Below, one piece after another: positions 1-49,359 of a stretch of DNA of 49,359 bases. Numbering within the stretch: the stretch's first letter is position 1; every line of letters begins with the position of its first letter. Location of the stretch: contig JAJZYZ010000013.1 in the NCBI GenBank assembly GCA_021797815.1, positions 1 through 49,359 on the forward strand. The letters run 5' to 3'. The DNA comes from Bacillota bacterium. GTDB taxonomy: Bacteria > Bacillota > Sulfobacillia > Sulfobacillales > JAIMBI01. Both the position numbers and the translations under genes were made by a program. Under the pieces are notes generated by a model. The model made no database searches. It had not been told where the DNA came from and saw only the letters and a program-made list of their open reading frames with translations.

Positions 1-1
1 C

Positions 2-406
2 CGCTGTCCGGTGTCGGGCACCAATCCGACGATTACCGAGCTTCCGGATTACGAGGGATTCTGCGGTGTGCCGCTTCCAACCACCGAGGCGCCGAGCGAT
101 GCCGCGGCCGTGTTCGAGCTCACCGGTGAGGAGGCGGCAAGGCGCCTGCAGGCGGGGGAGATCAGGGTCGTGGACGTGCGCACGGCCGAGGAGTATGCCC
201 GCGGTCATCTGCCCGGGGCGGCGCTCACTGCGCTGGAGGCGCTTGACGCCGTCGGCGCGGGGCCGCCCGTGCTGACGGTATGCGCCGTCGGCGTGCGCAG
301 CCAGTACGCCGCCCAGTACCTTCGGGCGCATGGGATTGACGCATGGAGCCTTGCGGGCGGCACGGCGGCCTGGACCAATGACGGCCGCCCCCTGGTCGCG
401 CCCTAG
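2..406 (+). CDS. C-terminal part of a MoeB/ThiF-type adenylyltransferase fused to a rhodanese domain (5' end outside the window)
   Basis: The reading frame is open to the left edge and begins RCPVSGTNPTITEL. This matches the end of the MoeB/ThiF/MoeZ adenylyltransferase domain, where CPxCGxNPTI carries the second pair of zinc-binding cysteines. A short linker with YEGFCG follows, then a rhodanese domain of about 95 residues whose active-site loop CAVGVRS holds the persulfide-forming cysteine. Proteins of this layout activate a sulfur-carrier protein (ThiS, MoaD or CysO type) and supply it with sulfur. The GTG at 11 lies inside the conserved motif and is not a real start. One zinc ligand is replaced: the motif reads CPVS rather than CPVC. 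The stop overlaps that of the convergent GNAT gene in the four bases CTAG. The exact carrier partner cannot be told from this fragment. Confidence 0.85.
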   Translation, partial: RCPVSGTNPTITELPDYEGFCGVPLPTTEAPSDAAAVFELTGEEAARRLQAGEIRVVDVRTAEEYARGHLPGAALTALEALDAVGAGPPVLTVCAVGVRSQYAAQYLRAHGIDAWSLAGGTAAWTNDGRPLVAP

Positions 407-1008
407 AGGGCCAGGCGCACGTGAGCGTGGGGCCCGTTGCGGTCGACGAGGGTGAAGCCGGCCCGCAGATACATGGCGAGCGGCCCGTGGTGGGCGAGCT
501 GCTCGTAACCCTCCGTGGGATCCTGCGTCGCATGCGCGGCCGGGTCAGCCACCACGTACGCATCTACCCGCTTAGCGCCCCGTGCCGCAAGCGCGGTGAC
601 CGCCGCGTCGAGAAGCCGGGTGGCGATCCCCTGCCGGCGCCAGGCGGGATGGACGACAAAGCAGGCGACAAGACCGGTGTCAGGTTCGGCTTCCACGCCC
701 CACTCCCCATAACGACGGAGCGCGGGCGCCAGATCGGCATTTACGTAGCCGACAATCTGGCCCTCGTTGTAGGCCAGAATCCAATGGCCGCCGCCAGACC
801 CGGCCAGCTCCCGCAGGCTCGCCTCGTTCTCGGCTCCGCTGCGGGTGGCCCATAGCCCGTCGTCCTCATCGGTCAGATAGTGAAAGACGCAATGGCAGCT
901 TCGCCAGTGGGGATTGTCGGAAAACGCCTGGTCGTGCATGAACCGCACCAGCGGCTCGAGAGACGCCGGCTCTAGGTGTTGGGTGGTGATGGCGGGGCCC
1001 CCGTCCAT
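403..1008 (-). CDS. GNAT-family N-acetyltransferase
   Basis: The protein has about 201 residues. Its GNAT core includes the acetyl-CoA loop HPAWRRQGIATRLLDAA and ends with the GF-strand region YLRAGFTLVDRNG. The N-terminal part (FSDNPHWRSCHCVFHYL) resembles GNAT proteins with an extended N-terminus that often acetylate small molecules; the substrate cannot be inferred. The ATG at 1008 is chosen because a GAAGGGAG ribosome binding site lies just upstream. An upstream in-frame start at 1068 would run into the neighbouring regulator. The start lies 17 bp after the stop of the CsoR-like gene, so the two are probably co-transcribed. Confidence 0.8.
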   Translation of the reverse strand: MDGGPAITTQHLEPASLEPLVRFMHDQAFSDNPHWRSCHCVFHYLTDEDDGLWATRSGAENEASLRELAGSGGGHWILAYNEGQIVGYVNADLAPALRRYGEWGVEAEPDTGLVACFVVHPAWRRQGIATRLLDAAVTALAARGAKRVDAYVVADPAAHATQDPTEGYEQLAHHGPLAMYLRAGFTLVDRNGPHAHVRLAL

Positions 1009-1024
1009 GACTGCCGTTCTCCCT

Positions 1025-1288
1025 TCAGCGCAGGAGTTCCACCAGGGCCGAGCGCACCGCCTGCACATCGTCTGTCGGACCCAGTACGCCTGTCATGGCC
1101 TCGGCCACGCTGCAGGCGTTGATGATGCGGGCAATCGTGTGAATGGCACCCTCCACCGCCGCCACCTGAATCAGGATGTCCCGACACGACTTCTGATCCT
1201 GGACCATGCTCTGCACGCCCCGGACTTGGCCTTCAAGCCGACGCAGCCTCAGGATTATGTCATCTTGATCCCAGAACACCTCACGCAT
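1025..1288 (-). CDS. CsoR/RcnR-family (DUF156) transcriptional regulator, probably not a copper sensor
   Basis: This is an 87-residue all-helical repressor of the CsoR/RcnR/CstR/FrmR family. The N-terminal hallmark RLRRLEGQVRGVQ and the first sensing cysteine (C35, in KSCRDILIQ) are present. In copper-sensing CsoR a His and a second Cys lie 25 and 29 residues after the first Cys; here those positions are Ser and Ala. The only other cysteine is C59, 24 residues after C35. The copper site is therefore missing. The family also contains persulfide sensors (CstR) that use two cysteines without the His. Because the gene lies near a dsrE/tusA/sHdr operon, reactive sulfur sensing is a reasonable inference, but the atypical cysteine spacing leaves the signal open. 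It is transcribed divergently from the sulfur genes. Confidence 0.85.
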   Translation of the reverse strand: MREVFWDQDDIILRLRRLEGQVRGVQSMVQDQKSCRDILIQVAAVEGAIHTIARIINACSVAEAMTGVLGPTDDVQAVRSALVELLR

Positions 1289-1328
1289 TGCTTGTGCTCC
1301 CTCGTCTGTGGTGTCGGCGTCGAACCGC

Positions 1329-1670
1329 CTATCCCAAAAGTCCCTGCCGCCAGGCCGCGTCGACCCGGCGGTTCCATTCCGCCCACGGCGCGGGCGCGCT
1401 CGATGCCTCCATCACCCAAACCAGATACCAAAGGGCCGCACGCAATTCGTCTGCGCTGACGCCGAGTTTCGCGGCGAGGGCGGGCACTTCCTCCTGCAGC
1501 TCCATCTCTTTCAAAAGCCCGGGCAGGTCGCGCCCGCTCCGGCGCAGGTAGGGCGCACCGCCGAAGACCTCGGGGTCATGGCCGATCAGCCGGAATACGA
1601 CCCAGTATGGAAACCGGGGATCGTTCCGGGTATCGACCCAATACTCGGAGCGCATCTCATCCTCGGCCAT
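1329..1670 (-). CDS. Small hypothetical protein (113 aa)
   Basis: No family is recognised. The protein is soluble-looking and rich in Trp and acidic residues (SEYWVDTRNDPRFPYWVVF near the N-terminus, WYLVWVMEA near residue 85) and has no signal peptide or membrane segment. A central stretch, ALAAKLGVSADELRAALWYL, looks like a small helical bundle or helix-turn-helix-like segment, but that is only an impression. The ATG at 1670 has a very strong AGGAGGAGG site upstream, which supports a real gene. It lies between the CsoR-like gene and another small unknown gene, all leftward, and may share a promoter region with the sulfur operon. Confidence 0.6.
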   Translation of the reverse strand: MAEDEMRSEYWVDTRNDPRFPYWVVFRLIGHDPEVFGGAPYLRRSGRDLPGLLKEMELQEEVPALAAKLGVSADELRAALWYLVWVMEASSAPAPWAEWNRRVDAAWRQGLLG

Positions 1671-1716
1671 AGCCGCCTCCTCCTGCGTCTTTTAGACTTG
1701 CGGCCCGGGCCGCCGG

Positions 1717-2079
1717 CTACGGTTCGGGTTCAGACAGCTCGCGGCTCTCGGCCGTGGGCCCGCACCGGAACTCCATCTCCCCGGTTTCCTCCTCACCGCG
1801 GTGCTTGCCCTGCAGGTAGAGGACGTAAGGGTGTCCTTCACGCGCCATCTCGATCTGCCAGTGACCGACCTGAGGGGGCCGGCCGGCCCCGTCGGGTATG
1901 AGTTCGGCCCGCATGTACAGGGAGTACCCCGGGACGGCCTCGGGGTACGGCAGGATGTCCATCTGTCCGAAGTTGATGCGGCGGATGGCCTCGTTCATCG
2001 GACTCAGCAAAGGGGCGAGATCCGGATAGAGCTTGCCTGCCCGGGCAAGCGTGGTGGACACACGTACGGGAGGCTCCAA
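1717..2079 (-). CDS. Small hypothetical protein (120 aa), TTG start
   Basis: No family is recognised. The protein has about 120 residues, is soluble and mixed alpha/beta, with strand-like segments such as YSLYMRAELIPD and YVLYLQGKH and an acidic C-terminal tail. The TTG at 2079 is preferred because AAAGGAG sits about 8 bases upstream. It is the first leftward gene across the divergent intergenic region from dsrE2, so its promoter probably lies between 2080 and 2290. Together with the next small gene and the CsoR-like regulator it may form a leftward unit linked in regulation to the sulfur locus. Confidence 0.6.
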   Translation of the reverse strand: MEPPVRVSTTLARAGKLYPDLAPLLSPMNEAIRRINFGQMDILPYPEAVPGYSLYMRAELIPDGAGRPPQVGHWQIEMAREGHPYVLYLQGKHRGEEETGEMEFRCGPTAESRELSEPEP

Positions 2080-2243
2080 GAGGCGTCTCCTTTCTCGTCC
2101 TCGGCAACAATGGCAGAGATGGCTGGTGTACGCTTCTTCACGGCGGCCGCCTTCTGGCGCCAGACGAAAAGGGCCGCCGCGAGCGGGGGAAGACGTGATG
2201 GCGGCGCCGTCCGCATCTCAGCATCCGGTGTTGAGGTCCAAAA

Positions 2244-2281
2244 GACAAGGCATCTTAAAGCACCAAACAAATTGTCTTGTC
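2244..2281. repeat. Inverted repeat GACAAG/CTTGTC in the divergent regulatory region
   Basis: GACAAG (2244-2249) and CTTGTC (2276-2281) are inverted copies about three helical turns apart, centre to centre. The right arm is part of a short direct repeat TTGTCTTGTC and lies just upstream of the -35 element of the sulfur operon. It could be an operator for the neighbouring regulator, but with six-base arms chance is possible. Confidence 0.3.
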
Positions 2282-2286
2282 AACGG

Positions 2287-2315
2287 TTGCATATCGCTCG
2301 TGTGATGAGTATAAC
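2287..2315 (+). promoter_or_regulatory. Predicted sigma-A-type promoter of the sulfur (dsrE2-etfD) operon
   Basis: The -35 element TTGCAT (2287-2292) and the -10 element TATAAC (2310-2315) are separated by exactly 17 bases in an AT-richer island of an otherwise GC-rich region. Transcription would start near 2322, leaving a leader of about 55 bases before the dsrE2 GTG. No comparable promoter was found inside the following 13 kb, so most of the operon may depend on this one. Confidence 0.55.
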
Positions 2316-2377
2316 TAATAACATTAACTCCCCCACACCCGTATGGGTATCACGTAGCAACGAAAGGGGTCGAACCC

Positions 2378-2845
2378 GTGCAGGAAGATCGCCTCGCCGT
2401 GATCTGTTCCAAGGGGACCCTGGACATGGCCTACCCGCCGTTCATATTGGCCACGGCCGCCGTGGCGATGGACATGGAAGCCATGTTGTTCTTCACCTTC
2501 TGGGGACTCGACATCGTGAACAGGCACAAGATCGATTCGCTCGATGTCTCGATTTCGGGAAACCCCGGCATGCCGGCCATGGCCAAGGTGGCGGGCATGG
2601 TGCCGGGAGGGACCCGGATGGTGTCGACCATGATGCGCACGCAGTTTGCGAAGGCCAATGTCATGAGCATCCGCGATTTTGTGGGGACGGCCAAAGAGGC
2701 CGGTGTACACCTGGTGGCGTGTCAGATGTCGATGGACGTGCTGGGCATGAAGCGGGAGGACCTGATTCCCGAGGTTGAAGACGTCGTGGGTGCCGCTACC
2801 TACCTCGACTTCGCCCGCGACGCCAAGATCTCGCTGTTTGTCTAG
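2378..2845 (+). CDS. dsrE2: DsrE2-type sulfur carrier / peroxiredoxin-like protein
   Basis: This is a 155-residue DsrE/DsrF-fold protein of the DsrE2 type, with hydrophobic helices near the N-terminus (FILATAAVAMDMEAMLFFTFWG) and the conserved persulfide-accepting cysteine C115 in VACQMSMDVLGM. A second cysteine, C10, lies at the end of strand 1. Proteins of this family carry or transfer sulfane sulfur and are typically encoded with tusA and sHdr genes. The GTG at 2378 is chosen because GAAAGGGG lies 8 bases upstream and nothing earlier in frame has a good site. It is the first gene of the operon. Some DsrE2 proteins are membrane-associated; the N-terminal hydrophobic stretch here is compatible with that but does not prove it. 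Confidence 0.9.
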   Translation: MQEDRLAVICSKGTLDMAYPPFILATAAVAMDMEAMLFFTFWGLDIVNRHKIDSLDVSISGNPGMPAMAKVAGMVPGGTRMVSTMMRTQFAKANVMSIRDFVGTAKEAGVHLVACQMSMDVLGMKREDLIPEVEDVVGAATYLDFARDAKISLFV

Positions 2846-2880
2846 AGATCGGCGCAAGCCCTTGCCCAAGGGGTGAGACC

Positions 2881-3570
2881 ATGATGACCGTACCCTACGC
2901 TGATGTGCCAATCGAAGAAAAGACCCGCCTCTTCGAGGAGGTCAAGGCCGACGCTCGTTACGACAGCTATCTGTATGGCTGTTACGAATGCGGCATCTGT
3001 GTGGCCGCCTGTCCCTCGGCCCGCTTCTACGACTTCTCGCCGCGCAAGATTGCGCAGGCGCTGGCGAGAGAAGATGTGGAACTGGTCTACGAGCAGATGA
3101 ATGACGATGTCTGGAACTGCTCGCAGTGTTTCTCGTGTCTTCGATGCCCCCGGGGCAACAGCCCCGGGGGCCTCATCACGATCATGCGGGAGGTGGCCGT
3201 CAAAAACGGCCTGCGCACCACCCGGGAAGCCCTGGCCGGGTACACCCGCATCATCTACAAGATCATGACCACCGGCACCCAGGTCTCGCCCGACATGCTG
3301 CAGGAAGACGCGTTTCCCGACTGGGGCCCGGGGGTGAAGACCGTCTCGGACAACCTGGCGCTCTGGCGCCGGGCGCTCCCGCCCGAGACCATGCACACCA
3401 CGGCGCAGTCGTGGCAGGTGGAGGAGCGCACCATCCGCGAGCTGTACGCGATCTGGAAGTGGACGGGCACGCTCGACATGATCGCGCAGGTGGATGAGGG
3501 GCTCCACGACATTATGGAGGAGGTCATGGACGACGCCCTTGAGGAGAGCGGCATCGACCTCGGACCCTAA
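2881..3570 (+). CDS. hdrC1: sHdrC1, iron-sulfur subunit of the sulfur-oxidising heterodisulfide reductase-like complex
   Basis: This 229-residue HdrC-type protein has two ferredoxin-like cysteine clusters. The first, CYECGICVAACPSA (C34, C37, C40, C44), is a classical 4Fe-4S motif. The second, CSQCFSCLRCPRG (C80, C83, C86, C89), has only two residues between the last two cysteines instead of the usual three. HdrC passes electrons between the flavin subunit HdrA and the catalytic-type HdrB. The order hdrC1-hdrB1-hdrA-hyp-hdrC2/B2 with lbpA, tusA and dsrE is diagnostic for the cytoplasmic sHdr pathway that oxidises sulfane sulfur to sulfite. The ATG at 2881 follows AAGGGGTGAG. The protein is cytoplasmic with no membrane segment. 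Confidence 0.93.
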   Translation: MMTVPYADVPIEEKTRLFEEVKADARYDSYLYGCYECGICVAACPSARFYDFSPRKIAQALAREDVELVYEQMNDDVWNCSQCFSCLRCPRGNSPGGLITIMREVAVKNGLRTTREALAGYTRIIYKIMTTGTQVSPDMLQEDAFPDWGPGVKTVSDNLALWRRALPPETMHTTAQSWQVEERTIRELYAIWKWTGTLDMIAQVDEGLHDIMEEVMDDALEESGIDLGP

Positions 3571-3625
3571 CCTTCGGTGAAGCGTGCTGGCCAGAACCTG
3601 GTCGCAGACCAGAGGGGGGATGATC

Positions 3626-4852
3626 ATGGCATCGGACACGCTTAACAAGGCCCTTAACGTGATCAATGTCGAGCGGCGGGGTACCGGGGTTGAGACGCGC
3701 CGCACCTTTACGCCGGACCCCGAGCAAGCCCAGGACGAAGACTTGCGCGAAGCCGTCCTGGAGCTGGAGCGCGAGGGCGAGTGGATCGTGCAGCGGGTGC
3801 CGGAGCCGTACTACGAGGCGGGCACCAAATACGGCCGCAAGAAGAAGATTCCCTACGAGAAGACGTGGCACCATAAAAGTTGCGGCCAGTGCGGGCACAT
3901 CCCCGGGTACTCCACCTCCATCTTCTGGTTGAACCGGGTCCTCGGCTACGACTATTTCGACCCCCGCGACCAGACCTCGTGCACGGCCTGGAACTATTAC
4001 GCCTCCGCCACTTCCAACCAGGCCGCCCAGGCGGCGGTCGCGATGCGGAACTTCGCGGCGGCCTACGAGACCGGCTATTTTCCCGTGATTCATTGCGGCA
4101 CCAGTTTCGGCCACTACAAAGAAGTGCGGCACGAGCTGGTGCATGACCATGACCTCCGGCGCAAGGTGCGGGCCATGATCGAGCGGCTCGGGCGTCCCTT
4201 CGTGATGCCCGAGGAGATTGTCCACTACAGCGAATGGATGTATGCCGTCCGCGATGAGTTGAAGGCACGGGTTGTCCACGACCTCTCTCCCATTGTCGCG
4301 ACCGTCCATCCCGCCTGCCACTACTACAAACTGCAGTCGGGCGATGCCATCTACGACCCGGAGATCTACGGCGGACAGCGCACCGCAGCCGTGACGGCCG
4401 TGGTCCAGGCGATGGGGGCGGAGGTGGCCGATTACTCCACCTGGTATGACTGCTGTGGATTTGGCTTCCGCCACATCCTGGTCCAGCGCGACTTCACCCG
4501 CAGCTTTGCGACCCTCCGCAAGATTGAGGTGATGAAGCAGGAGGCCAACCCGGATGTGGTGCTGACCCACGACACCGGCTGTGTGACCTCGCTCGACAAG
4601 AGCCAGTTTGCTGCCCAGGCCCACAACCGCAGCGTGGGCGTGCCGGTGATGTCGGAGTCTCAATTTGCCGCGCTGGCCATGGGCGCCCACCCTTTCCGGG
4701 TGACCCAGCTCCACTGGCACTCCACCGACTACCGGCCGCTGCTGGCGAAGATGGGCATCGACGCGGAGCGTGCGTGGGCCGAGTTCCAGGACGACCTGCA
4801 GGAGATTGAGGCGGGGCGTCTCGATTACCTCACCTGGGATCGCGTGCTGTAG
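3626..4852 (+). CDS. hdrB1: sHdrB1, cysteine-rich (CCG-type) subunit of the sHdr complex
   Basis: The protein has 408 residues. Its C-terminal half holds a CCG-like cofactor motif: C231, then C276-C277 (YDCCGFGF), then C319 in GCVTS, where the usual final cysteine is S322. The N-terminal half has a more degenerate set: C86, C89, C119 in SCTAWNYY and C157 in HCGTSFGH. HdrB subunits bind unusual 4Fe-4S centres that cleave disulfides in methanogens; in sHdr they are thought to act on sulfur bound to partner proteins. The ATG at 3626 (MASDTL) is preferred over earlier starts because the AGAGGGGGGA site lies 6-8 bases before it. The close spacing to hdrC1 and hdrA supports one complex. Confidence 0.92.
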   Translation: MASDTLNKALNVINVERRGTGVETRRTFTPDPEQAQDEDLREAVLELEREGEWIVQRVPEPYYEAGTKYGRKKKIPYEKTWHHKSCGQCGHIPGYSTSIFWLNRVLGYDYFDPRDQTSCTAWNYYASATSNQAAQAAVAMRNFAAAYETGYFPVIHCGTSFGHYKEVRHELVHDHDLRRKVRAMIERLGRPFVMPEEIVHYSEWMYAVRDELKARVVHDLSPIVATVHPACHYYKLQSGDAIYDPEIYGGQRTAAVTAVVQAMGAEVADYSTWYDCCGFGFRHILVQRDFTRSFATLRKIEVMKQEANPDVVLTHDTGCVTSLDKSQFAAQAHNRSVGVPVMSESQFAALAMGAHPFRVTQLHWHSTDYRPLLAKMGIDAERAWAEFQDDLQEIEAGRLDYLTWDRVL

Positions 4853-4869
4853 ACAAGGGGGCAAGCCAG

Positions 4870-5934
4870 ATGGCGGTGGCAGAGCGGCTCTTGGTGATTG
4901 GCGGGGGCCCGGCGGGTCTGGAGGCGGCACGGGGGGCGGCGGACCTCAATCGGCCGGTGCTGCTGGTCGAGGCCCGCGACACGCTGGGCGGGACACCCTG
5001 GGAATCGTACGCGACCCTCACCCCCCATCTGAAGCCCACCAAAGAGATCATGGCCGGCATGCTGACGGCGGTGGAAGATCACCCGCTGGTGGATGTTCGC
5101 CTGAGCACCCGGGTCGTGGCCCGAGAAGGGGAGGCCGGCCGGTTTCTGGTCACCCTGGAGGCGGCCGACGGCAGCCGGCAGGTGGAAGAGGTCGGCGCGG
5201 TGGTGGTGGCTACCGGCTTTCAGCACTTCGATCCCGGGCGCGAAACCCAGATGTACGGGTACTACGAGTACGACGACGTCATTACGCTCGTGGACGCCGA
5301 GCGGATGATGCAGGCCGGCAAGGTGGTGCGGCCGTCCAACGGCGAGCCGCCCGCGCGGGTGGCCTTCATCCAGTGTGTGGGCTCGCGCGACCGCCACATC
5401 GGCAACAAATACTGCTCCAAAGTCTGCTGTGGCATCGCGTCCAAGCAGTCCATCGAGATAAAGCATCTCCTGCCCGATGCCAAGGTCTTCATCTTCTACA
5501 TCGACATGCGCATGTACGGCTTCTGGGAAGACCAGCTCTACTGGCGCGCGCAGGAAGAGCACAAGGTGAACTACATTCGCGGCATCGTCACCGAGGTGAT
5601 CAAGAAGGGCGACCAGCTGCTGTTGAAGGGCGAGGACACCACCATGGGACGCCCCATGGAGGTGCTGATGGATCTGGTGATCCTGTCGGTGGGCATGGAG
5701 CCCTCGGCCGGCACTTTGGAGATGGCCCGCGTCTTTGAGATTCCTCGCGAGGAGCACGGATTTCTCGCCACCGTGGGTGAACCGCTTGACACCGTGACCA
5801 CGCCGGTGGCCGGCGTGTTTGTGGCCGGGGCGGCGGCGGGACCGAAAGACCTGGAGGACAGTGTCTCGATGGGAGGGGCGGCCGCCATGAAAGCCGTGGG
5901 CCTGCTCTCCCGGATGAGCCGGACCCCGGCATGA
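4870..5934 (+). CDS. hdrA: sHdrA, FAD-binding core subunit of the sHdr complex
   Basis: The protein has 354 residues. A dinucleotide-binding fold opens it (VIGGGPAGLEAARG, residues 9-22), a second flavin motif lies near residue 115 (VVVATGFQHF), and the C-terminus has GVFVAGAAAGPKDLEDSVSMGG, typical of HdrA. The iron-sulfur site specific to the HdrA family is present: C169 in IQCVGSRD and C182, C186 and C187 in YCSKVCCG. The length fits the short sHdrA, which lacks the extra ferredoxin domains of methanogenic HdrA. The ATG at 4870 follows AAGGGGG. The stop codon overlaps the start of the next gene (ATGA), indicating translational coupling. Confidence 0.94.
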   Translation: MAVAERLLVIGGGPAGLEAARGAADLNRPVLLVEARDTLGGTPWESYATLTPHLKPTKEIMAGMLTAVEDHPLVDVRLSTRVVAREGEAGRFLVTLEAADGSRQVEEVGAVVVATGFQHFDPGRETQMYGYYEYDDVITLVDAERMMQAGKVVRPSNGEPPARVAFIQCVGSRDRHIGNKYCSKVCCGIASKQSIEIKHLLPDAKVFIFYIDMRMYGFWEDQLYWRAQEEHKVNYIRGIVTEVIKKGDQLLLKGEDTTMGRPMEVLMDLVILSVGMEPSAGTLEMARVFEIPREEHGFLATVGEPLDTVTTPVAGVFVAGAAAGPKDLEDSVSMGGAAAMKAVGLLSRMSRTPA

Positions 5935-6635
5935 CGTCGCTGGTGGTGGACGGGGAGGCGGTGCGGGAGTTCCTCGACCAGGCGGAGCCGCTTCTGGACG
6001 CGGAGGCCCTGTCTGATCTCAGCGCCGGACTGGAGCGGCGGACGCTCGCGATGCGGGAGTCCTCGCTTCCCTGGCCGCTTCGCTGGCAGCTGGCGCCGGT
6101 GGCGCGGCGGGTGCCGGCGGAGATGCGGGCCGCCTGGGAACCCCGCCTCGAGCCGCTGTGGGACCTCGCCATCGAAGGCCGCGCGGATGCCCTCCTGGAA
6201 GCTCTGGAGGCTTTCGTGGACGAGGCGCCGTGGACGCTTGACTGGGCCACCTACTGGCTTCACGTGCGCCACCCGGCCGCGTGGCCGTGGTGGGCCCGCT
6301 GGGTGTACCGGGGCTCGTCGGAAACCGGGGCGCTTCTCCTGGTGACGGGCAACTCGCTTGGTTTCGGGGGCCAGAGCCTCCCCGATACCTACGGGGGCCT
6401 CACCACCAGCGTCCGGTTCCTGGGCTCGGTGCTCGACTTGACCCACCGCCTCGAGCGTGTGTCGGATCCTTACCGGCCGATGGTGGCGCTGGCGGCCGTC
6501 TACGGCATCTACATGCTGACGATGGCGGCCTGGAAGCTCACGGACGAATTTACGAAAGTCTTTCCCCCGTTTCCGGTGGTGGTGAAGACGCTTTTGGGCG
6601 TGACACGCTGGGAGGCGATGAAAGTTGGCGGATAA
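5931..6635 (+). CDS. Conserved hypothetical protein of sHdr operons (between hdrA and hdrC2B2)
   Basis: This 234-residue protein has no recognised domain. sHdr clusters characteristically carry a gene of unknown function at this position (the 'hyp' gene), so the position itself supports a role in the complex. The N-terminal half is helical and charged. The C-terminal half is rich in aromatics and glycine (HPAAWPWWARWVYRG, NSLGFGGQSLPDTYGGL) and has a hydrophobic helix YRPMVALAAVYGIYMLTMAAW at about residues 180-200 that could be buried or membrane-associated. It has no cysteines, so it is not an iron-sulfur or sulfur-carrying protein. It overlaps hdrA by four bases and the next gene by eleven, so its synthesis is tied to both. 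Confidence 0.8.
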   Translation: MTSLVVDGEAVREFLDQAEPLLDAEALSDLSAGLERRTLAMRESSLPWPLRWQLAPVARRVPAEMRAAWEPRLEPLWDLAIEGRADALLEALEAFVDEAPWTLDWATYWLHVRHPAAWPWWARWVYRGSSETGALLLVTGNSLGFGGQSLPDTYGGLTTSVRFLGSVLDLTHRLERVSDPYRPMVALAAVYGIYMLTMAAWKLTDEFTKVFPPFPVVVKTLLGVTRWEAMKVGG

Positions 6636-7893
6636 GGCCAAGGCGGTGGAGGTCGATACGGTCGTTATTGACGGGGTGGCCCTGCCGCCGCAGTGGAACC
6701 GGATGTTCGAGCCCCGGGCCATCACTGAATACGATCTGACCGCACTGGATGAAGTGACGGCCATCCCGGGGGCGGAGTCTCTCGGCTGGTGCTATCAGTG
6801 CGGCAAATGTACGGCGGTCTGCCCGATCGACACGGTGGGTGATTACTCGCCCCGGAAAATTTTTCGGCGGACGCAGCTTGGCCAGTCGCTCCTGGAGAGC
6901 CCCGATCTGTGGCTGTGCACCACCTGCTCCAACTGCCTGCGGGTGTGCCCCAAAGAAGTAAACATGATTGAGATCATGCCGGCCCTGCGCGAACAGGTGG
7001 TCAGCGAAGGTCAGGCGCCGGAGGAGCTTCTGACCGCGTTTGAGAACACCGCCCGCTACGGGAACCCGCTTGGTGAGCCGGCCCGCAAGCGGGCCGACTG
7101 GGTCAAAGGCGCCGGCGTGCCCGTCCCCATCATGAGCCAGCTGAAGGCGCCGGTGGACGTGCTGTGGTTCGTGGAATGCTACCCCGCCTATCATCCGCGG
7201 GGACAGGAGGCGTCGGTGGCGCTGGCCCGCATCCTCCACGCCCTTAGCGTGAACTTCGGGATCCTGGGGGTGGAGGAGAAATGCTCCGGCGACTCCCAGC
7301 GCATGGCGGGAGAGAGCGGACTCTTTGAAATGCTGGCCGAGCAAAACGTGCGCACGCTGTCCAAGTATGAATTTCGGGAGGTCATGGTGACCGACCCCCA
7401 CGCGTACAACGCCTTTCTCCACGAGTACGGGGCCTACGGCGGCAACTGGTCCACGCGGCACTACACGCAGCTGCTGGCCGAGCACCTAGGCGAGCTTCAC
7501 TTCGTGCGCGAGGTGCCGTGGCGGGTCACCTTCCACGATCCCTGCTATCTCGGGCGGCACAACGGCGAGTATGAGGCGCCGCGGGCGCTGCTGCGCGCCA
7601 TTCCGGGCCTCGAACTGGTGGAGATGGGCCGGTGCCGGGAGAACGCCTACTGTTGCGGGGGCGGCGGCGGCGGCATGTGGATGGATAGCTTCACGGCCCA
7701 GTTCACCACCATGCGCCTCTCTGAAAAACGGGTGCTGGAAGCCATTGAGTACGGGGCCGAGGTGCTGGCGGTGACCTGCCCCTATGAGGTTTCCCGCTTT
7801 GAGGACGCGGTGAAGTCAACGGGCAACGCCGGCCGGCTCCGCGTCATGGACATCGCGGAGCTCCTGGCCCAGTCCATGGATCTGGTTCCCTGA
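6625..7893 (+). CDS. hdrC2B2: Fused sHdrC2-sHdrB2 subunit of the sHdr complex
   Basis: The protein has 422 residues in two parts. The HdrC-like part has two 4Fe-4S motifs: CYQCGKCTAVCPID starting at C56 and CTTCSNCLRVCPKE starting at C98. The HdrB-like part has C220 (EEKCSGDSQRM), C307 (HDPCYLGRHN), C343-C344 (YCCGGGGGGMW) and C385 (TCPYEV). The last site lacks the second cysteine of the canonical CPxC. In many sHdr clusters hdrC2 and hdrB2 are separate genes; here they are one chain, as in HdrD. The TTG at 6625 is used because GGGAGG lies about 9 bases upstream and no better start exists before the first cluster. The protein is a cytoplasmic partner of HdrA. Confidence 0.92.
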   Translation: MADKAKAVEVDTVVIDGVALPPQWNRMFEPRAITEYDLTALDEVTAIPGAESLGWCYQCGKCTAVCPIDTVGDYSPRKIFRRTQLGQSLLESPDLWLCTTCSNCLRVCPKEVNMIEIMPALREQVVSEGQAPEELLTAFENTARYGNPLGEPARKRADWVKGAGVPVPIMSQLKAPVDVLWFVECYPAYHPRGQEASVALARILHALSVNFGILGVEEKCSGDSQRMAGESGLFEMLAEQNVRTLSKYEFREVMVTDPHAYNAFLHEYGAYGGNWSTRHYTQLLAEHLGELHFVREVPWRVTFHDPCYLGRHNGEYEAPRALLRAIPGLELVEMGRCRENAYCCGGGGGGMWMDSFTAQFTTMRLSEKRVLEAIEYGAEVLAVTCPYEVSRFEDAVKSTGNAGRLRVMDIAELLAQSMDLVP

Positions 7894-7973
7894 TTGCGGC
7901 GCCAAGACGTCGAGGCACACGGCGGTCCGATGGGCTGAGGAGACGTGACGATCTGGCGAGGGAGGACGCTTTC

Positions 7974-8432
7974 ATGAGCGAGGCACAGGTCATGAACGTA
8001 AATGGATGCAAGCTTCCCGACGATCTGTATTACTGGCCCGACAAGCATGTCTGGGTGCGGGGTCCGGACGACTCTGGCGAGGTGGTGGCCGGCCTCACCG
8101 ACGTGGCCCAGAACCTGGCCGGCAAGATCGTGGTGGTGAACCTGCGGGCGCTTGGCAAGACGCTCGTGCGGGGCAAGAGCGCCGGGACCCTCGAGTCCGG
8201 GAAGTGGGTGGGCGCGATTCCGACGCCCGTGGCCGGTGAGGTGGTGGCGGTCAACACCGCGCTTGCCGTCCATCCGGATCAGGTGAACCGGGACCCTTAC
8301 GGCGAAGGCTGGCTCATCCGGGTGCGGCCGAGCGACTGGGCGACAGACATGCAAGAGCTTCTGTTCGGTCCCGAAGGGATCGCCCGCTACCGCGAGAAAC
8401 TGGAGCAGGAAGGAATTCACTGCCAGGCCTAG
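7974..8432 (+). CDS. lbpA: Lipoate-binding protein LbpA (GcvH-like), first copy
   Basis: The protein has 152 residues with the GcvH/lipoyl-domain fold. The lipoyl-lysine is K77 in TLESGKWVG, followed by the typical IPTPVAGEVVAVN turn. Unlike glycine-cleavage GcvH, it has cysteines near both ends (C12 in NGCKLPDD and C150 in GIHCQA), a feature of LbpA proteins that work with sHdr. In the accepted model the lipoyl arm carries sulfur between the TusA/DsrE proteins and the sHdr subunits. No glycine-cleavage genes (gcvP, gcvT) are near. The ATG at 7974 has GAGGGAGG upstream. A paralogue follows 25 bp downstream. Confidence 0.93.
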   Translation: MSEAQVMNVNGCKLPDDLYYWPDKHVWVRGPDDSGEVVAGLTDVAQNLAGKIVVVNLRALGKTLVRGKSAGTLESGKWVGAIPTPVAGEVVAVNTALAVHPDQVNRDPYGEGWLIRVRPSDWATDMQELLFGPEGIARYREKLEQEGIHCQA

Positions 8433-8457
8433 CGAGGGACGAGGAAGGAACTGGACC

Positions 8458-8919
8458 ATGGCCTTCGTATTTGCCTGCGAGCTGCCGGACGACCTCTGGT
8501 ACCGGGTGGACCAGGATGTGTGGATCCGCGTTCTGCCTGACGGCGTCGTCCGCATGGGCATGACGGATCCCGCCCAGACCCGCGCCGGCAAGATCCTGCA
8601 TGTGCGCGTGCGGACGGGAAAGCGCCTGTTGCCGGGCCAGAGCCTTGCCACCGTCGAATCGGGCAAGTGGGTCGGCCCCGTGCCGACGCCGCTGGCCGGT
8701 GTGGTGGGCGCGGGCAACCCGCGTATTGCCGACGACCCCGGGCTTATCAACCGGGACCCTTACGGGCTCGGGTGGGTCGCGGAATTCCGGCCGGAGGCGG
8801 CCATCGACGCCTGGTCTGCCGCGGGCCTCATGTATGGGCCCGAGGCGCTCGACGCCTATCACGAGAAGCTTCAGGCCGAAAACCTGAGCTGCGTGCGCTG
8901 CGCCGACCCCGCTCCCTAG
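8458..8919 (+). CDS. lbpA2: Lipoate-binding protein LbpA, second copy
   Basis: This 153-residue paralogue follows the previous gene and has the same architecture: lipoyl-lysine K70 in TVESGKWVG, an N-terminal cysteine C7 (FACELPDDLWY), and C-terminal cysteines in NLSCVRCADP. Outside the lipoyl site it differs considerably from the first copy (for example TDPAQTRAGKILHVRVRTGK against TDVAQNLAGKIVVVNLRALG). The duplication therefore looks old, and the copies may serve different partners. Tandem lbpA genes occur in some sHdr operons. The ATG at 8458 lies shortly after a GAGGAAGGAA stretch. Confidence 0.92.
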   Translation: MAFVFACELPDDLWYRVDQDVWIRVLPDGVVRMGMTDPAQTRAGKILHVRVRTGKRLLPGQSLATVESGKWVGPVPTPLAGVVGAGNPRIADDPGLINRDPYGLGWVAEFRPEAAIDAWSAAGLMYGPEALDAYHEKLQAENLSCVRCADPAP

Positions 8920-8980
8920 AAGGCCGCGAGAGCCGCACCTGACGACAGCCCACGGTGAAGGCCGGGAAAGGAGCGGGCGC

Positions 8981-10057
8981 ATGCGTCACATCGATCTCGG
9001 GATGGTGCCGCGTCAGGACTCGCAGGCCGTCTACCACGCGGTCGCGCACGAGATGCGTCCGGGCGACCCGCCCACGCTCATCACGGTGACGCCGGACGGC
9101 CCTTACGTGTGCGTGGGCTACCACCAGCACGGAAGCCGCGACGTGGACCGCGCGTTCTGTGAGGCGCACGACATCCTGGTCGGCCGCCGCCTCGTGGGCG
9201 GGGGGGCCGTGCTCCTCGACCCGGGCCAGGTGTTCTGGCATCTTGTCATGCCGCGCACGGCCGAACCCATCGAACGACTGTACGCCCGTCTGCTGCAGGC
9301 CCCCGTGCGCGCCTACCAGGACATGGGCATCGCGGCCGAGCACCGCCCCGTGAACGACATCGTGGTGGGTCGGCGGAAGATCGGCGGAACCGGAGCCGTA
9401 ACGCTGGACCAGGCCACGGTGCTGGTGGGAAGCCTCATGTTTGATTTCGACGTGGCGCTGATGGCCCGGGTGCTGCGGGTCCCGTCGGAGAAGTTTCGAG
9501 ACAAGATGGTCGCAAGCCTGGAGGAGTACATGACGACGATGCGTCGCGAGCTTGGCGCAGACATTCCGAGCCGTGCTGCGGCCACGGCGCTCCTGGTGAG
9601 GGCCTTCTCCGAACAGCTGGGCGAGACGGTGGAGCGGGGGCGGCTGGCCGACGCGGAGCGGGAGGAGGTGCGCCGCTATGCGAGCCTTCTGTTTGATCCC
9701 GCCTTCGTGTACCAGTACGAAGGCTTCTCCGAGCCTGGCGTCAAGATCCGGGACGGCGTCCGCCTGCACGAGGGCCTGTACAAGGCGCCCGGCGGGCTTA
9801 TCCGCGTCATTTTCCGGGTAGCCGACGGCCGCTTTGACGACGTCGCCGTCACCGGTGACTTCTTCGTCGACCCGCCGGACGCGCTGTCAGCCGTGGCCGC
9901 GGCCCTGGTGGGAACGTCGGCGGCGGCCGAAGAGAGCCTCAAGGTGCTGTCCCGTGCGCTTATCGGGGTCCGCATACCGGGGGTGACGGCACGCGACATC
10001 AACTGTGCGCTGGAGGACGGCCTGGCCCGGACGCCACAGGCGGCCCCGCGAGCGTGA
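8981..10057 (+). CDS. Lipoate:protein ligase of the sHdr locus, sLpl(AB)-like
   Basis: The 358-residue protein belongs to the LplA/LplB/BirA fold. The lipoate-binding loop RRLVGGGAVLLDPGQ lies near residues 70-84 and the catalytic-lysine motif VVGRRKIGGTGAV near residues 125-137. A C-terminal domain (about residues 240-355, with HEGLYKAPGGLIRVIFRVADG) resembles the accessory domain that is separate (LplB) in some archaea. Such fused ligases next to lbpA form part of a dedicated lipoate-loading route for sHdr. It would charge the lysines of the two LbpA proteins encoded just upstream. Octanoate-to-lipoate sulfur insertion (LipS1/LipS2-type) is not encoded in this window. The ATG at 8981 follows GAAAGGAGCGGGC. 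Confidence 0.87.
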   Translation: MRHIDLGMVPRQDSQAVYHAVAHEMRPGDPPTLITVTPDGPYVCVGYHQHGSRDVDRAFCEAHDILVGRRLVGGGAVLLDPGQVFWHLVMPRTAEPIERLYARLLQAPVRAYQDMGIAAEHRPVNDIVVGRRKIGGTGAVTLDQATVLVGSLMFDFDVALMARVLRVPSEKFRDKMVASLEEYMTTMRRELGADIPSRAAATALLVRAFSEQLGETVERGRLADAEREEVRRYASLLFDPAFVYQYEGFSEPGVKIRDGVRLHEGLYKAPGGLIRVIFRVADGRFDDVAVTGDFFVDPPDALSAVAAALVGTSAAAEESLKVLSRALIGVRIPGVTARDINCALEDGLARTPQAAPRA

Positions 10058-10105
10058 GTCTGCTCGATGTATAAAGAGACCGACAGCGGAGAGGAGCCGA
10101 AGACG

Positions 10106-10372
10106 ATGAGTGACATGAGCGTAGCAGGGGAGTTTGAGGCAGGATCGGTGGCCCTCACGGTCGACGCCAAGGGGCTTTCGTGCCCGATGCCCATCATCAG
10201 GGCCAAGAAGGCGCTTCTCGGTGTCGAGATCGGCCAGGTGATTGAGGTGGTGGCGACCGATCCGGGGTCGGTGGCCGATTTCAAGGCGTTTTCCAACTCC
10301 ACCGGTCACGCGCTCCTGCAAACCCAGCAGGAGGGGTCCGTGTACCGGTTTTGGCTCCGGCGGTCCAAGTAA
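10106..10372 (+). CDS. tusA: TusA-family sulfur carrier protein
   Basis: This is an 88-residue SirA/TusA-fold protein with the CPxP motif GLSCPMPIIRAKKAL (active cysteine C26) and the usual second half ending in VYRFWLRR. TusA accepts a persulfide and passes it on; in sHdr organisms it works with DsrE proteins in cytoplasmic sulfur transfer. The ATG at 10106 is preferred over an upstream ATG at 10067 because GAGGAG lies about 9 bases before it and the shorter protein has normal TusA length. It lies between the lipoate ligase and a dsrE3-like gene. Confidence 0.93.
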   Translation: MSDMSVAGEFEAGSVALTVDAKGLSCPMPIIRAKKALLGVEIGQVIEVVATDPGSVADFKAFSNSTGHALLQTQQEGSVYRFWLRRSK

Positions 10373-10401
10373 CGGCCGGCAAGCGGAGATAGGGGGCCAG
10401 C

Positions 10402-10782
10402 ATGGGAGAGGCGGTCAAGAAGTACCTGTACATTCTCACCCACGGAGTGGAAGCGCCGGAGCGATCGGCGTCCCCGTTTTTCCTCGCCACCACCGCGGCA
10501 CTCATGGACTGCGAGGCGCGCATGGTGTTCACCATCACGGCGACGAGTCTTCTGAAACGCGGGGCAGCCGAGGAAGTGTACATCAAGGGATACGGCAAGG
10601 GCGCGAACCTCCGGTTCTTTGTCGATCAGGCGCGGGAGGCGGGCGTGGAGTTTTTCGTCTGCGCGCCCAGTCTCGATCTGAACGACTGCACCGTCGAGGA
10701 CCTGATTGAGGTGGACGGCGTGGTGGGCGGCACGGCGCTGAACGAGATGGCCGCTCAGGCGGACGTCGTCATCAGCTTCTGA
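10402..10782 (+). CDS. dsrE3: DsrE3-like sulfur carrier protein
   Basis: This is a 126-residue DsrE/DsrF-fold protein. The conserved cysteine C87 lies in FFVCAPSLDLND, the position that carries the persulfide in DsrE-type transferases; other cysteines are C37 and C96. It is shorter than the DsrE2 protein at the start of the operon and lacks its hydrophobic N-terminal region, which fits the soluble DsrE3 group usually found next to tusA. Likely role: exchange of sulfane sulfur with TusA and delivery to LbpA/sHdr. The stop codon shares one base with the start of the following GAF-domain gene (TGATG). Confidence 0.9.
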   Translation: MGEAVKKYLYILTHGVEAPERSASPFFLATTAALMDCEARMVFTITATSLLKRGAAEEVYIKGYGKGANLRFFVDQAREAGVEFFVCAPSLDLNDCTVEDLIEVDGVVGGTALNEMAAQADVVISF

Positions 10783-11342
10783 TGGCCGACCGCCTGGTGC
10801 GCGATCTGAGCGCCATTTCGGACGCGTCGACCGATCCCGAGTTCCTGGCCGTGGCCGAGCGGGTCCTGGCCGCGGGCGTTCCCTGGATCACGCGGCTTCA
10901 TGCCCTGGGGGCGCTGGTGTGGCGGGCGACGCCGGGACTTGAGGGCCTCGGCCTCTATCTGGCGGCGCCACCCGGCATCCGCCTTGCGCTGGTGGCGGGA
11001 CAGGGGGGACCCGGAGCCCTGGAAGTTCCGTGGTCTCTGGGGGTGGCGGGTGCGGCTGCCGGCGACCGGGCGGTGCAGATCGTGCCCCGCGTCGGCATGC
11101 TGCCCGGTCACGGGCTGGTGTCCTGGACGGCCCAGTCGGCGCTCGCGGTGCCCATCATCATTCACGGGGGGGCCATGGGTGTGATCCTGCTGACGGCGAC
11201 CGATCCCGACCGATTGGGACCGTTCGAGGCGGAGCGCATCCTGGCCGTGGCCGGAAGCGTGCAGGCGCACTGCCCTCCAGCCTGGGCGCGCGGGCTTCCG
11301 ACCGGTTTCGGTGGGGAGGGACCCCCGACGGACGGCCCGTGA
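10782..11342 (+). CDS. GAF-domain-like protein
   Basis: The 186-residue soluble protein looks like a single GAF domain. A helix (AVAERVLAAGVPWITRLHALGALVWRATPG) is followed by strands GLGLYLAAPPGIRLALVAGQGG, a central part with ALAVPIIIHGGAMGVILLTATDP, and a final helix RLGPFEAERILAVAGSVQ, a common GAF ending. GAF domains bind small molecules or redox cofactors and usually act as sensors. No output domain is attached. The only cysteine is near the C-terminus (AHCPPAW). Its start overlaps the dsrE3-like stop, so it is part of the sulfur operon. A role as redox or sulfur sensor, or as an enzyme of the free-methionine-sulfoxide reductase type, is conceivable but unsupported by residues I can identify. 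Confidence 0.6.
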   Translation: MADRLVRDLSAISDASTDPEFLAVAERVLAAGVPWITRLHALGALVWRATPGLEGLGLYLAAPPGIRLALVAGQGGPGALEVPWSLGVAGAAAGDRAVQIVPRVGMLPGHGLVSWTAQSALAVPIIIHGGAMGVILLTATDPDRLGPFEAERILAVAGSVQAHCPPAWARGLPTGFGGEGPPTDGP

Positions 11343-11440
11343 AGCGGCCGGCCACGACCGTTAGGCGAAGTCCGGGTGTCTTCGTGCCCGGGCAGGCCGG
11401 AGATCGACCCAAGCTGAGGGATTAGAGAGGGAGGTTGGCT

Positions 11441-12220
11441 ATGCGTGCAGCGGTGCTGCTGAAAGACGTGCCCGATCTGGTTGAGGATCTGGAACTTGAG
11501 GAATCGGGCCAGGCTCTGGCCGTGGATGTGCTGAGCTATGTCCCGAGTGAGTGGGATGACCAGGCGCTGGAGGAGGCCCTCCTCTTGAAGGAGGACGGCG
11601 GGGGGACGGGCCCGGTGGAGGTGCACGCCATCGCGATTGACACCGGCGACATCGACGCTATGCTTTTTTCCGCCCTGGCCAAGGGGGCCGATTCTGCCAC
11701 CAAGCTCACGGGCGATTTCGACCGCGGCCTTACGAGCCGCCAGCGTGCCCGCATCCTCGCTACCTATCTGGAAGGTCAGGCCTTCGATCTGGTGCTGACC
11801 GGCGTGCAGGCGGTTGACGACCTCGATGGCCAGATTGCCGGCCTCCTGGCCGGATATCTCCACTGGCCGCATGCCTCGGTGGTGCGCGATGTGGCCGTGG
11901 AGGACGGGCAGGTGCGGTTCGTCCAGGAGTACGCGGGAGGCGTCATGGGCGAGTTCCGGGCCGACGGGCCGGTGGTGCTGGGGATCCAGGCGGCCCGCAA
12001 GCCTCCCCGCTACGTGCCGATTGCCCGCATCCGTCAGATTCAGCGCACGAGCTCCCTGTCGGAGGTGTCCATGGAACGGCCGGAGGATGCGGGACATCTT
12101 GCCGTCCGCCGCCTTTACCGTCCCGAGTCGTCGTCCCACGCCGCCATGTGGGATGGGGATGTGGACGCCGTGGCCGCCGCTATCCGGGCCCTCCTGGCGG
12201 AAAAGCAGCTCGGGAACTGA
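11441..12220 (+). CDS. etfB: Electron transfer flavoprotein beta subunit (EtfB)
   Basis: The 259-residue protein has the EtfB layout: an N-terminal strand (MRAAVLLKDVPDL), the segment DLVLTGVQAVDDLDGQIAGLLAGYL matching the EtfB signature region, and RADGPVVLGIQAARKPPRYVP near the end of the domain. EtfB and EtfA form a heterodimer that binds FAD and carries electrons. The ATG at 11441 is chosen over a TTG six bases earlier because GGGAGG ends about 7 bases before it. It is followed 75 bp later by etfA. Placement at the end of the sHdr operon suggests that the Etf takes electrons from the sHdr complex (inference). I cannot tell from sequence alone whether it is of the bifurcating type. Confidence 0.9.
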   Translation: MRAAVLLKDVPDLVEDLELEESGQALAVDVLSYVPSEWDDQALEEALLLKEDGGGTGPVEVHAIAIDTGDIDAMLFSALAKGADSATKLTGDFDRGLTSRQRARILATYLEGQAFDLVLTGVQAVDDLDGQIAGLLAGYLHWPHASVVRDVAVEDGQVRFVQEYAGGVMGEFRADGPVVLGIQAARKPPRYVPIARIRQIQRTSSLSEVSMERPEDAGHLAVRRLYRPESSSHAAMWDGDVDAVAAAIRALLAEKQLGN

Positions 12221-12295
12221 CGGCTGTAGGAGACGCCGCGCCCGACGCGGCGGAGCGACAAGGACCAGAACGGCAGGAAAACGGAGGAAGCAACC

Positions 12296-13249
12296 ATGGG
12301 ACCGATTGTTACCGTGCTGGAGCACCAGGGAGGAGAACTGACCCAGGCGTCGCGAGAACTCCTGGCCAAGGCCCGGGAGCTTTCCGACGCGCTTGCCGCC
12401 CCCGTCACGGCGGTCGCGTTCGGACCGGAGGCGGCGGCTTGCCTCGCCCATTGCGGCGCAGCGGACGGGGTGGCGGTGACGGGAGGATTTGACACCTACG
12501 TGCCGACGGTCTGGGAGGCGTCCCTGCGGGCCGTCGTGGACGAGCTCAAACCGGGGCTCGTGCTGTGCGCCAACACGACGCTCGGGATGGACCTCGGGGC
12601 TTCGCTCGCGGCCCAGGCCGACCTTGCGATGATTGCGTATGTGTGCGGACTCGACGTGAACGAGGGCAAGCTTCAGGCCGTGTGCCAGGTCTACGCCGGC
12701 AAACTGATGGCCGAGGTGGACGTCCCCACGACCGGGGCGGTGCTGACCGTGCTGCCCGGGTCGTGGCCGGCGGGTAGTGAATCTCAGGCGGAGACGCCCG
12801 TGCGCCCGCTCAGTGCGGCCGCGGCCCCTGGTCTCGAGCCGACCCGGCTCATCACCCCCGAGGCCGGAGATGTGGACATCACCCGCGCCGACATCCTGGT
12901 GAGCGTAGGACGCGGCATCGAAGACCCGGACAACCTGGAGCTGGCCGAGGCACTCGCGGCGGCGCTGGGCGGGGTGGTGAGCTGTTCGCGCCCGGTGGTG
13001 GACGCGGGATGGCTTCCGCGGACCCGTCAGGTCGGAAAATCTGGTCAGACGGTCAAACCGAAGCTGTACCTGGCGCTTGGCATCAGCGGGGCGCCGGAAC
13101 ATCTGCAGGGCATGAAAGACAGCGAACTCATCGTGGCCATCAACAGCGACCCCGGCGCACCCATCTTTGACGTGGCCCACTACGGAGCCACGGTCGACAT
13201 CCTGGAACTGATGCCGGCGCTCACCGAACAACTTGAGGGAGGCGGCTAG
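12296..13249 (+). CDS. etfA: Electron transfer flavoprotein alpha subunit (EtfA)
   Basis: The 317-residue protein has an N-terminal domain (MGPIVTVLEHQGG with LCANTTLGMDLGASLAAQADL) and the strongly conserved C-terminal FAD-binding domain. Clear EtfA signatures are VSVGRGIEDPDNLELAEALA, VVSCSRPVVDAGWLPRTRQVGKSGQTVKP, LALGISGAPEHLQGM and VAINSDPGAPIFDVAHYG. The protein is complete and of normal length. The ATG at 12296 has GGAGGAAGC upstream. The stop is one base before the ATG of the membrane oxidoreductase, so etfB, etfA and etfD form a tight unit for electron transfer toward the membrane. Confidence 0.94.
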   Translation: MGPIVTVLEHQGGELTQASRELLAKARELSDALAAPVTAVAFGPEAAACLAHCGAADGVAVTGGFDTYVPTVWEASLRAVVDELKPGLVLCANTTLGMDLGASLAAQADLAMIAYVCGLDVNEGKLQAVCQVYAGKLMAEVDVPTTGAVLTVLPGSWPAGSESQAETPVRPLSAAAAPGLEPTRLITPEAGDVDITRADILVSVGRGIEDPDNLELAEALAAALGGVVSCSRPVVDAGWLPRTRQVGKSGQTVKPKLYLALGISGAPEHLQGMKDSELIVAINSDPGAPIFDVAHYGATVDILELMPALTEQLEGGG

Positions 13250-13250
13250 G

Positions 13251-15263
13251 ATGGGGCTCCGCACCTTCCTGCTGCTCGCGACCGCCGTCATGCTGGTCGC
13301 GAGCGTCGGGGTGTTCGGCTGGCGGACGTGGGCCATCTGGGCCTATGTTCGGCGCGCGCGGCCCGTAGTTCGCTGGGATCGGCTGTCAGAGCGCCTGGGG
13401 CAGGTGGTCCGCCATGTGCTGGGCCACCGCCGGATGTTCCGGATCACGTTCTCCGGCCTCCTTCATTACTTCATCTTCGGTGGGTTCGTGGTCCTGATGC
13501 TGGACATCGTGGAGACGGTCGGCGAGGTGATCCACCCGGGCTTCTCGCTCGGTCCCATCCTGGCGCCGGTCGTGGATGTGTGGGTGGCGCTGGTGCTCAT
13601 CGGCATCGCGATGGCGCTCTATAACCGGCTGGTTCTGAGACCAGAACGTTTCCACGGGTCCGATGAGCGGGACGCGTACATCATCCTCGCCCTCATCGGT
13701 CTCATCATGGTCGGGATCGTGGTGCATGATTCGTTCTTTCCGGTGGTGGCGACGGCGGTGTTCCACGCCCCGCCAGCGGTTGCGGCGTCGGCGCGGAGCC
13801 ACTTTCTTGGCGCCGGGCTCGCGAATCTATGGGGAGCGCTCGGCTTGCTGACGCCGCCGGCGGCGGCCATCGGCTACAGCGTAGGCTATTTCCTGGACAT
13901 CGGCCTGGTGCTGGCGTTCTTGGCCTATCTCCCCTACTCCAAGCACTTTCACATTTTCTTGGCCGTGCCGAACATCTTTCTGCAGAACCTCCGGCCAGCA
14001 GGGGAACTCCTGGAGGAGCCGGCGGAGGACACCATCGCGATCCGATCTTTTTCGGATCTCAGGTGGAAAGATGTGATGGACCTCTTTACCTGCACGGAGT
14101 GCGGGAGATGTCAGGCCGTGTGTCCGGCGCATGCCGCCGGTCAGCCGCTGTCGCCAAAGATGGTGATCCTGGACCTGCGCGACGCGCTCGTGCGGGAGCT
14201 GGGCGGAAAGGGGGAGGCCCCACCGCTTGCGGGCGAGGTGGTGTCGGCCGATGCGCTGTGGGCGTGCACCACCTGCGGTGCCTGTCAGGATGCCTGTCCG
14301 GTCTTCATCGAGCACGTCCCCAAGATCGTGGGGCTTCGCGCCGCCCTTCTGGAGGACGGGGCCGTGGAGCCGGCGGCGCAGAAGGTTCTGGTGTCGTGGG
14401 AGCGCCAGGGCAATTCCTTCGGACAGCCAGGCCGCAAGCGCCCCGAGTGGGCCAAGGTCCTCGACTTTCCCGTCAAAGACGCACGGCGGGAGGAGGTGGA
14501 CTGGCTCTGGTTTGTGGGCGACTTCGCGTCTTATGACCCGCGCGCCCGCGAGATGACCCGGCTTGTGGGCGAGCTCCTGCACATGGCCGACGTGGACTTC
14601 GGCATCCTGTACGAGGGCGAGGTCAACTCCGGCAACGACGCACTCCGGATTGGCGAGTACGGCCTGTTTGAAACGCTGGCCCAGAAGAATCTAAAGGCGC
14701 TCAATGACGCGAGCTTCAGCCGCGTCTTCACGACCGACCCGCACTCCTTAAACGCCTTGAAGAACGAGTACCGGAAATTCGGCTTTGAGCGGCCGGTGCA
14801 GCACTACACGGAGGCGTTTCAACAACTGCTGCAAGAGGGCCGGCTGACGGTGAAGCCGGTGCCTCTCCGCGTCACCTACCATGATCCCTGTTATCTCGGC
14901 CGCTGGAATCACATCACCGAAGCCCCCCGCGCCCTTATCCGCGCGCTGGGCGTGGATCTGGTGGAAATGCCGCGTCATGGTGAACAGAGCTTCTGCTGCG
15001 GGGCGGGCGGGGGCCGCATCTGGATGGACGAGACCGGGATGGAGGAGCGGCCGGCGAATCAGCGCATCCGGGAGGCCCTCGCCCTGGATGGGGTGACCCA
15101 TTTCGTCGTGGCGTGCCCGAAAGACGTGTCCATGTTTTCGGCGGCGGTGACGGCGATGGGCGTGGAGGACCGGATCCGGGTGGTGGACGTGGCCGAAATC
15201 CTGGGGGTGGCCACGGGCCTCGTCCCCGAGCCGGGGAGGAGCCTCGTGACCGCCGGAGCCTGA
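13251..15263 (+). CDS. etfD: EtfD-like membrane-bound iron-sulfur oxidoreductase (ETF:quinone type)
   Basis: The 670-residue protein has an N-terminal membrane domain with about five helices (first residues 3-25, last about 205-235), resembling the cytochrome-b-like NarI/HdrE domain. Two 4Fe-4S motifs follow, CTECGRCQAVCPAH from C281 and CTTCGACQDACPVF from C339, then an HdrD/CCG domain with C547 (HDPCYLGRWN), C582-C583 (FCCGAGGGRIWMDE) and C622 (ACPKDVSMF). The place where related chains carry another cysteine reads EVNSGNDALR. This layout is that of EtfD proteins that pass electrons from EtfAB to menaquinone. The ATG at 13251 is chosen because GAGGGAGG precedes it by 8 bases. It is the last gene of the sulfur operon. 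Confidence 0.9.
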   Translation: MGLRTFLLLATAVMLVASVGVFGWRTWAIWAYVRRARPVVRWDRLSERLGQVVRHVLGHRRMFRITFSGLLHYFIFGGFVVLMLDIVETVGEVIHPGFSLGPILAPVVDVWVALVLIGIAMALYNRLVLRPERFHGSDERDAYIILALIGLIMVGIVVHDSFFPVVATAVFHAPPAVAASARSHFLGAGLANLWGALGLLTPPAAAIGYSVGYFLDIGLVLAFLAYLPYSKHFHIFLAVPNIFLQNLRPAGELLEEPAEDTIAIRSFSDLRWKDVMDLFTCTECGRCQAVCPAHAAGQPLSPKMVILDLRDALVRELGGKGEAPPLAGEVVSADALWACTTCGACQDACPVFIEHVPKIVGLRAALLEDGAVEPAAQKVLVSWERQGNSFGQPGRKRPEWAKVLDFPVKDARREEVDWLWFVGDFASYDPRAREMTRLVGELLHMADVDFGILYEGEVNSGNDALRIGEYGLFETLAQKNLKALNDASFSRVFTTDPHSLNALKNEYRKFGFERPVQHYTEAFQQLLQEGRLTVKPVPLRVTYHDPCYLGRWNHITEAPRALIRALGVDLVEMPRHGEQSFCCGAGGGRIWMDETGMEERPANQRIREALALDGVTHFVVACPKDVSMFSAAVTAMGVEDRIRVVDVAEILGVATGLVPEPGRSLVTAGA

Positions 15264-15283
15264 GCTGTCTCGGGCGGAACGGT

Positions 15284-16264
15284 TCAGCCTTGGCGCTTCA
15301 CATAGGGCACGTCGCGGCTTATCGGGACAAACCCGACGCCGCGGTAGAGCTCGCGCGCGGCCGGGCGGGCCGGGGCCCCGACGCAGGCCACCAGCATCGT
15401 GGTCGCACCCGCGGCCCGCGCGCGCTCCATCCCATGCCACATGAGCGCCGTGCCGAGACCCTGGCGCCGGTAGGCTCGGTGCGTGCCCACCGGTTCAAAT
15501 TCCGCCGTACGGCTCATAGGGTCGAACCAGATGATGGCGGTCGAGGCGAGGGTGCCGTCAGGCGCCTCAACCAGTACATGCAGATCGTCGCGATACGGCC
15601 AGGTGGCCTGAACGCCTGCCATGCCGTTGTCGGGGAACGATGAGGGATACCAGGCATCGACGTGCGCTTGGGTCGCGGCCCGTTCGCCCACGTTGGCGGC
15701 CGTGGTGAACCGAAAGCCGCCCGGCAGCACGGGCTCGGTCAGGTCGACGAGGACACGGCGATTAAAAAGGTGCCAGTCACCGTCGTCACCGCCGGCTTCC
15801 GGGTCCGGCACGTACCCGTAGGCGGGAAGCCGGGCCAGCATCTCGGCATCCGCATCCTGAGGAATGATGAAGCGGTCGTATCCGGCCGCTTGGACGGCGT
15901 ACCAGTCCAGGATCTCGTCCAAGAGCTCCGGACGGTCGGGGTGGACCTGCCATACGAGGTTCGCGTCCGGTGAGTGCGCCACGGTGCCATCGCGCCGGGT
16001 CACGGTAAACGGAAGCTTCGCCCACGCCCAGGCGTCGAGCCGGCCATCTCCGTCCGGACGCGGCCAGAGGCGGTGGCGCCAGCTCCCGGCCAGCGTCTGG
16101 CTGTCCTTGCCGAAATTCCATGCGAGCCCGCCCACCGTGCCGTCCCCCACGAGAATCTCGGGGCGAAGGATGGTGATCTCCTGGGCCAGGCCCTGCATCT
16201 GTCTGAGCTCGGCCGGACCGAGGACCATTGGTGAATTGTCTCTCATGCCACCCATCCGGTTCAT
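15284..16264 (-). CDS. GNAT-family N-acetyltransferase, two-domain type
   Basis: The protein has up to 326 residues. The C-terminal half is a clear GNAT domain: FEPVGTHRAYRRQGLGTALMWHGMERAR contains the acetyl-CoA binding R/Q-x-x-G-x-G/A loop, followed by ARELYRGVGFVPISRDVPY. The N-terminal half has a weaker GNAT-like pattern, as in tandem GNAT proteins. The substrate is unknown. Several in-frame ATGs (16264, 16255, 16246) are possible and none has a good ribosome binding site, so the start is uncertain. The gene converges on etfD with a 20-bp gap and no visible terminator. Confidence 0.78.
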   Translation of the reverse strand: MNRMGGMRDNSPMVLGPAELRQMQGLAQEITILRPEILVGDGTVGGLAWNFGKDSQTLAGSWRHRLWPRPDGDGRLDAWAWAKLPFTVTRRDGTVAHSPDANLVWQVHPDRPELLDEILDWYAVQAAGYDRFIIPQDADAEMLARLPAYGYVPDPEAGGDDGDWHLFNRRVLVDLTEPVLPGGFRFTTAANVGERAATQAHVDAWYPSSFPDNGMAGVQATWPYRDDLHVLVEAPDGTLASTAIIWFDPMSRTAEFEPVGTHRAYRRQGLGTALMWHGMERARAAGATTMLVACVGAPARPAARELYRGVGFVPISRDVPYVKRQG

Positions 16265-16410
16265 CTTCCGCCTGTCACCGGAGCACTCCTCCCTGATTTT
16301 TGTCAGCGGTCATTTAATTCCACCGGGGCCAGGTTACGGAATCTCCCCGGTCCCTCTTTCCTAGGCCGGGCCCAGCGTCGGCGCCCCAGGGTGTCGACGG
16401 GGCCGGTAAC
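16265..16410. other. Gene-free stretch upstream of the IS21 remnant
   Basis: I see no gene here. The segment about 16289-16345 is less GC-rich than its surroundings and contains phrases (TTTTTGTCAGCGGTCA, TTAATTCCACCGG) that recall terminal repeats of some insertion sequences. It could be the left end of a decayed element, but no clear repeat pair is visible and the assignment is only an impression. Confidence 0.3.
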
Positions 16411-16700
16411 TCTCTCCTTGTCGACGAATTCGGGTATCTGCCCCTGTCCCGGGTCGTGGCGACTCTGTGCTTTCCGTGGGTGTCGGCCCGCTACGAGTGC
16501 GGCCGCATCATCCTGACCTACCCCAAAGGGTTGGCGAGTGGGGGGACGTGCTCGGCGATCCCGGTATCGCCACGCCCATCCTCGACCGCCTCCTCCGCCA
16601 CTCCCATGTGCTCAACATCCGCGGGGACAGTTACCGGCTCAAAGACAAACGGCGGAGTGGGACGTGGGGACCCCTACTCCCCCCTGACCGGGCGTCATAA
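16411..16700 (+). pseudogene. istB: istB pseudogene (IS21-family transposition helper ATPase), 5'-truncated and frameshifted
   Basis: Two reading frames together rebuild the C-terminal part of IstB. In the first, from about 16411, NSLLVDEFGYLPLSR (Walker B region) continues to SARYECGRIILTYPKG. Around 16525-16535 the frame changes, and the second reads GEWGDVLGDPGIATPILDRLL, then HSHVLNIRGDSYRLKDKRR, which is the typical IstB end. The first half (P-loop region) and istA are missing. The remnant is followed directly by IS21-type terminal repeats. This is a dead element that once inserted next to the toxin-antitoxin pair. Confidence 0.85.
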
Positions 16701-16710
16701 TGGTCACCGG

Positions 16711-16762
16711 GTGGATCAATTTCGCATTGGCCGAGTAGATCACATTCATATTGGCCTTGACA
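16711..16762 (+). repeat. Right terminal repeats of the IS21-type remnant
   Basis: Two related copies stand in tandem: GTGGATCAATTTCGCATTGG (16711-16730) and GTAGATCACATTCATATTGG (16735-16754). The segment ends TTGACA near 16762. Multiple repeats of the GTGGATCAnTTT...ATTGG type with a terminal CA are characteristic of IS21-family ends, and the position just after istB is as expected. The opposite end was not found. Confidence 0.75.
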
Positions 16763-16839
16763 CAGCTCATTGAGGCGAGTTGATACATGGACATCCTGAA
16801 GTCGTCCCTAGTCATCAGAATAGTAGGCCCCTGGCTGCG

Positions 16840-16880
16840 TTGATGAAAGTGCCTCCCGGTCCTATACTGGTGTATATACG
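16840..16880 (+). promoter_or_regulatory. Promoter and palindromic site of the toxin-antitoxin operon
   Basis: TTGATG (16840-16845) and TATACT (16863-16868) are spaced by exactly 17 bases. A perfect 8-base palindrome GTATATAC (16872-16879) covers the predicted transcription start. AbrB/MazE-type antitoxins usually repress their own operon through such palindromes, so this is the likely autoregulatory operator (inference). Confidence 0.6.
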
Positions 16881-16900
16881 CAGGAAGGTGGTGGAAGCTG

Positions 16901-17125
16901 ATGGAAACGGTGCGTCTACGTCGGGTCGGTAACTCGGTGGTGGTCACTCTGCCGTCAAAGATCTTAGACTCCGCGCACCTTGCTGCGGATCAGACGGTGT
17001 CGGTTGAGATTGGGGACGGCGCCGTGATCATCAGGCCCTGGGACCCAGACACGCAGGCTGCCTGGCAGGCCTACACTGACTTAGAGCCCCATTATCGTCG
17101 CGCAAACCGCAAATTGGCCGATTAG
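16901..17125 (+). CDS. AbrB/MazE-like antitoxin
   Basis: The 74-residue protein has an N-terminal swapped-hairpin (SpoVT/AbrB-like) DNA-binding domain: VRLRRVGNSVVVTLPSKILDSAHL, then VSVEIGDGAVIIRPWD. The C-terminal tail of about 25 residues (WQAYTDLEPHYRRANRKLAD) probably wraps the toxin. The ATG at 16901 follows GGAAGGTGG. The toxin gene starts 5 bp downstream, the normal arrangement for a toxin-antitoxin operon. Its function would be to neutralise the Doc toxin and repress the operon. Confidence 0.85.
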   Translation: METVRLRRVGNSVVVTLPSKILDSAHLAADQTVSVEIGDGAVIIRPWDPDTQAAWQAYTDLEPHYRRANRKLAD

Positions 17126-17129
17126 CCCC

Positions 17130-17510
17130 ATGCCCCGTCTTTTAGGCGTACAGCTGGTTTTGGCGATTCACGACGACCAAATTCGGCTGTACGGCGGTGC
17201 CTACCGGGTGCGCGATTGGGCCGCCTTGGACAGCAGCGTTCATCAACCTGCCGCGACTTTCCGCGGTGCCTATCTCTATGGCGATGTCTTCGCCATGGCG
17301 GCGGCCCTTGGCCATGGTCTCATGACCTCCCACCCGTTCCGTGATGGGAATAAGCGAACCGGCGGCATGGCGATGTTGACGTTCTTGGCCATAAACGGTG
17401 TGACGGCCAAGGTCCCCGAGACGGCATATTACGAGACGGTCAGGGCCACCGCCACTGGCACTCTCACTCGAGAGCAGCTGGCCGAGTCGCTGAGACGGTG
17501 GGGGCCATGA
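17130..17510 (+). CDS. doc: Doc-family (Fic fold) toxin, death-on-curing type
   Basis: The 126-residue Fic-fold protein has the Doc motif HPFRDGNKRT (H68, D72, N74, K75, R76) intact, and the N-terminal QLVLAIHDDQIRLYGG and central AALDSSVHQP segments typical of Doc. The P1 Doc toxin phosphorylates elongation factor Tu and stops translation. The antitoxin here is AbrB/MazE-like rather than Phd, a recurrent alternative pairing. The complete catalytic motif suggests the toxin is functional. The pair is bordered by two decayed insertion sequences, so it could have arrived with mobile DNA. Confidence 0.88.
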   Translation: MPRLLGVQLVLAIHDDQIRLYGGAYRVRDWAALDSSVHQPAATFRGAYLYGDVFAMAAALGHGLMTSHPFRDGNKRTGGMAMLTFLAINGVTAKVPETAYYETVRATATGTLTREQLAESLRRWGP

Positions 17511-17854
17511 CCTCGTCCGAAAGGTACGTCGGGGTGCTCCATCCGTTTGAGCCCCGGCACAGGGAACGCTAGCCCCGTTTTCCGCACCCCAATCGGGTTA
17601 CTCCTGCGCTCCTTCGGGCCAGGGGAGGCAGACGCCGAGCACGCCAGGATGATGCGCGGACGAGCGTGAGCCGGTCGAGCACCAGACCGGCCGAGGTGTA
17701 GGTGACTGCGAGGCCGTCGACGGCTGCAAGGGCAACTCGGCCTTCAGGCAGGATGCCCGGCAGGGGCACGCCGTCGCCGAGCGCGGCCCGCAGCTCGGCT
17801 TCGATCAGATAAGCCGGCCATGGGGGCATCCAGGCCTGTCGCTGGGGTTGTGGG
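17511..17854. other. Gene-poor stretch between the Doc toxin and the transposase remnant
   Basis: No complete gene is recognised. A leftward open frame of about 85 codons (down to 17569) with EAELRAALGDGVPLPGILPEGRVALAAVDGL continues from the transposase remnant, but it matches no transposase part I know and lacks its own start and binding site. It may be a fragment of an older gene disrupted by the insertion. Confidence 0.35.
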
Positions 17855-18158
17855 CCAGCACATCCCCCAAAAGAGTCTGGCCCTCCGCATCCGTGGTGAG
17901 CCCCATCACGATCTGCTGGAGGTCGGGCCGATGGCTTTACTGGACCCGTACGGGATGTGGCGGCCAGCACCATCCGGCGAGGACCCGGGATAATGCCCGA
18001 CGAGCGAAAAGGACGTCGTATCCGTGTGCAGCAACAGGGGCCCCGCCTGGCCCAACGCTTGCCAGCGGACCCGATGGTGCCGACCACGATGCGCCCGCGG
18101 GCCGCCAACTTCTCCAACGCCGGCCTCCAGGCATCATCCCACTTTTCTGTTTAGGCAT
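17855..18158 (-). pseudogene. IS1634/IS4-like transposase fragment with frameshifts
   Basis: Reading leftward, successive frames give WDDAWRPALEKLAARGRIVV, then QALGQAGPLLLHTDTTSFSL followed by VGHYPGSSPDGAGRHIPYG, then HRPDLQQIVMGLTTDAEGQ followed by TLLGDVLAHNPSD. Together these correspond to the DDE-transposase core of IS1634-like elements, where DTTSF carries the first catalytic aspartate and S-x-D-HRPDLxQ is a hallmark. At least two frameshifts separate the pieces, and both ends of the protein are missing. No terminal inverted repeats were found. Confidence 0.75.
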
Positions 18159-18218
18159 TCACGCCCTCCTGTCTTTGTGTGGGCCAAGTGGTCGAGCGAT
18201 GACGGCTCCCCGACACGA

Positions 18219-18245
18219 GAAACGGGCGGGAGGCCCGCCCGTTTC
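18219..18245 (-). terminator. Strong hairpin downstream of the MFS gene
   Basis: GAAACGGGCGGG (18219-18230) pairs perfectly with CCCGCCCGTTTC (18234-18245) around a three-base loop, giving a 12-bp GC-rich stem. It lies about 32 bases after the stop of the leftward MFS gene. There is no long T-tract, so it is a likely but not classical terminator. It may also block transcription entering from the mobile-element side. Confidence 0.65.
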
Positions 18246-18276
18246 CGTCTTCCGTTGGTTGCCCGCTACCGTTGCT

Positions 18277-19605
18277 TCAGGTTTCGACTTCGCCCGAAGC
18301 CACCTGGATACTGACGCCTCCGCCGGTCTCGCGGCCCCATAGGAGCCAGGACAGGGCTGCCAGCGTCCCCACCAGCCACACCGCGGAATTGAACAGGATG
18401 TAGTGAGGGATGGACATCTTGGCCGTGATGTAGATGGTCGGAATGTACAGGCCAATCGACACGAAGCGGGCGATGGCCGTCAGCGTGCCGCGGTGCAGTG
18501 TCGGCCACACTTCCGGCTTCACCGTGTCTTCGGTGAGGTAGCACAGGGAGTTCACGCCCGCCAGGATAACCAGCAGGACCCAGAAGAGACTCATGTCGTG
18601 CTTCCAGGCGCTCGAGGTGAGCCCGACGATAGCGGTCATGATGAACGTGGCCAGGAAGGTCCAGAACAAAGCATGCCGCCGTGACACCCGGTCGGCGTAC
18701 AGCCCCAGGAAGCCCACCACGAATCCGGCACCTTCAAAGACCGCCAGGATGGTGGGCTGCAGCGACGGGAAGAAGGCGAACGCCAGCGCGTAGGCCATGA
18801 GGCCGAACCCGATGGTGTTGGCCGCCGCCACCACGATCATGACAATCATCGTGAACCACTGGTAGCTGCTGGAAGGCGTCTTGACCGTGGTCGGCATGGC
18901 CGACGCGGTGGTTACCGCCTCGCGGGCCTCCTGCACGTCTCCGTAATACGCCTGCACGGCCTTCTCAAGTTCCGCGTGGCGGCCCTTGCGCTGGAGCCAT
19001 AGGAACGACTCCGGCATGCTCATGCGGCTCAGGAACAGGATCGCGACCACCACCAGGACGGCCACGGCGACGACGTCGCGCTGCATCGTGACAGCGGCGG
19101 TGCCGGTCACCGCGGCATTGGTCAGCGCGATGACGGCCAGCACCAGTCCGCCCAGGTTGATGCCGTTGATGATCATCATGGTCGCCTTGCCCCGATGCTT
19201 GCTTGGCATGAGTTCGTGCGACGCCACCATGATGGAGTTCATCTCCCCGCCGCCCGCGATCAACATGAGGGCCAGCGAGATGAGAACCACGAGATAGGAG
19301 TTGGCGAAAAACAGCACGATGCCTCCGATGGCGTAAAGGCCAAGCGTGGAGAACAAGGTGATTTTCCGCCCGTATCTATCTGAAAACGGGCCCGATAAGA
19401 TGATCCCGACAATGAGCCAGATGGGCGCCCAGGCCAACAGCAGTTCGCCCAGCGCCTTCGGCATCGTCTCCCAGTAGATGGCGATCGAGGCTAGAGAAAA
19501 CACGTACGATTCCAGAGCCAGACCCAGGACGAACGAAATGAACATCCAGGTGGTCTTTGAGCTCCACCGCGCCTCGGCGAGCCGATTCACATTAACAGCC
19601 GCCAT
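18277..19605 (-). CDS. MFS transporter (sugar/organic-acid porter type)
   Basis: The 442-residue integral membrane protein has about 12 predicted helices and a large polar central loop (about residues 220-260, EKAVQAYYGDVQEAREAV). The loop between helices 2 and 3 has SGPFSDRYGRK, the MFS signature, and the loop after helix 5 has ELMPSKHRGK, as in sugar- and metabolite-type MFS. MPESFLWL in the middle matches the PESPRWL motif of sugar porters. The substrate is not determinable. The ATG at 19605 follows GAGGGGAGACGG. The gene stands alone, with the hairpin at 18219 downstream. Confidence 0.85.
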   Translation of the reverse strand: MAAVNVNRLAEARWSSKTTWMFISFVLGLALESYVFSLASIAIYWETMPKALGELLLAWAPIWLIVGIILSGPFSDRYGRKITLFSTLGLYAIGGIVLFFANSYLVVLISLALMLIAGGGEMNSIMVASHELMPSKHRGKATMMIINGINLGGLVLAVIALTNAAVTGTAAVTMQRDVVAVAVLVVVAILFLSRMSMPESFLWLQRKGRHAELEKAVQAYYGDVQEAREAVTTASAMPTTVKTPSSSYQWFTMIVMIVVAAANTIGFGLMAYALAFAFFPSLQPTILAVFEGAGFVVGFLGLYADRVSRRHALFWTFLATFIMTAIVGLTSSAWKHDMSLFWVLLVILAGVNSLCYLTEDTVKPEVWPTLHRGTLTAIARFVSIGLYIPTIYITAKMSIPHYILFNSAVWLVGTLAALSWLLWGRETGGGVSIQVASGEVET

Positions 19606-19768
19606 GGCTACCGTCTCCCCTCACGCGAAATGTGACGCGTCATGAGCGGACCGATGCCGCCGATGACTCCACCTTAAGTATGGGGGAGACAGGCGGGAAG
19701 CCTGCCTATTTATCTCGTAATTTGCCGGAGGAAACCGCCATACCGATACCCGACGGGGGTGCCCCGGG

Positions 19769-20647
19769 TTAGGCCGAAGACTCCGCCGACGGGCGGGCCC
19801 GCACATCGGTGTGAAACCACCGGTCGTATGAGACGGCGGCCAGGTAAAACACGGCGGCCACGGTCGTGACCACAAATCCGTTTGGGAGTCCGGTGTCGTA
19901 CGCGACCCAGATTGAGAGCCACACGGTGGCCACGGCGATGCCCATCGACCAGGCCGCCATCTTAAGCGGGCGATCAGACAGGCGCCTGGCTGCCGCCGCC
20001 GGCCCCACCAGGAGCGCGAACGACAAGAGGGCTCCCACCACCGGCACCGTGAGGGCGGCCGCGGCCGCCACCATGGCCATGAAGCCGACCCGCATCAGGC
20101 CCTCCGGGACCCCGCGGGCGGCCGCCGTCTCGGGGGTGACGGTGTAAAAGAGGAGCGGGCGGAAGAGGACGCCCACTCCAAGCGCGAGCACCACCGCCAG
20201 CACGCCGATCTGGATGGTCTGCGCGGCGCTGATGCCGACCAGCTGGCCAAACAGGAGCGCAAACACGGCCGGGCCGTACGCGTTGCCCACCGTGAGCAGG
20301 AGATCGCCGATGCCGAGGACGGCGGCCAGGAGGAGGGCGGTCAGAACACCCGGACTGCCGATGCCGCGCTGGTCGCGCCGTTCGAGGGTGCCCAGCAGGA
20401 GGGCCATGCCGAGCGCGCACACCGCCATCCCTAAGACCGAGCTCACCCCCACCAGAAACGCGGCGGCAGCCCCGGTAAACGCCGCCCGGGGGATGGCGTG
20501 GGCGGCGAAGGTGCCGCCGCGGAGGTTCACAAACACGCCCACCAGGCCCGACATGAGAGCAATCGCGGTTCCCGCGATCCAGGCGTGCACCATGAAGGCG
20601 GCAGATATGAGGCCGGGCGGAAACAGGGCCCCGAAGAGGACGCTCAT
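19769..20647 (-). CDS. Metal ABC transporter permease (ZnuB/MntB family), second permease
   Basis: The 292-residue permease of the ABC-3 family has about eight hydrophobic segments. Family features are GLVGVFVNLRGGTFAAHAI near the N-terminus (equivalent to LRRMAFFGDTLSH) and ALTVPVVGALLSFALLVGPAAAARRLSDRP near the C-terminus. The His/Asp of the canonical motif are partly replaced (FAAHAIPRAAFTGAA). It overlaps the preceding permease gene by four bases (ATGA). With its partner permease it likely forms a heterodimeric channel for Zn or Mn uptake. Confidence 0.85.
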   Translation of the reverse strand: MSVLFGALFPPGLISAAFMVHAWIAGTAIALMSGLVGVFVNLRGGTFAAHAIPRAAFTGAAAAFLVGVSSVLGMAVCALGMALLLGTLERRDQRGIGSPGVLTALLLAAVLGIGDLLLTVGNAYGPAVFALLFGQLVGISAAQTIQIGVLAVVLALGVGVLFRPLLFYTVTPETAAARGVPEGLMRVGFMAMVAAAAALTVPVVGALLSFALLVGPAAAARRLSDRPLKMAAWSMGIAVATVWLSIWVAYDTGLPNGFVVTTVAAVFYLAAVSYDRWFHTDVRARPSAESSA

Positions 20648-21543
20648 GGCGTGGAGCTCCTGTCGCCGGGAAGTGTGCGACGGTCATGGCGTGTCCGCAG
20701 TGTGACCGCCAGGTAGCCGAGCAGGATGAGAGTGCTGATAAAGAAGCTGTCGGGCCAGCCCCGTCCGGCCGGCGGCCAGTAGAAGCTGTCATAGGCCAGC
20801 AGGATGCCGAGACTCGTCGCCGCCACCCCCACCACGGCGGCCACTCCGAGCCGGAGTCCCGGGCGTGAGGTGAGGCGCACGGCAATGGCGGCCGGACCCA
20901 CGATGAGGGCGGTGCTGAGCAAGGCGCCCACCATGAGGGCCGCCTGCTCCACGGCGGCTACCACCACCACCAGGTAGAGGAGGTTGATGAGGCGAAGCGG
21001 GATGCCCCGCGCCCGCGCCACCTCGGGGATCACCGACACGTAGAGAAGCGGGCGGTAGATGAAGGTGAGAAGCGCCACCGTCCCCAGCGACAGGAGTCCC
21101 ATCGACGGCAGCAGGGCGGGGTTGATGGTGAAGATGGATCCGAACAGTACGGTCTGGGTGATGTTGGCGTTGGAGGTGGTGGTCGTGATGAGGTACAGGA
21201 AGAGGGCGCCGAAACCAAGCGCCGTCGCCAGCACGATGCCGGTTGCCACATCCCGCCCGCGGCTCTCACTGAGACCGGCGTCGGCCAGGGCCCCGGATAC
21301 GAACCCGCCGGCCAGAAAGCCCCACAGCACCTGCACGCCCACGAGGGCGGCGCCGGCGCCGCCGGCCGCGCCCACGTCGCTCAGGGCGTGACCCAAAAAC
21401 GCCTGCCCCCGAATCACGACGAAAATGCCCACAAGCCCGTTGGCCACCGCCACGATGGCCCCCATCAGGAGGGCGGTGCGGACGGCCGCGCTCTGGAAAA
21501 ACCCGGGCGCCACCAGCGCATGGAGGATCAGAGCCTCACGCAT
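20644..21543 (-). CDS. Metal ABC transporter permease (ZnuB/MntB family), first permease
   Basis: The 299-residue ABC-3 permease has eight or nine hydrophobic segments. The motif VVIRGQAFLGHALSDVGAAG (about residues 45-64) is the family hallmark and is more canonical than in the second permease. AALMVGALLSTALIVGPAAIAVRLTSRPG lies near the C-terminal end. The ATG at 21543 (MREALILHALV) is chosen because GGGAGGCGGCG directly precedes it; upstream in-frame starts would lie inside the ATPase gene. The start overlaps the ATPase stop by eight bases. Confidence 0.88.
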   Translation of the reverse strand: MREALILHALVAPGFFQSAAVRTALLMGAIVAVANGLVGIFVVIRGQAFLGHALSDVGAAGGAGAALVGVQVLWGFLAGGFVSGALADAGLSESRGRDVATGIVLATALGFGALFLYLITTTTSNANITQTVLFGSIFTINPALLPSMGLLSLGTVALLTFIYRPLLYVSVIPEVARARGIPLRLINLLYLVVVVAAVEQAALMVGALLSTALIVGPAAIAVRLTSRPGLRLGVAAVVGVAATSLGILLAYDSFYWPPAGRGWPDSFFISTLILLGYLAVTLRTRHDRRTLPGDRSSTP

Positions 21544-22450
21544 CGCCGCCGCCTCCCGGCTGGGACGGCGCTCCGTCCGCGGGTCGGGGTCCGCGGCCGC
21601 CGCCCCCATGGTGAGGAGCTTCGGTCGGGACGGCCGCCTCCGACTCGCCGGTCACCACCACCACGCGGCCCTGCACGCGCAGGACCTCTACCGCGTAGCC
21701 GTAAAGTTCCGTCAGGACGTCCGAGCGCACGACCTTGTCCGCCGGACCCACCGCCGCCCGCCCGTGCGCCAGATAGAGGACCTGGTCCATGGAGCCGAGG
21801 AGCGGGTTCATGTCGTGTGCTACGAGAAGGGCCGCGATTCGCCGCTCTCGCACCAGTTGTGCCACCAGCTCCACCGTCTCGTGGGCGCTCTTGATGTCGA
21901 GGTTGGAGAGGGGCTCGTCCAGGAGCAGCACGTCCGGCTCCGCGACGAGCGCCTGGGCAATGAGAAGACGCTGCCGCTCTCCGCCGGAAAGCGCTCCGAG
22001 AGGCGCGTTGGCATAGTGAAGCGCGCCGACTCTCTCTAATATCGCGTCAACCCGCGCCCGCCGCCGGCGGTTCGGGAGTGGAATTCCGAAGCGTTCGCCG
22101 TCTATGCCGAGGTCAACCAGATCCCGCGCCCGGAGCGGGGGATTGGCGTCGCCCGAAAGCGCCTGCGGCACGTAGCCGACACGTCCCAGGCGCCCGTGCG
22201 CCTGCCGGAGGGTCGTGCCCCCGAGCAGCACTTCCCCGGCGCTGGGCGGCAATAGCCCCAGGATGACGCGGAGCAGGGTCGTCTTGCCGGCCCCGTTGGG
22301 GCCGATCACGCCCACAAACTGTCCGGCCTCCACCACAACCGAGATGTCGTCCAGCACCGTGCGGTGGCCGAGCGTCACCCGGACCTGGCGAAGCTCCAGC
22401 AGGGGAGCCGGTGCGCTCCCGGCGGCGGGAGGAGAGTCCGGCCGCGTCAT
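21536..22450 (-). CDS. Metal ABC transporter ATP-binding protein (ZnuC/MntA type)
   Basis: The 304-residue ATPase has a Walker A motif (GPNGAGKTT), a Q-loop region (GYVPQALSGD), the signature LSGGERQRLLIAQAL, Walker B (DVLLLDEPLSNLD) and the H-loop (LLVAHDMNPLL). The C-terminal extension of about 80 residues is Pro/Gly-rich with a HHGGGG patch and looks unstructured. The ATG at 22450 overlaps the stop of the binding-protein gene (ATGA), so it is preferred over a start 69 bases earlier. It energises the two permeases encoded downstream. Confidence 0.92.
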   Translation of the reverse strand: MTRPDSPPAAGSAPAPLLELRQVRVTLGHRTVLDDISVVVEAGQFVGVIGPNGAGKTTLLRVILGLLPPSAGEVLLGGTTLRQAHGRLGRVGYVPQALSGDANPPLRARDLVDLGIDGERFGIPLPNRRRRARVDAILERVGALHYANAPLGALSGGERQRLLIAQALVAEPDVLLLDEPLSNLDIKSAHETVELVAQLVRERRIAALLVAHDMNPLLGSMDQVLYLAHGRAAVGPADKVVRSDVLTELYGYAVEVLRVQGRVVVVTGESEAAVPTEAPHHGGGGRGPRPADGAPSQPGGGGDA

Positions 22451-23400
22451 GGGAGTCCCACCGTGGACTTGTGCGAGGACAGCGCCTTCATAAAGGCGGC
22501 CGTCTCCGCCTGCATCCACTGCTGGTAGTTGTAGTGCGGCGGCATCGTCTCGTATACGCCCACGACCGGCACGTGATACTGGTGCGCGAGGGCGAGGAGC
22601 CGCTCGGTGGCGGCGTCAACCGCCTGACGATTGTAGGCGAGGAATTTCACCCGATGGTGAATGATGAGATTGTCTTCAATCTGGACGTCTTCCGGCGAGG
22701 GGTCGGTGCCGTTCATGACGGCGGACTGCATCGGCCACGGCGTGCGCACATTCAGTCCCGCCGCCTGGAGGAGGTAGTCGGCCACCGGCTCCGTCACCGC
22801 CACCGGGCTTCCGGCGTACCGGGCCTTCAGCCTCCGGATCGCGCCGGCCCACCCGCTGAGGGAGCTTCGAAATTGGGCCGCCCGGCGCTCGAAGTACCGA
22901 CGGTGGGCCGGCTCCAGCCTTCCCAGATCGCGCGCCACCAGAGACGCTACCCGCGCCATCGTCCCCGGTCTGTACCATAGGTGCGGATTCTTGGTGGCGG
23001 GAGAGTAGCCGAGCGCGGGAGCCACCGTGAGGACGATGCGGCCTGGCTTCGGGGCGGCGGCCTCCAGGTGGTTCATGAAACTGTCGTACCCGAGCCCGTT
23101 CTGGACGATGAGAGAGGCTTCCGCCACATCCCGTGCATCGGCCGTGCTGGCCTCGAACACATGGGGATCGGTGGATGGATTGCTGAGAAAGGCGACCACC
23201 GTCACGTAGCGACCTCCCACCTGCGCAACGACATTGGCGTATTGATTCTCCGCTCCGACCACGTCCAACACCCCCGGCCGCGGAGGCGGAAATGTGTTGG
23301 CCGACCCGCAGCCGGCCAGGACGAGAGAGCCGGCGGCCACCGCCGCCAGTGCTCCCCGGCGGAGCCACGTGACCCGGGTTTTGCAAGACGTCCCGTGCAT
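22447..23400 (-). CDS. Metal ABC transporter solute-binding lipoprotein (ZnuA family)
   Basis: The 317-residue protein begins with a signal peptide and lipobox (SLVLAGCGS, cysteine at about residue 31), so it is anchored outside the membrane. The ZnuA/TroA fold is shown by DVVGAENQYANVVAQVGG, SNPSTDPHVFEAS (metal-ligand His), NPHLWYRPGTMARVASLVA (second His) and YNRQAVD. The His-rich loop of classic zinc-specific ZnuA is missing, so manganese or another metal is equally possible. A Trp/Tyr-rich C-terminus (PPHYNYQQWMQAE) is shared with a sub-group of these proteins. It is the first gene of a four-gene leftward operon: binding protein, ATPase, two permeases. Confidence 0.9.
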   Translation of the reverse strand: MHGTSCKTRVTWLRRGALAAVAAGSLVLAGCGSANTFPPPRPGVLDVVGAENQYANVVAQVGGRYVTVVAFLSNPSTDPHVFEASTADARDVAEASLIVQNGLGYDSFMNHLEAAAPKPGRIVLTVAPALGYSPATKNPHLWYRPGTMARVASLVARDLGRLEPAHRRYFERRAAQFRSSLSGWAGAIRRLKARYAGSPVAVTEPVADYLLQAAGLNVRTPWPMQSAVMNGTDPSPEDVQIEDNLIIHHRVKFLAYNRQAVDAATERLLALAHQYHVPVVGVYETMPPHYNYQQWMQAETAAFMKALSSHKSTVGLP

Positions 23401-23529
23401 CCATGCCCTCCTGCGGACCCATTCCTGCCCAGGATTTTTACATGCGATTTATTTGCAGGTACAGCATAGTCGCATCTAGCTGTTTTATCAACACGTCGGC
23501 TCTACGGTCGGGACCCGCGCCGGGCTTGC

Positions 23530-23591
23530 CATCATGATGCCAGATAGACATTGACAAGGCACTGTCATGACAGCATATTAATGTCATGACA
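23530..23591 (+). promoter_or_regulatory. Promoter with palindromic operators for the RHH/DUF4097 operon; probably leaderless
   Basis: The -35 element TTGACA is at 23551-23556, and CATATT at 23574-23579 (17-base spacing) is the best -10. Two perfect copies of TGTCATGACA occur: 23563-23572, inside the spacer, and 23582-23591, where the middle ATG is the start codon of the RHH gene. A third palindrome, CATCATGATG (23530-23539), shares the TCATGA core. The predicted transcription start (about 23586) coincides with the ATG and there is no Shine-Dalgarno sequence, so the mRNA is probably leaderless and autoregulated. Confidence 0.65.
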
Positions 23592-24023
23592 GTGAAGCGT
23601 ACGGCGGAGAACCTCCGCGAGGACCTGATGGCGGTGGCGCGCATTGAGGAGCCGGCGGCTCGCGAGCGTGCGGTCCGGATTTTGGACGGCCTGGTGCCGG
23701 CCCGTCTCACCGCATTTGTAGCCGAGGTGGCCGAGGAGGTGTCCCGGGTTCTGCCCGCTGGCCGGGTGGAGATGCGGCTTTCCGGTGATGACCTGGAGGC
23801 CGTGTATGTGGACGAGGAGGTGGTCCCGTCGCCGCATGAAGGCGACGACAGCTCGGCCCGCATTACCCTTCGTCTCAGCACGGCCCTGAAAGAGGCCGTC
23901 GACGAGGCGGCGGCGGCCGAGGGCGTCTCCGTGAACGCCTACGTCGTGGGAGCCCTGCTGAACGCGACCCATCGCCACGGCAGGGGCCGGGGAAGGCGCG
24001 TCCGGGGGTACGGCCGGGCGTGA
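23586..24023 (+). CDS. Ribbon-helix-helix DNA-binding protein (HicB/Arc-like C-terminal domain)
   Basis: The 145-residue protein has an N-terminal helical part (residues 1-60) and an acidic linker. Residues 91-128 (ARITLRLSTALKEAVDEAAA, then AEGVSVNAYVVGALLNA) form a clear ribbon-helix-helix motif like that of HicB/Arc repressors. A Gly/Arg-rich basic tail (residues 131-145) could also contact nucleic acid. The start codon lies inside one of two identical palindromes, so the protein very likely binds them and represses itself. The gene precedes a DUF4097 gene; such pairs are seen in high-GC Gram-positive genomes. No HicA-like toxin is present, so it is not a toxin-antitoxin pair of that kind. 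Confidence 0.82.
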   Translation: MTVKRTAENLREDLMAVARIEEPAARERAVRILDGLVPARLTAFVAEVAEEVSRVLPAGRVEMRLSGDDLEAVYVDEEVVPSPHEGDDSSARITLRLSTALKEAVDEAAAAEGVSVNAYVVGALLNATHRHGRGRGRRVRGYGRA

Positions 24024-24080
24024 GCACGGGACGATGCTCGTGGCCCGTACGGAACGAGAGAAAGAACAGGAGGGCCTTTC

Positions 24081-24992
24081 ATGGCAAGTTTTGAGACCCC
24101 CGGTCCGGTGGCGCTTGAGGTTCGGAATGCGTGCGGCGTCGTGGAGGTGACCGCGGAGGAACGGTCAGCCACCGAGGTGACCGTCGAGGCCCTCCACCCC
24201 GATGCGGAGGAGCGCGCGCACGAGACGCGGGTCGCGATGACAGCGGCCGACGACGGCGGCTTCCGGGTCGTGATTGAGGTGCCGCGGCCGCAGGGGTGGG
24301 GTGGCCGGCACGCCGATGTGGCGGTCCGCGTGCGCGCGCCCGCGGGTGCGGCCCTGCGGGCGGCCACCGCCTCGGCCGACGTCCATGCGGAAGGCGCGCT
24401 GGGCCGGGTCGGGATTGACACCGCGTCTGGTGACGTCTGGCTCCAGGAGGCGGGCGGCGATGCCGTCGTCACCACGGCGAGCGGCGACGTGAACATCCGG
24501 CGCGTGACCGGATCGCTCCGCGTCCACACCGCCAGTGGTGAGTGCCACGTCGACGAGGTGGCAGGAACCCTCGAGCTTGAAAGCGCGTCCGGCGATCAGC
24601 GGATAAAGATTGTGCACGGCACGGCGCGCCTGCAGGCGGCGTCGGCCGACATCTCGGTGGGGGAGGCGAAAGACGGTCTGGAGGCGCGCACGGCATCCGG
24701 TGACATCATCGTGAACCAGGCCGAAGGCGCGATGCATCTTCGCGCGCAGTCAGGAGATGTGGAGGTCCGCCGGATCGCGCACGGGCGCCTAACCGCCTCG
24801 TCGGCCTCCGGTGACGTCTCTATCGGTGTCGTGCGGGGCAGCCGGGTCCGGGTCGATCTGGACAGCCGGAGCGGGAGTGTGACGTCCCAGATTCCCATCC
24901 ACGAGGCGCCGGATGAGGGGGGTGAGGGTGGACTGGTGGAGCTTGAAGTGCGGACGGCCAGTGGCGACATCCGCATCGGCGGCGTGGCCTGA
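24081..24992 (+). CDS. DUF4097 beta-strand-repeat protein
   Basis: The 303-residue protein is made of about eleven repeats of roughly 18-20 residues centred on (T/S)ASGD(V/I), from about residue 95 to the end (for example DTASGDVWLQ, TTASGDVNIRR, RTASGDIIVNQ). This predicts a right-handed beta-solenoid or stacked beta-sheets. The family includes YvlB-like proteins and putative adhesins, often linked to cell-envelope stress. There is no signal peptide or membrane segment, so this copy is probably cytoplasmic. The ATG at 24081 follows AGGAGGGCC. It is co-directional with the RHH gene 57 bp upstream, which likely controls it. The molecular role is unknown. Confidence 0.85.
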   Translation: MASFETPGPVALEVRNACGVVEVTAEERSATEVTVEALHPDAEERAHETRVAMTAADDGGFRVVIEVPRPQGWGGRHADVAVRVRAPAGAALRAATASADVHAEGALGRVGIDTASGDVWLQEAGGDAVVTTASGDVNIRRVTGSLRVHTASGECHVDEVAGTLELESASGDQRIKIVHGTARLQAASADISVGEAKDGLEARTASGDIIVNQAEGAMHLRAQSGDVEVRRIAHGRLTASSASGDVSIGVVRGSRVRVDLDSRSGSVTSQIPIHEAPDEGGEGGLVELEVRTASGDIRIGGVA

Positions 24993-25023
24993 CGGAGGCG
25001 TTTCAGGGAGACGGAACAGGGAG

Positions 25024-25041
25024 ATTGGCCCCCGGGCCAAT
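25024..25041 (+). terminator. Hairpin after the DUF4097 gene
   Basis: ATTGGCC (25024-25030) and GGCCAAT (25035-25041) form a perfect 7-bp stem (8 with the C-G at the loop base) about 30 bases after the DUF4097 stop. There is no T-tract, so it could be a terminator or a protein-binding palindrome for the downstream MFS gene. Confidence 0.35.
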
Positions 25042-25167
25042 GCGGCAGGCTCGCTTCCCCGGTAGCGTGTCGGCAAGAACGACACAGGGACCGCCGTAGG
25101 CGAGTCGCCCGGCCCCTCCACCCGGGCATGCGCGGGCGGAAGCCCGGCTGTCGTGAGGAGGCCAGAC

Positions 25168-26439
25168 ATGCGGTCAGCGTGGGCGCTCATCCGGCGGGGA
25201 CATAACTTCCGGCGGGTAGTGGGCGCAAGTCTCATCTCCCTCACCGGCGACTGGATCTTGATGGTGGGGCTCATGTACCGCGTGTACGCGGTCACGGGCT
25301 CCACTCTCGCGTCCGCCCTCTTGATGCTGACGGCCTCGATTCCGGCGGTGGCTCTCGGATCGGTGGCCGGGGTGTTTGTGGACCGCTGGGATCGCAAGCG
25401 CACCATGGTGGCGGCAAACCTGCTCCTCGCGCTGGGACTCCTGCCTCTTCTTTTCGTGCACGGCCGCCAGCACATCTATCTCGTCTTTCCGGTGCTGTTT
25501 TTCGAGAACATCGTGCAGCAGTTCTTCTCGCCGGCCGAGCAGGCTCTGTTTCCATCGCTGGTGCGCGATGACGAGCTGGTGACGGCGAACGCCTTGAACG
25601 GTCAGAGCCAGAACCTCTCGCGACTCATCGGATCGGCCCTGGGCGGCGTGCTGGGGGCGGTCGGCGGCATCTATCTGGTCACCCTTGCGGATCTCTTAAG
25701 TTTTGTGCTGGCGGCGGGCCTGGTCACACGGGTGACGGTTTCGGTCGCGCGCACGGCGGCGGGGATGGCGGAGCCGCTCCGGCGCCGTCTTTTCGTGCTC
25801 CGCGAGGAGTGGAAAAACGGAATTCGCATCGCGGCGCGCGAGCGGGTGCTGATGACGCTTGGCATCTTTATCGTCATCACATCGGTCGGCGAAGGCGACA
25901 TCGCGACCTTGTTTGCTCCCTATGTGCGCCAGGTGCTCCACGGGGGGAGCGCGGTTTTCGGCGCCATCGCGAGCGTCCAGGCCATCGGCGGCATCGCGGG
26001 AGGGCTTGTCGCCGCCGCTTTCGGCGAGCGGCTCTCGGCCATGCGCCTCTTCGTCTGGAGCGCCGTCGTCTTCGGTGTCATCGATCTGGGGATCGCTCTC
26101 TATCCCCTGGCCCTGGTCGCCCTCTGGCCGGCGTTTGCCGGCATGATCCTGGTGGGCGTGCCCGCCGCCTTCATGATGGCGAGCCTGATGACGCTCTTTC
26201 AGCGCCACGCCTCCGATGCCTATCGGGGACGGGTCTGGGGCGCGTTCATGGCGCTCGGCGGGCTGGGAACGATTGTCGGCACCCTGGCGTCGGGTCTGCT
26301 CGCAAGCCGGGTCGGCATCATTCCGGTCCTCGCCTATCAAGGCGCCGGCTACGTCGGGGCCGGTCTCCTGGCCTGGCTGCGCTCGCGGGGACAGACGCTC
26401 GGGGCGCCGATGGCGGTCGGCGCGGTGGCGGACGACTGA
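25168..26439 (+). CDS. MFS exporter (MFS_3 / EntS-like)
   Basis: The 423-residue membrane protein has about 12 helices. The motif GSVAGVFVDRWDRKRTMVAANLL is the MFS loop 2-3 signature of the MFS_3 group (permeases related to enterobactin and macrolide exporters), and FENIVQQFFSPAEQALFPSLV with LVTANALNGQSQNLSRLIGSALGG is characteristic of the same group. The ATG at 25168 is used because GAGGAGG lies 6-12 bases before it; the longer GTG form starts within that site. The substrate is unknown; drug or metabolite efflux is likely. Confidence 0.85.
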   Translation: MRSAWALIRRGHNFRRVVGASLISLTGDWILMVGLMYRVYAVTGSTLASALLMLTASIPAVALGSVAGVFVDRWDRKRTMVAANLLLALGLLPLLFVHGRQHIYLVFPVLFFENIVQQFFSPAEQALFPSLVRDDELVTANALNGQSQNLSRLIGSALGGVLGAVGGIYLVTLADLLSFVLAAGLVTRVTVSVARTAAGMAEPLRRRLFVLREEWKNGIRIAARERVLMTLGIFIVITSVGEGDIATLFAPYVRQVLHGGSAVFGAIASVQAIGGIAGGLVAAAFGERLSAMRLFVWSAVVFGVIDLGIALYPLALVALWPAFAGMILVGVPAAFMMASLMTLFQRHASDAYRGRVWGAFMALGGLGTIVGTLASGLLASRVGIIPVLAYQGAGYVGAGLLAWLRSRGQTLGAPMAVGAVADD

Positions 26440-26496
26440 GGCGGCGGGAGGGTTCCGGCCGCCGCATGCCGAAGCGGGAGCCGGAGGCGGTTTTCA

Positions 26497-27309
26497 TTGA
26501 CCTACCGGGTCCGGGTGGGACGGGTGGCGACGCTCGGAGAGGTGCCGGGTCCCGAAGTGTTTTACATGAGCCGCTTCGGAGAGTGGCTGCCCCTTGACAT
26601 CAATGTCGGATGCATCGACGGCCGGCCGGCGGGCGGCGGGCAAGGCCGCGTCGTGCTGGTCAACACCGGCCCCCCGCCCGACATGCTTTCGTACATGAAC
26701 CAGGTCTGGCGCGAGGAGCTTGGCGAGCGCGCCCACATTTCGCTGTCGGAGCCGGGCGGCATCGATGCCCTGCTGGCCGGCTGGCAGCTAACGCCGGAAG
26801 ACGTGACGGACGTCGTCGTCACGCCGCTCCAAGCTTATGCCATCGGCGGGGTGACCCGATTCCCGCGGGCGGTTGTGCATGTGGCGCGGCGGGGATGGGT
26901 GGATCTCCTGGCGCCGCCAGAATTTGACCCGCGCCGACGCATGGCGGTGCCGGACGCGATCCTGCGCCACCTGTTGGAGGAGGCGTGGTTCGAGCGGCGG
27001 GTGCATCTGCTGGAAGACGAGGACGAGATTGCCCCCGGCATCCGCACCTGGTGGGCGGGCACTCACCATCGGAGTTCGATGGCGGTCGAGGTGGACACCC
27101 AGGGCGGCCTGGTCGCCTTCTCGGATGTGGCGTTCTACTACGAAAACCTGGAACAGAACCATGCGCTCGGGATCCTGGAAAGCCTCGAGGAGTGCCGGCG
27201 CGCGTACCGGCGGCTTCGCACGGGTGGGGCGCGCTTTGTGTCGCTCTATGATCCGGCGACGCTCGCGCGATATCGCGATGGTCTGGTGGCGGGAGGGGAC
27301 GGGCGATGA
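26497..27309 (+). CDS. Degenerate metallo-beta-lactamase-fold protein upstream of the L-rhamnose pathway genes
   Basis: The 270-residue protein has the outline of an N-acyl-homoserine-lactonase-like metallo-beta-lactamase fold: GRVVLVNTGPPPDM (strand plus ligand-region loop), DVVVTPLQAYAIGG where the metal motif THxHxDHxGG would be, WAGTHHRSSMAVEV and LVAFSDVAF. All metal ligands of the HxHxDH motif are replaced (P110, Q112, Y114, A115), while the later His (H190/H191) and Asp (D210) regions remain. It cannot be a classical dinuclear enzyme. It overlaps the next gene by four bases (ATGA) in a rhamnose catabolic cluster, so a role in that pathway, perhaps in handling the lactone, is possible but unproven. 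The TTG start has GGAGGCGG upstream. Confidence 0.7.
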   Translation: MTYRVRVGRVATLGEVPGPEVFYMSRFGEWLPLDINVGCIDGRPAGGGQGRVVLVNTGPPPDMLSYMNQVWREELGERAHISLSEPGGIDALLAGWQLTPEDVTDVVVTPLQAYAIGGVTRFPRAVVHVARRGWVDLLAPPEFDPRRRMAVPDAILRHLLEEAWFERRVHLLEDEDEIAPGIRTWWAGTHHRSSMAVEVDTQGGLVAFSDVAFYYENLEQNHALGILESLEECRRAYRRLRTGGARFVSLYDPATLARYRDGLVAGGDGR

Positions 27310-28094
27310 CGTCAGGGACAGGAAGCTCATTGGAGGGCAAGGTGGCGGTCGTGACGGGCGGCGGCCGCGGCATTGGGCGCGCCATCGCCATCCGGCTCGC
27401 TGCGGCCGGCGCCCGCGTGGTGGTGAACCATCCGCCCGGAGACGCCGAGGAGGCATCGGCCGCCGGCGTGGTGTCTCTCATCCGGGAGGCTGGCGGGGAG
27501 GCGGACCCGTTTTCCGCGGACGTCTCCGACCGGGAGTCGGTGCAGGCGCTCTTTTCATCGGTCGAGACGCGTCAGGGCGGCGTGGACATTCTGGTCAACA
27601 ATGCGGGCGTGTGTCCGTTCGAGACGTGGTGGGACATGACGCCGGAGCTATTCGAGCGGGTGTTTCAGGTAAATCTTTTGGGAACCTTTCTCTGCTCGCA
27701 CCGCGCCTCGTCGATGATGCGCGCACGGGGACGCGGCGGCCGCATCATCAGCCTGTCTTCCATTTCCGCTCTTGTCGGCGGCGGTCTGCAGACGCACTAC
27801 ACGCCCACCAAGGCCGGCGTCCGTTCCCTGATGCAGTCGCTCGCGATCGTGCTGGGACCGTACGGCATCACCTGCAACAGCATCTTGCCGGGCAGTATCC
27901 GGACCGACATCAACCGGGTGGTCTATGAGGACCCCGAGCGGCTCCGCCACGATGAGGCGCGGGTGCCGCTGGGGAGACTCGGACGGCCGGAGGACATCGC
28001 CGGCGCCGTGGCCTTTCTGGCCTCCGACGAGGCGGCGTACATCACGGGCGCCGACCTTCTTATCGACGGGGGACTTTTTGTAAATCTTCAGTGA
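27306..28094 (+). CDS. SDR-family dehydrogenase, probable L-rhamnose 1-dehydrogenase
   Basis: The 262-residue short-chain dehydrogenase has the cofactor motif TGGGRGIG (residues 17-24), NNAG at 98-101 and the catalytic set S151/S152, Y165 and K169 (YTPTK). The C-terminus, TGADLLIDGGLFVNLQ, is typical of L-rhamnose 1-dehydrogenases. That enzyme oxidises L-rhamnose to L-rhamnono-lactone with NAD(P)+. The assignment rests mainly on context: the gene two places downstream is a clear L-rhamnonate dehydratase. It overlaps the preceding gene by four bases and precedes an MDR dehydrogenase. Confidence 0.8.
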   Translation: MTSGTGSSLEGKVAVVTGGGRGIGRAIAIRLAAAGARVVVNHPPGDAEEASAAGVVSLIREAGGEADPFSADVSDRESVQALFSSVETRQGGVDILVNNAGVCPFETWWDMTPELFERVFQVNLLGTFLCSHRASSMMRARGRGGRIISLSSISALVGGGLQTHYTPTKAGVRSLMQSLAIVLGPYGITCNSILPGSIRTDINRVVYEDPERLRHDEARVPLGRLGRPEDIAGAVAFLASDEAAYITGADLLIDGGLFVNLQ

Positions 28095-28163
28095 CCCCCG
28101 GGCGGGCAGAGACGATGCGGGCGGGAAGACAGGATCCGTACACGACGACACGGGAGGAACAGC

Positions 28164-29159
28164 ATGCAGGCGCTCATCTGGGAAGGGCCGGAGCAGATGC
28201 GGATGGGGGAGATGCCGGATCCGGATCCCCGTCCGGGCTATGTGGTGATGCGGGTAGGCGCGGTCGGCATCTGCGGGTCGGAGCTCGGTGCCTTTCTGGG
28301 CCACAACGAGCTTCGGGTGCCGCCGCTCGTGATGGGACATGAGTGGGCGGGAGAGGTGGTGGCCGTGGGCTCGCCCGAGGATGGCGCCCTTATGGGCCAG
28401 ACGATGACGGCCAACCCGCTTCTCTCCTGCGGCCGCTGCCGGGCCTGTCGGCGGGGCGAGCGACAGCTCTGCCCTGCCCGTCTCATCATCGGCATCAACT
28501 TTCCCGGCGCCTTCGCCGGGCTCGTGGCCTGCCCGGCCGCGGCGCTGCACCCGGTCCCCGACCCGGAGGCGGGTGCCCTCGTGGAACCGCTGGCCTGCGC
28601 CGTGCGGGCGGTGGAACGCGCCCGTGTGCGGCCGGGTGACGCGGTCGTCGTTTTTGGCGCCGGCATCATCGGCCTGTTCTCCTGCCTGATGGCCCGACGG
28701 GCGGGCGCCGCGCGCGTCTTGGTGGTGGACCCGAACCCGGAGAGGATCCGGCAGGCCGGCGCCTTCGGCGCCGACGCCGGCCTGGCCCCCGGAAGCCCGA
28801 ATCTGCATGAGCTGCTGGCGGACGGGGTTGACGCGGCCATCGACGCCGTCGGCACCCCGGCCACCCGCCGCGCGTCGGTGACCGCCGTGCGCCGGGGCGG
28901 GTGCGCCGTGTGGATCGGCCTTCATGACCCGGGCGCGGAGACCCCGGGCAACGACATGGTGAGGAACGAGGTCACGGTGGCCGGATCTTTCTGCTATACA
29001 GACGAGAACTTCCGGGTGGCGGCGGAGCTGGTCATGGCGGGCGTCCTCCCCGACCGGTCGGGCTGGTGCGACGTGCGGCCGCTTCGGGACGGTGAGCAAT
29101 CTTTCCTGGAGCAGGCCCGTGGGGCGGCGCCGTATCCCAAGATCCTGCTCCGGCCGTAG
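28164..29159 (+). CDS. Zinc-type MDR dehydrogenase, probable 2-keto-3-deoxy-L-rhamnonate dehydrogenase
   Basis: The 331-residue medium-chain dehydrogenase has catalytic-zinc residues C37 (GICGSE) and H59-E60 (MGHEWAGE), and the four structural-zinc cysteines C89, C92, C95 and C103 are all present. The nucleotide-binding motif is VVVFGAGIIGLFSC. It lies between a likely L-rhamnose dehydrogenase and L-rhamnonate dehydratase. The diketo-hydrolase branch of the pathway needs a dehydrogenase acting on 2-keto-3-deoxy-L-rhamnonate, and an MDR-family enzyme with this activity has been described from Sulfobacillus thermosulfidooxidans. The specific substrate is therefore inferred from pathway context. 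The hydrolase for the next step is not in the window. Confidence 0.78.
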   Translation: MQALIWEGPEQMRMGEMPDPDPRPGYVVMRVGAVGICGSELGAFLGHNELRVPPLVMGHEWAGEVVAVGSPEDGALMGQTMTANPLLSCGRCRACRRGERQLCPARLIIGINFPGAFAGLVACPAAALHPVPDPEAGALVEPLACAVRAVERARVRPGDAVVVFGAGIIGLFSCLMARRAGAARVLVVDPNPERIRQAGAFGADAGLAPGSPNLHELLADGVDAAIDAVGTPATRRASVTAVRRGGCAVWIGLHDPGAETPGNDMVRNEVTVAGSFCYTDENFRVAAELVMAGVLPDRSGWCDVRPLRDGEQSFLEQARGAAPYPKILLRP

Positions 29160-29180
29160 TCATCGGAAGAGAGGCAGACT

Positions 29181-30350
29181 ATGCGAGAGACGATTCGCCA
29201 GATACGGGCATCGGTCGTCCGCGGCGGCGGCGCCGACTATCACGATCAGGCCGCCGCGCACTGGATCGTGGGACAGATTGCCACCCCGATGTCTTTCTAT
29301 CCCGAGTACCGGGCAAGCCGCACCTCGTTTGGGATTGACGCCCTCGGCACCGTCGTGGTGGAGGTGGAAGATGAGGCCGGCCGCGTGGGCATCGGCCTCA
29401 GCACCGGCGGCGTGCCCGCGGCGTACCTGGTGGCCCATCACCTGAATCGGTTCGTGGTGGGCCGAGAGCCGTCGCAGCGCGAGCTTATCTGGGATCAGAT
29501 GTACCGGTCCTCGGTGTTTTACGGACGGAAGGGTCTTGCGGTCAACGCGATATCCGCCGTCGACCTCGCCTTGTGGGACCTTTTTGCCCGGCAGCGGGAC
29601 CTGCCGGTCTACGCGCTGTTGGGCGGGCCGACGCGTGTGAGTCTTCCCTGTTACGCCACCGGACCGAATCCGGAATGGGCGGTCGGTGAAGGCTTTCTGG
29701 GCGGCAAGCTGCCTCTGGTCCATGGACCGGCCGAGGGAATGGAGGGACTGCGGGCGAATGTTGAACGCTTCCGGGCCGCCCGCACCGCTGTGGGCCCGGA
29801 TGCCCTCTTGATGCTGGACTGCTGGATGTCGCTCGACCTGCCCTACGCCCTCCGTCTGGTGGAGGAACTGGCCCCGCTTGGTCTCTACTGGATCGAGGAG
29901 GCGTTTTTGCCCGATGATTACTGGGCCTATCGGGAACTGCGGCGGCGTCTGCCGCCCGGCGTGCGCCTCGCGGCCGGCGAACACGAGTGGACCCGCTACG
30001 GGTTTTCTCTCCTGCTGGAGTTCGAGGCCGTCGACGTGTTGCAGCCAGACGTCAACTGGTGCGGCGGTCTCACGGAACTGATGCGCATTGCGGCCCTGGC
30101 CGACGCACGGGGACTCCCCGTGATTCCCCATGGGTCGAGCGTGTACAGCTATCACTTCGCCGCCGCCCGTCCCCACATGCCGTTCTCCGAGTTTCTCATG
30201 ATGCACCCGACCGCGAGCGCGGTGGTGCCCATGTTCGCCCCCTTGCTGCTCGGTGAGCCAGTGCCCGAAAAGGGCCGTGTCACCCTGCCTGACCGTCCCG
30301 GATTCGGCGTGGAATTAAACCCGGCCGTAGCCCGGACCGAGGTGGAATAA
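29181..30350 (+). CDS. rhmD: L-rhamnonate dehydratase (enolase superfamily)
   Basis: The 389-residue member of the mandelate-racemase/enolase superfamily closely resembles E. coli RhmD along its whole length: GGGADYHDQAAAHWIVGQIATPMS near the N-terminus, RTSFGIDALGTVVVEVE, NAISAVDLALWDLF, LLMLDCWMSLDLPYALRL (metal ligand Asp), YWIEEAFLPDDYWAYREL (ligand Glu), AAGEHEWTR, QPDVNWCGGLTEL and IPHGSSVYSYH (catalytic His). It dehydrates L-rhamnonate to 2-keto-3-deoxy-L-rhamnonate. It is the last gene of the rightward cluster, and its stop lies 3 bp from that of the convergent EamA transporter. Confidence 0.9.
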   Translation: MRETIRQIRASVVRGGGADYHDQAAAHWIVGQIATPMSFYPEYRASRTSFGIDALGTVVVEVEDEAGRVGIGLSTGGVPAAYLVAHHLNRFVVGREPSQRELIWDQMYRSSVFYGRKGLAVNAISAVDLALWDLFARQRDLPVYALLGGPTRVSLPCYATGPNPEWAVGEGFLGGKLPLVHGPAEGMEGLRANVERFRAARTAVGPDALLMLDCWMSLDLPYALRLVEELAPLGLYWIEEAFLPDDYWAYRELRRRLPPGVRLAAGEHEWTRYGFSLLLEFEAVDVLQPDVNWCGGLTELMRIAALADARGLPVIPHGSSVYSYHFAAARPHMPFSEFLMMHPTASAVVPMFAPLLLGEPVPEKGRVTLPDRPGFGVELNPAVARTEVE

Positions 30351-30353
30351 GCG

Positions 30354-31244
30354 TCAGGCGGCGGGCGCGGCCGGGCGGGCCGCGGCCGTCTGCCGCCGGG
30401 CCGCCAGTGCCGATCCCGCCAGCACCAGGACGAATCCGGCCACGGTTAAGATCGAGAACGGCTCATGCAGCAGGCTGACGCCCAGAAAGACCGCGACCGC
30501 CGGGTTCAGGTAGATGAAGAGCGAGGAGCGGGTCGGCCCCACCTCCGCGATGAGGGCAAAGAAGCAGAGAAACGCGAGGCCCGTGCACACGACGCCCAGG
30601 ATAAAGACCGAGCCGGCCACCTCGAACCCCGGCCACTTGCGGGGCGCCTCCCAGATGGCCGCCGGGAGATAGCCGATGGCGGTCGCAAGAAGGGTGACCG
30701 CCACAACGTCGAGGGTTTTCAAGTCGGCGAGCTTGCGGGCGATGACGAGGGGCCCGATGGCGTAGCCCAGGACCACGACGCCCACTTCGAGGATGGCGCC
30801 CACGTCGCCGCCCCGAAGACCGGGACCCAGGAGAACCGCCACTCCCGCCATCCCGAGCCCGAGCCCGGCGCCGCGCCGCCAGGAAAAAGACTCGATGCCG
30901 GCCAGAGCGGCCAGCACCGCCATCACGATGGGCATGGTGGCGACGAGGAGTCCGGAGAGGGCGCTTGGAAGCCGGATCTCCGCGTCCGACAGGAGCCACC
31001 AGGGGACCGCAATCTCGACCAGCGTGTACACGGCGAGCCACTGCCAGCGGCGACCGAGCGCGCGCAGACCGCCAGACCGCAGGGAGCCGAACGCGAACGG
31101 CAGGATCACAAGCGCGCCGATGGCGGTGCGCAGGAAAACCAGGGTAGCGGGACTGAGGGCGCCCACCGCGACCTTGATGAGGAGATAGGGTATACCCCAT
31201 ATGAGGCCCATGGCCAAAAACAGCGCGAAACCCCGGCGGCTCAC
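30354..31244 (-). CDS. EamA/DMT-family transporter
   Basis: The 296-residue membrane protein has ten predicted helices in two EamA repeats. The first repeat begins FALFLAMGLIWGIPYLLIK with the typical EamA W-G-x-x-x pattern, and the second begins near GAILEVGVVVLGYAIGPLVIAR. The GTG at 31244 is chosen because AAGGAG lies 8 bases upstream; the much longer open frame to 31562 has no membrane or family features and is probably not translated. The substrate is unknown. Although adjacent to the rhamnose genes it is transcribed toward them, so a link is uncertain. Confidence 0.85.
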   Translation of the reverse strand: MSRRGFALFLAMGLIWGIPYLLIKVAVGALSPATLVFLRTAIGALVILPFAFGSLRSGGLRALGRRWQWLAVYTLVEIAVPWWLLSDAEIRLPSALSGLLVATMPIVMAVLAALAGIESFSWRRGAGLGLGMAGVAVLLGPGLRGGDVGAILEVGVVVLGYAIGPLVIARKLADLKTLDVVAVTLLATAIGYLPAAIWEAPRKWPGFEVAGSVFILGVVCTGLAFLCFFALIAEVGPTRSSLFIYLNPAVAVFLGVSLLHEPFSILTVAGFVLVLAGSALAARRQTAAARPAAPAA

Positions 31245-31741
31245 AAGATCTACTCCTTGCCACCGGCGATTATCCGGCTTTGCTGCCCGCCCGTAAAGTT
31301 GCCCGCGGACGGACTGTTCTCGGAGCGCGAACGACGACCGCCCGTGCTCGGTGCGGGCATCGGCCCACGGCGGGACCGGCGGGCCCTGGCCACCGGCGGC
31401 GAAGGTGCCGGCGGACGCCCTCACCGCTCGGAGATTGGGCGTCCGGTCCCGCTCGTGGTATCGTAAACCAATGGTCGGAGCTTCCCGGAGCGCCGGGATG
31501 GTGGCGCGACGCCACATCCCATGCTCGACTCTTCCGATGCGCAGCGCCTCATGGCGGGCCATGCACAGGCATCGCGCCGCGAGGGTAGTTCCGGTCCGAT
31601 CCGCCCCCCTTATTTTTGGGTATGTCCGTTGCGCTCCTTATGAAAACCATGCGGAGACGGACTGGCTCCGGCCGGCCTATCTGTGGCGTGCGTTCGGCAG
31701 GCATCGGCGCTGGCCAGGCGGCCGCTTTAGAAAGGAGTCCC
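31245..31741. other. Divergent intergenic region without a recognised gene
   Basis: About 500 bases separate the EamA transporter from the acyl-ACP desaturase. Open frames here overlap each other, lack binding sites and show no protein family. The promoters of both divergent genes must lie here, but I see no convincing -35/-10 pair. Confidence 0.5.
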
Positions 31742-32620
31742 ATGGACCTGTCGGGCCGACTTGATGCCCTCTATGAGCGGCATCTGACCCACTCCGAGAA
31801 AATCCACTGGGATTACCATGACCTGCTCCCGTGGGAGCTTGGCCGTACCTGGCGGGCCAATCCCTGGACACCCCAGGACGGCACCCTCAGCCCCGAGCTC
31901 ATCCTGGCCGTGGAGACGGCTCTCCTGACGGAGGTGAACTTGCCCTGGTTCACGGCCGGGCTCACACGCGGCTTTGCGGAGGCGCCGCCCGCCCTCAAGC
32001 ACTTTATACGGCGGTGGACAGCCGAGGAAGATCAGCACTCCCGCACGCTGGAGGTGTTCTTGCTGCTGACGCGCAATGGCGATCCGGTCAGCCGGAACCG
32101 CCTGCGTCGGGATGTCCTGGAAATCGGATGGGGCCTGCCGGCCGAAGATCTCCTGGGCATCATGGTGTACACAACCATCCAGGAACTCGCGACCCGCACC
32201 TTTTATCAAAATCTGGCCCGCGTCAGTCAGCCTCAGGACCCGAATCTGGCCCGCGTGCTGCATGCTCTGGCGCGTGATGAGACGCTCCACTTCGCGTTTT
32301 ACCGAGACGCGGTGGCCGCTTATCTGGAACGGGACCCGAATGGCCTGGAGGCGGTCTGCCGGGTCATTCCCAGCTTCGCGATGCCAGGCGCGGGGATGCC
32401 CGGGTTTGCAAACCGCATGCACGTGGTGGAACGATGCGGTGGATATGGCCTGGACGAGTACGTGCGTCAGGTCATCCGGCCCCTCTTGGAGTTCTGGGGC
32501 GTGTTCGAGCACCAGGTCAGTCGGGCCGTCGAACAGGACCGCCTGAGCCTGAGCCACCATGTGGCCCGCCTGGAGCAGGTGGCGGACCGCTCCCGCCGCC
32601 GATCGAAGTCGCGGGGTTGA
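31742..32620 (+). CDS. Acyl-ACP desaturase-like diiron protein (DesA type)
   Basis: The 292-residue helical protein has the diiron ligands of the soluble acyl-ACP desaturases (fatty-acid desaturase type 2): E64 (LLTEVNLPWF), E96 and H99 (WTAEEDQHS), E148 (TIQELATR), and E180 and H183 (ARDETLHFAFYRD). The segments WTAEEDQHSRTLEVFLLLTRNGDP and MVYTTIQELATR match the actinobacterial DesA type. It would insert a double bond into acyl chains on acyl carrier protein, using ferredoxin-like electrons. The ATG at 31742 has an ideal AGAAAGGAG site, so the longer frame from 31616 is rejected. It precedes an acyl-ACP-reductase-like gene. Confidence 0.88.
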   Translation: MDLSGRLDALYERHLTHSEKIHWDYHDLLPWELGRTWRANPWTPQDGTLSPELILAVETALLTEVNLPWFTAGLTRGFAEAPPALKHFIRRWTAEEDQHSRTLEVFLLLTRNGDPVSRNRLRRDVLEIGWGLPAEDLLGIMVYTTIQELATRTFYQNLARVSQPQDPNLARVLHALARDETLHFAFYRDAVAAYLERDPNGLEAVCRVIPSFAMPGAGMPGFANRMHVVERCGGYGLDEYVRQVIRPLLEFWGVFEHQVSRAVEQDRLSLSHHVARLEQVADRSRRRSKSRG

Positions 32621-32804
32621 GATAGGAACGCTGTGCCTGAGAGCCGTTCAGGCAGCGGACGTGCCCGAGGGTCGGGATGCTCCCTGACCCTGCCCTTGAG
32701 CGATGCCCGGACACGGGCCCGGGCGGGCGGCGGCCCTGATGGCGCCTGACCGGGACCCGCGCACCCAGAAGTTGGCGGCGTAGGGTATGGCGGCCTCCTC
32801 AAAC

Positions 32805-32832
32805 TGATACAATGTGCACAGATCTGTGCACA
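32805..32832 (+). promoter_or_regulatory. Extended -10 promoter with a perfect 20-bp palindrome
   Basis: TGATACAAT (32805-32813) is an extended -10 element. Overlapping its last base, TGTGCACAGATCTGTGCACA (32813-32832) is a perfect 20-bp inverted repeat that covers the expected transcription start. This is the normal place for a repressor operator. The binding site of the following gene lies about 10 bases downstream of the palindrome. No gene for a matching regulator is adjacent. Confidence 0.7.
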
Positions 32833-32857
32833 CCGTGCAGAGAGAAAGGGGATCGCC

Positions 32858-33985
32858 GTGCGGCGCTTTGCCTTCATACTGCATCCGCTTCGGTTGGACG
32901 ACTTTGCCCGCAAGTTCCCGTTTACCCGCATGCTGCCGGACCCGGTGGTGGAGCGACTCTTCAGTGTGGTGCCGCCGCTCAAGGTGGCGCATGTCACGGG
33001 CGTGCGCTCGCCGGCTGGCGAGGAGCTTGAAGGCTGGCTTATCGGCCTGCCCCTCACGCCCCGCCTCATTCTGGAAAGCCCCTATCCGCGTGTGCTGGCC
33101 AAACTCCTCCGAGCGGGCCGGATGGCCGAGGCGCTCGGGGCCGAGATTGTCGGCCTCGGCGCGTTTACCAAGATTGCCGGCGATCGCGGGGTGTCGCTGT
33201 CGCGGATGCTGAAGATTCCGGTGACGACCGGCAACTCCTACACGACCGCCACGGCGGTGGAGGGAGCCCTTCTCGGCGCACGCCGCCTCGGCCTCGATCC
33301 GGCTGCCGCCACGGTCGCCGTCATCGGCGCCACCGGCTCCATCGGCGCCGCCTGCTGTCAGCTCCTGGCGGAAGAGGTGCCGGCGCTGACGCTGGTGGCG
33401 CGGGGACGCGAGCGGCTGGAGGAGCTCCGCGACACGCTTCAGGAGCGTCGGCCCGACGGCCGCTTCGTCATCGAAACTGATATTCCGACGGCTGTTCGGA
33501 GTGCCGACATCGTCATTGCCGTCTCGTCGTCCCCGGATGCCATCGTGGCGCCCGAAGACCTGAAGGCCGGCTCGCTGGTGTGTGACGTGGCCCGTCCGCG
33601 GAACCTGTCCCGGCTGGTTACGGAGCGGCGCCCCGACGTGATGGTGATTGACGGCGGGGTGATTGAGGTTCCGGGCGCTGACGCCGACATGGGCATGGAC
33701 TTCGGGTTTCCCCCGCGGATGGTGGAGGCCTGCATGGCCGAGACGATGGCGCTGGCGCTGGCGGGGCGGCTCGAAAACTTCACCCTGGGACCGAGCGTCG
33801 ATCCCGACAAGGTGCGCGAGATCCACCGCCTGGCCTCGCAGGAAGGTTTTCGCATGGCGGGCTTCCGGCGTTTTGAGCGCGCCATTGCCGATACCGAGTT
33901 TGACCGGGTGCGCGAGCTGGTGAGCGCGCATGGGCCGCGCGTTTCTCGCTCGGCCGTCGTGCGTCCGGCGCCGGTACGATCCTGA
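32858..33985 (+). CDS. Long-chain acyl-ACP reductase-like protein (AAR / shikimate-dehydrogenase-like fold)
   Basis: The 375-residue protein has a Rossmann domain with AATVAVIGATGSIGAACCQLL (GATGSIG at residues 157-163) and resembles cyanobacterial acyl-ACP reductase along its length: IVGLGAFTKIAGDRG, VTTGNSYTTATAVEGA, VMVIDGGVIEVPG and MVEACMAETMALALAGRLENFTLG. The cysteine that carries the acyl group in cyanobacterial AAR corresponds to C292 in EACMAET. This supports NADPH-dependent reduction of acyl-ACP/CoA to an aldehyde or a related reaction, but the family has other members of unknown activity. The GTG at 32858 follows GAAAGGGG. The position after a desaturase and the strong palindromic operator suggest a regulated lipid function. 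Confidence 0.75.
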   Translation: MRRFAFILHPLRLDDFARKFPFTRMLPDPVVERLFSVVPPLKVAHVTGVRSPAGEELEGWLIGLPLTPRLILESPYPRVLAKLLRAGRMAEALGAEIVGLGAFTKIAGDRGVSLSRMLKIPVTTGNSYTTATAVEGALLGARRLGLDPAAATVAVIGATGSIGAACCQLLAEEVPALTLVARGRERLEELRDTLQERRPDGRFVIETDIPTAVRSADIVIAVSSSPDAIVAPEDLKAGSLVCDVARPRNLSRLVTERRPDVMVIDGGVIEVPGADADMGMDFGFPPRMVEACMAETMALALAGRLENFTLGPSVDPDKVREIHRLASQEGFRMAGFRRFERAIADTEFDRVRELVSAHGPRVSRSAVVRPAPVRS

Positions 33986-34013
33986 CACGACGACGACGTC
34001 TGGCCTCGGCCCC

Positions 34014-35270
34014 CTAAACCGGGGCGGCGTCGGTGAGTTCGCGCGCCGGGCGGAGAAAGCGCCCGTCGCGCCGGAGCGCCGCCCGGTAGAAAGCGAGGGC
34101 GGTGGTGGTGACAAGCGCCATCCCGCCGAATACGGCCCATTTGCCCGCCGTCTGCAGGGCCAGGCCGCCGAGCGCCGGCCCCACAAACTGGGGGAGACCG
34201 TAGGCTAGTGTCTGCAGCGTGAAATAGGTGGCCCGCCGGTTGGCAGGCGCCAGCACCGACAGCACCGTCTGCGAAGCGGGGGAGGAGATGACCTCGCCCA
34301 CCGTCATGAACACCTGGTCGCCGATGAAGGCGGTCGCAGACGCCGCCACCCCGTAGCCGGCAAAGCCGAGCGCCATGATGCCGGTGCCGACCAGCGTGCT
34401 CCACAGCACGGATCGCGACTGCAGGAAGCGGCCCAACAGGGGCTGGAGCGCCAGCACCGTAAACCCGTTGGCCGCCATCATGTATCCGAACAGCCTCGCC
34501 CCCATGGCGGTGTGCGTGCCGATGTACTGGCCGAGCGTCGTTTCAAGCTGCACGTACGCAAGGCCGCTCACCACCTGCCCCAGCAGATAGAGCAGCAGGA
34601 TGCGGTCCTGCACGGCCCCGAGGAGCGTACGGAGCGACTGGCCCATCCCCGGCCGCGCCCCCTCCGGCACGTGGTCATCCGGCACATGGCGGAGGCCTAT
34701 CGCCCCTAGGAGCGCGAGCGCCATCACCACCGTCCCCGCCACCACAAACGGGAGCCCATGCCGGCCCGCCCCCGCGAATGCGCCCAACGCTGGCCCGAAG
34801 GCCGCTCCGATATTGGCCCCCCAGTAAATCCAGCCAAAGAGCAGCACGCGCTTAGGAGGCGGGGTGAGGTCCGACACCAGCGCCTCAAAGGCTGGCCCCT
34901 CGAGGGCGAAGCCGATGCCGACCACCACCTGCAGTCCCACAAAAACGGCCAGCGATCGGGCCAGACCCTCGGCCGTAAACGCGAGGCCCAGTAGACCGGT
35001 TCCGGCCAGCATCACGCGCACACGGCTCATGTGGTCGCTGAGCGGACCGAGAAACAGACTCGCCAGCACGGTGACCAGCGAACCGAGGCCCACAATGAGG
35101 CCGGAGAGGGCAAACGAAGCGTGGAGGGCCACGTGCAGGTAGAGCGCCAAGAACGGGAGCGACATGAAGCGCACCAGGGCGCTTATCGAATTGGCGCCGA
35201 CCAGGAGATATACGATCGATTGGACGCTCGGTGAAGGCTTCGCCGTCAACATTGCGTTGAGCATAGCCAT
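34014..35270 (-). CDS. MFS transporter (DHA1/MdtH-like)
   Basis: The membrane protein of about 418 residues has 12 predicted helices. The MFS signature SLFLGPLSDHMSRVRVML is in loop 2-3. FALEGPAFEALVSDLTPPPKRVLLFGWIYWGANIGAAFGP and GEVISSPASQTVLSVLAPANRRATYFT are typical of the DHA1 group that includes MdtH and YajR. It is likely a drug or metabolite exporter. The start is uncertain: in-frame TTG 35288, ATG 35270 and ATG 35264 all lack a good ribosome binding site. The gene converges with the acyl-ACP-reductase-like gene. Confidence 0.82.
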   Translation of the reverse strand: MAMLNAMLTAKPSPSVQSIVYLLVGANSISALVRFMSLPFLALYLHVALHASFALSGLIVGLGSLVTVLASLFLGPLSDHMSRVRVMLAGTGLLGLAFTAEGLARSLAVFVGLQVVVGIGFALEGPAFEALVSDLTPPPKRVLLFGWIYWGANIGAAFGPALGAFAGAGRHGLPFVVAGTVVMALALLGAIGLRHVPDDHVPEGARPGMGQSLRTLLGAVQDRILLLYLLGQVVSGLAYVQLETTLGQYIGTHTAMGARLFGYMMAANGFTVLALQPLLGRFLQSRSVLWSTLVGTGIMALGFAGYGVAASATAFIGDQVFMTVGEVISSPASQTVLSVLAPANRRATYFTLQTLAYGLPQFVGPALGGLALQTAGKWAVFGGMALVTTTALAFYRAALRRDGRFLRPARELTDAAPV

Positions 35271-35363
35271 CCCGCTGTCCGGCGCCAATCTGCGCGTCTA
35301 AAGTGTCTGTCCGCGCCCGAACCGGCTATCTTAGAGGAACCAGGCAGATCAGGGAGGCATACC

Positions 35364-36218
35364 GTGCGGATTGGTTTTGTGGGACTCGGAGTGATGGGAC
35401 AGGCCATGGCGTTGAACCTGGTCCGGGGCGGCCACGCGGTCACGGTCTACAACCGCACCGCCGAACGTGCCGGGCCGGTGCTGGAGGCGGGAGCAGCATG
35501 GGCTGAGAGTCCGGCGAAGGCCGCCGAGGGAGCCGACCTGACCATTATTATGGTGACCGACGACCGGGCGGTGCGGGCCGTGGCAGAGGGCGAAGACGGC
35601 GTTTTGGCGGGCGCGGCGCGCGGGAGCCTGGTGGTGGACATGTCCACGATTTCTCCGGAGGCCACGCGCGCGCTCAATGAGGCGGCCGAGGGCCGGGGGA
35701 TCACGTGGCTCGACGCACCCGTGACCGGCGGCGACATCGGCGCGCGGGAGGCCACGCTCACCATCATGGTCGGCGGATCGGAATCGGCATTCGCCCAGGC
35801 CCGGCCGGTGTTGGAGCTCATGGGCCGCAAGATTGTCTACATCGGGGACAGCGGCCTCGGACAGACCATGAAGCTTGTCGGCAACTTCGTCTCCGGCCTC
35901 ACGTTGATGGTGGCGGCAGAAGGCGTGCGGCTCGGACAGGCGGCCGGTCTCAGCCTGGACCTGATGGGAGAGGTGCTGCCTTTCAGCTCCGCGCAGTCGT
36001 TCGAGCTGTCAAAAGTGCTGGACCGCCTGGGCCGGCAGATGTTTGACCCCGGGTTTTCCGTGGCCAACCGCACCAAGGACATGCGGCTCGCCGTGGAGAT
36101 GGCGGAGGAGCTCAACTTCGGCCTCGCGCTGGGGGCCGTGGGCTTCCAGGTCTGGGCGGGACACCAGGCCCGCTATCCGAGCCTTGACGAGAGCAGTATT
36201 GTCCGCCATTTCGACTAG
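35364..36218 (+). CDS. 3-hydroxyisobutyrate dehydrogenase-like NAD(P)-dependent oxidoreductase
   Basis: The 284-residue beta-hydroxyacid dehydrogenase has the dinucleotide motif FVGLGVMGQAMALNLV near the N-terminus, the substrate-binding DAPVTGGDIGAREATLTIMVGG in the middle, and the catalytic lysine in GLGQTMKLVGNF. It would oxidise a small 3-hydroxy acid (3-hydroxyisobutyrate, tartronate semialdehyde or similar), but the exact substrate is unclear. The GTG at 35364 follows GGGAGG. The stop overlaps the stop of the small convergent gene by four bases. Confidence 0.87.
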   Translation: MRIGFVGLGVMGQAMALNLVRGGHAVTVYNRTAERAGPVLEAGAAWAESPAKAAEGADLTIIMVTDDRAVRAVAEGEDGVLAGAARGSLVVDMSTISPEATRALNEAAEGRGITWLDAPVTGGDIGAREATLTIMVGGSESAFAQARPVLELMGRKIVYIGDSGLGQTMKLVGNFVSGLTLMVAAEGVRLGQAAGLSLDLMGEVLPFSSAQSFELSKVLDRLGRQMFDPGFSVANRTKDMRLAVEMAEELNFGLALGAVGFQVWAGHQARYPSLDESSIVRHFD

Positions 36219-36595
36219 GGCGCCAGGGAGACCAGGAGCAGCGGAGCCGCCGTGGTCCCGAGAGGGGAACGGGCGGACGTGACTCGGGGCCCGTGCCCCG
36301 GGTGCCCGTGCCCATGGGCGGGAGGGCTCGAAGAAGCCGGCGACGGCTCGGAGGCGGTCCCGCCTGCCGTCGGCGACGCAGGGGCCGCCGAAGCAGTCGG
36401 TGCGGCAGCGGGGTGCTCGAGCGGCGGGAATGACGCCGTCTCGATGACCGGATGAAAGGGAGACGGCCGAACGGTCTGGCGTGCGTGGGAAGCATGCCGT
36501 ACGGCGGTCGGCGCGGGGTACCAGGCCAGCACCGACAGGACCATGAGGCCGGTCGCGGCCACGCCGGGGGTCAGGATTTGACGGGCGTTCAGCAT
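36215..36595 (-). CDS. Small Pro/Ala-rich, His-containing membrane-anchored protein
   Basis: The 126-residue protein starts with one hydrophobic segment (ILTPGVAATGLMVLSVLAWYPAP), a signal anchor. A long low-complexity region rich in Pro, Ala and Ser follows, with a His-rich patch (PPAHGHGHPGHGPR) near residues 92-105 and a short hydrophobic C-terminus. A strong GGAAAGGAG site before the ATG and divergent orientation from glnA support a real gene. The His patch could bind metal ions. No family is recognised. It may act outside the cell membrane. Confidence 0.55.
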   Translation of the reverse strand: MLNARQILTPGVAATGLMVLSVLAWYPAPTAVRHASHARQTVRPSPFHPVIETASFPPLEHPAAAPTASAAPASPTAGGTASEPSPASSSPPAHGHGHPGHGPRVTSARSPLGTTAAPLLLVSLAP

Positions 36596-36656
36596 GTGTC
36601 ACGCTCCTTTCCGAGAATACAATTCGACGCGACCGATAATTTTCGCGGAGGCGCGT

Positions 36657-37985
36657 ATGGCGAACGAGGCGGATCGCAACGAGATTTTCAAGCGGGCGGA
36701 CGCGGCCGGGGTGCGTCAGGTGGGGCTCCAATTCACGGATGTCCTGGGAGTGGCCAAGACCGTCACGGTCCCGGTGGATCTCCTGCCGGACGCGCTTGAC
36801 GGCAACGTTCCCTTCGACGGCTCCTCCATCCAGGGATTTGCCCGGGTGGAGGAAGCCGACATGTTTTTGCAACCCGACCCGGGCACATTTGTCGTGTTCC
36901 CCTGGGTATCGGCCGGCCCTCCCACCGCCCGCTTCATCTGCGACATCCGGCGCCCCGACACCACCCCCTACCCCGGCTGCCCGCGCACGGCCTTGAAGCG
37001 GGTGCTGGCGGCGGTGCGTGAGCGCGGCTTCAGTCTGCGGGTGGCGCCGGAGGTGGAGTTTTTCCTGTTCGATCGCGACGAGCGAGGCCGCGCCACCACA
37101 CGCACGGAGGACCAGGCCGGCTACTTCGACCTGGCGCCGGTGGACCGCGGCGAGCAGGTACGGCAGGACATGGTGGGGCTCCTCGAGCAGATGGGCATCC
37201 GGGTGGCCGCCAGTCACCACGAGGTGGCGCCCGGTCAGCACGAGATTGACCTGGCGCCCCAGGACGCGCTGATGGCGGCCGACCAGCTGGTGACCTTGCG
37301 CACGGTGGTGCGGGAAGTGGCCCGCCAGGCCGGCCTTCACGCCACCTTCATGCCAAAGCCGGTGGCGGGCATCAACGGGTCCGGACTCCACCTCCACTGC
37401 CACCTTGAGCAGGACGGCGACAACGCCTTTTTCGGTGTCGACGCACCCGACAGTCTCTCGTCGGTCGGACGGGCGTTTCTGGCCGGTCTCCTGCACCACG
37501 CGGCCGGATTCTCGCTGGTGACAAATCCCCTGGTGAATTCCTACAAGCGTCTCGTACCCGGCTATGAAGCGCCTATCTACATCGGCTGGTCGCGCCGCTC
37601 CCGCAGTCCGATGGTGCGGCTCGCGACCGACCGCGGCCAGAACCCGCGCCTCGAGCTTCGCTCGCCCGATCCCGCCTGCAACCCCTACCTGGCGCTGTCG
37701 GCGATTGCGGCGGCCGGCCTTGACGGGCTGGCGACCGGGATGGAGCCACCGGCCGCGCAAAACGTTCACCGCCTGCGGGAGGCCGAGCGGGTGGAGCTTG
37801 GCATCGGACGCCTCCCGGCCAGCCTCGATGAGGCCATCGCCCGGTTTCGTGAGGATGGCGTGGTGCAGGAGGCGCTGGGCGCCGAGCTGTCGCAAAGCCT
37901 GACCGACGCCAAACGCATCGAGTGGGACGTCTACCGGACGGCCGTGCATCCCTGGGAGATTGACCAGTATCTGAGCGTCTACTGA
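36657..37985 (+). CDS. glnA: Glutamine synthetase type I
   Basis: The 442-residue protein is complete and has class-I signatures: FDGSSIQGFARVEEADMFLQPD, APEVEFFLF (metal ligands), SHHEVAPGQHEIDLA, FMPKPVAGINGSGLHLHCHL (ATP/metal site), NPLVNSYKRLVPGYEAP and ELRSPDPACNPYLA. The adenylylation loop of the beta type (NLYDLPPE) is not seen, so it belongs to the Bacillota-like alpha group, which is regulated by feedback and GlnR/TnrA-type interactions rather than adenylylation. It makes glutamine from glutamate and ammonia. The ATG at 36657 has GCGGAGGC upstream. No glnR gene lies next to it and no clear GlnR box is visible. Confidence 0.95.
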   Translation: MANEADRNEIFKRADAAGVRQVGLQFTDVLGVAKTVTVPVDLLPDALDGNVPFDGSSIQGFARVEEADMFLQPDPGTFVVFPWVSAGPPTARFICDIRRPDTTPYPGCPRTALKRVLAAVRERGFSLRVAPEVEFFLFDRDERGRATTRTEDQAGYFDLAPVDRGEQVRQDMVGLLEQMGIRVAASHHEVAPGQHEIDLAPQDALMAADQLVTLRTVVREVARQAGLHATFMPKPVAGINGSGLHLHCHLEQDGDNAFFGVDAPDSLSSVGRAFLAGLLHHAAGFSLVTNPLVNSYKRLVPGYEAPIYIGWSRRSRSPMVRLATDRGQNPRLELRSPDPACNPYLALSAIAAAGLDGLATGMEPPAAQNVHRLREAERVELGIGRLPASLDEAIARFREDGVVQEALGAELSQSLTDAKRIEWDVYRTAVHPWEIDQYLSVY

Positions 37986-38019
37986 GTGGGCTTGGGAAAA
38001 GGCCAGGAAGGCGGGTTGC

Positions 38020-38940
38020 GTGAAGCGTCTTCAGCCCGAGGCATGGGAGCGCGCGGCGCGGTTTGTGCGCGAGCATGCGCGTCCACTGGAGCAGGCGCTC
38101 TTCGGGTACTGGTTTCGGGGATCCGATCGGGAAGGGGTCGTGCGTGAGCTGCGGCGCTTCCAGAACCTCGACGGGGGCTTCGGGCGGGCGCTCGAACCCG
38201 ACTTTACGCTCGAGGCGTCGTCGCCGCTGGCGACCACCGTGGGGCTCCAGTACGCGGACATCCTGGACCTGCCCACCGAGCACCCGCTGGTGGTGGGGGC
38301 GATGCGCTACCTCCTGGGGGCGCTTGATCCACAGGAACTCCGCTGGCCGGCGGTGCCGGAGATGGTCAACCAGTCACCGCACGCCCCCTGGTGGCACGTC
38401 GATCCCGAGACCGGACGCTCGGGGGTGGAGATAACCTGGGCCAACCCGAGTGCGGAAGTTGTGGGCCTCTTGTGGCGGCATGCGCGGGTCGTGCCCACGG
38501 TGTTTGTTGATCGCCTGACCGAGCGCGCCCTCCAGGAGTTTCGGTCCGCATCGCTGCCCTTCGACCTTCATGACTTCTTATGCTGGGAGCGGTGCGCCCG
38601 GTCTCTGCCGGCCGCGGCCCGCGAGGAGATGACGGGGCGTCTTCGGGCTTCGCTGCCCGGGACCGTGGAGGCCTCGCCCGCCGCCTGGGCCGCGTATGGC
38701 GCAGAACCGCTGACCCTGGCCCCGGCACCCGATGCCCTCTTCTACCCCGAGCTGGCGGCCGTTGTCGCCGTCAACCTCGACTACCGGATCGAGACGCAGG
38801 CTCCGGACGGGGGATGGTGGCCCAATTGGACCTGGAACCAGTATCCTGAAGCCTGGGAGCGTGCGCGGCGCGAATGGGCCGGCATCCTGACGGTCCGCAT
38901 GCTGAAGACGCTCCGGGACTACCGACGGGCCGGCTCTTAA
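38020..38940 (+). CDS. Toroid-fold (terpene cyclase/prenyltransferase-like) hypothetical protein
   Basis: The 306-residue soluble protein contains RRFQNLDGGFGRALEPDF near residues 45-62 and QAPDGGWWPNWTWNQYPEAW near the C-terminus. Both resemble the QW/DGG-type repeats of alpha-alpha toroid proteins such as squalene-hopene cyclases and prenyltransferase beta subunits. No DxDD cyclase motif or zinc site is visible and it is only half the size of a cyclase, so enzymatic cyclisation is unlikely. The function is unknown. The GTG at 38020 has AGGAAGGCGGG upstream. It follows glnA by 34 bp and may be co-transcribed. Confidence 0.7.
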   Translation: MKRLQPEAWERAARFVREHARPLEQALFGYWFRGSDREGVVRELRRFQNLDGGFGRALEPDFTLEASSPLATTVGLQYADILDLPTEHPLVVGAMRYLLGALDPQELRWPAVPEMVNQSPHAPWWHVDPETGRSGVEITWANPSAEVVGLLWRHARVVPTVFVDRLTERALQEFRSASLPFDLHDFLCWERCARSLPAAAREEMTGRLRASLPGTVEASPAAWAAYGAEPLTLAPAPDALFYPELAAVVAVNLDYRIETQAPDGGWWPNWTWNQYPEAWERARREWAGILTVRMLKTLRDYRRAGS

Positions 38941-38961
38941 ATCTGACGCGGGGGGCGCAGC

Positions 38962-39153
38962 ATGTTCCGGTCGGCCTATCAGACCTCCGTCATCAGCCTC
39001 ATCGTCGCGACCGTTGTCTACTTCGTGCTGAACGCCATCTGGACCGTCTACTACGGTTATGGCCTCTTCGTTGAAATCGCGGTGGCCGTCATCCTGGGAC
39101 CATTCTTCACCTACGGAACGGTGCGCCTGTACCGCCGCTTATTCCGCCGTTAA
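38962..39153 (+). CDS. Small membrane protein (63 aa)
   Basis: The 63-residue protein has two hydrophobic helices (about residues 8-28 and 34-54) and a basic C-terminus (RLYRRLFRR), which predicts cytoplasmic ends. A purine-rich GGGGGGCGCAGC stretch precedes the ATG at an acceptable distance. It lies 21 bp after the toroid-fold gene and is probably translated from the same mRNA. No family is recognised. Confidence 0.6.
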   Translation: MFRSAYQTSVISLIVATVVYFVLNAIWTVYYGYGLFVEIAVAVILGPFFTYGTVRLYRRLFRR

Positions 39154-39254
39154 CGAGGCGCCGTCGGAGCGATGAGGACAGTGGGCGTCTCAAAGACCCG
39201 GCGCCTGTCCATGCGTGCGCCGTTAACCGGCCGCCCTCGCATGCAGCCCGCGCG

Positions 39255-40601
39255 TCACGCGCCTAGCGGCAGCTCCAGCCAGAACACGCTGCCGGCGCCG
39301 GGTGTCGAGTCGACCCCCACGCGCCCGCCCATGCGCTCGACGAGGTTTCGGGTGATGGCGAGCCCGAGTCCCGATCCGCCCGTGCGCGATGATCGCGCCC
39401 GGTCCACCCGGTAGAAGCGCTCGAACACATGCGCCGCCTCCTCGGGCGGTATGCCGGGTCCGGTGTCGGCCACAAAGAGCCGGGCCCAGTCGCCGACGCG
39501 GGTGGCGCCCACGGTGATGCGGCCGCCGGCCGGGGTGTGGCGGACGGCGTTGGCGAGATAGTTTCCAAGCGCCTGTCGGAGGCGCTCGGCGTCACCGCGC
39601 ACGGGAAGGGGTGTCTGCGGTTCGGGACCGCCGGTCCACGCAAGTGAGATGCCATGGGTCTGCGCCTCCACGGCCCACGCCGGTACCAGGCCCCGGGCCA
39701 GCGCCGCCAGATCCAGGGGATCGAGGGCGGTTGCAAGCTCACCGGCGTCAGATAGGGCCAGATCCTGGAGGTCCTGCACGAGGCGGGCCAGGTGGCGGCC
39801 CTGGGTTTCGACGACGGCCAGGGCCGCGCCATCCCCCGGCACCACCCCGTCGCGCATGGCTTCGAGATAGCCGATGAGGATGCTGAGCGGCGTCCTGAGC
39901 TCATGGGCCACGTCCGCCACCATCTTCCGGCGATTGTCCTCGCTGCGGGACAGGGCGTCGGCCATGCGGTTGAAGTTGTCGCTGAGTTCGGCCACCTCCA
40001 CCGGGCCCGCCACCGGCACCCGCTTGGTGAGATCCCCCTCGCCGAGGCGGCGGACGCTCTCGGTAATGCGCCGGATCGGTCCCACGAGGCGCTCGCCCAC
40101 GACAACCGACAGCGCAAGCGCGGTCAGAAATCCCGCGATGGAGGCCCACAAGAGACTCCGCTCGATGGCATGCAGCACCGGCGCAAGGCGAGGGTCAAGG
40201 TGGGGGGCGCCAAACACGGACAGGGTGGCGCCCACTCCCAGGCCGGCCGCGTGGATCGGAACCACCGCGATGAGGCGCGGGCGCCCATGCGCTTTATTGG
40301 GGCCCGCGTGGAGGGGGACGACCGTGAACGATCCGTAAACGGTGCGGATGAAGAGCCGCGAATCCAGCAGATCGGCAAAGTGCTGGGCCCCCACTTCCAT
40401 GGCGGTAAGCCCGCGCCGATTGTAGAGGGTGGCCAGAGTGGAGGCCACCCGCACCACCTCGGCCTGGGCGCGGTGGTGCCCGTAGAGGGTCACCTCGCGA
40501 CTGGCGGTGCGGGCGACGAAGAGGCCGATGAGGCCCAGGCCGACCGCAATCGACAGCGCGGCTGTGATGAAGAGATACGGCCGGACGCCTATCCGTTTCA
40601 C
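39255..40601 (-). CDS. Two-component sensor histidine kinase
   Basis: The 448-residue membrane kinase has an N-terminal helix (about residues 9-31), an extracytoplasmic sensor region of about 130 residues, a second helix (about 160-182), and a HAMP domain (RRITESVRRLGEGDLTKRVPV). The phosphoacceptor motif VADVAHELRTPLSILIGYLE follows. The ATPase domain has N-box NYLANAVRHTPAG, G1 VADTGPGIPPEEA and G2 GGSGLGLAI boxes. The signal is unknown. The GTG start overlaps the stop of the response-regulator gene (GTGA), so the pair is translationally coupled. Confidence 0.92.
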   Translation of the reverse strand: MKRIGVRPYLFITAALSIAVGLGLIGLFVARTASREVTLYGHHRAQAEVVRVASTLATLYNRRGLTAMEVGAQHFADLLDSRLFIRTVYGSFTVVPLHAGPNKAHGRPRLIAVVPIHAAGLGVGATLSVFGAPHLDPRLAPVLHAIERSLLWASIAGFLTALALSVVVGERLVGPIRRITESVRRLGEGDLTKRVPVAGPVEVAELSDNFNRMADALSRSEDNRRKMVADVAHELRTPLSILIGYLEAMRDGVVPGDGAALAVVETQGRHLARLVQDLQDLALSDAGELATALDPLDLAALARGLVPAWAVEAQTHGISLAWTGGPEPQTPLPVRGDAERLRQALGNYLANAVRHTPAGGRITVGATRVGDWARLFVADTGPGIPPEEAAHVFERFYRVDRARSSRTGGSGLGLAITRNLVERMGGRVGVDSTPGAGSVFWLELPLGA

Positions 40602-41284
40602 AAAACCTCGGGCGCCACCATGCGGTAGCCCACGCCGTACACGGTGTGGATGGGGCTCGGCATCACCCCGAGCTTCTTGCGGAGGTTCGCAATATGAACG
40701 TCGATGTTGCGGTCGTAGCCAAGAAAGTCAGGACCGGCCACCATGTCGAGAAGCTGCTGGCGCTCGAACGTCCAGCCCGGCCGCGACATCAGGGCAGACA
40801 GGAGCCGGAACTCGGTGGGCGTGAGGGAGAGCACCCGCCCGTGCACTTCCACCAGGTGGCTTCGAGGGTCAAGACTGATTGGGCCGACGTGCAGCACCAC
40901 CCCCGGCGCCTCGCCGGTGCGCGCCCGGCGCAGGATGGCGTCGACCCGCAGCATGAGCTCCGCCGGCGAGAACGGTTTGGCCACGTAGTCGTCGGCACCG
41001 GCCCGAAAGCCTTCGATGCGCTCTCGCTCCTGACCGAGCGCGGTGAGCAGGATGACAGGCGTACCGACGCCCTGCGTCCGGATGCTGCGCAGGAGCCCGA
41101 GTCCGTCGCGGCCGGGCAGGAGGACGTCAAGCAGGATAAGTTCGGGTGGGTCCGCCACGATGGCCCGTTCTGCCTGCTGACCATCGAGGAAAGACCGGAC
41201 CGTGTGGCCGGCGCGTTCCAGATAGGTGGTCAGAAGGCGGACAAGCTCCGGCTCGTCCTCCACCACATAGACACGCGTGCTCAT
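40598..41284 (-). CDS. OmpR/PhoB-family response regulator
   Basis: The 228-residue protein has an N-terminal receiver domain with acidic residues E9/D10, phosphoacceptor D53 (LILLDVLLPGRDG) and conserved lysine in YVAKPFSPAEL. The C-terminal winged-helix DNA-binding domain includes LTPTEFRLLSALMSRPGWTFERQQLLDMV and ends with RNIDVHIANLRKKLGVMPSPIHTVYGVGYRMV. It is encoded just upstream of its kinase. The targets are unknown. Confidence 0.94.
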   Translation of the reverse strand: MSTRVYVVEDEPELVRLLTTYLERAGHTVRSFLDGQQAERAIVADPPELILLDVLLPGRDGLGLLRSIRTQGVGTPVILLTALGQERERIEGFRAGADDYVAKPFSPAELMLRVDAILRRARTGEAPGVVLHVGPISLDPRSHLVEVHGRVLSLTPTEFRLLSALMSRPGWTFERQQLLDMVAGPDFLGYDRNIDVHIANLRKKLGVMPSPIHTVYGVGYRMVAPEVL

Positions 41285-41329
41285 GGCACGAGTATAGGCG
41301 AGTGGCGCCGCGTCATCATGAATGGACTG

Positions 41330-42091
41330 TTAAGACGGCCCCTCGTCTAGGGCGCTCCAGGCCTCGCGATACGCCTTCAGATGCTCCTCTTCGGTCTCCC
41401 GCAGAAGCGTCGTGACGCTGTCGTCAAATGCGGCCGCCCGTCCGGTGTCAAAGAGACCGCGCAGGAGCGCGTAGCGCACGAAGATGATGCTGGTTGAGAG
41501 CACATCGGTCTCGCAGTAGCGGCGGATGCGGTCAAGCTGCCCCGCGCGGTACAGCGGCCACACATCGCGGCCATCCACTTCAAGCTTGCCGGGAATCCCG
41601 CACAGCGCCGCCATCTCGTCAAGCGCCACCCGCGTTGACGCCCCATAGGCCGACAGGAGGTCCATCAGATCCCAATGAAACTCCTCGTTGTACCGGTAGC
41701 GATAGCCGCGCTGACGGTAGAAGGCGCCGATGGCAAGACGGTGGCGGAGGGCGCGGTACTGGAGACAGGGCAGATCAAATCCGCTCGAATTCCAGCCCAC
41801 GAGACGGGGATGGGCCCGTTCCAGATAGGCAAAGAACCGTTCGATGAGGGCCGCCTCGCTGTCGTCCGGATCGCCCATGGCCCGAAGCGTCTGCAGCCGG
41901 CCGTCGTCCCCGATGACGGCGCCGGCGATGGCAACAATCTGGTGGAAAAGAGGTTTTGGCATCACCGCGTCCGGCCGCGCCTCAGAGAAGGCGGCCATCA
42001 CGGTGTCGGCGTCTGCCTCGGCGGGGAGCCTGAGCCAGCGCCCCAGTGCCGCGACGTCCGGGACCGTCTCGATGTCAAAGACGAGATACAT
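41330..42091 (-). CDS. Predicted 3'-5' exonuclease (PolB-like, DnaQ fold)
   Basis: The 253-residue protein starts with MYLVFDIETVPD, the ExoI motif (D-x-E) of DEDD exonucleases. The ExoII region is LVGWNSSGFDLPCLQYRAL, and ExoIII is in LDRIRRYCETDVLSTSIIFVRY (YxxxD-like). The arrangement fits the PolB-like predicted exonuclease family. It probably trims DNA or RNA 3' ends. The ATG at 42091 follows GAGGGAGGGAG; the longer frame from 42154 is not needed. Confidence 0.85.
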   Translation of the reverse strand: MYLVFDIETVPDVAALGRWLRLPAEADADTVMAAFSEARPDAVMPKPLFHQIVAIAGAVIGDDGRLQTLRAMGDPDDSEAALIERFFAYLERAHPRLVGWNSSGFDLPCLQYRALRHRLAIGAFYRQRGYRYRYNEEFHWDLMDLLSAYGASTRVALDEMAALCGIPGKLEVDGRDVWPLYRAGQLDRIRRYCETDVLSTSIIFVRYALLRGLFDTGRAAAFDDSVTTLLRETEEEHLKAYREAWSALDEGPS

Positions 42092-42315
42092 GGTCTCCCT
42101 CCCTCGTCTCCCTCGGTCCCACCCCAATGAGTGCCGCGGCGGCCGCCGGCTCACCCGCTTCGGCCTGGCCGCTCGTGCCAGGACGACGGCGTCTTCAGGC
42201 TATTTCGGACGCTGTCCAGCTTACCGCCAGGTTTCGCCAGCGGCACCGGAGCTCCCTGCCGCCACAACCGGGCGATGACGGCATAACGGTATAGTGGAAG
42301 CTGGAGGTGCGCGTC

Positions 42316-42933
42316 ATGTGGGACCTGACCCGGACGATCGCCGAGGACATGCCCATGCATCCGGGAAAGCCGCAGCCAGTGCTGACGGCGTTGGCGGAGC
42401 CGGAGCGGGACGGCTACGGAATGTCGGATTATCATTTCTGGAATCACACCGGGACGCATATCGACGGCCCGCGCCACTTCGTGGCGGGAGCGCCGGGTCT
42501 CGAGACGTACCCGCTCGAGCGATTCATCACACCGGCCCGGGTGGTGCGGGCGCGCACGGGACCGGTAACGGCCGCCATGCTGGCGGCCGTGCTGGGGGAA
42601 GACTTCCGCCGGGAGGCGGTCATTCTGGCCACCGGAGCGGGGGAGCGGTTCGGGACCCCGGCGTACTTCGACTTTCCGGTGCTGTCCGAAGACGGGGCCC
42701 GCTGGCTGGTTCTTCATGAGACCGGCATGCTGGCCGTCGACTGTGCCTCCGTTGACCCGGTGGACACGGCCGACTTCGCGATTCACCGCGTGCTGCTGGG
42801 CGGCGACTGCCTCATCATCGAGGAGCTGGCCTATACGCCGGAGCTTCCCGACCGGTTCCAGCTGGTAGCCCTCCCCATCAAAGTCCTTGGCAGCAACGGC
42901 GACCCCGCGCGCGTCGTGGGTCTGCCGCTTTAG
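42316..42933 (+). CDS. Cyclase-family metal-dependent hydrolase (kynurenine formamidase-like)
   Basis: The 205-residue protein contains HTGTHIDGPRHF (about residues 45-56), the HxGTHxDxPxH metal-binding motif of the cyclase/KynB family, and begins MWDLTRTIAEDMPMHPGKP as these enzymes do. It likely hydrolyses an amide or related bond of a small metabolite; kynurenine formamidase activity itself is only one option because no other tryptophan-degradation gene is nearby. The ATG at 42316 is chosen because GGAGG ends 8 bases before it. Confidence 0.85.
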   Translation: MWDLTRTIAEDMPMHPGKPQPVLTALAEPERDGYGMSDYHFWNHTGTHIDGPRHFVAGAPGLETYPLERFITPARVVRARTGPVTAAMLAAVLGEDFRREAVILATGAGERFGTPAYFDFPVLSEDGARWLVLHETGMLAVDCASVDPVDTADFAIHRVLLGGDCLIIEELAYTPELPDRFQLVALPIKVLGSNGDPARVVGLPL

Positions 42934-43000
42934 CGGCCGGATGGCCGAAGAGGCGGCCGGAGGCGGCCACGGCCTTTCGGGACGGAGGGTCCCGACGCGC

Positions 43001-43666
43001 GTGGCGTTGTTTGATTTCGACGGCACGCTCCTTGACACCACGCCGCTGGTGCGGGCCAGCACCCACCATGCGCTCCGGTCGGTGGCCGGTTTTGACGTGA
43101 CGGACGAGAAGCTGGCCCCGTACTTCGGGCGGACCCTTGACGAGCAGTTTCGGGAGCTGGTCCCGGACGGCGACGAGATTGTGCAGGAGCGGCTCATCCG
43201 GGCGTACCGGGCGCACAACGAAGAGGCGCACGACCGGACGGTGGCCGTCTGCCCGGGGGCGCAAGAAGCGGTGGCGTGGCTTCAAGCCCGGGGCGTGGCG
43301 CTTGGGGTCGTCTCCTCCAAACGCCGGCTCATGGTGAAGCGCGGCCTCGACTGGCTCGGCCTGGAAGACGCATTCTCGGTGGTCGTAGGCCTCGAGGACA
43401 CGGCGCACCACAAACCGGATCCCACGCCGCTCCTGTTTGCCCTCCAGCATTTTTCGGGCGTGCGTCCGGAGGAGGCGGTCATGGTGGGCGACAGCCCCTA
43501 CGACCTGATGGCGGCGCGCGCCGCTCATGTTGACGGGGTGGGCGTGCTCGGCAACACTTTTACCCATCAGGACCTCATGCGGGCAGGAGCCGTGGCGGTG
43601 CTGCCAAGTCTCTTCGAGCTTCCGGCCTTTCTTGCTCCCGGCATGCGGTCCGCGGGAGGGCGATGA
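43001..43666 (+). CDS. HAD-superfamily hydrolase (PpaX/phosphoglycolate phosphatase-like)
   Basis: The 221-residue HAD protein has motif I LFDFDGTLLDTTPLV (nucleophile Asp), motif II LGVVSSKRR, motif III lysine in HHKPDPTPLL, and motif IV MVGDSPYDLMAAR, with an alpha-helical cap between I and II. It resembles PpaX pyrophosphatases and Gph. The GTG at 43001 places the start immediately before motif I, as in relatives, with GGAGGG upstream. An ATG at 42941 in the same frame is a weaker alternative. Confidence 0.87.
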   Translation: MALFDFDGTLLDTTPLVRASTHHALRSVAGFDVTDEKLAPYFGRTLDEQFRELVPDGDEIVQERLIRAYRAHNEEAHDRTVAVCPGAQEAVAWLQARGVALGVVSSKRRLMVKRGLDWLGLEDAFSVVVGLEDTAHHKPDPTPLLFALQHFSGVRPEEAVMVGDSPYDLMAARAAHVDGVGVLGNTFTHQDLMRAGAVAVLPSLFELPAFLAPGMRSAGGR

Positions 43667-43667
43667 A

Positions 43668-44372
43668 ATGAACCTCGACGGCGCTCAGATCACATGGCTC
43701 GGACACGCCACGTTTCTGGTACGGTCTCCAGGCGGCCGGCACGTGGTTATGGACCCCTGGCTGACGGAGAACCCGCGGTGCCCCGACAGCTACCGGACCC
43801 TGAACCAGGCCGACGTCATCACGGTGTCGCACGGACACTTCGACCACATGGGAGACGCGGCGGCCGTCGCCGAGCGGACAGGCGCGACCGTGGTCACGAA
43901 CTTCGAGATTGCGAGCTTTCTGGAAGGCCAGGGCGTCGACCACCTCATCGGCATGAACAAGAGCGGCACGGTGGAGGTGGCCGGCATCAGGTTCACCATG
44001 GTGCAGGCCGTTCACTCGAGCGGCATCACCACCGCGGAGGGGCTGGTGTACGGCGGTGAGGCGGCCGGCTTTGTGGTGACGCTTGAGAACGGGCTTACCC
44101 TCTATCACGCCGGGGATACGGCCGTGTTTGGCGACATGGCGCTCATCCATGATCTGTACGAGCCCGACATCGCGCTCCTGCCCATCGGGGGCCACTTCAC
44201 CATGGCCCCCAAGGAGGCGGCATACGCGGTGCGGCTCCTGAAGCCCAAAGCCGTCATCCCCATGCACTACGGCACCTTCGACGCGCTCGCCGGCACCCCG
44301 GCCGCGCTGTCGGCGCTTGTGGGCGGGGAGACGGAAGTGGTGGAGATGACGCCCGGCGAGACGATTTCCTGA
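43668..44372 (+). CDS. UPF0173-family metal-dependent hydrolase (beta-lactamase fold)
   Basis: The 234-residue protein starts ITWLGHATFLVRSPGG and has the metal motif SHGHFDHMGD (H55, H57, D59, H60), a further His in VHSSGI, GDTAVFGDM and a C-terminal MHYGTFDAL. All ligands are intact, so it is an active-type metallo-hydrolase of the YtkL/UPF0173 family, whose substrate is unknown. The ATG at 43668 has GGGAGGGCG about 8 bases upstream and the HAD gene ends two bases earlier, so they are coupled. The next gene starts 2 bp after its stop. Confidence 0.9.
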   Translation: MNLDGAQITWLGHATFLVRSPGGRHVVMDPWLTENPRCPDSYRTLNQADVITVSHGHFDHMGDAAAVAERTGATVVTNFEIASFLEGQGVDHLIGMNKSGTVEVAGIRFTMVQAVHSSGITTAEGLVYGGEAAGFVVTLENGLTLYHAGDTAVFGDMALIHDLYEPDIALLPIGGHFTMAPKEAAYAVRLLKPKAVIPMHYGTFDALAGTPAALSALVGGETEVVEMTPGETIS

Positions 44373-44373
44373 C

Positions 44374-45063
44374 ATGGCCAGAAAAGTCCGCTCCTTCCCG
44401 CCCCATCTGGCCGGATCCTGCCTTCGCTACGCGGCCATGGATCTGCTGGGGTTTGGACGCCGTCTCGACGCCGACACCCGAAGCCGCATGGCGGCGGGCA
44501 GCGCGTGGCATAAAACGTTCATGCTGGAGCTTGCCGAGGGCGGCGGACTGCTGGCCGCGGAGGCGCCGATGCGGGACCCCGGCATGGGCGTCTCCGGTCG
44601 GGCCGATGCACTTCTCCGCTCCCCGTCGGGACAGGTCACGGTGGTGGAGTACAAGACCGTGAATCCCGACCGTTTCTCCGCCATCCGGGCGGCGGGCGAG
44701 CCCCCGCTCGGCTTCATGGCGCAGCTCGCCCTCTATCTCGAGATTACCCACTATCCCTCCGGGCGGCTCGTGATTGATTCGCGGGAGGAGATGCGGCGGC
44801 GCCTGCAGTTCGCCCTCCCGTGGCCCAATGAGCTTGGCGGGTGGGTGCGCGAGCGGGTGGTGCGGGCGCGGGGATGGGCCGAGGAAGGGAAGCTCCCGCC
44901 GCGCGAGGTGGGGTCCCACTGCCTTGGCTGTGATCGCTGGGAGCGCTGCTATAAGAGTGTCGAGGAACGGGAGGCCGCGGTGGCCGAGGAGCCAGCGTGG
45001 ACGCCGTTCCCGCCCTTGCCGCGGGTGGAGGCGCTCCACGTTGAGGGAGAGGACGTGAGCTGA
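44374..45063 (+). CDS. Cas4/RecB-like PD-(D/E)XK nuclease with a four-cysteine iron-sulfur site
   Basis: The 229-residue protein shows every key residue of the Cas4/AddB-type nuclease domain in order: C16, H46, D78 (GRADAL), E92 and K94 (VVEYKT), Q117 (MAQLALYL), and C183, C186 and C192 (CLGCDRWERC). C16 with the three C-terminal cysteines would hold a 4Fe-4S cluster. No cas1, cas2 or repeat array is in the window, so this is a stand-alone DNA-processing nuclease. It overlaps the OsmC gene by one base and is close to the UPF0173 gene. Confidence 0.85.
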   Translation: MARKVRSFPPHLAGSCLRYAAMDLLGFGRRLDADTRSRMAAGSAWHKTFMLELAEGGGLLAAEAPMRDPGMGVSGRADALLRSPSGQVTVVEYKTVNPDRFSAIRAAGEPPLGFMAQLALYLEITHYPSGRLVIDSREEMRRRLQFALPWPNELGGWVRERVVRARGWAEEGKLPPREVGSHCLGCDRWERCYKSVEEREAAVAEEPAWTPFPPLPRVEALHVEGEDVS

Positions 45064-45503
45064 TGCCGAAAGCCAGCGTGAGTCTTATCGATCCGGACGG
45101 GATGGCGCTCCGGGCCATGTCGGAGTCGGGCTTTCAGGTGGTCATGGATGCGGGGCCGGATGTGGGGGGCAAGGGACAGGGACTCCGGCCGACGGAGCTG
45201 ACGGCCATTTCCCTGGCCGGGTGCACCGGCATCGACGTCCTGTCCATCTTGAAGAAGATGCGGGTCACGGTAACCCGTTTTGACATCGACGTGGCGGCCG
45301 ACCGGCGCGAGGAACACCCGCGGGTCTTCAACCACATCGACCTGGTCTACACCCTTGACTCGCCGGATGTGAAGCCGGAGCAGTTCGCCCGCGCCGTCTC
45401 CCTGTCGGCCGAGCGCTACTGCTCGGTCTCCGCGATGCTGGAAAAGACGGCGGCCATCCGCCGGGTCCTCATCCTGAACGGCACCGAACTCGCGTCTGAG
45501 TGA
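45063..45503 (+). CDS. OsmC/YhfA-family protein (thiol peroxidase type)
   Basis: The 146-residue protein has the two reactive cysteines of OsmC/Ohr-type proteins, C54 in LAGCTGIDVLSILKKMR and C120 in RYCSVSAML, separated as usual. Such proteins reduce organic hydroperoxides, or in the YhfA group have uncertain function. In a sulfur-oxidising cell a role in handling peroxides or reactive sulfur would fit. It lies at the end of a compact run of genes (cyclase, HAD, UPF0173, nuclease, OsmC). Confidence 0.88.
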   Translation: MPKASVSLIDPDGMALRAMSESGFQVVMDAGPDVGGKGQGLRPTELTAISLAGCTGIDVLSILKKMRVTVTRFDIDVAADRREEHPRVFNHIDLVYTLDSPDVKPEQFARAVSLSAERYCSVSAMLEKTAAIRRVLILNGTELASE

Positions 45504-45510
45504 GATCCGG

Positions 45511-46692
45511 TCAGGAAGCGCGCCGGGCGGCTGCAAGCGCGCGGCCGACGTCGGCGATGATATCGGACGGATCTTCGAGACCCACAGAAAAGCGCATGAC
45601 GGCGGGCGTGATGCCGCGCTCCGCCCGCTCCTCGTCGGTGAGCGCTCCGTGGCAGTGCAGGGCCGCCACCGAGAGGGTGGTTTCGGTGCCGCCGAAGCCC
45701 GCGCTCACCTGCACCAGCCGCAAGGCCTCCACGAAGGCGGAGGCGCTTTCAGGACGCCGGAGCCTGAGGGTCACGATGGTGCCGAAGGTGCGGGTGGTGC
45801 GGCGGGCGAGGGCATGGCCGGGGTGGCCGACAAGCCCGGGGTAGAAAAGCTCGGCCACCTCATCCTGGCCACGGAGCCATTCGGCCAGCGCGCCCGCGCC
45901 GGCGGCCGCCCGCTCAAGACGGAGCGGGAGGGTGTGGAGCCCGCGCAGGACCTGGTAGGAATCGTCGGGCGAGAGGATGCCGCCGGTCGCGTTCTGCACC
46001 GTGTAGAGCGGCCCCGCCCACGTCTCCTCCCGGGCCGTCACCACGCCGGCCGTGACGTCGGCGTGCCCCGCCATCATCTTGGTGGCGGAGTGAATCACCA
46101 GATCGGCGCCGAGCCGGAGCGGGGTCTGGCCGGCCGGCGTGAGAAACGTATTGTCGACCATGACCAGGAGATTCCTCGTGTGCGCCCACTCGGCGAGAAG
46201 CGCCACATCGGTCACCCGCAGGAACGGATTCGAATAGTTCTCGATCAGGAGAGCGCGGGTCGTGGGACGGAGCGCCCGTTCCAGCTGTTCCAGATCATCG
46301 GTGTCAACGTAGGTGGCGTGCAGGCCGAATCGGTCCAGGACGGCCCGGAAGAGGCGCTGGGTCCCGCCCTGGCAGTCGCGTGTCACCAGCACATGATCCC
46401 CCGTCTTCAAGAGGAGGAGTGACGCTGTAAGAGCCTGATTGCCAGACGCGAAGGCAAAGCCGCGCACACCGCCTTCAAGCTCAGCCAAGGCGCCCTCGAG
46501 GGCGGCCCGGGTGGGATTGCCCGACCGCGAGTAGTCAAAGCCGTGCGCGTGAAACGGGTCCGGCTGGTGAAAACTCACGGCCCGATAGACGGGAGGCGTG
46601 ATGGCCCCGGTGGCCGGGTCGCGTTCCTGGCCGGTGTGAACAAACCGGGTGCCAAGGTCGTCCTTCGCCTGGTGCTGCTCCTGCTCGCTCAT
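45511..46692 (-). CDS. Cystathionine gamma-synthase/lyase-family PLP enzyme, second copy
   Basis: The 393-residue trans-sulfuration enzyme (Cys/Met metabolism PLP family) has SRSGNPTRAALEGALAELE, AFASGNQALTASLLLL and VTRDCQGGTQRLFR. The PLP-lysine motif is LVIHSATKMMAGHADV, and FGGTETTLSVAALHCH is near the C-terminus. The ATG at 46692 overlaps the stop of the upstream paralogue (ATGA). The two copies could perform the synthase and lyase steps linking cysteine and methionine; which is which cannot be decided from sequence alone. Confidence 0.9.
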   Translation of the reverse strand: MSEQEQHQAKDDLGTRFVHTGQERDPATGAITPPVYRAVSFHQPDPFHAHGFDYSRSGNPTRAALEGALAELEGGVRGFAFASGNQALTASLLLLKTGDHVLVTRDCQGGTQRLFRAVLDRFGLHATYVDTDDLEQLERALRPTTRALLIENYSNPFLRVTDVALLAEWAHTRNLLVMVDNTFLTPAGQTPLRLGADLVIHSATKMMAGHADVTAGVVTAREETWAGPLYTVQNATGGILSPDDSYQVLRGLHTLPLRLERAAAGAGALAEWLRGQDEVAELFYPGLVGHPGHALARRTTRTFGTIVTLRLRRPESASAFVEALRLVQVSAGFGGTETTLSVAALHCHGALTDEERAERGITPAVMRFSVGLEDPSDIIADVGRALAAARRAS

Positions 46693-47849
46693 AGCCGGTC
46701 CAGTGCCTCCTTCAAATCCTCGCACAGGTCGTCCGCGTCTTCGATCCCGACGGAAAGCCGCATCAGGCCGGGCACGAATCCGAGCTCACGCCGCCGCTCC
46801 TCGGGAAACTCCCGGTGGGTCTCGCTGTAGGGATGCGTGATGAGGGACTCGACCCCGCCCAGGCTTACGGCCGGGACAATCAGCTGCAGGCCGTCCATGA
46901 GTCTGGCGACGGCGTCGGGGTCGCGAAGCGAGAACGCCACCATCGCGCCCGGTCCGCGGGCCTGCGACGCATGGAGGACAAACGCCGCGGCCGACAGCAT
47001 CGGCTCCTGCGGATAGAAGACCTGGGACACGGCCGGGTGGCCGAGGAGGCTCTCCGCCACCCGCCCGGCATTGTGCTCGGCCCGGTCGAGCCGGAGGGCC
47101 AGGGTCTTCAAACCGCGCAGAAGAAGAAAGGAGTCCCAGGGCGCCAGCACCCCGCCGGTCGCGTTGGCGATGGCAGCCACGCGTTCGTGAAGTTCCGCGG
47201 TCCCTGCCACCAGGAGTCCCGCCAGCACGTCGTTGTGACCGGCCAGATATTTCGTGGCGGAATAGATGACGACGTCGGCGCCATGCTCCAGCGGACGCTG
47301 GCGGGCAAAGGTCATAAACGTGTTGTCCACGGCCAAAAGCGCCCCCGCCTCATGTGCCAGTCCGGCTAGTTGAGCCAGCGGGCTCACCCGCAGGAGCGGG
47401 TTGGAGGGGGTCTCGACAAACACCAGGCGGGTGGTCGGGCGGAGGGCACGCCGGACGGCCTCGGGATCCGTGGTGTCAACAAAATCGGCCAGGAGCCCGA
47501 GCGGCGCAAACACGTCGTGCAGCACGCGATACGTGCCGCCATAAAGGTCCTGGGTCAGGATGATGTGGTCACCACTGGCGAGGAGATGAAAAAGCGCGGT
47601 GATGGCGGCCATGCCCGACGAAAACAGGCTCGCGCCCGCTCCCCCTTCCAGGGCTCCCAGCGCCTCTTCCGCGGACCGGCGGGTGGGATTGGCGGTGCGG
47701 CTGTAATCGAAAGGTCCCAGAGCGGCTCCGGGATGCTGGTAGGTGACGGCCTGATAAACCGGAACCGCGATTGACCCGTAGAGCGGGTCCTGTCCGACTC
47801 CGGCGTGCGCAATGCGGCTTTCCAATCGAAAGCGTCTTTCCTGAGCCAT
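46689..47849 (-). CDS. Cystathionine gamma-synthase/lyase-family PLP enzyme, first copy
   Basis: The 386-residue trans-sulfuration enzyme begins ESRIAHAGVGQDPLYGSIAVPVYQAVTY. It contains YSRTANPTRRSAEEALGALEGG, FSSGMAAITALFHLL, TQDLYGGTYRVLHDVF, the PLP-lysine motif VVIYSATKYLAGHNDV and VSLGGVESLITHPYSETH. The last segment resembles the SLGGxESL(I/V)xxP region of MetB/MetC-like enzymes. The ATG at 47849 has GAAGGAG upstream; the longer open frame to 48155 has no family features. It is the first gene of a two-gene leftward operon. Confidence 0.9.
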   Translation of the reverse strand: MAQERRFRLESRIAHAGVGQDPLYGSIAVPVYQAVTYQHPGAALGPFDYSRTANPTRRSAEEALGALEGGAGASLFSSGMAAITALFHLLASGDHIILTQDLYGGTYRVLHDVFAPLGLLADFVDTTDPEAVRRALRPTTRLVFVETPSNPLLRVSPLAQLAGLAHEAGALLAVDNTFMTFARQRPLEHGADVVIYSATKYLAGHNDVLAGLLVAGTAELHERVAAIANATGGVLAPWDSFLLLRGLKTLALRLDRAEHNAGRVAESLLGHPAVSQVFYPQEPMLSAAAFVLHASQARGPGAMVAFSLRDPDAVARLMDGLQLIVPAVSLGGVESLITHPYSETHREFPEERRRELGFVPGLMRLSVGIEDADDLCEDLKEALDRL

Positions 47850-48112
47850 TTCTCGTGTGCTCCTTCTAACGGCCGGCGCCGCCTCATGCCTGGACACGAT
47901 CATAGCCTGTACCGGCCCCCCATGCTTAATAACGACAGGGCCATTTCTTTCCGGGCCCGTCGGTCTTCGGGGAGCCAGGACCGCCCGTGTGCGCAACAAG
48001 CACGGCGCGGCGTCAGGAAGGCGGGCAGATGGCCGGGGCCGAGACCGGAGATGCTGTCCGACCGCTCCAACCACCGCGGCGGGCTCGGGAGAACGACTGA
48101 CCGCGGCCGGTC

Positions 48113-49057
48113 TCAGACGGCCTCGCGGGCGATCTGAAGGGTACGCCCGGCCCATCGCGCCACGTCATCGGCGCGCCCGCACCAGGCGTTATAGGCCTGG
48201 GCGCCAAGACCGATATGAATCTCACAGGCGAGGAGCCGACGCCGGGCCTCGTGGGGGTGCTGGTCGGCGTCCGCCCAGTGCCGCTTCAGGAAGGGCATCA
48301 CGTCAAGACCCGCCGTGTGCGGGCTTACGGGGAGCCAGTAGAGAAGGCAGGCCGCGTCGTAAAGTGGGTCGCCGAAGAGGGCGTTTCCCCAGTCAATCAC
48401 GCCCGTGATGCGAGACCTGGCCACAAATACGTTCTCGTGGAGAAGGTCCTGGTGCACGACCCGAGACTCATCCGGCAGATCGGGGGCAAGGCGTCTCAGC
48501 ACGGTCAGCGCCTCCAAAAAAGGCGCCATGCCCGTAGGGGTGGCCGCAAGGCGGGCCCGCCACCCATGAATCCGGCTTTCCGGCTCGTCCTCGCCGACCG
48601 AAAGCAGCGTCGCTGCCCACGAGGCATGCGGCGCACGGCCGCTCCCGTCAAAGAGTCCGAAGCCGGATCGGCCGGGCACCTCCACGGCGCCGAGCGCATC
48701 AAGCACCATGAGCAGCGCCGGCAGGGCGGCTCTCAGCGATCGCGCGTCCAGATGGTCCAGAAACCGGCCCGAGACGCGTTCGGTCACCTGCACGAAGCCC
48801 CAGGGCGTCACCTGCGACGCCAGCACGCGCGGAATCGGCACCCCCTCGTGGGGCACGCCCGCCAGGAGGCGGTCTTTGTCGAAGTCCTGGTGATGGGGAC
48901 CGAAGCGGGCCACCACCTCCCGCCCGGTCCACGAAAAGCCAAACGCCCGTGACCAGGCTCCCGCTCCCACCAGCACCAGCTCAGGGCAGGGGCGGACCAG
49001 CCACGACTCTAAAAAGCCCCGGGCTTCTTCCAGATCCGGGAGGACGACCGCTGGCAC
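48113..49057 (-). CDS. APH-family phosphotransferase
   Basis: The 314-residue protein kinase-like-fold enzyme has catalytic loop VVHQDLLHENVFV (Brenner-type HxDxxxxN), metal-binding loop GVIDWGNALFGDPLYDAA, and N-terminal GAGAWSRAFGFSWTGREVVARFG for nucleotide binding. Related enzymes phosphorylate aminoglycosides, macrolides, hygromycin or small metabolites; the substrate is not predictable. The GTG at 49057 follows CAGGAGG. About 260 bases between its stop and the PLP-enzyme start (47850-48112) hold no recognisable feature. Confidence 0.83.
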   Translation of the reverse strand: MPAVVLPDLEEARGFLESWLVRPCPELVLVGAGAWSRAFGFSWTGREVVARFGPHHQDFDKDRLLAGVPHEGVPIPRVLASQVTPWGFVQVTERVSGRFLDHLDARSLRAALPALLMVLDALGAVEVPGRSGFGLFDGSGRAPHASWAATLLSVGEDEPESRIHGWRARLAATPTGMAPFLEALTVLRRLAPDLPDESRVVHQDLLHENVFVARSRITGVIDWGNALFGDPLYDAACLLYWLPVSPHTAGLDVMPFLKRHWADADQHPHEARRRLLACEIHIGLGAQAYNAWCGRADDVARWAGRTLQIAREAV

Positions 49058-49262
49058 GAAAACCCTCCTGCTTCGGGGAGATGCGGATCTCGCTTCACCA
49101 TCCTCGCACACTGGTGGAGGCCCTTCTAAGCCGCTCGGCCGAGACGCCCAGGGACACCGGGACGGCGAGTCAGGAAAGCTCCGCCACGCGCATGACGCGG
49201 CTACCTTCCCATGCGTGATGGGCACGTCGAATCCGCCCCGATGCCAGGGGTCTCCGAATGTG

Positions 49263-49359
49263 TCAGCGGCCCGCCACCACTTTTCGCATCACGCAGTTCT
49301 TCGTGCCCTTCGGCCGGTCGTAGGTGAAGCCATGCTTCTCAAACAGACTGCGGGTGACG
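49263..49359 (-). CDS. C-terminal end of a GNAT acetyltransferase (rest outside the window)
   Basis: On the minus strand the frame from the right edge reads VTRSLFEKHGFTYDRP, then KGTKNCVMRKVVAGR, then stop. GF at the end of a helix, followed by KGxKNCVMRK, is the usual last strand of a GNAT N-acetyltransferase. Only about 32 residues are in the window. The region 49058-49262 has no gene and must carry the promoter of the APH-like gene. Confidence 0.6.
   Translation of the reverse strand, partial: VTRSLFEKHGFTYDRPKGTKNCVMRKVVAGR

Follow-up and report, generated by a model that had tools for sequence, protein, structure and literature searches.

Probable leaderless promoter-operator of an autoregulated RHH-Toastrack operon, with tandem boxes ending on the start codon

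The sequence in front of an RHH repressor gene of a Bacillota bacterium is, at a probability of about 80% as we judge it from sequence comparison, the promoter-operator of an autoregulated RHH-Toastrack operon, with a leaderless first gene and tandem boxes that are read by RHH dimers. The gene (23586..24023, plus strand; 145 aa; assigned from Pfam, profile and homologue matches) lies in a window of 49,359 nucleotides, the whole stretch of DNA that was analysed. Here we show the architecture of the promoter, its conservation in relatives, and a covariation between one residue of the protein and the bases of the operator. The comparison provides a predicted operator, a predicted transcription start and a putative one-residue specificity switch, which can be tested jointly, for a large and so far uncharacterised family of regulators whose members in actinomycetes often go by the name HicB antitoxin and also occur in antibiotic gene clusters. 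It also offers a clear case of a leaderless gene whose predicted operator and start codon stand in fixed register across two phyla.

Promoter and start codon

In the window the promoter consists of a -35 hexamer TTGACA (23551..23556, plus strand), a spacer of 17 bp, a -10 hexamer CATATT (23574..23579, plus strand), 6 bp and the ATG at 23586. The predicted transcription start is the A of that ATG, the seventh base past the -10, and direct reading of the sequence finds no Shine-Dalgarno before the RHH gene. The pattern TTGACA-N17-NANNNT-N6-ATG has a single match in a scan of the 2.9 Mb genome, at the RHH gene. The -35 hexamer is invariant in the six Bacillota promoters of the family, and its position, -35 to -30 from the ATG, is conserved. 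A first-pass annotation had placed the predicted start on the ATG in a gene lacking a Shine-Dalgarno, which is borne out, and had proposed a leaderless RHH autorepressor gene with its start codon inside the predicted operator, which the comparison of 33 promoters from two phyla supports.

Beyond the window there are 41 homologues of the RHH protein, in Bacillota and Actinomycetota (42 loci with the window). They come from the same family, the same class and plasmid records of Actinomycetota, which made up the sampling of that phylum (Streptomyces, Streptantibioticus, Embleya, Tsukamurella and Nonomuraea). Most of them align from residue 1; the many profile matches in the class and phylum that cover the RHH segment alone (for example L010, L011 and L025) were left out, and a phage search returned no homologue in phage.

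Dereplication left 33 promoters from both phyla, which were put in register at the ATG in a gap-free alignment. In the relatives the -10 hexamer, mostly CATNAT, occupies -12 to -7; 30 of the 33 promoters have A at -11 and 31 have T at -7. From its end to the invariant ATG there are 6 nt in 30 promoters and 7 nt in the remaining three (L074, L086 and L095), in which the -10 is one base further upstream. Beyond about -36, right before the -35, conservation falls off, and therefore nothing indicates a conserved promoter further upstream. At none of the 41 loci tested does the interval -20 to -4 contain a Shine-Dalgarno-like sequence. Leaderless genes are marked by a -10 that starts about 12 bp ahead of the start codon (PMC3160421), and the RHH promoters combine this position with the lack of a Shine-Dalgarno. 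Because the spacing between -10 and ATG is nearly fixed and relatives have no Shine-Dalgarno, leaderless initiation looks conserved.

Operator boxes and palindromes

The predicted ancestral operator repeats the box TGRYRYCA three times at intervals of exactly 11 bp; 16 of the 33 promoters have it at -29, 19 at -18 and 23 at -7. The density of TGRYRYCA over -45 to -7 is about 8-fold that over -200 to -60, and the boxes are positionally conserved in two phyla, almost wholly outside coding sequence. In the window, all on the plus strand, box 1 (AGGCACTG, 23557..23564, register -29 to -22) is a degenerate copy, box 2 (TGACAGCA, 23568..23575, register -18 to -11) overlaps the -10, and box 3 (TAATGTCA, 23579..23586, register -7 to +1) has the A of the ATG as its final base. 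They match the ancestral consensus at 5, 7 and 7 of 8 positions, a degeneracy that counts against our preferred explanation.

Two identical perfect palindromes, TGTCATGACA, had been reported in the window 19 bp apart, one between -35 and -10 and the other centred on the ATG, and both their identity and their placement are confirmed: palindrome 1 (23563-23572) sits within the 17-bp spacer and palindrome 2 (23582-23591) is centred on the ATG. They are the sole copies in the window, for which shuffles give an expectation of 0.01, and a search for TGTCATGACA found no others anywhere in the 2.9 Mb genome. Both palindromes are contained in a perfect 13-bp inverted repeat, CACTGTCATGACA-N9-TGTCATGACAGTG (23560-23594; like the palindromes, strandless); when the 90-bp region was shuffled 2000 times, no shuffle gave more than 12. 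Each palindrome shares one half with a box: the right half of palindrome 1 coincides with the left half of box 2, the left half of palindrome 2 with the right half of box 3. Both palindromes derive from ancestral boxes that have drifted in the window, where these two box halves each gained a further inverted half-site. In the sister species L003 palindrome 2 alone is present, the left half of palindrome 1 not being kept there. The very tight autoregulation proposed in the first-pass annotation is conjectural, and so is any function of the element in the RNA, as a transcript starting at the ATG would contain just half of palindrome 2.

Two further ideas of the first-pass annotation fared less well. 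The 19-bp spacing does not hold as a conserved repeat unit, since relatives are phased at 11 bp with boxes 8 bp long. The third palindrome, CATCATGATG, is indeed present upstream (23530-23539); it is not conserved in the sister species and is therefore probably due to chance, so we reject it as an extra operator.

A regulon beyond the operon was likewise considered and rejected. The looser half-site pair TGACR-N9-YGTCA gave only scattered, unshared matches in the family genomes, not much above control, and the genome holds no other TGTCATGACA. Most likely the RHH regulator controls its own operon only.

The RHH protein, residue 94 and operator bases

The RHH protein of the window has an N-terminal domain of predicted alpha-alpha-beta-beta fold (about residues 1-80) and a C-terminal RHH domain (about 91-128). 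The first 80 residues are conserved; their fold is taken from a weak model of low confidence (mean pLDDT 47) built on a two-sequence alignment. The ribbon reads R92-I-T94-L-R96, and R92, R96, G113, S115 and N117 are invariant in the family alignment. With an RHH domain, polar ribbon residues and an SxN helix turn, the protein belongs to the RHH class. By profile its closest solved structures are Arc and Mnt (E about 0.002-0.013), the FNLR ribbon of Arc aligning with the xTLR/xNLR of the family. Pfam matches to HicB, TacA1 and RHH_1 are confined to residues 91-132. Membership in HicAB was rejected, as the HicB N-terminal RNase-H-like domain and an adjacent hicA are both missing, and so was membership in TacAT: no GNAT toxin adjoins, the neighbours being DUF4097 and ZnuA-like genes.

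Across the family R92 and R96 are fixed and residue 94 is T, N or S. We scored each operator by the fraction of A-type half-sites (TGAY/RTCA versus TGGY/RCCA in -30 to +1). This fraction is 0.50-1.0 for T proteins (n=13), 0-0.43 for N proteins (n=26) and 0.67 for both S proteins; the T and N ranges do not overlap. Thr94 pairs with TGAC/GTCA and Asn94 with TGGC/GCCA. In the upstream background, used as a control, the gap is much smaller (0.44 for T versus 0.27 for N). The Mann-Whitney value for T versus N is 4e-7, which ignores phylogeny, and much of the contrast is one between Bacillota (T) and Actinomycetota (N). Within Actinomycetota a small test of 2 T against 25 N proteins gives p=0.02, and in the T case from Tsukamurella the half-sites are only 3:3.

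On the protein tree the residue-94 label needs at least four changes. L073 (S) is nested among N proteins and its operator has shifted too, while L090 (S) and L097 (T) cluster inside Actinomycetota, both with A-type operators. L024, an N protein from a relative in the Bacillota class, falls on the actinomycete side of the tree and has a similar ABC gene; for these reasons it may represent a transfer rather than an independent switch of residue 94. Given the covariation between residue 94 and operator base, there is good evidence from the comparison that the RHH protein would itself read the boxes.

Operon partners, alternative readings and known systems

Downstream of the RHH gene lies a DUF4097 Toastrack gene of 303 aa (24081..24992, plus strand; Pfam PF13349, E=1.4e-23). 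In contrast to the RHH gene, it has a normal Shine-Dalgarno, AGGAGG (24068..24073, plus strand), 7 nt before its ATG by direct reading. A possible third gene encodes an MFS transporter (25153..26439, plus strand; Pfam MFS_1/MFS_3), of which a fragment is also found downstream in the sister species L112. According to annotations and tblastn, a Toastrack gene is 3' of the RHH gene in the window and in all homologues checked except L091, a second RHH copy on the megaplasmid of S. cattleyicolor that keeps the promoter boxes and has no Toastrack gene detected downstream. The third gene may be an MFS transporter, ABC exporter, P450 or hydrolase, or nothing may lie close; in Actinomycetota an ABC exporter or other genes occupy the MFS place. 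As the third gene varies, the core unit is RHH plus Toastrack.

Several neighbourhoods deserve a record of their own. Many plasmid copies adjoin P450, AMP-binding or ABC exporter genes. The RHH-Toastrack pair on pSLUN1 (3935-5397) corresponds to Lun1-Lun2 of the lunaemycin antibiotic cluster of Streptomyces lunaelactis, where both are listed as of unknown function (PMC9866976). A genome of the window's class (G096; L024/L110) carries a copy of actinomycete type, in which TGGTGCCA boxes and an Asn ribbon go together with an ABC exporter; this points to a transfer from one phylum to the other. The divergent upstream neighbour of the RHH gene in the window is ZnuA-like and belongs to an apparent metal-uptake ABC operon (19769-23400, minus strand; ZnuA-like protein, ATPase and two permeases). 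No ZnuA gene was found at the corresponding place in the sister species (L003/L112), where a permease-like frame remains. Between the ZnuA-like and RHH genes a 28-bp stretch with CATGCGATTTATTTGCAGGTACA (23440-23467) is 96% identical in sister L003 (2849-2876), the flanking DNA not being so; it may be a site at which a metalloregulator controls the divergent metal-ABC operon.

The mRNA could start well upstream and carry a leader, the palindromes being operators of a gene that is not leaderless. Leaderless genes average only about 4% in the Firmicutes genomes where they are detected (PMC3160421), which favours such a leader; against it stand the missing Shine-Dalgarno at 41 of 41 aligned loci, a conserved block that spans the -35 to the ATG, and a distance from -10 to ATG that is almost constant across phyla, and we consider it unlikely. 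It is somewhat less probable again that the boxes are read by a regulator other than the encoded RHH protein, because the type of operator base changes together with the ribbon residue of the RHH protein, dyads of 8 bp repeated every 11 bp suit RHH dimers, and no second site is shared across the family genomes.

Slightly less probable still is a toxin-antitoxin locus of type II, similar to HicAB or TacAT, with ordinary antitoxin autoregulation. Its attraction lies in the Pfam HicB and TacA1 matches and in related genes annotated as 'toxin-antitoxin system HicB family antitoxin', but these matches are restricted to the RHH segment, neither HicA nor a GNAT toxin adjoins, and the constant partner is a Toastrack protein of roughly 300 aa. 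Least probable of all, to the point of being hardly credible, is that the palindromes arose by chance or as a codon by-product with no regulatory role. Short palindromes are common, and the third one is probably of that kind; however, the two identical copies are unique in 2.9 Mb, they belong to a perfect 13-bp inverted repeat, and the box positions are kept in two phyla, nearly all outside coding sequence.

For the leaderless, autoregulated operon, we infer binding, the mRNA 5' end, the direction of regulation and the signal as follows. RNA polymerase would bind TTGACA-N17-CATATT and initiate at the A of the ATG, yielding a leaderless mRNA. RHH dimers would occupy the tandem 8-bp boxes, one helical turn apart. 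Since the boxes extend from the spacer across the -10 to the start site, where the first base of the start codon is the last one covered, the bound dimers would repress by excluding polymerase. Since a leaderless transcript offers no leader to regulate, promoter occupancy would set expression of the first gene. The sole clear genomic target of the repressor would be its own operon, and the Toastrack gene would be translated from its own Shine-Dalgarno. The Toastrack protein, its ligand, or a sensed membrane or drug stress may relieve repression via the N-terminal domain of the RHH protein, and relief would raise the Toastrack protein and, in some species, the downstream exporter; the part of the Toastrack protein in lifting repression is speculation. 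A broader reading, which we offer tentatively and regard as somewhat doubtful, is a sensor cassette that moves with varied cargo genes across phyla. Its helically phased RHH operator would have the leaderless start codon built into it, and its Toastrack protein would work as an antirepressor by way of the N-terminal domain of the RHH protein, so that stress from drugs or on the envelope would induce exporters or biosynthetic genes.

In the literature searched, from which subscription journals were mostly absent, neither a phased operator that ends on the start codon nor a specificity switch at residue 94 was found described. Arc and Mnt, the nearest structures, have dyad operators over the promoter that resemble the RHH boxes. 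They are phage regulators that lack the N-terminal domain and the Toastrack partner of the window protein. The met boxes of MetJ, which uses SAM, are tandem 8-bp palindromes that abut at 8-bp spacing. Their GACGTC core is common to the TGACGTCA variants of the RHH boxes, which are also tandem and palindromic over 8 bp, whereas the RHH boxes repeat every 11 bp and show no hint of SAM.

Closer in gene content is the Toastrack-RHH-ABC operon noted earlier in Actinobacteria, in which an RHH factor accompanies a DUF4097 gene and often an exporter; Toastrack proteins have been proposed to form sub-membrane stress-sensing complexes (PMC11237479). The window RHH protein is homologous over its full length to the Streptomyces and Tsukamurella copies. 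The window operon differs in being from Bacillota with an MFS transporter rather than from Actinobacteria with an ABC exporter, and the parts of that paper available to us give gene neighbourhoods, with no promoter-operator layout seen described in them (PMC11237479). Restriction-modification C proteins also regulate themselves, with a leaderless mRNA and with palindromic C-boxes in the promoter of their own gene (PMC4824078), a design like the one predicted for the RHH operon; they are HTH proteins of an unrelated family that also activate, without phased boxes ending on the start codon. Thus the operon type and leaderless autoregulators with palindromic boxes are already known. Leaderless genes as a general class share the exact position of the -10 and the lack of a Shine-Dalgarno (PMC3160421), and the RHH gene differs from that class in that its leaderless start is tied to a predicted operator.
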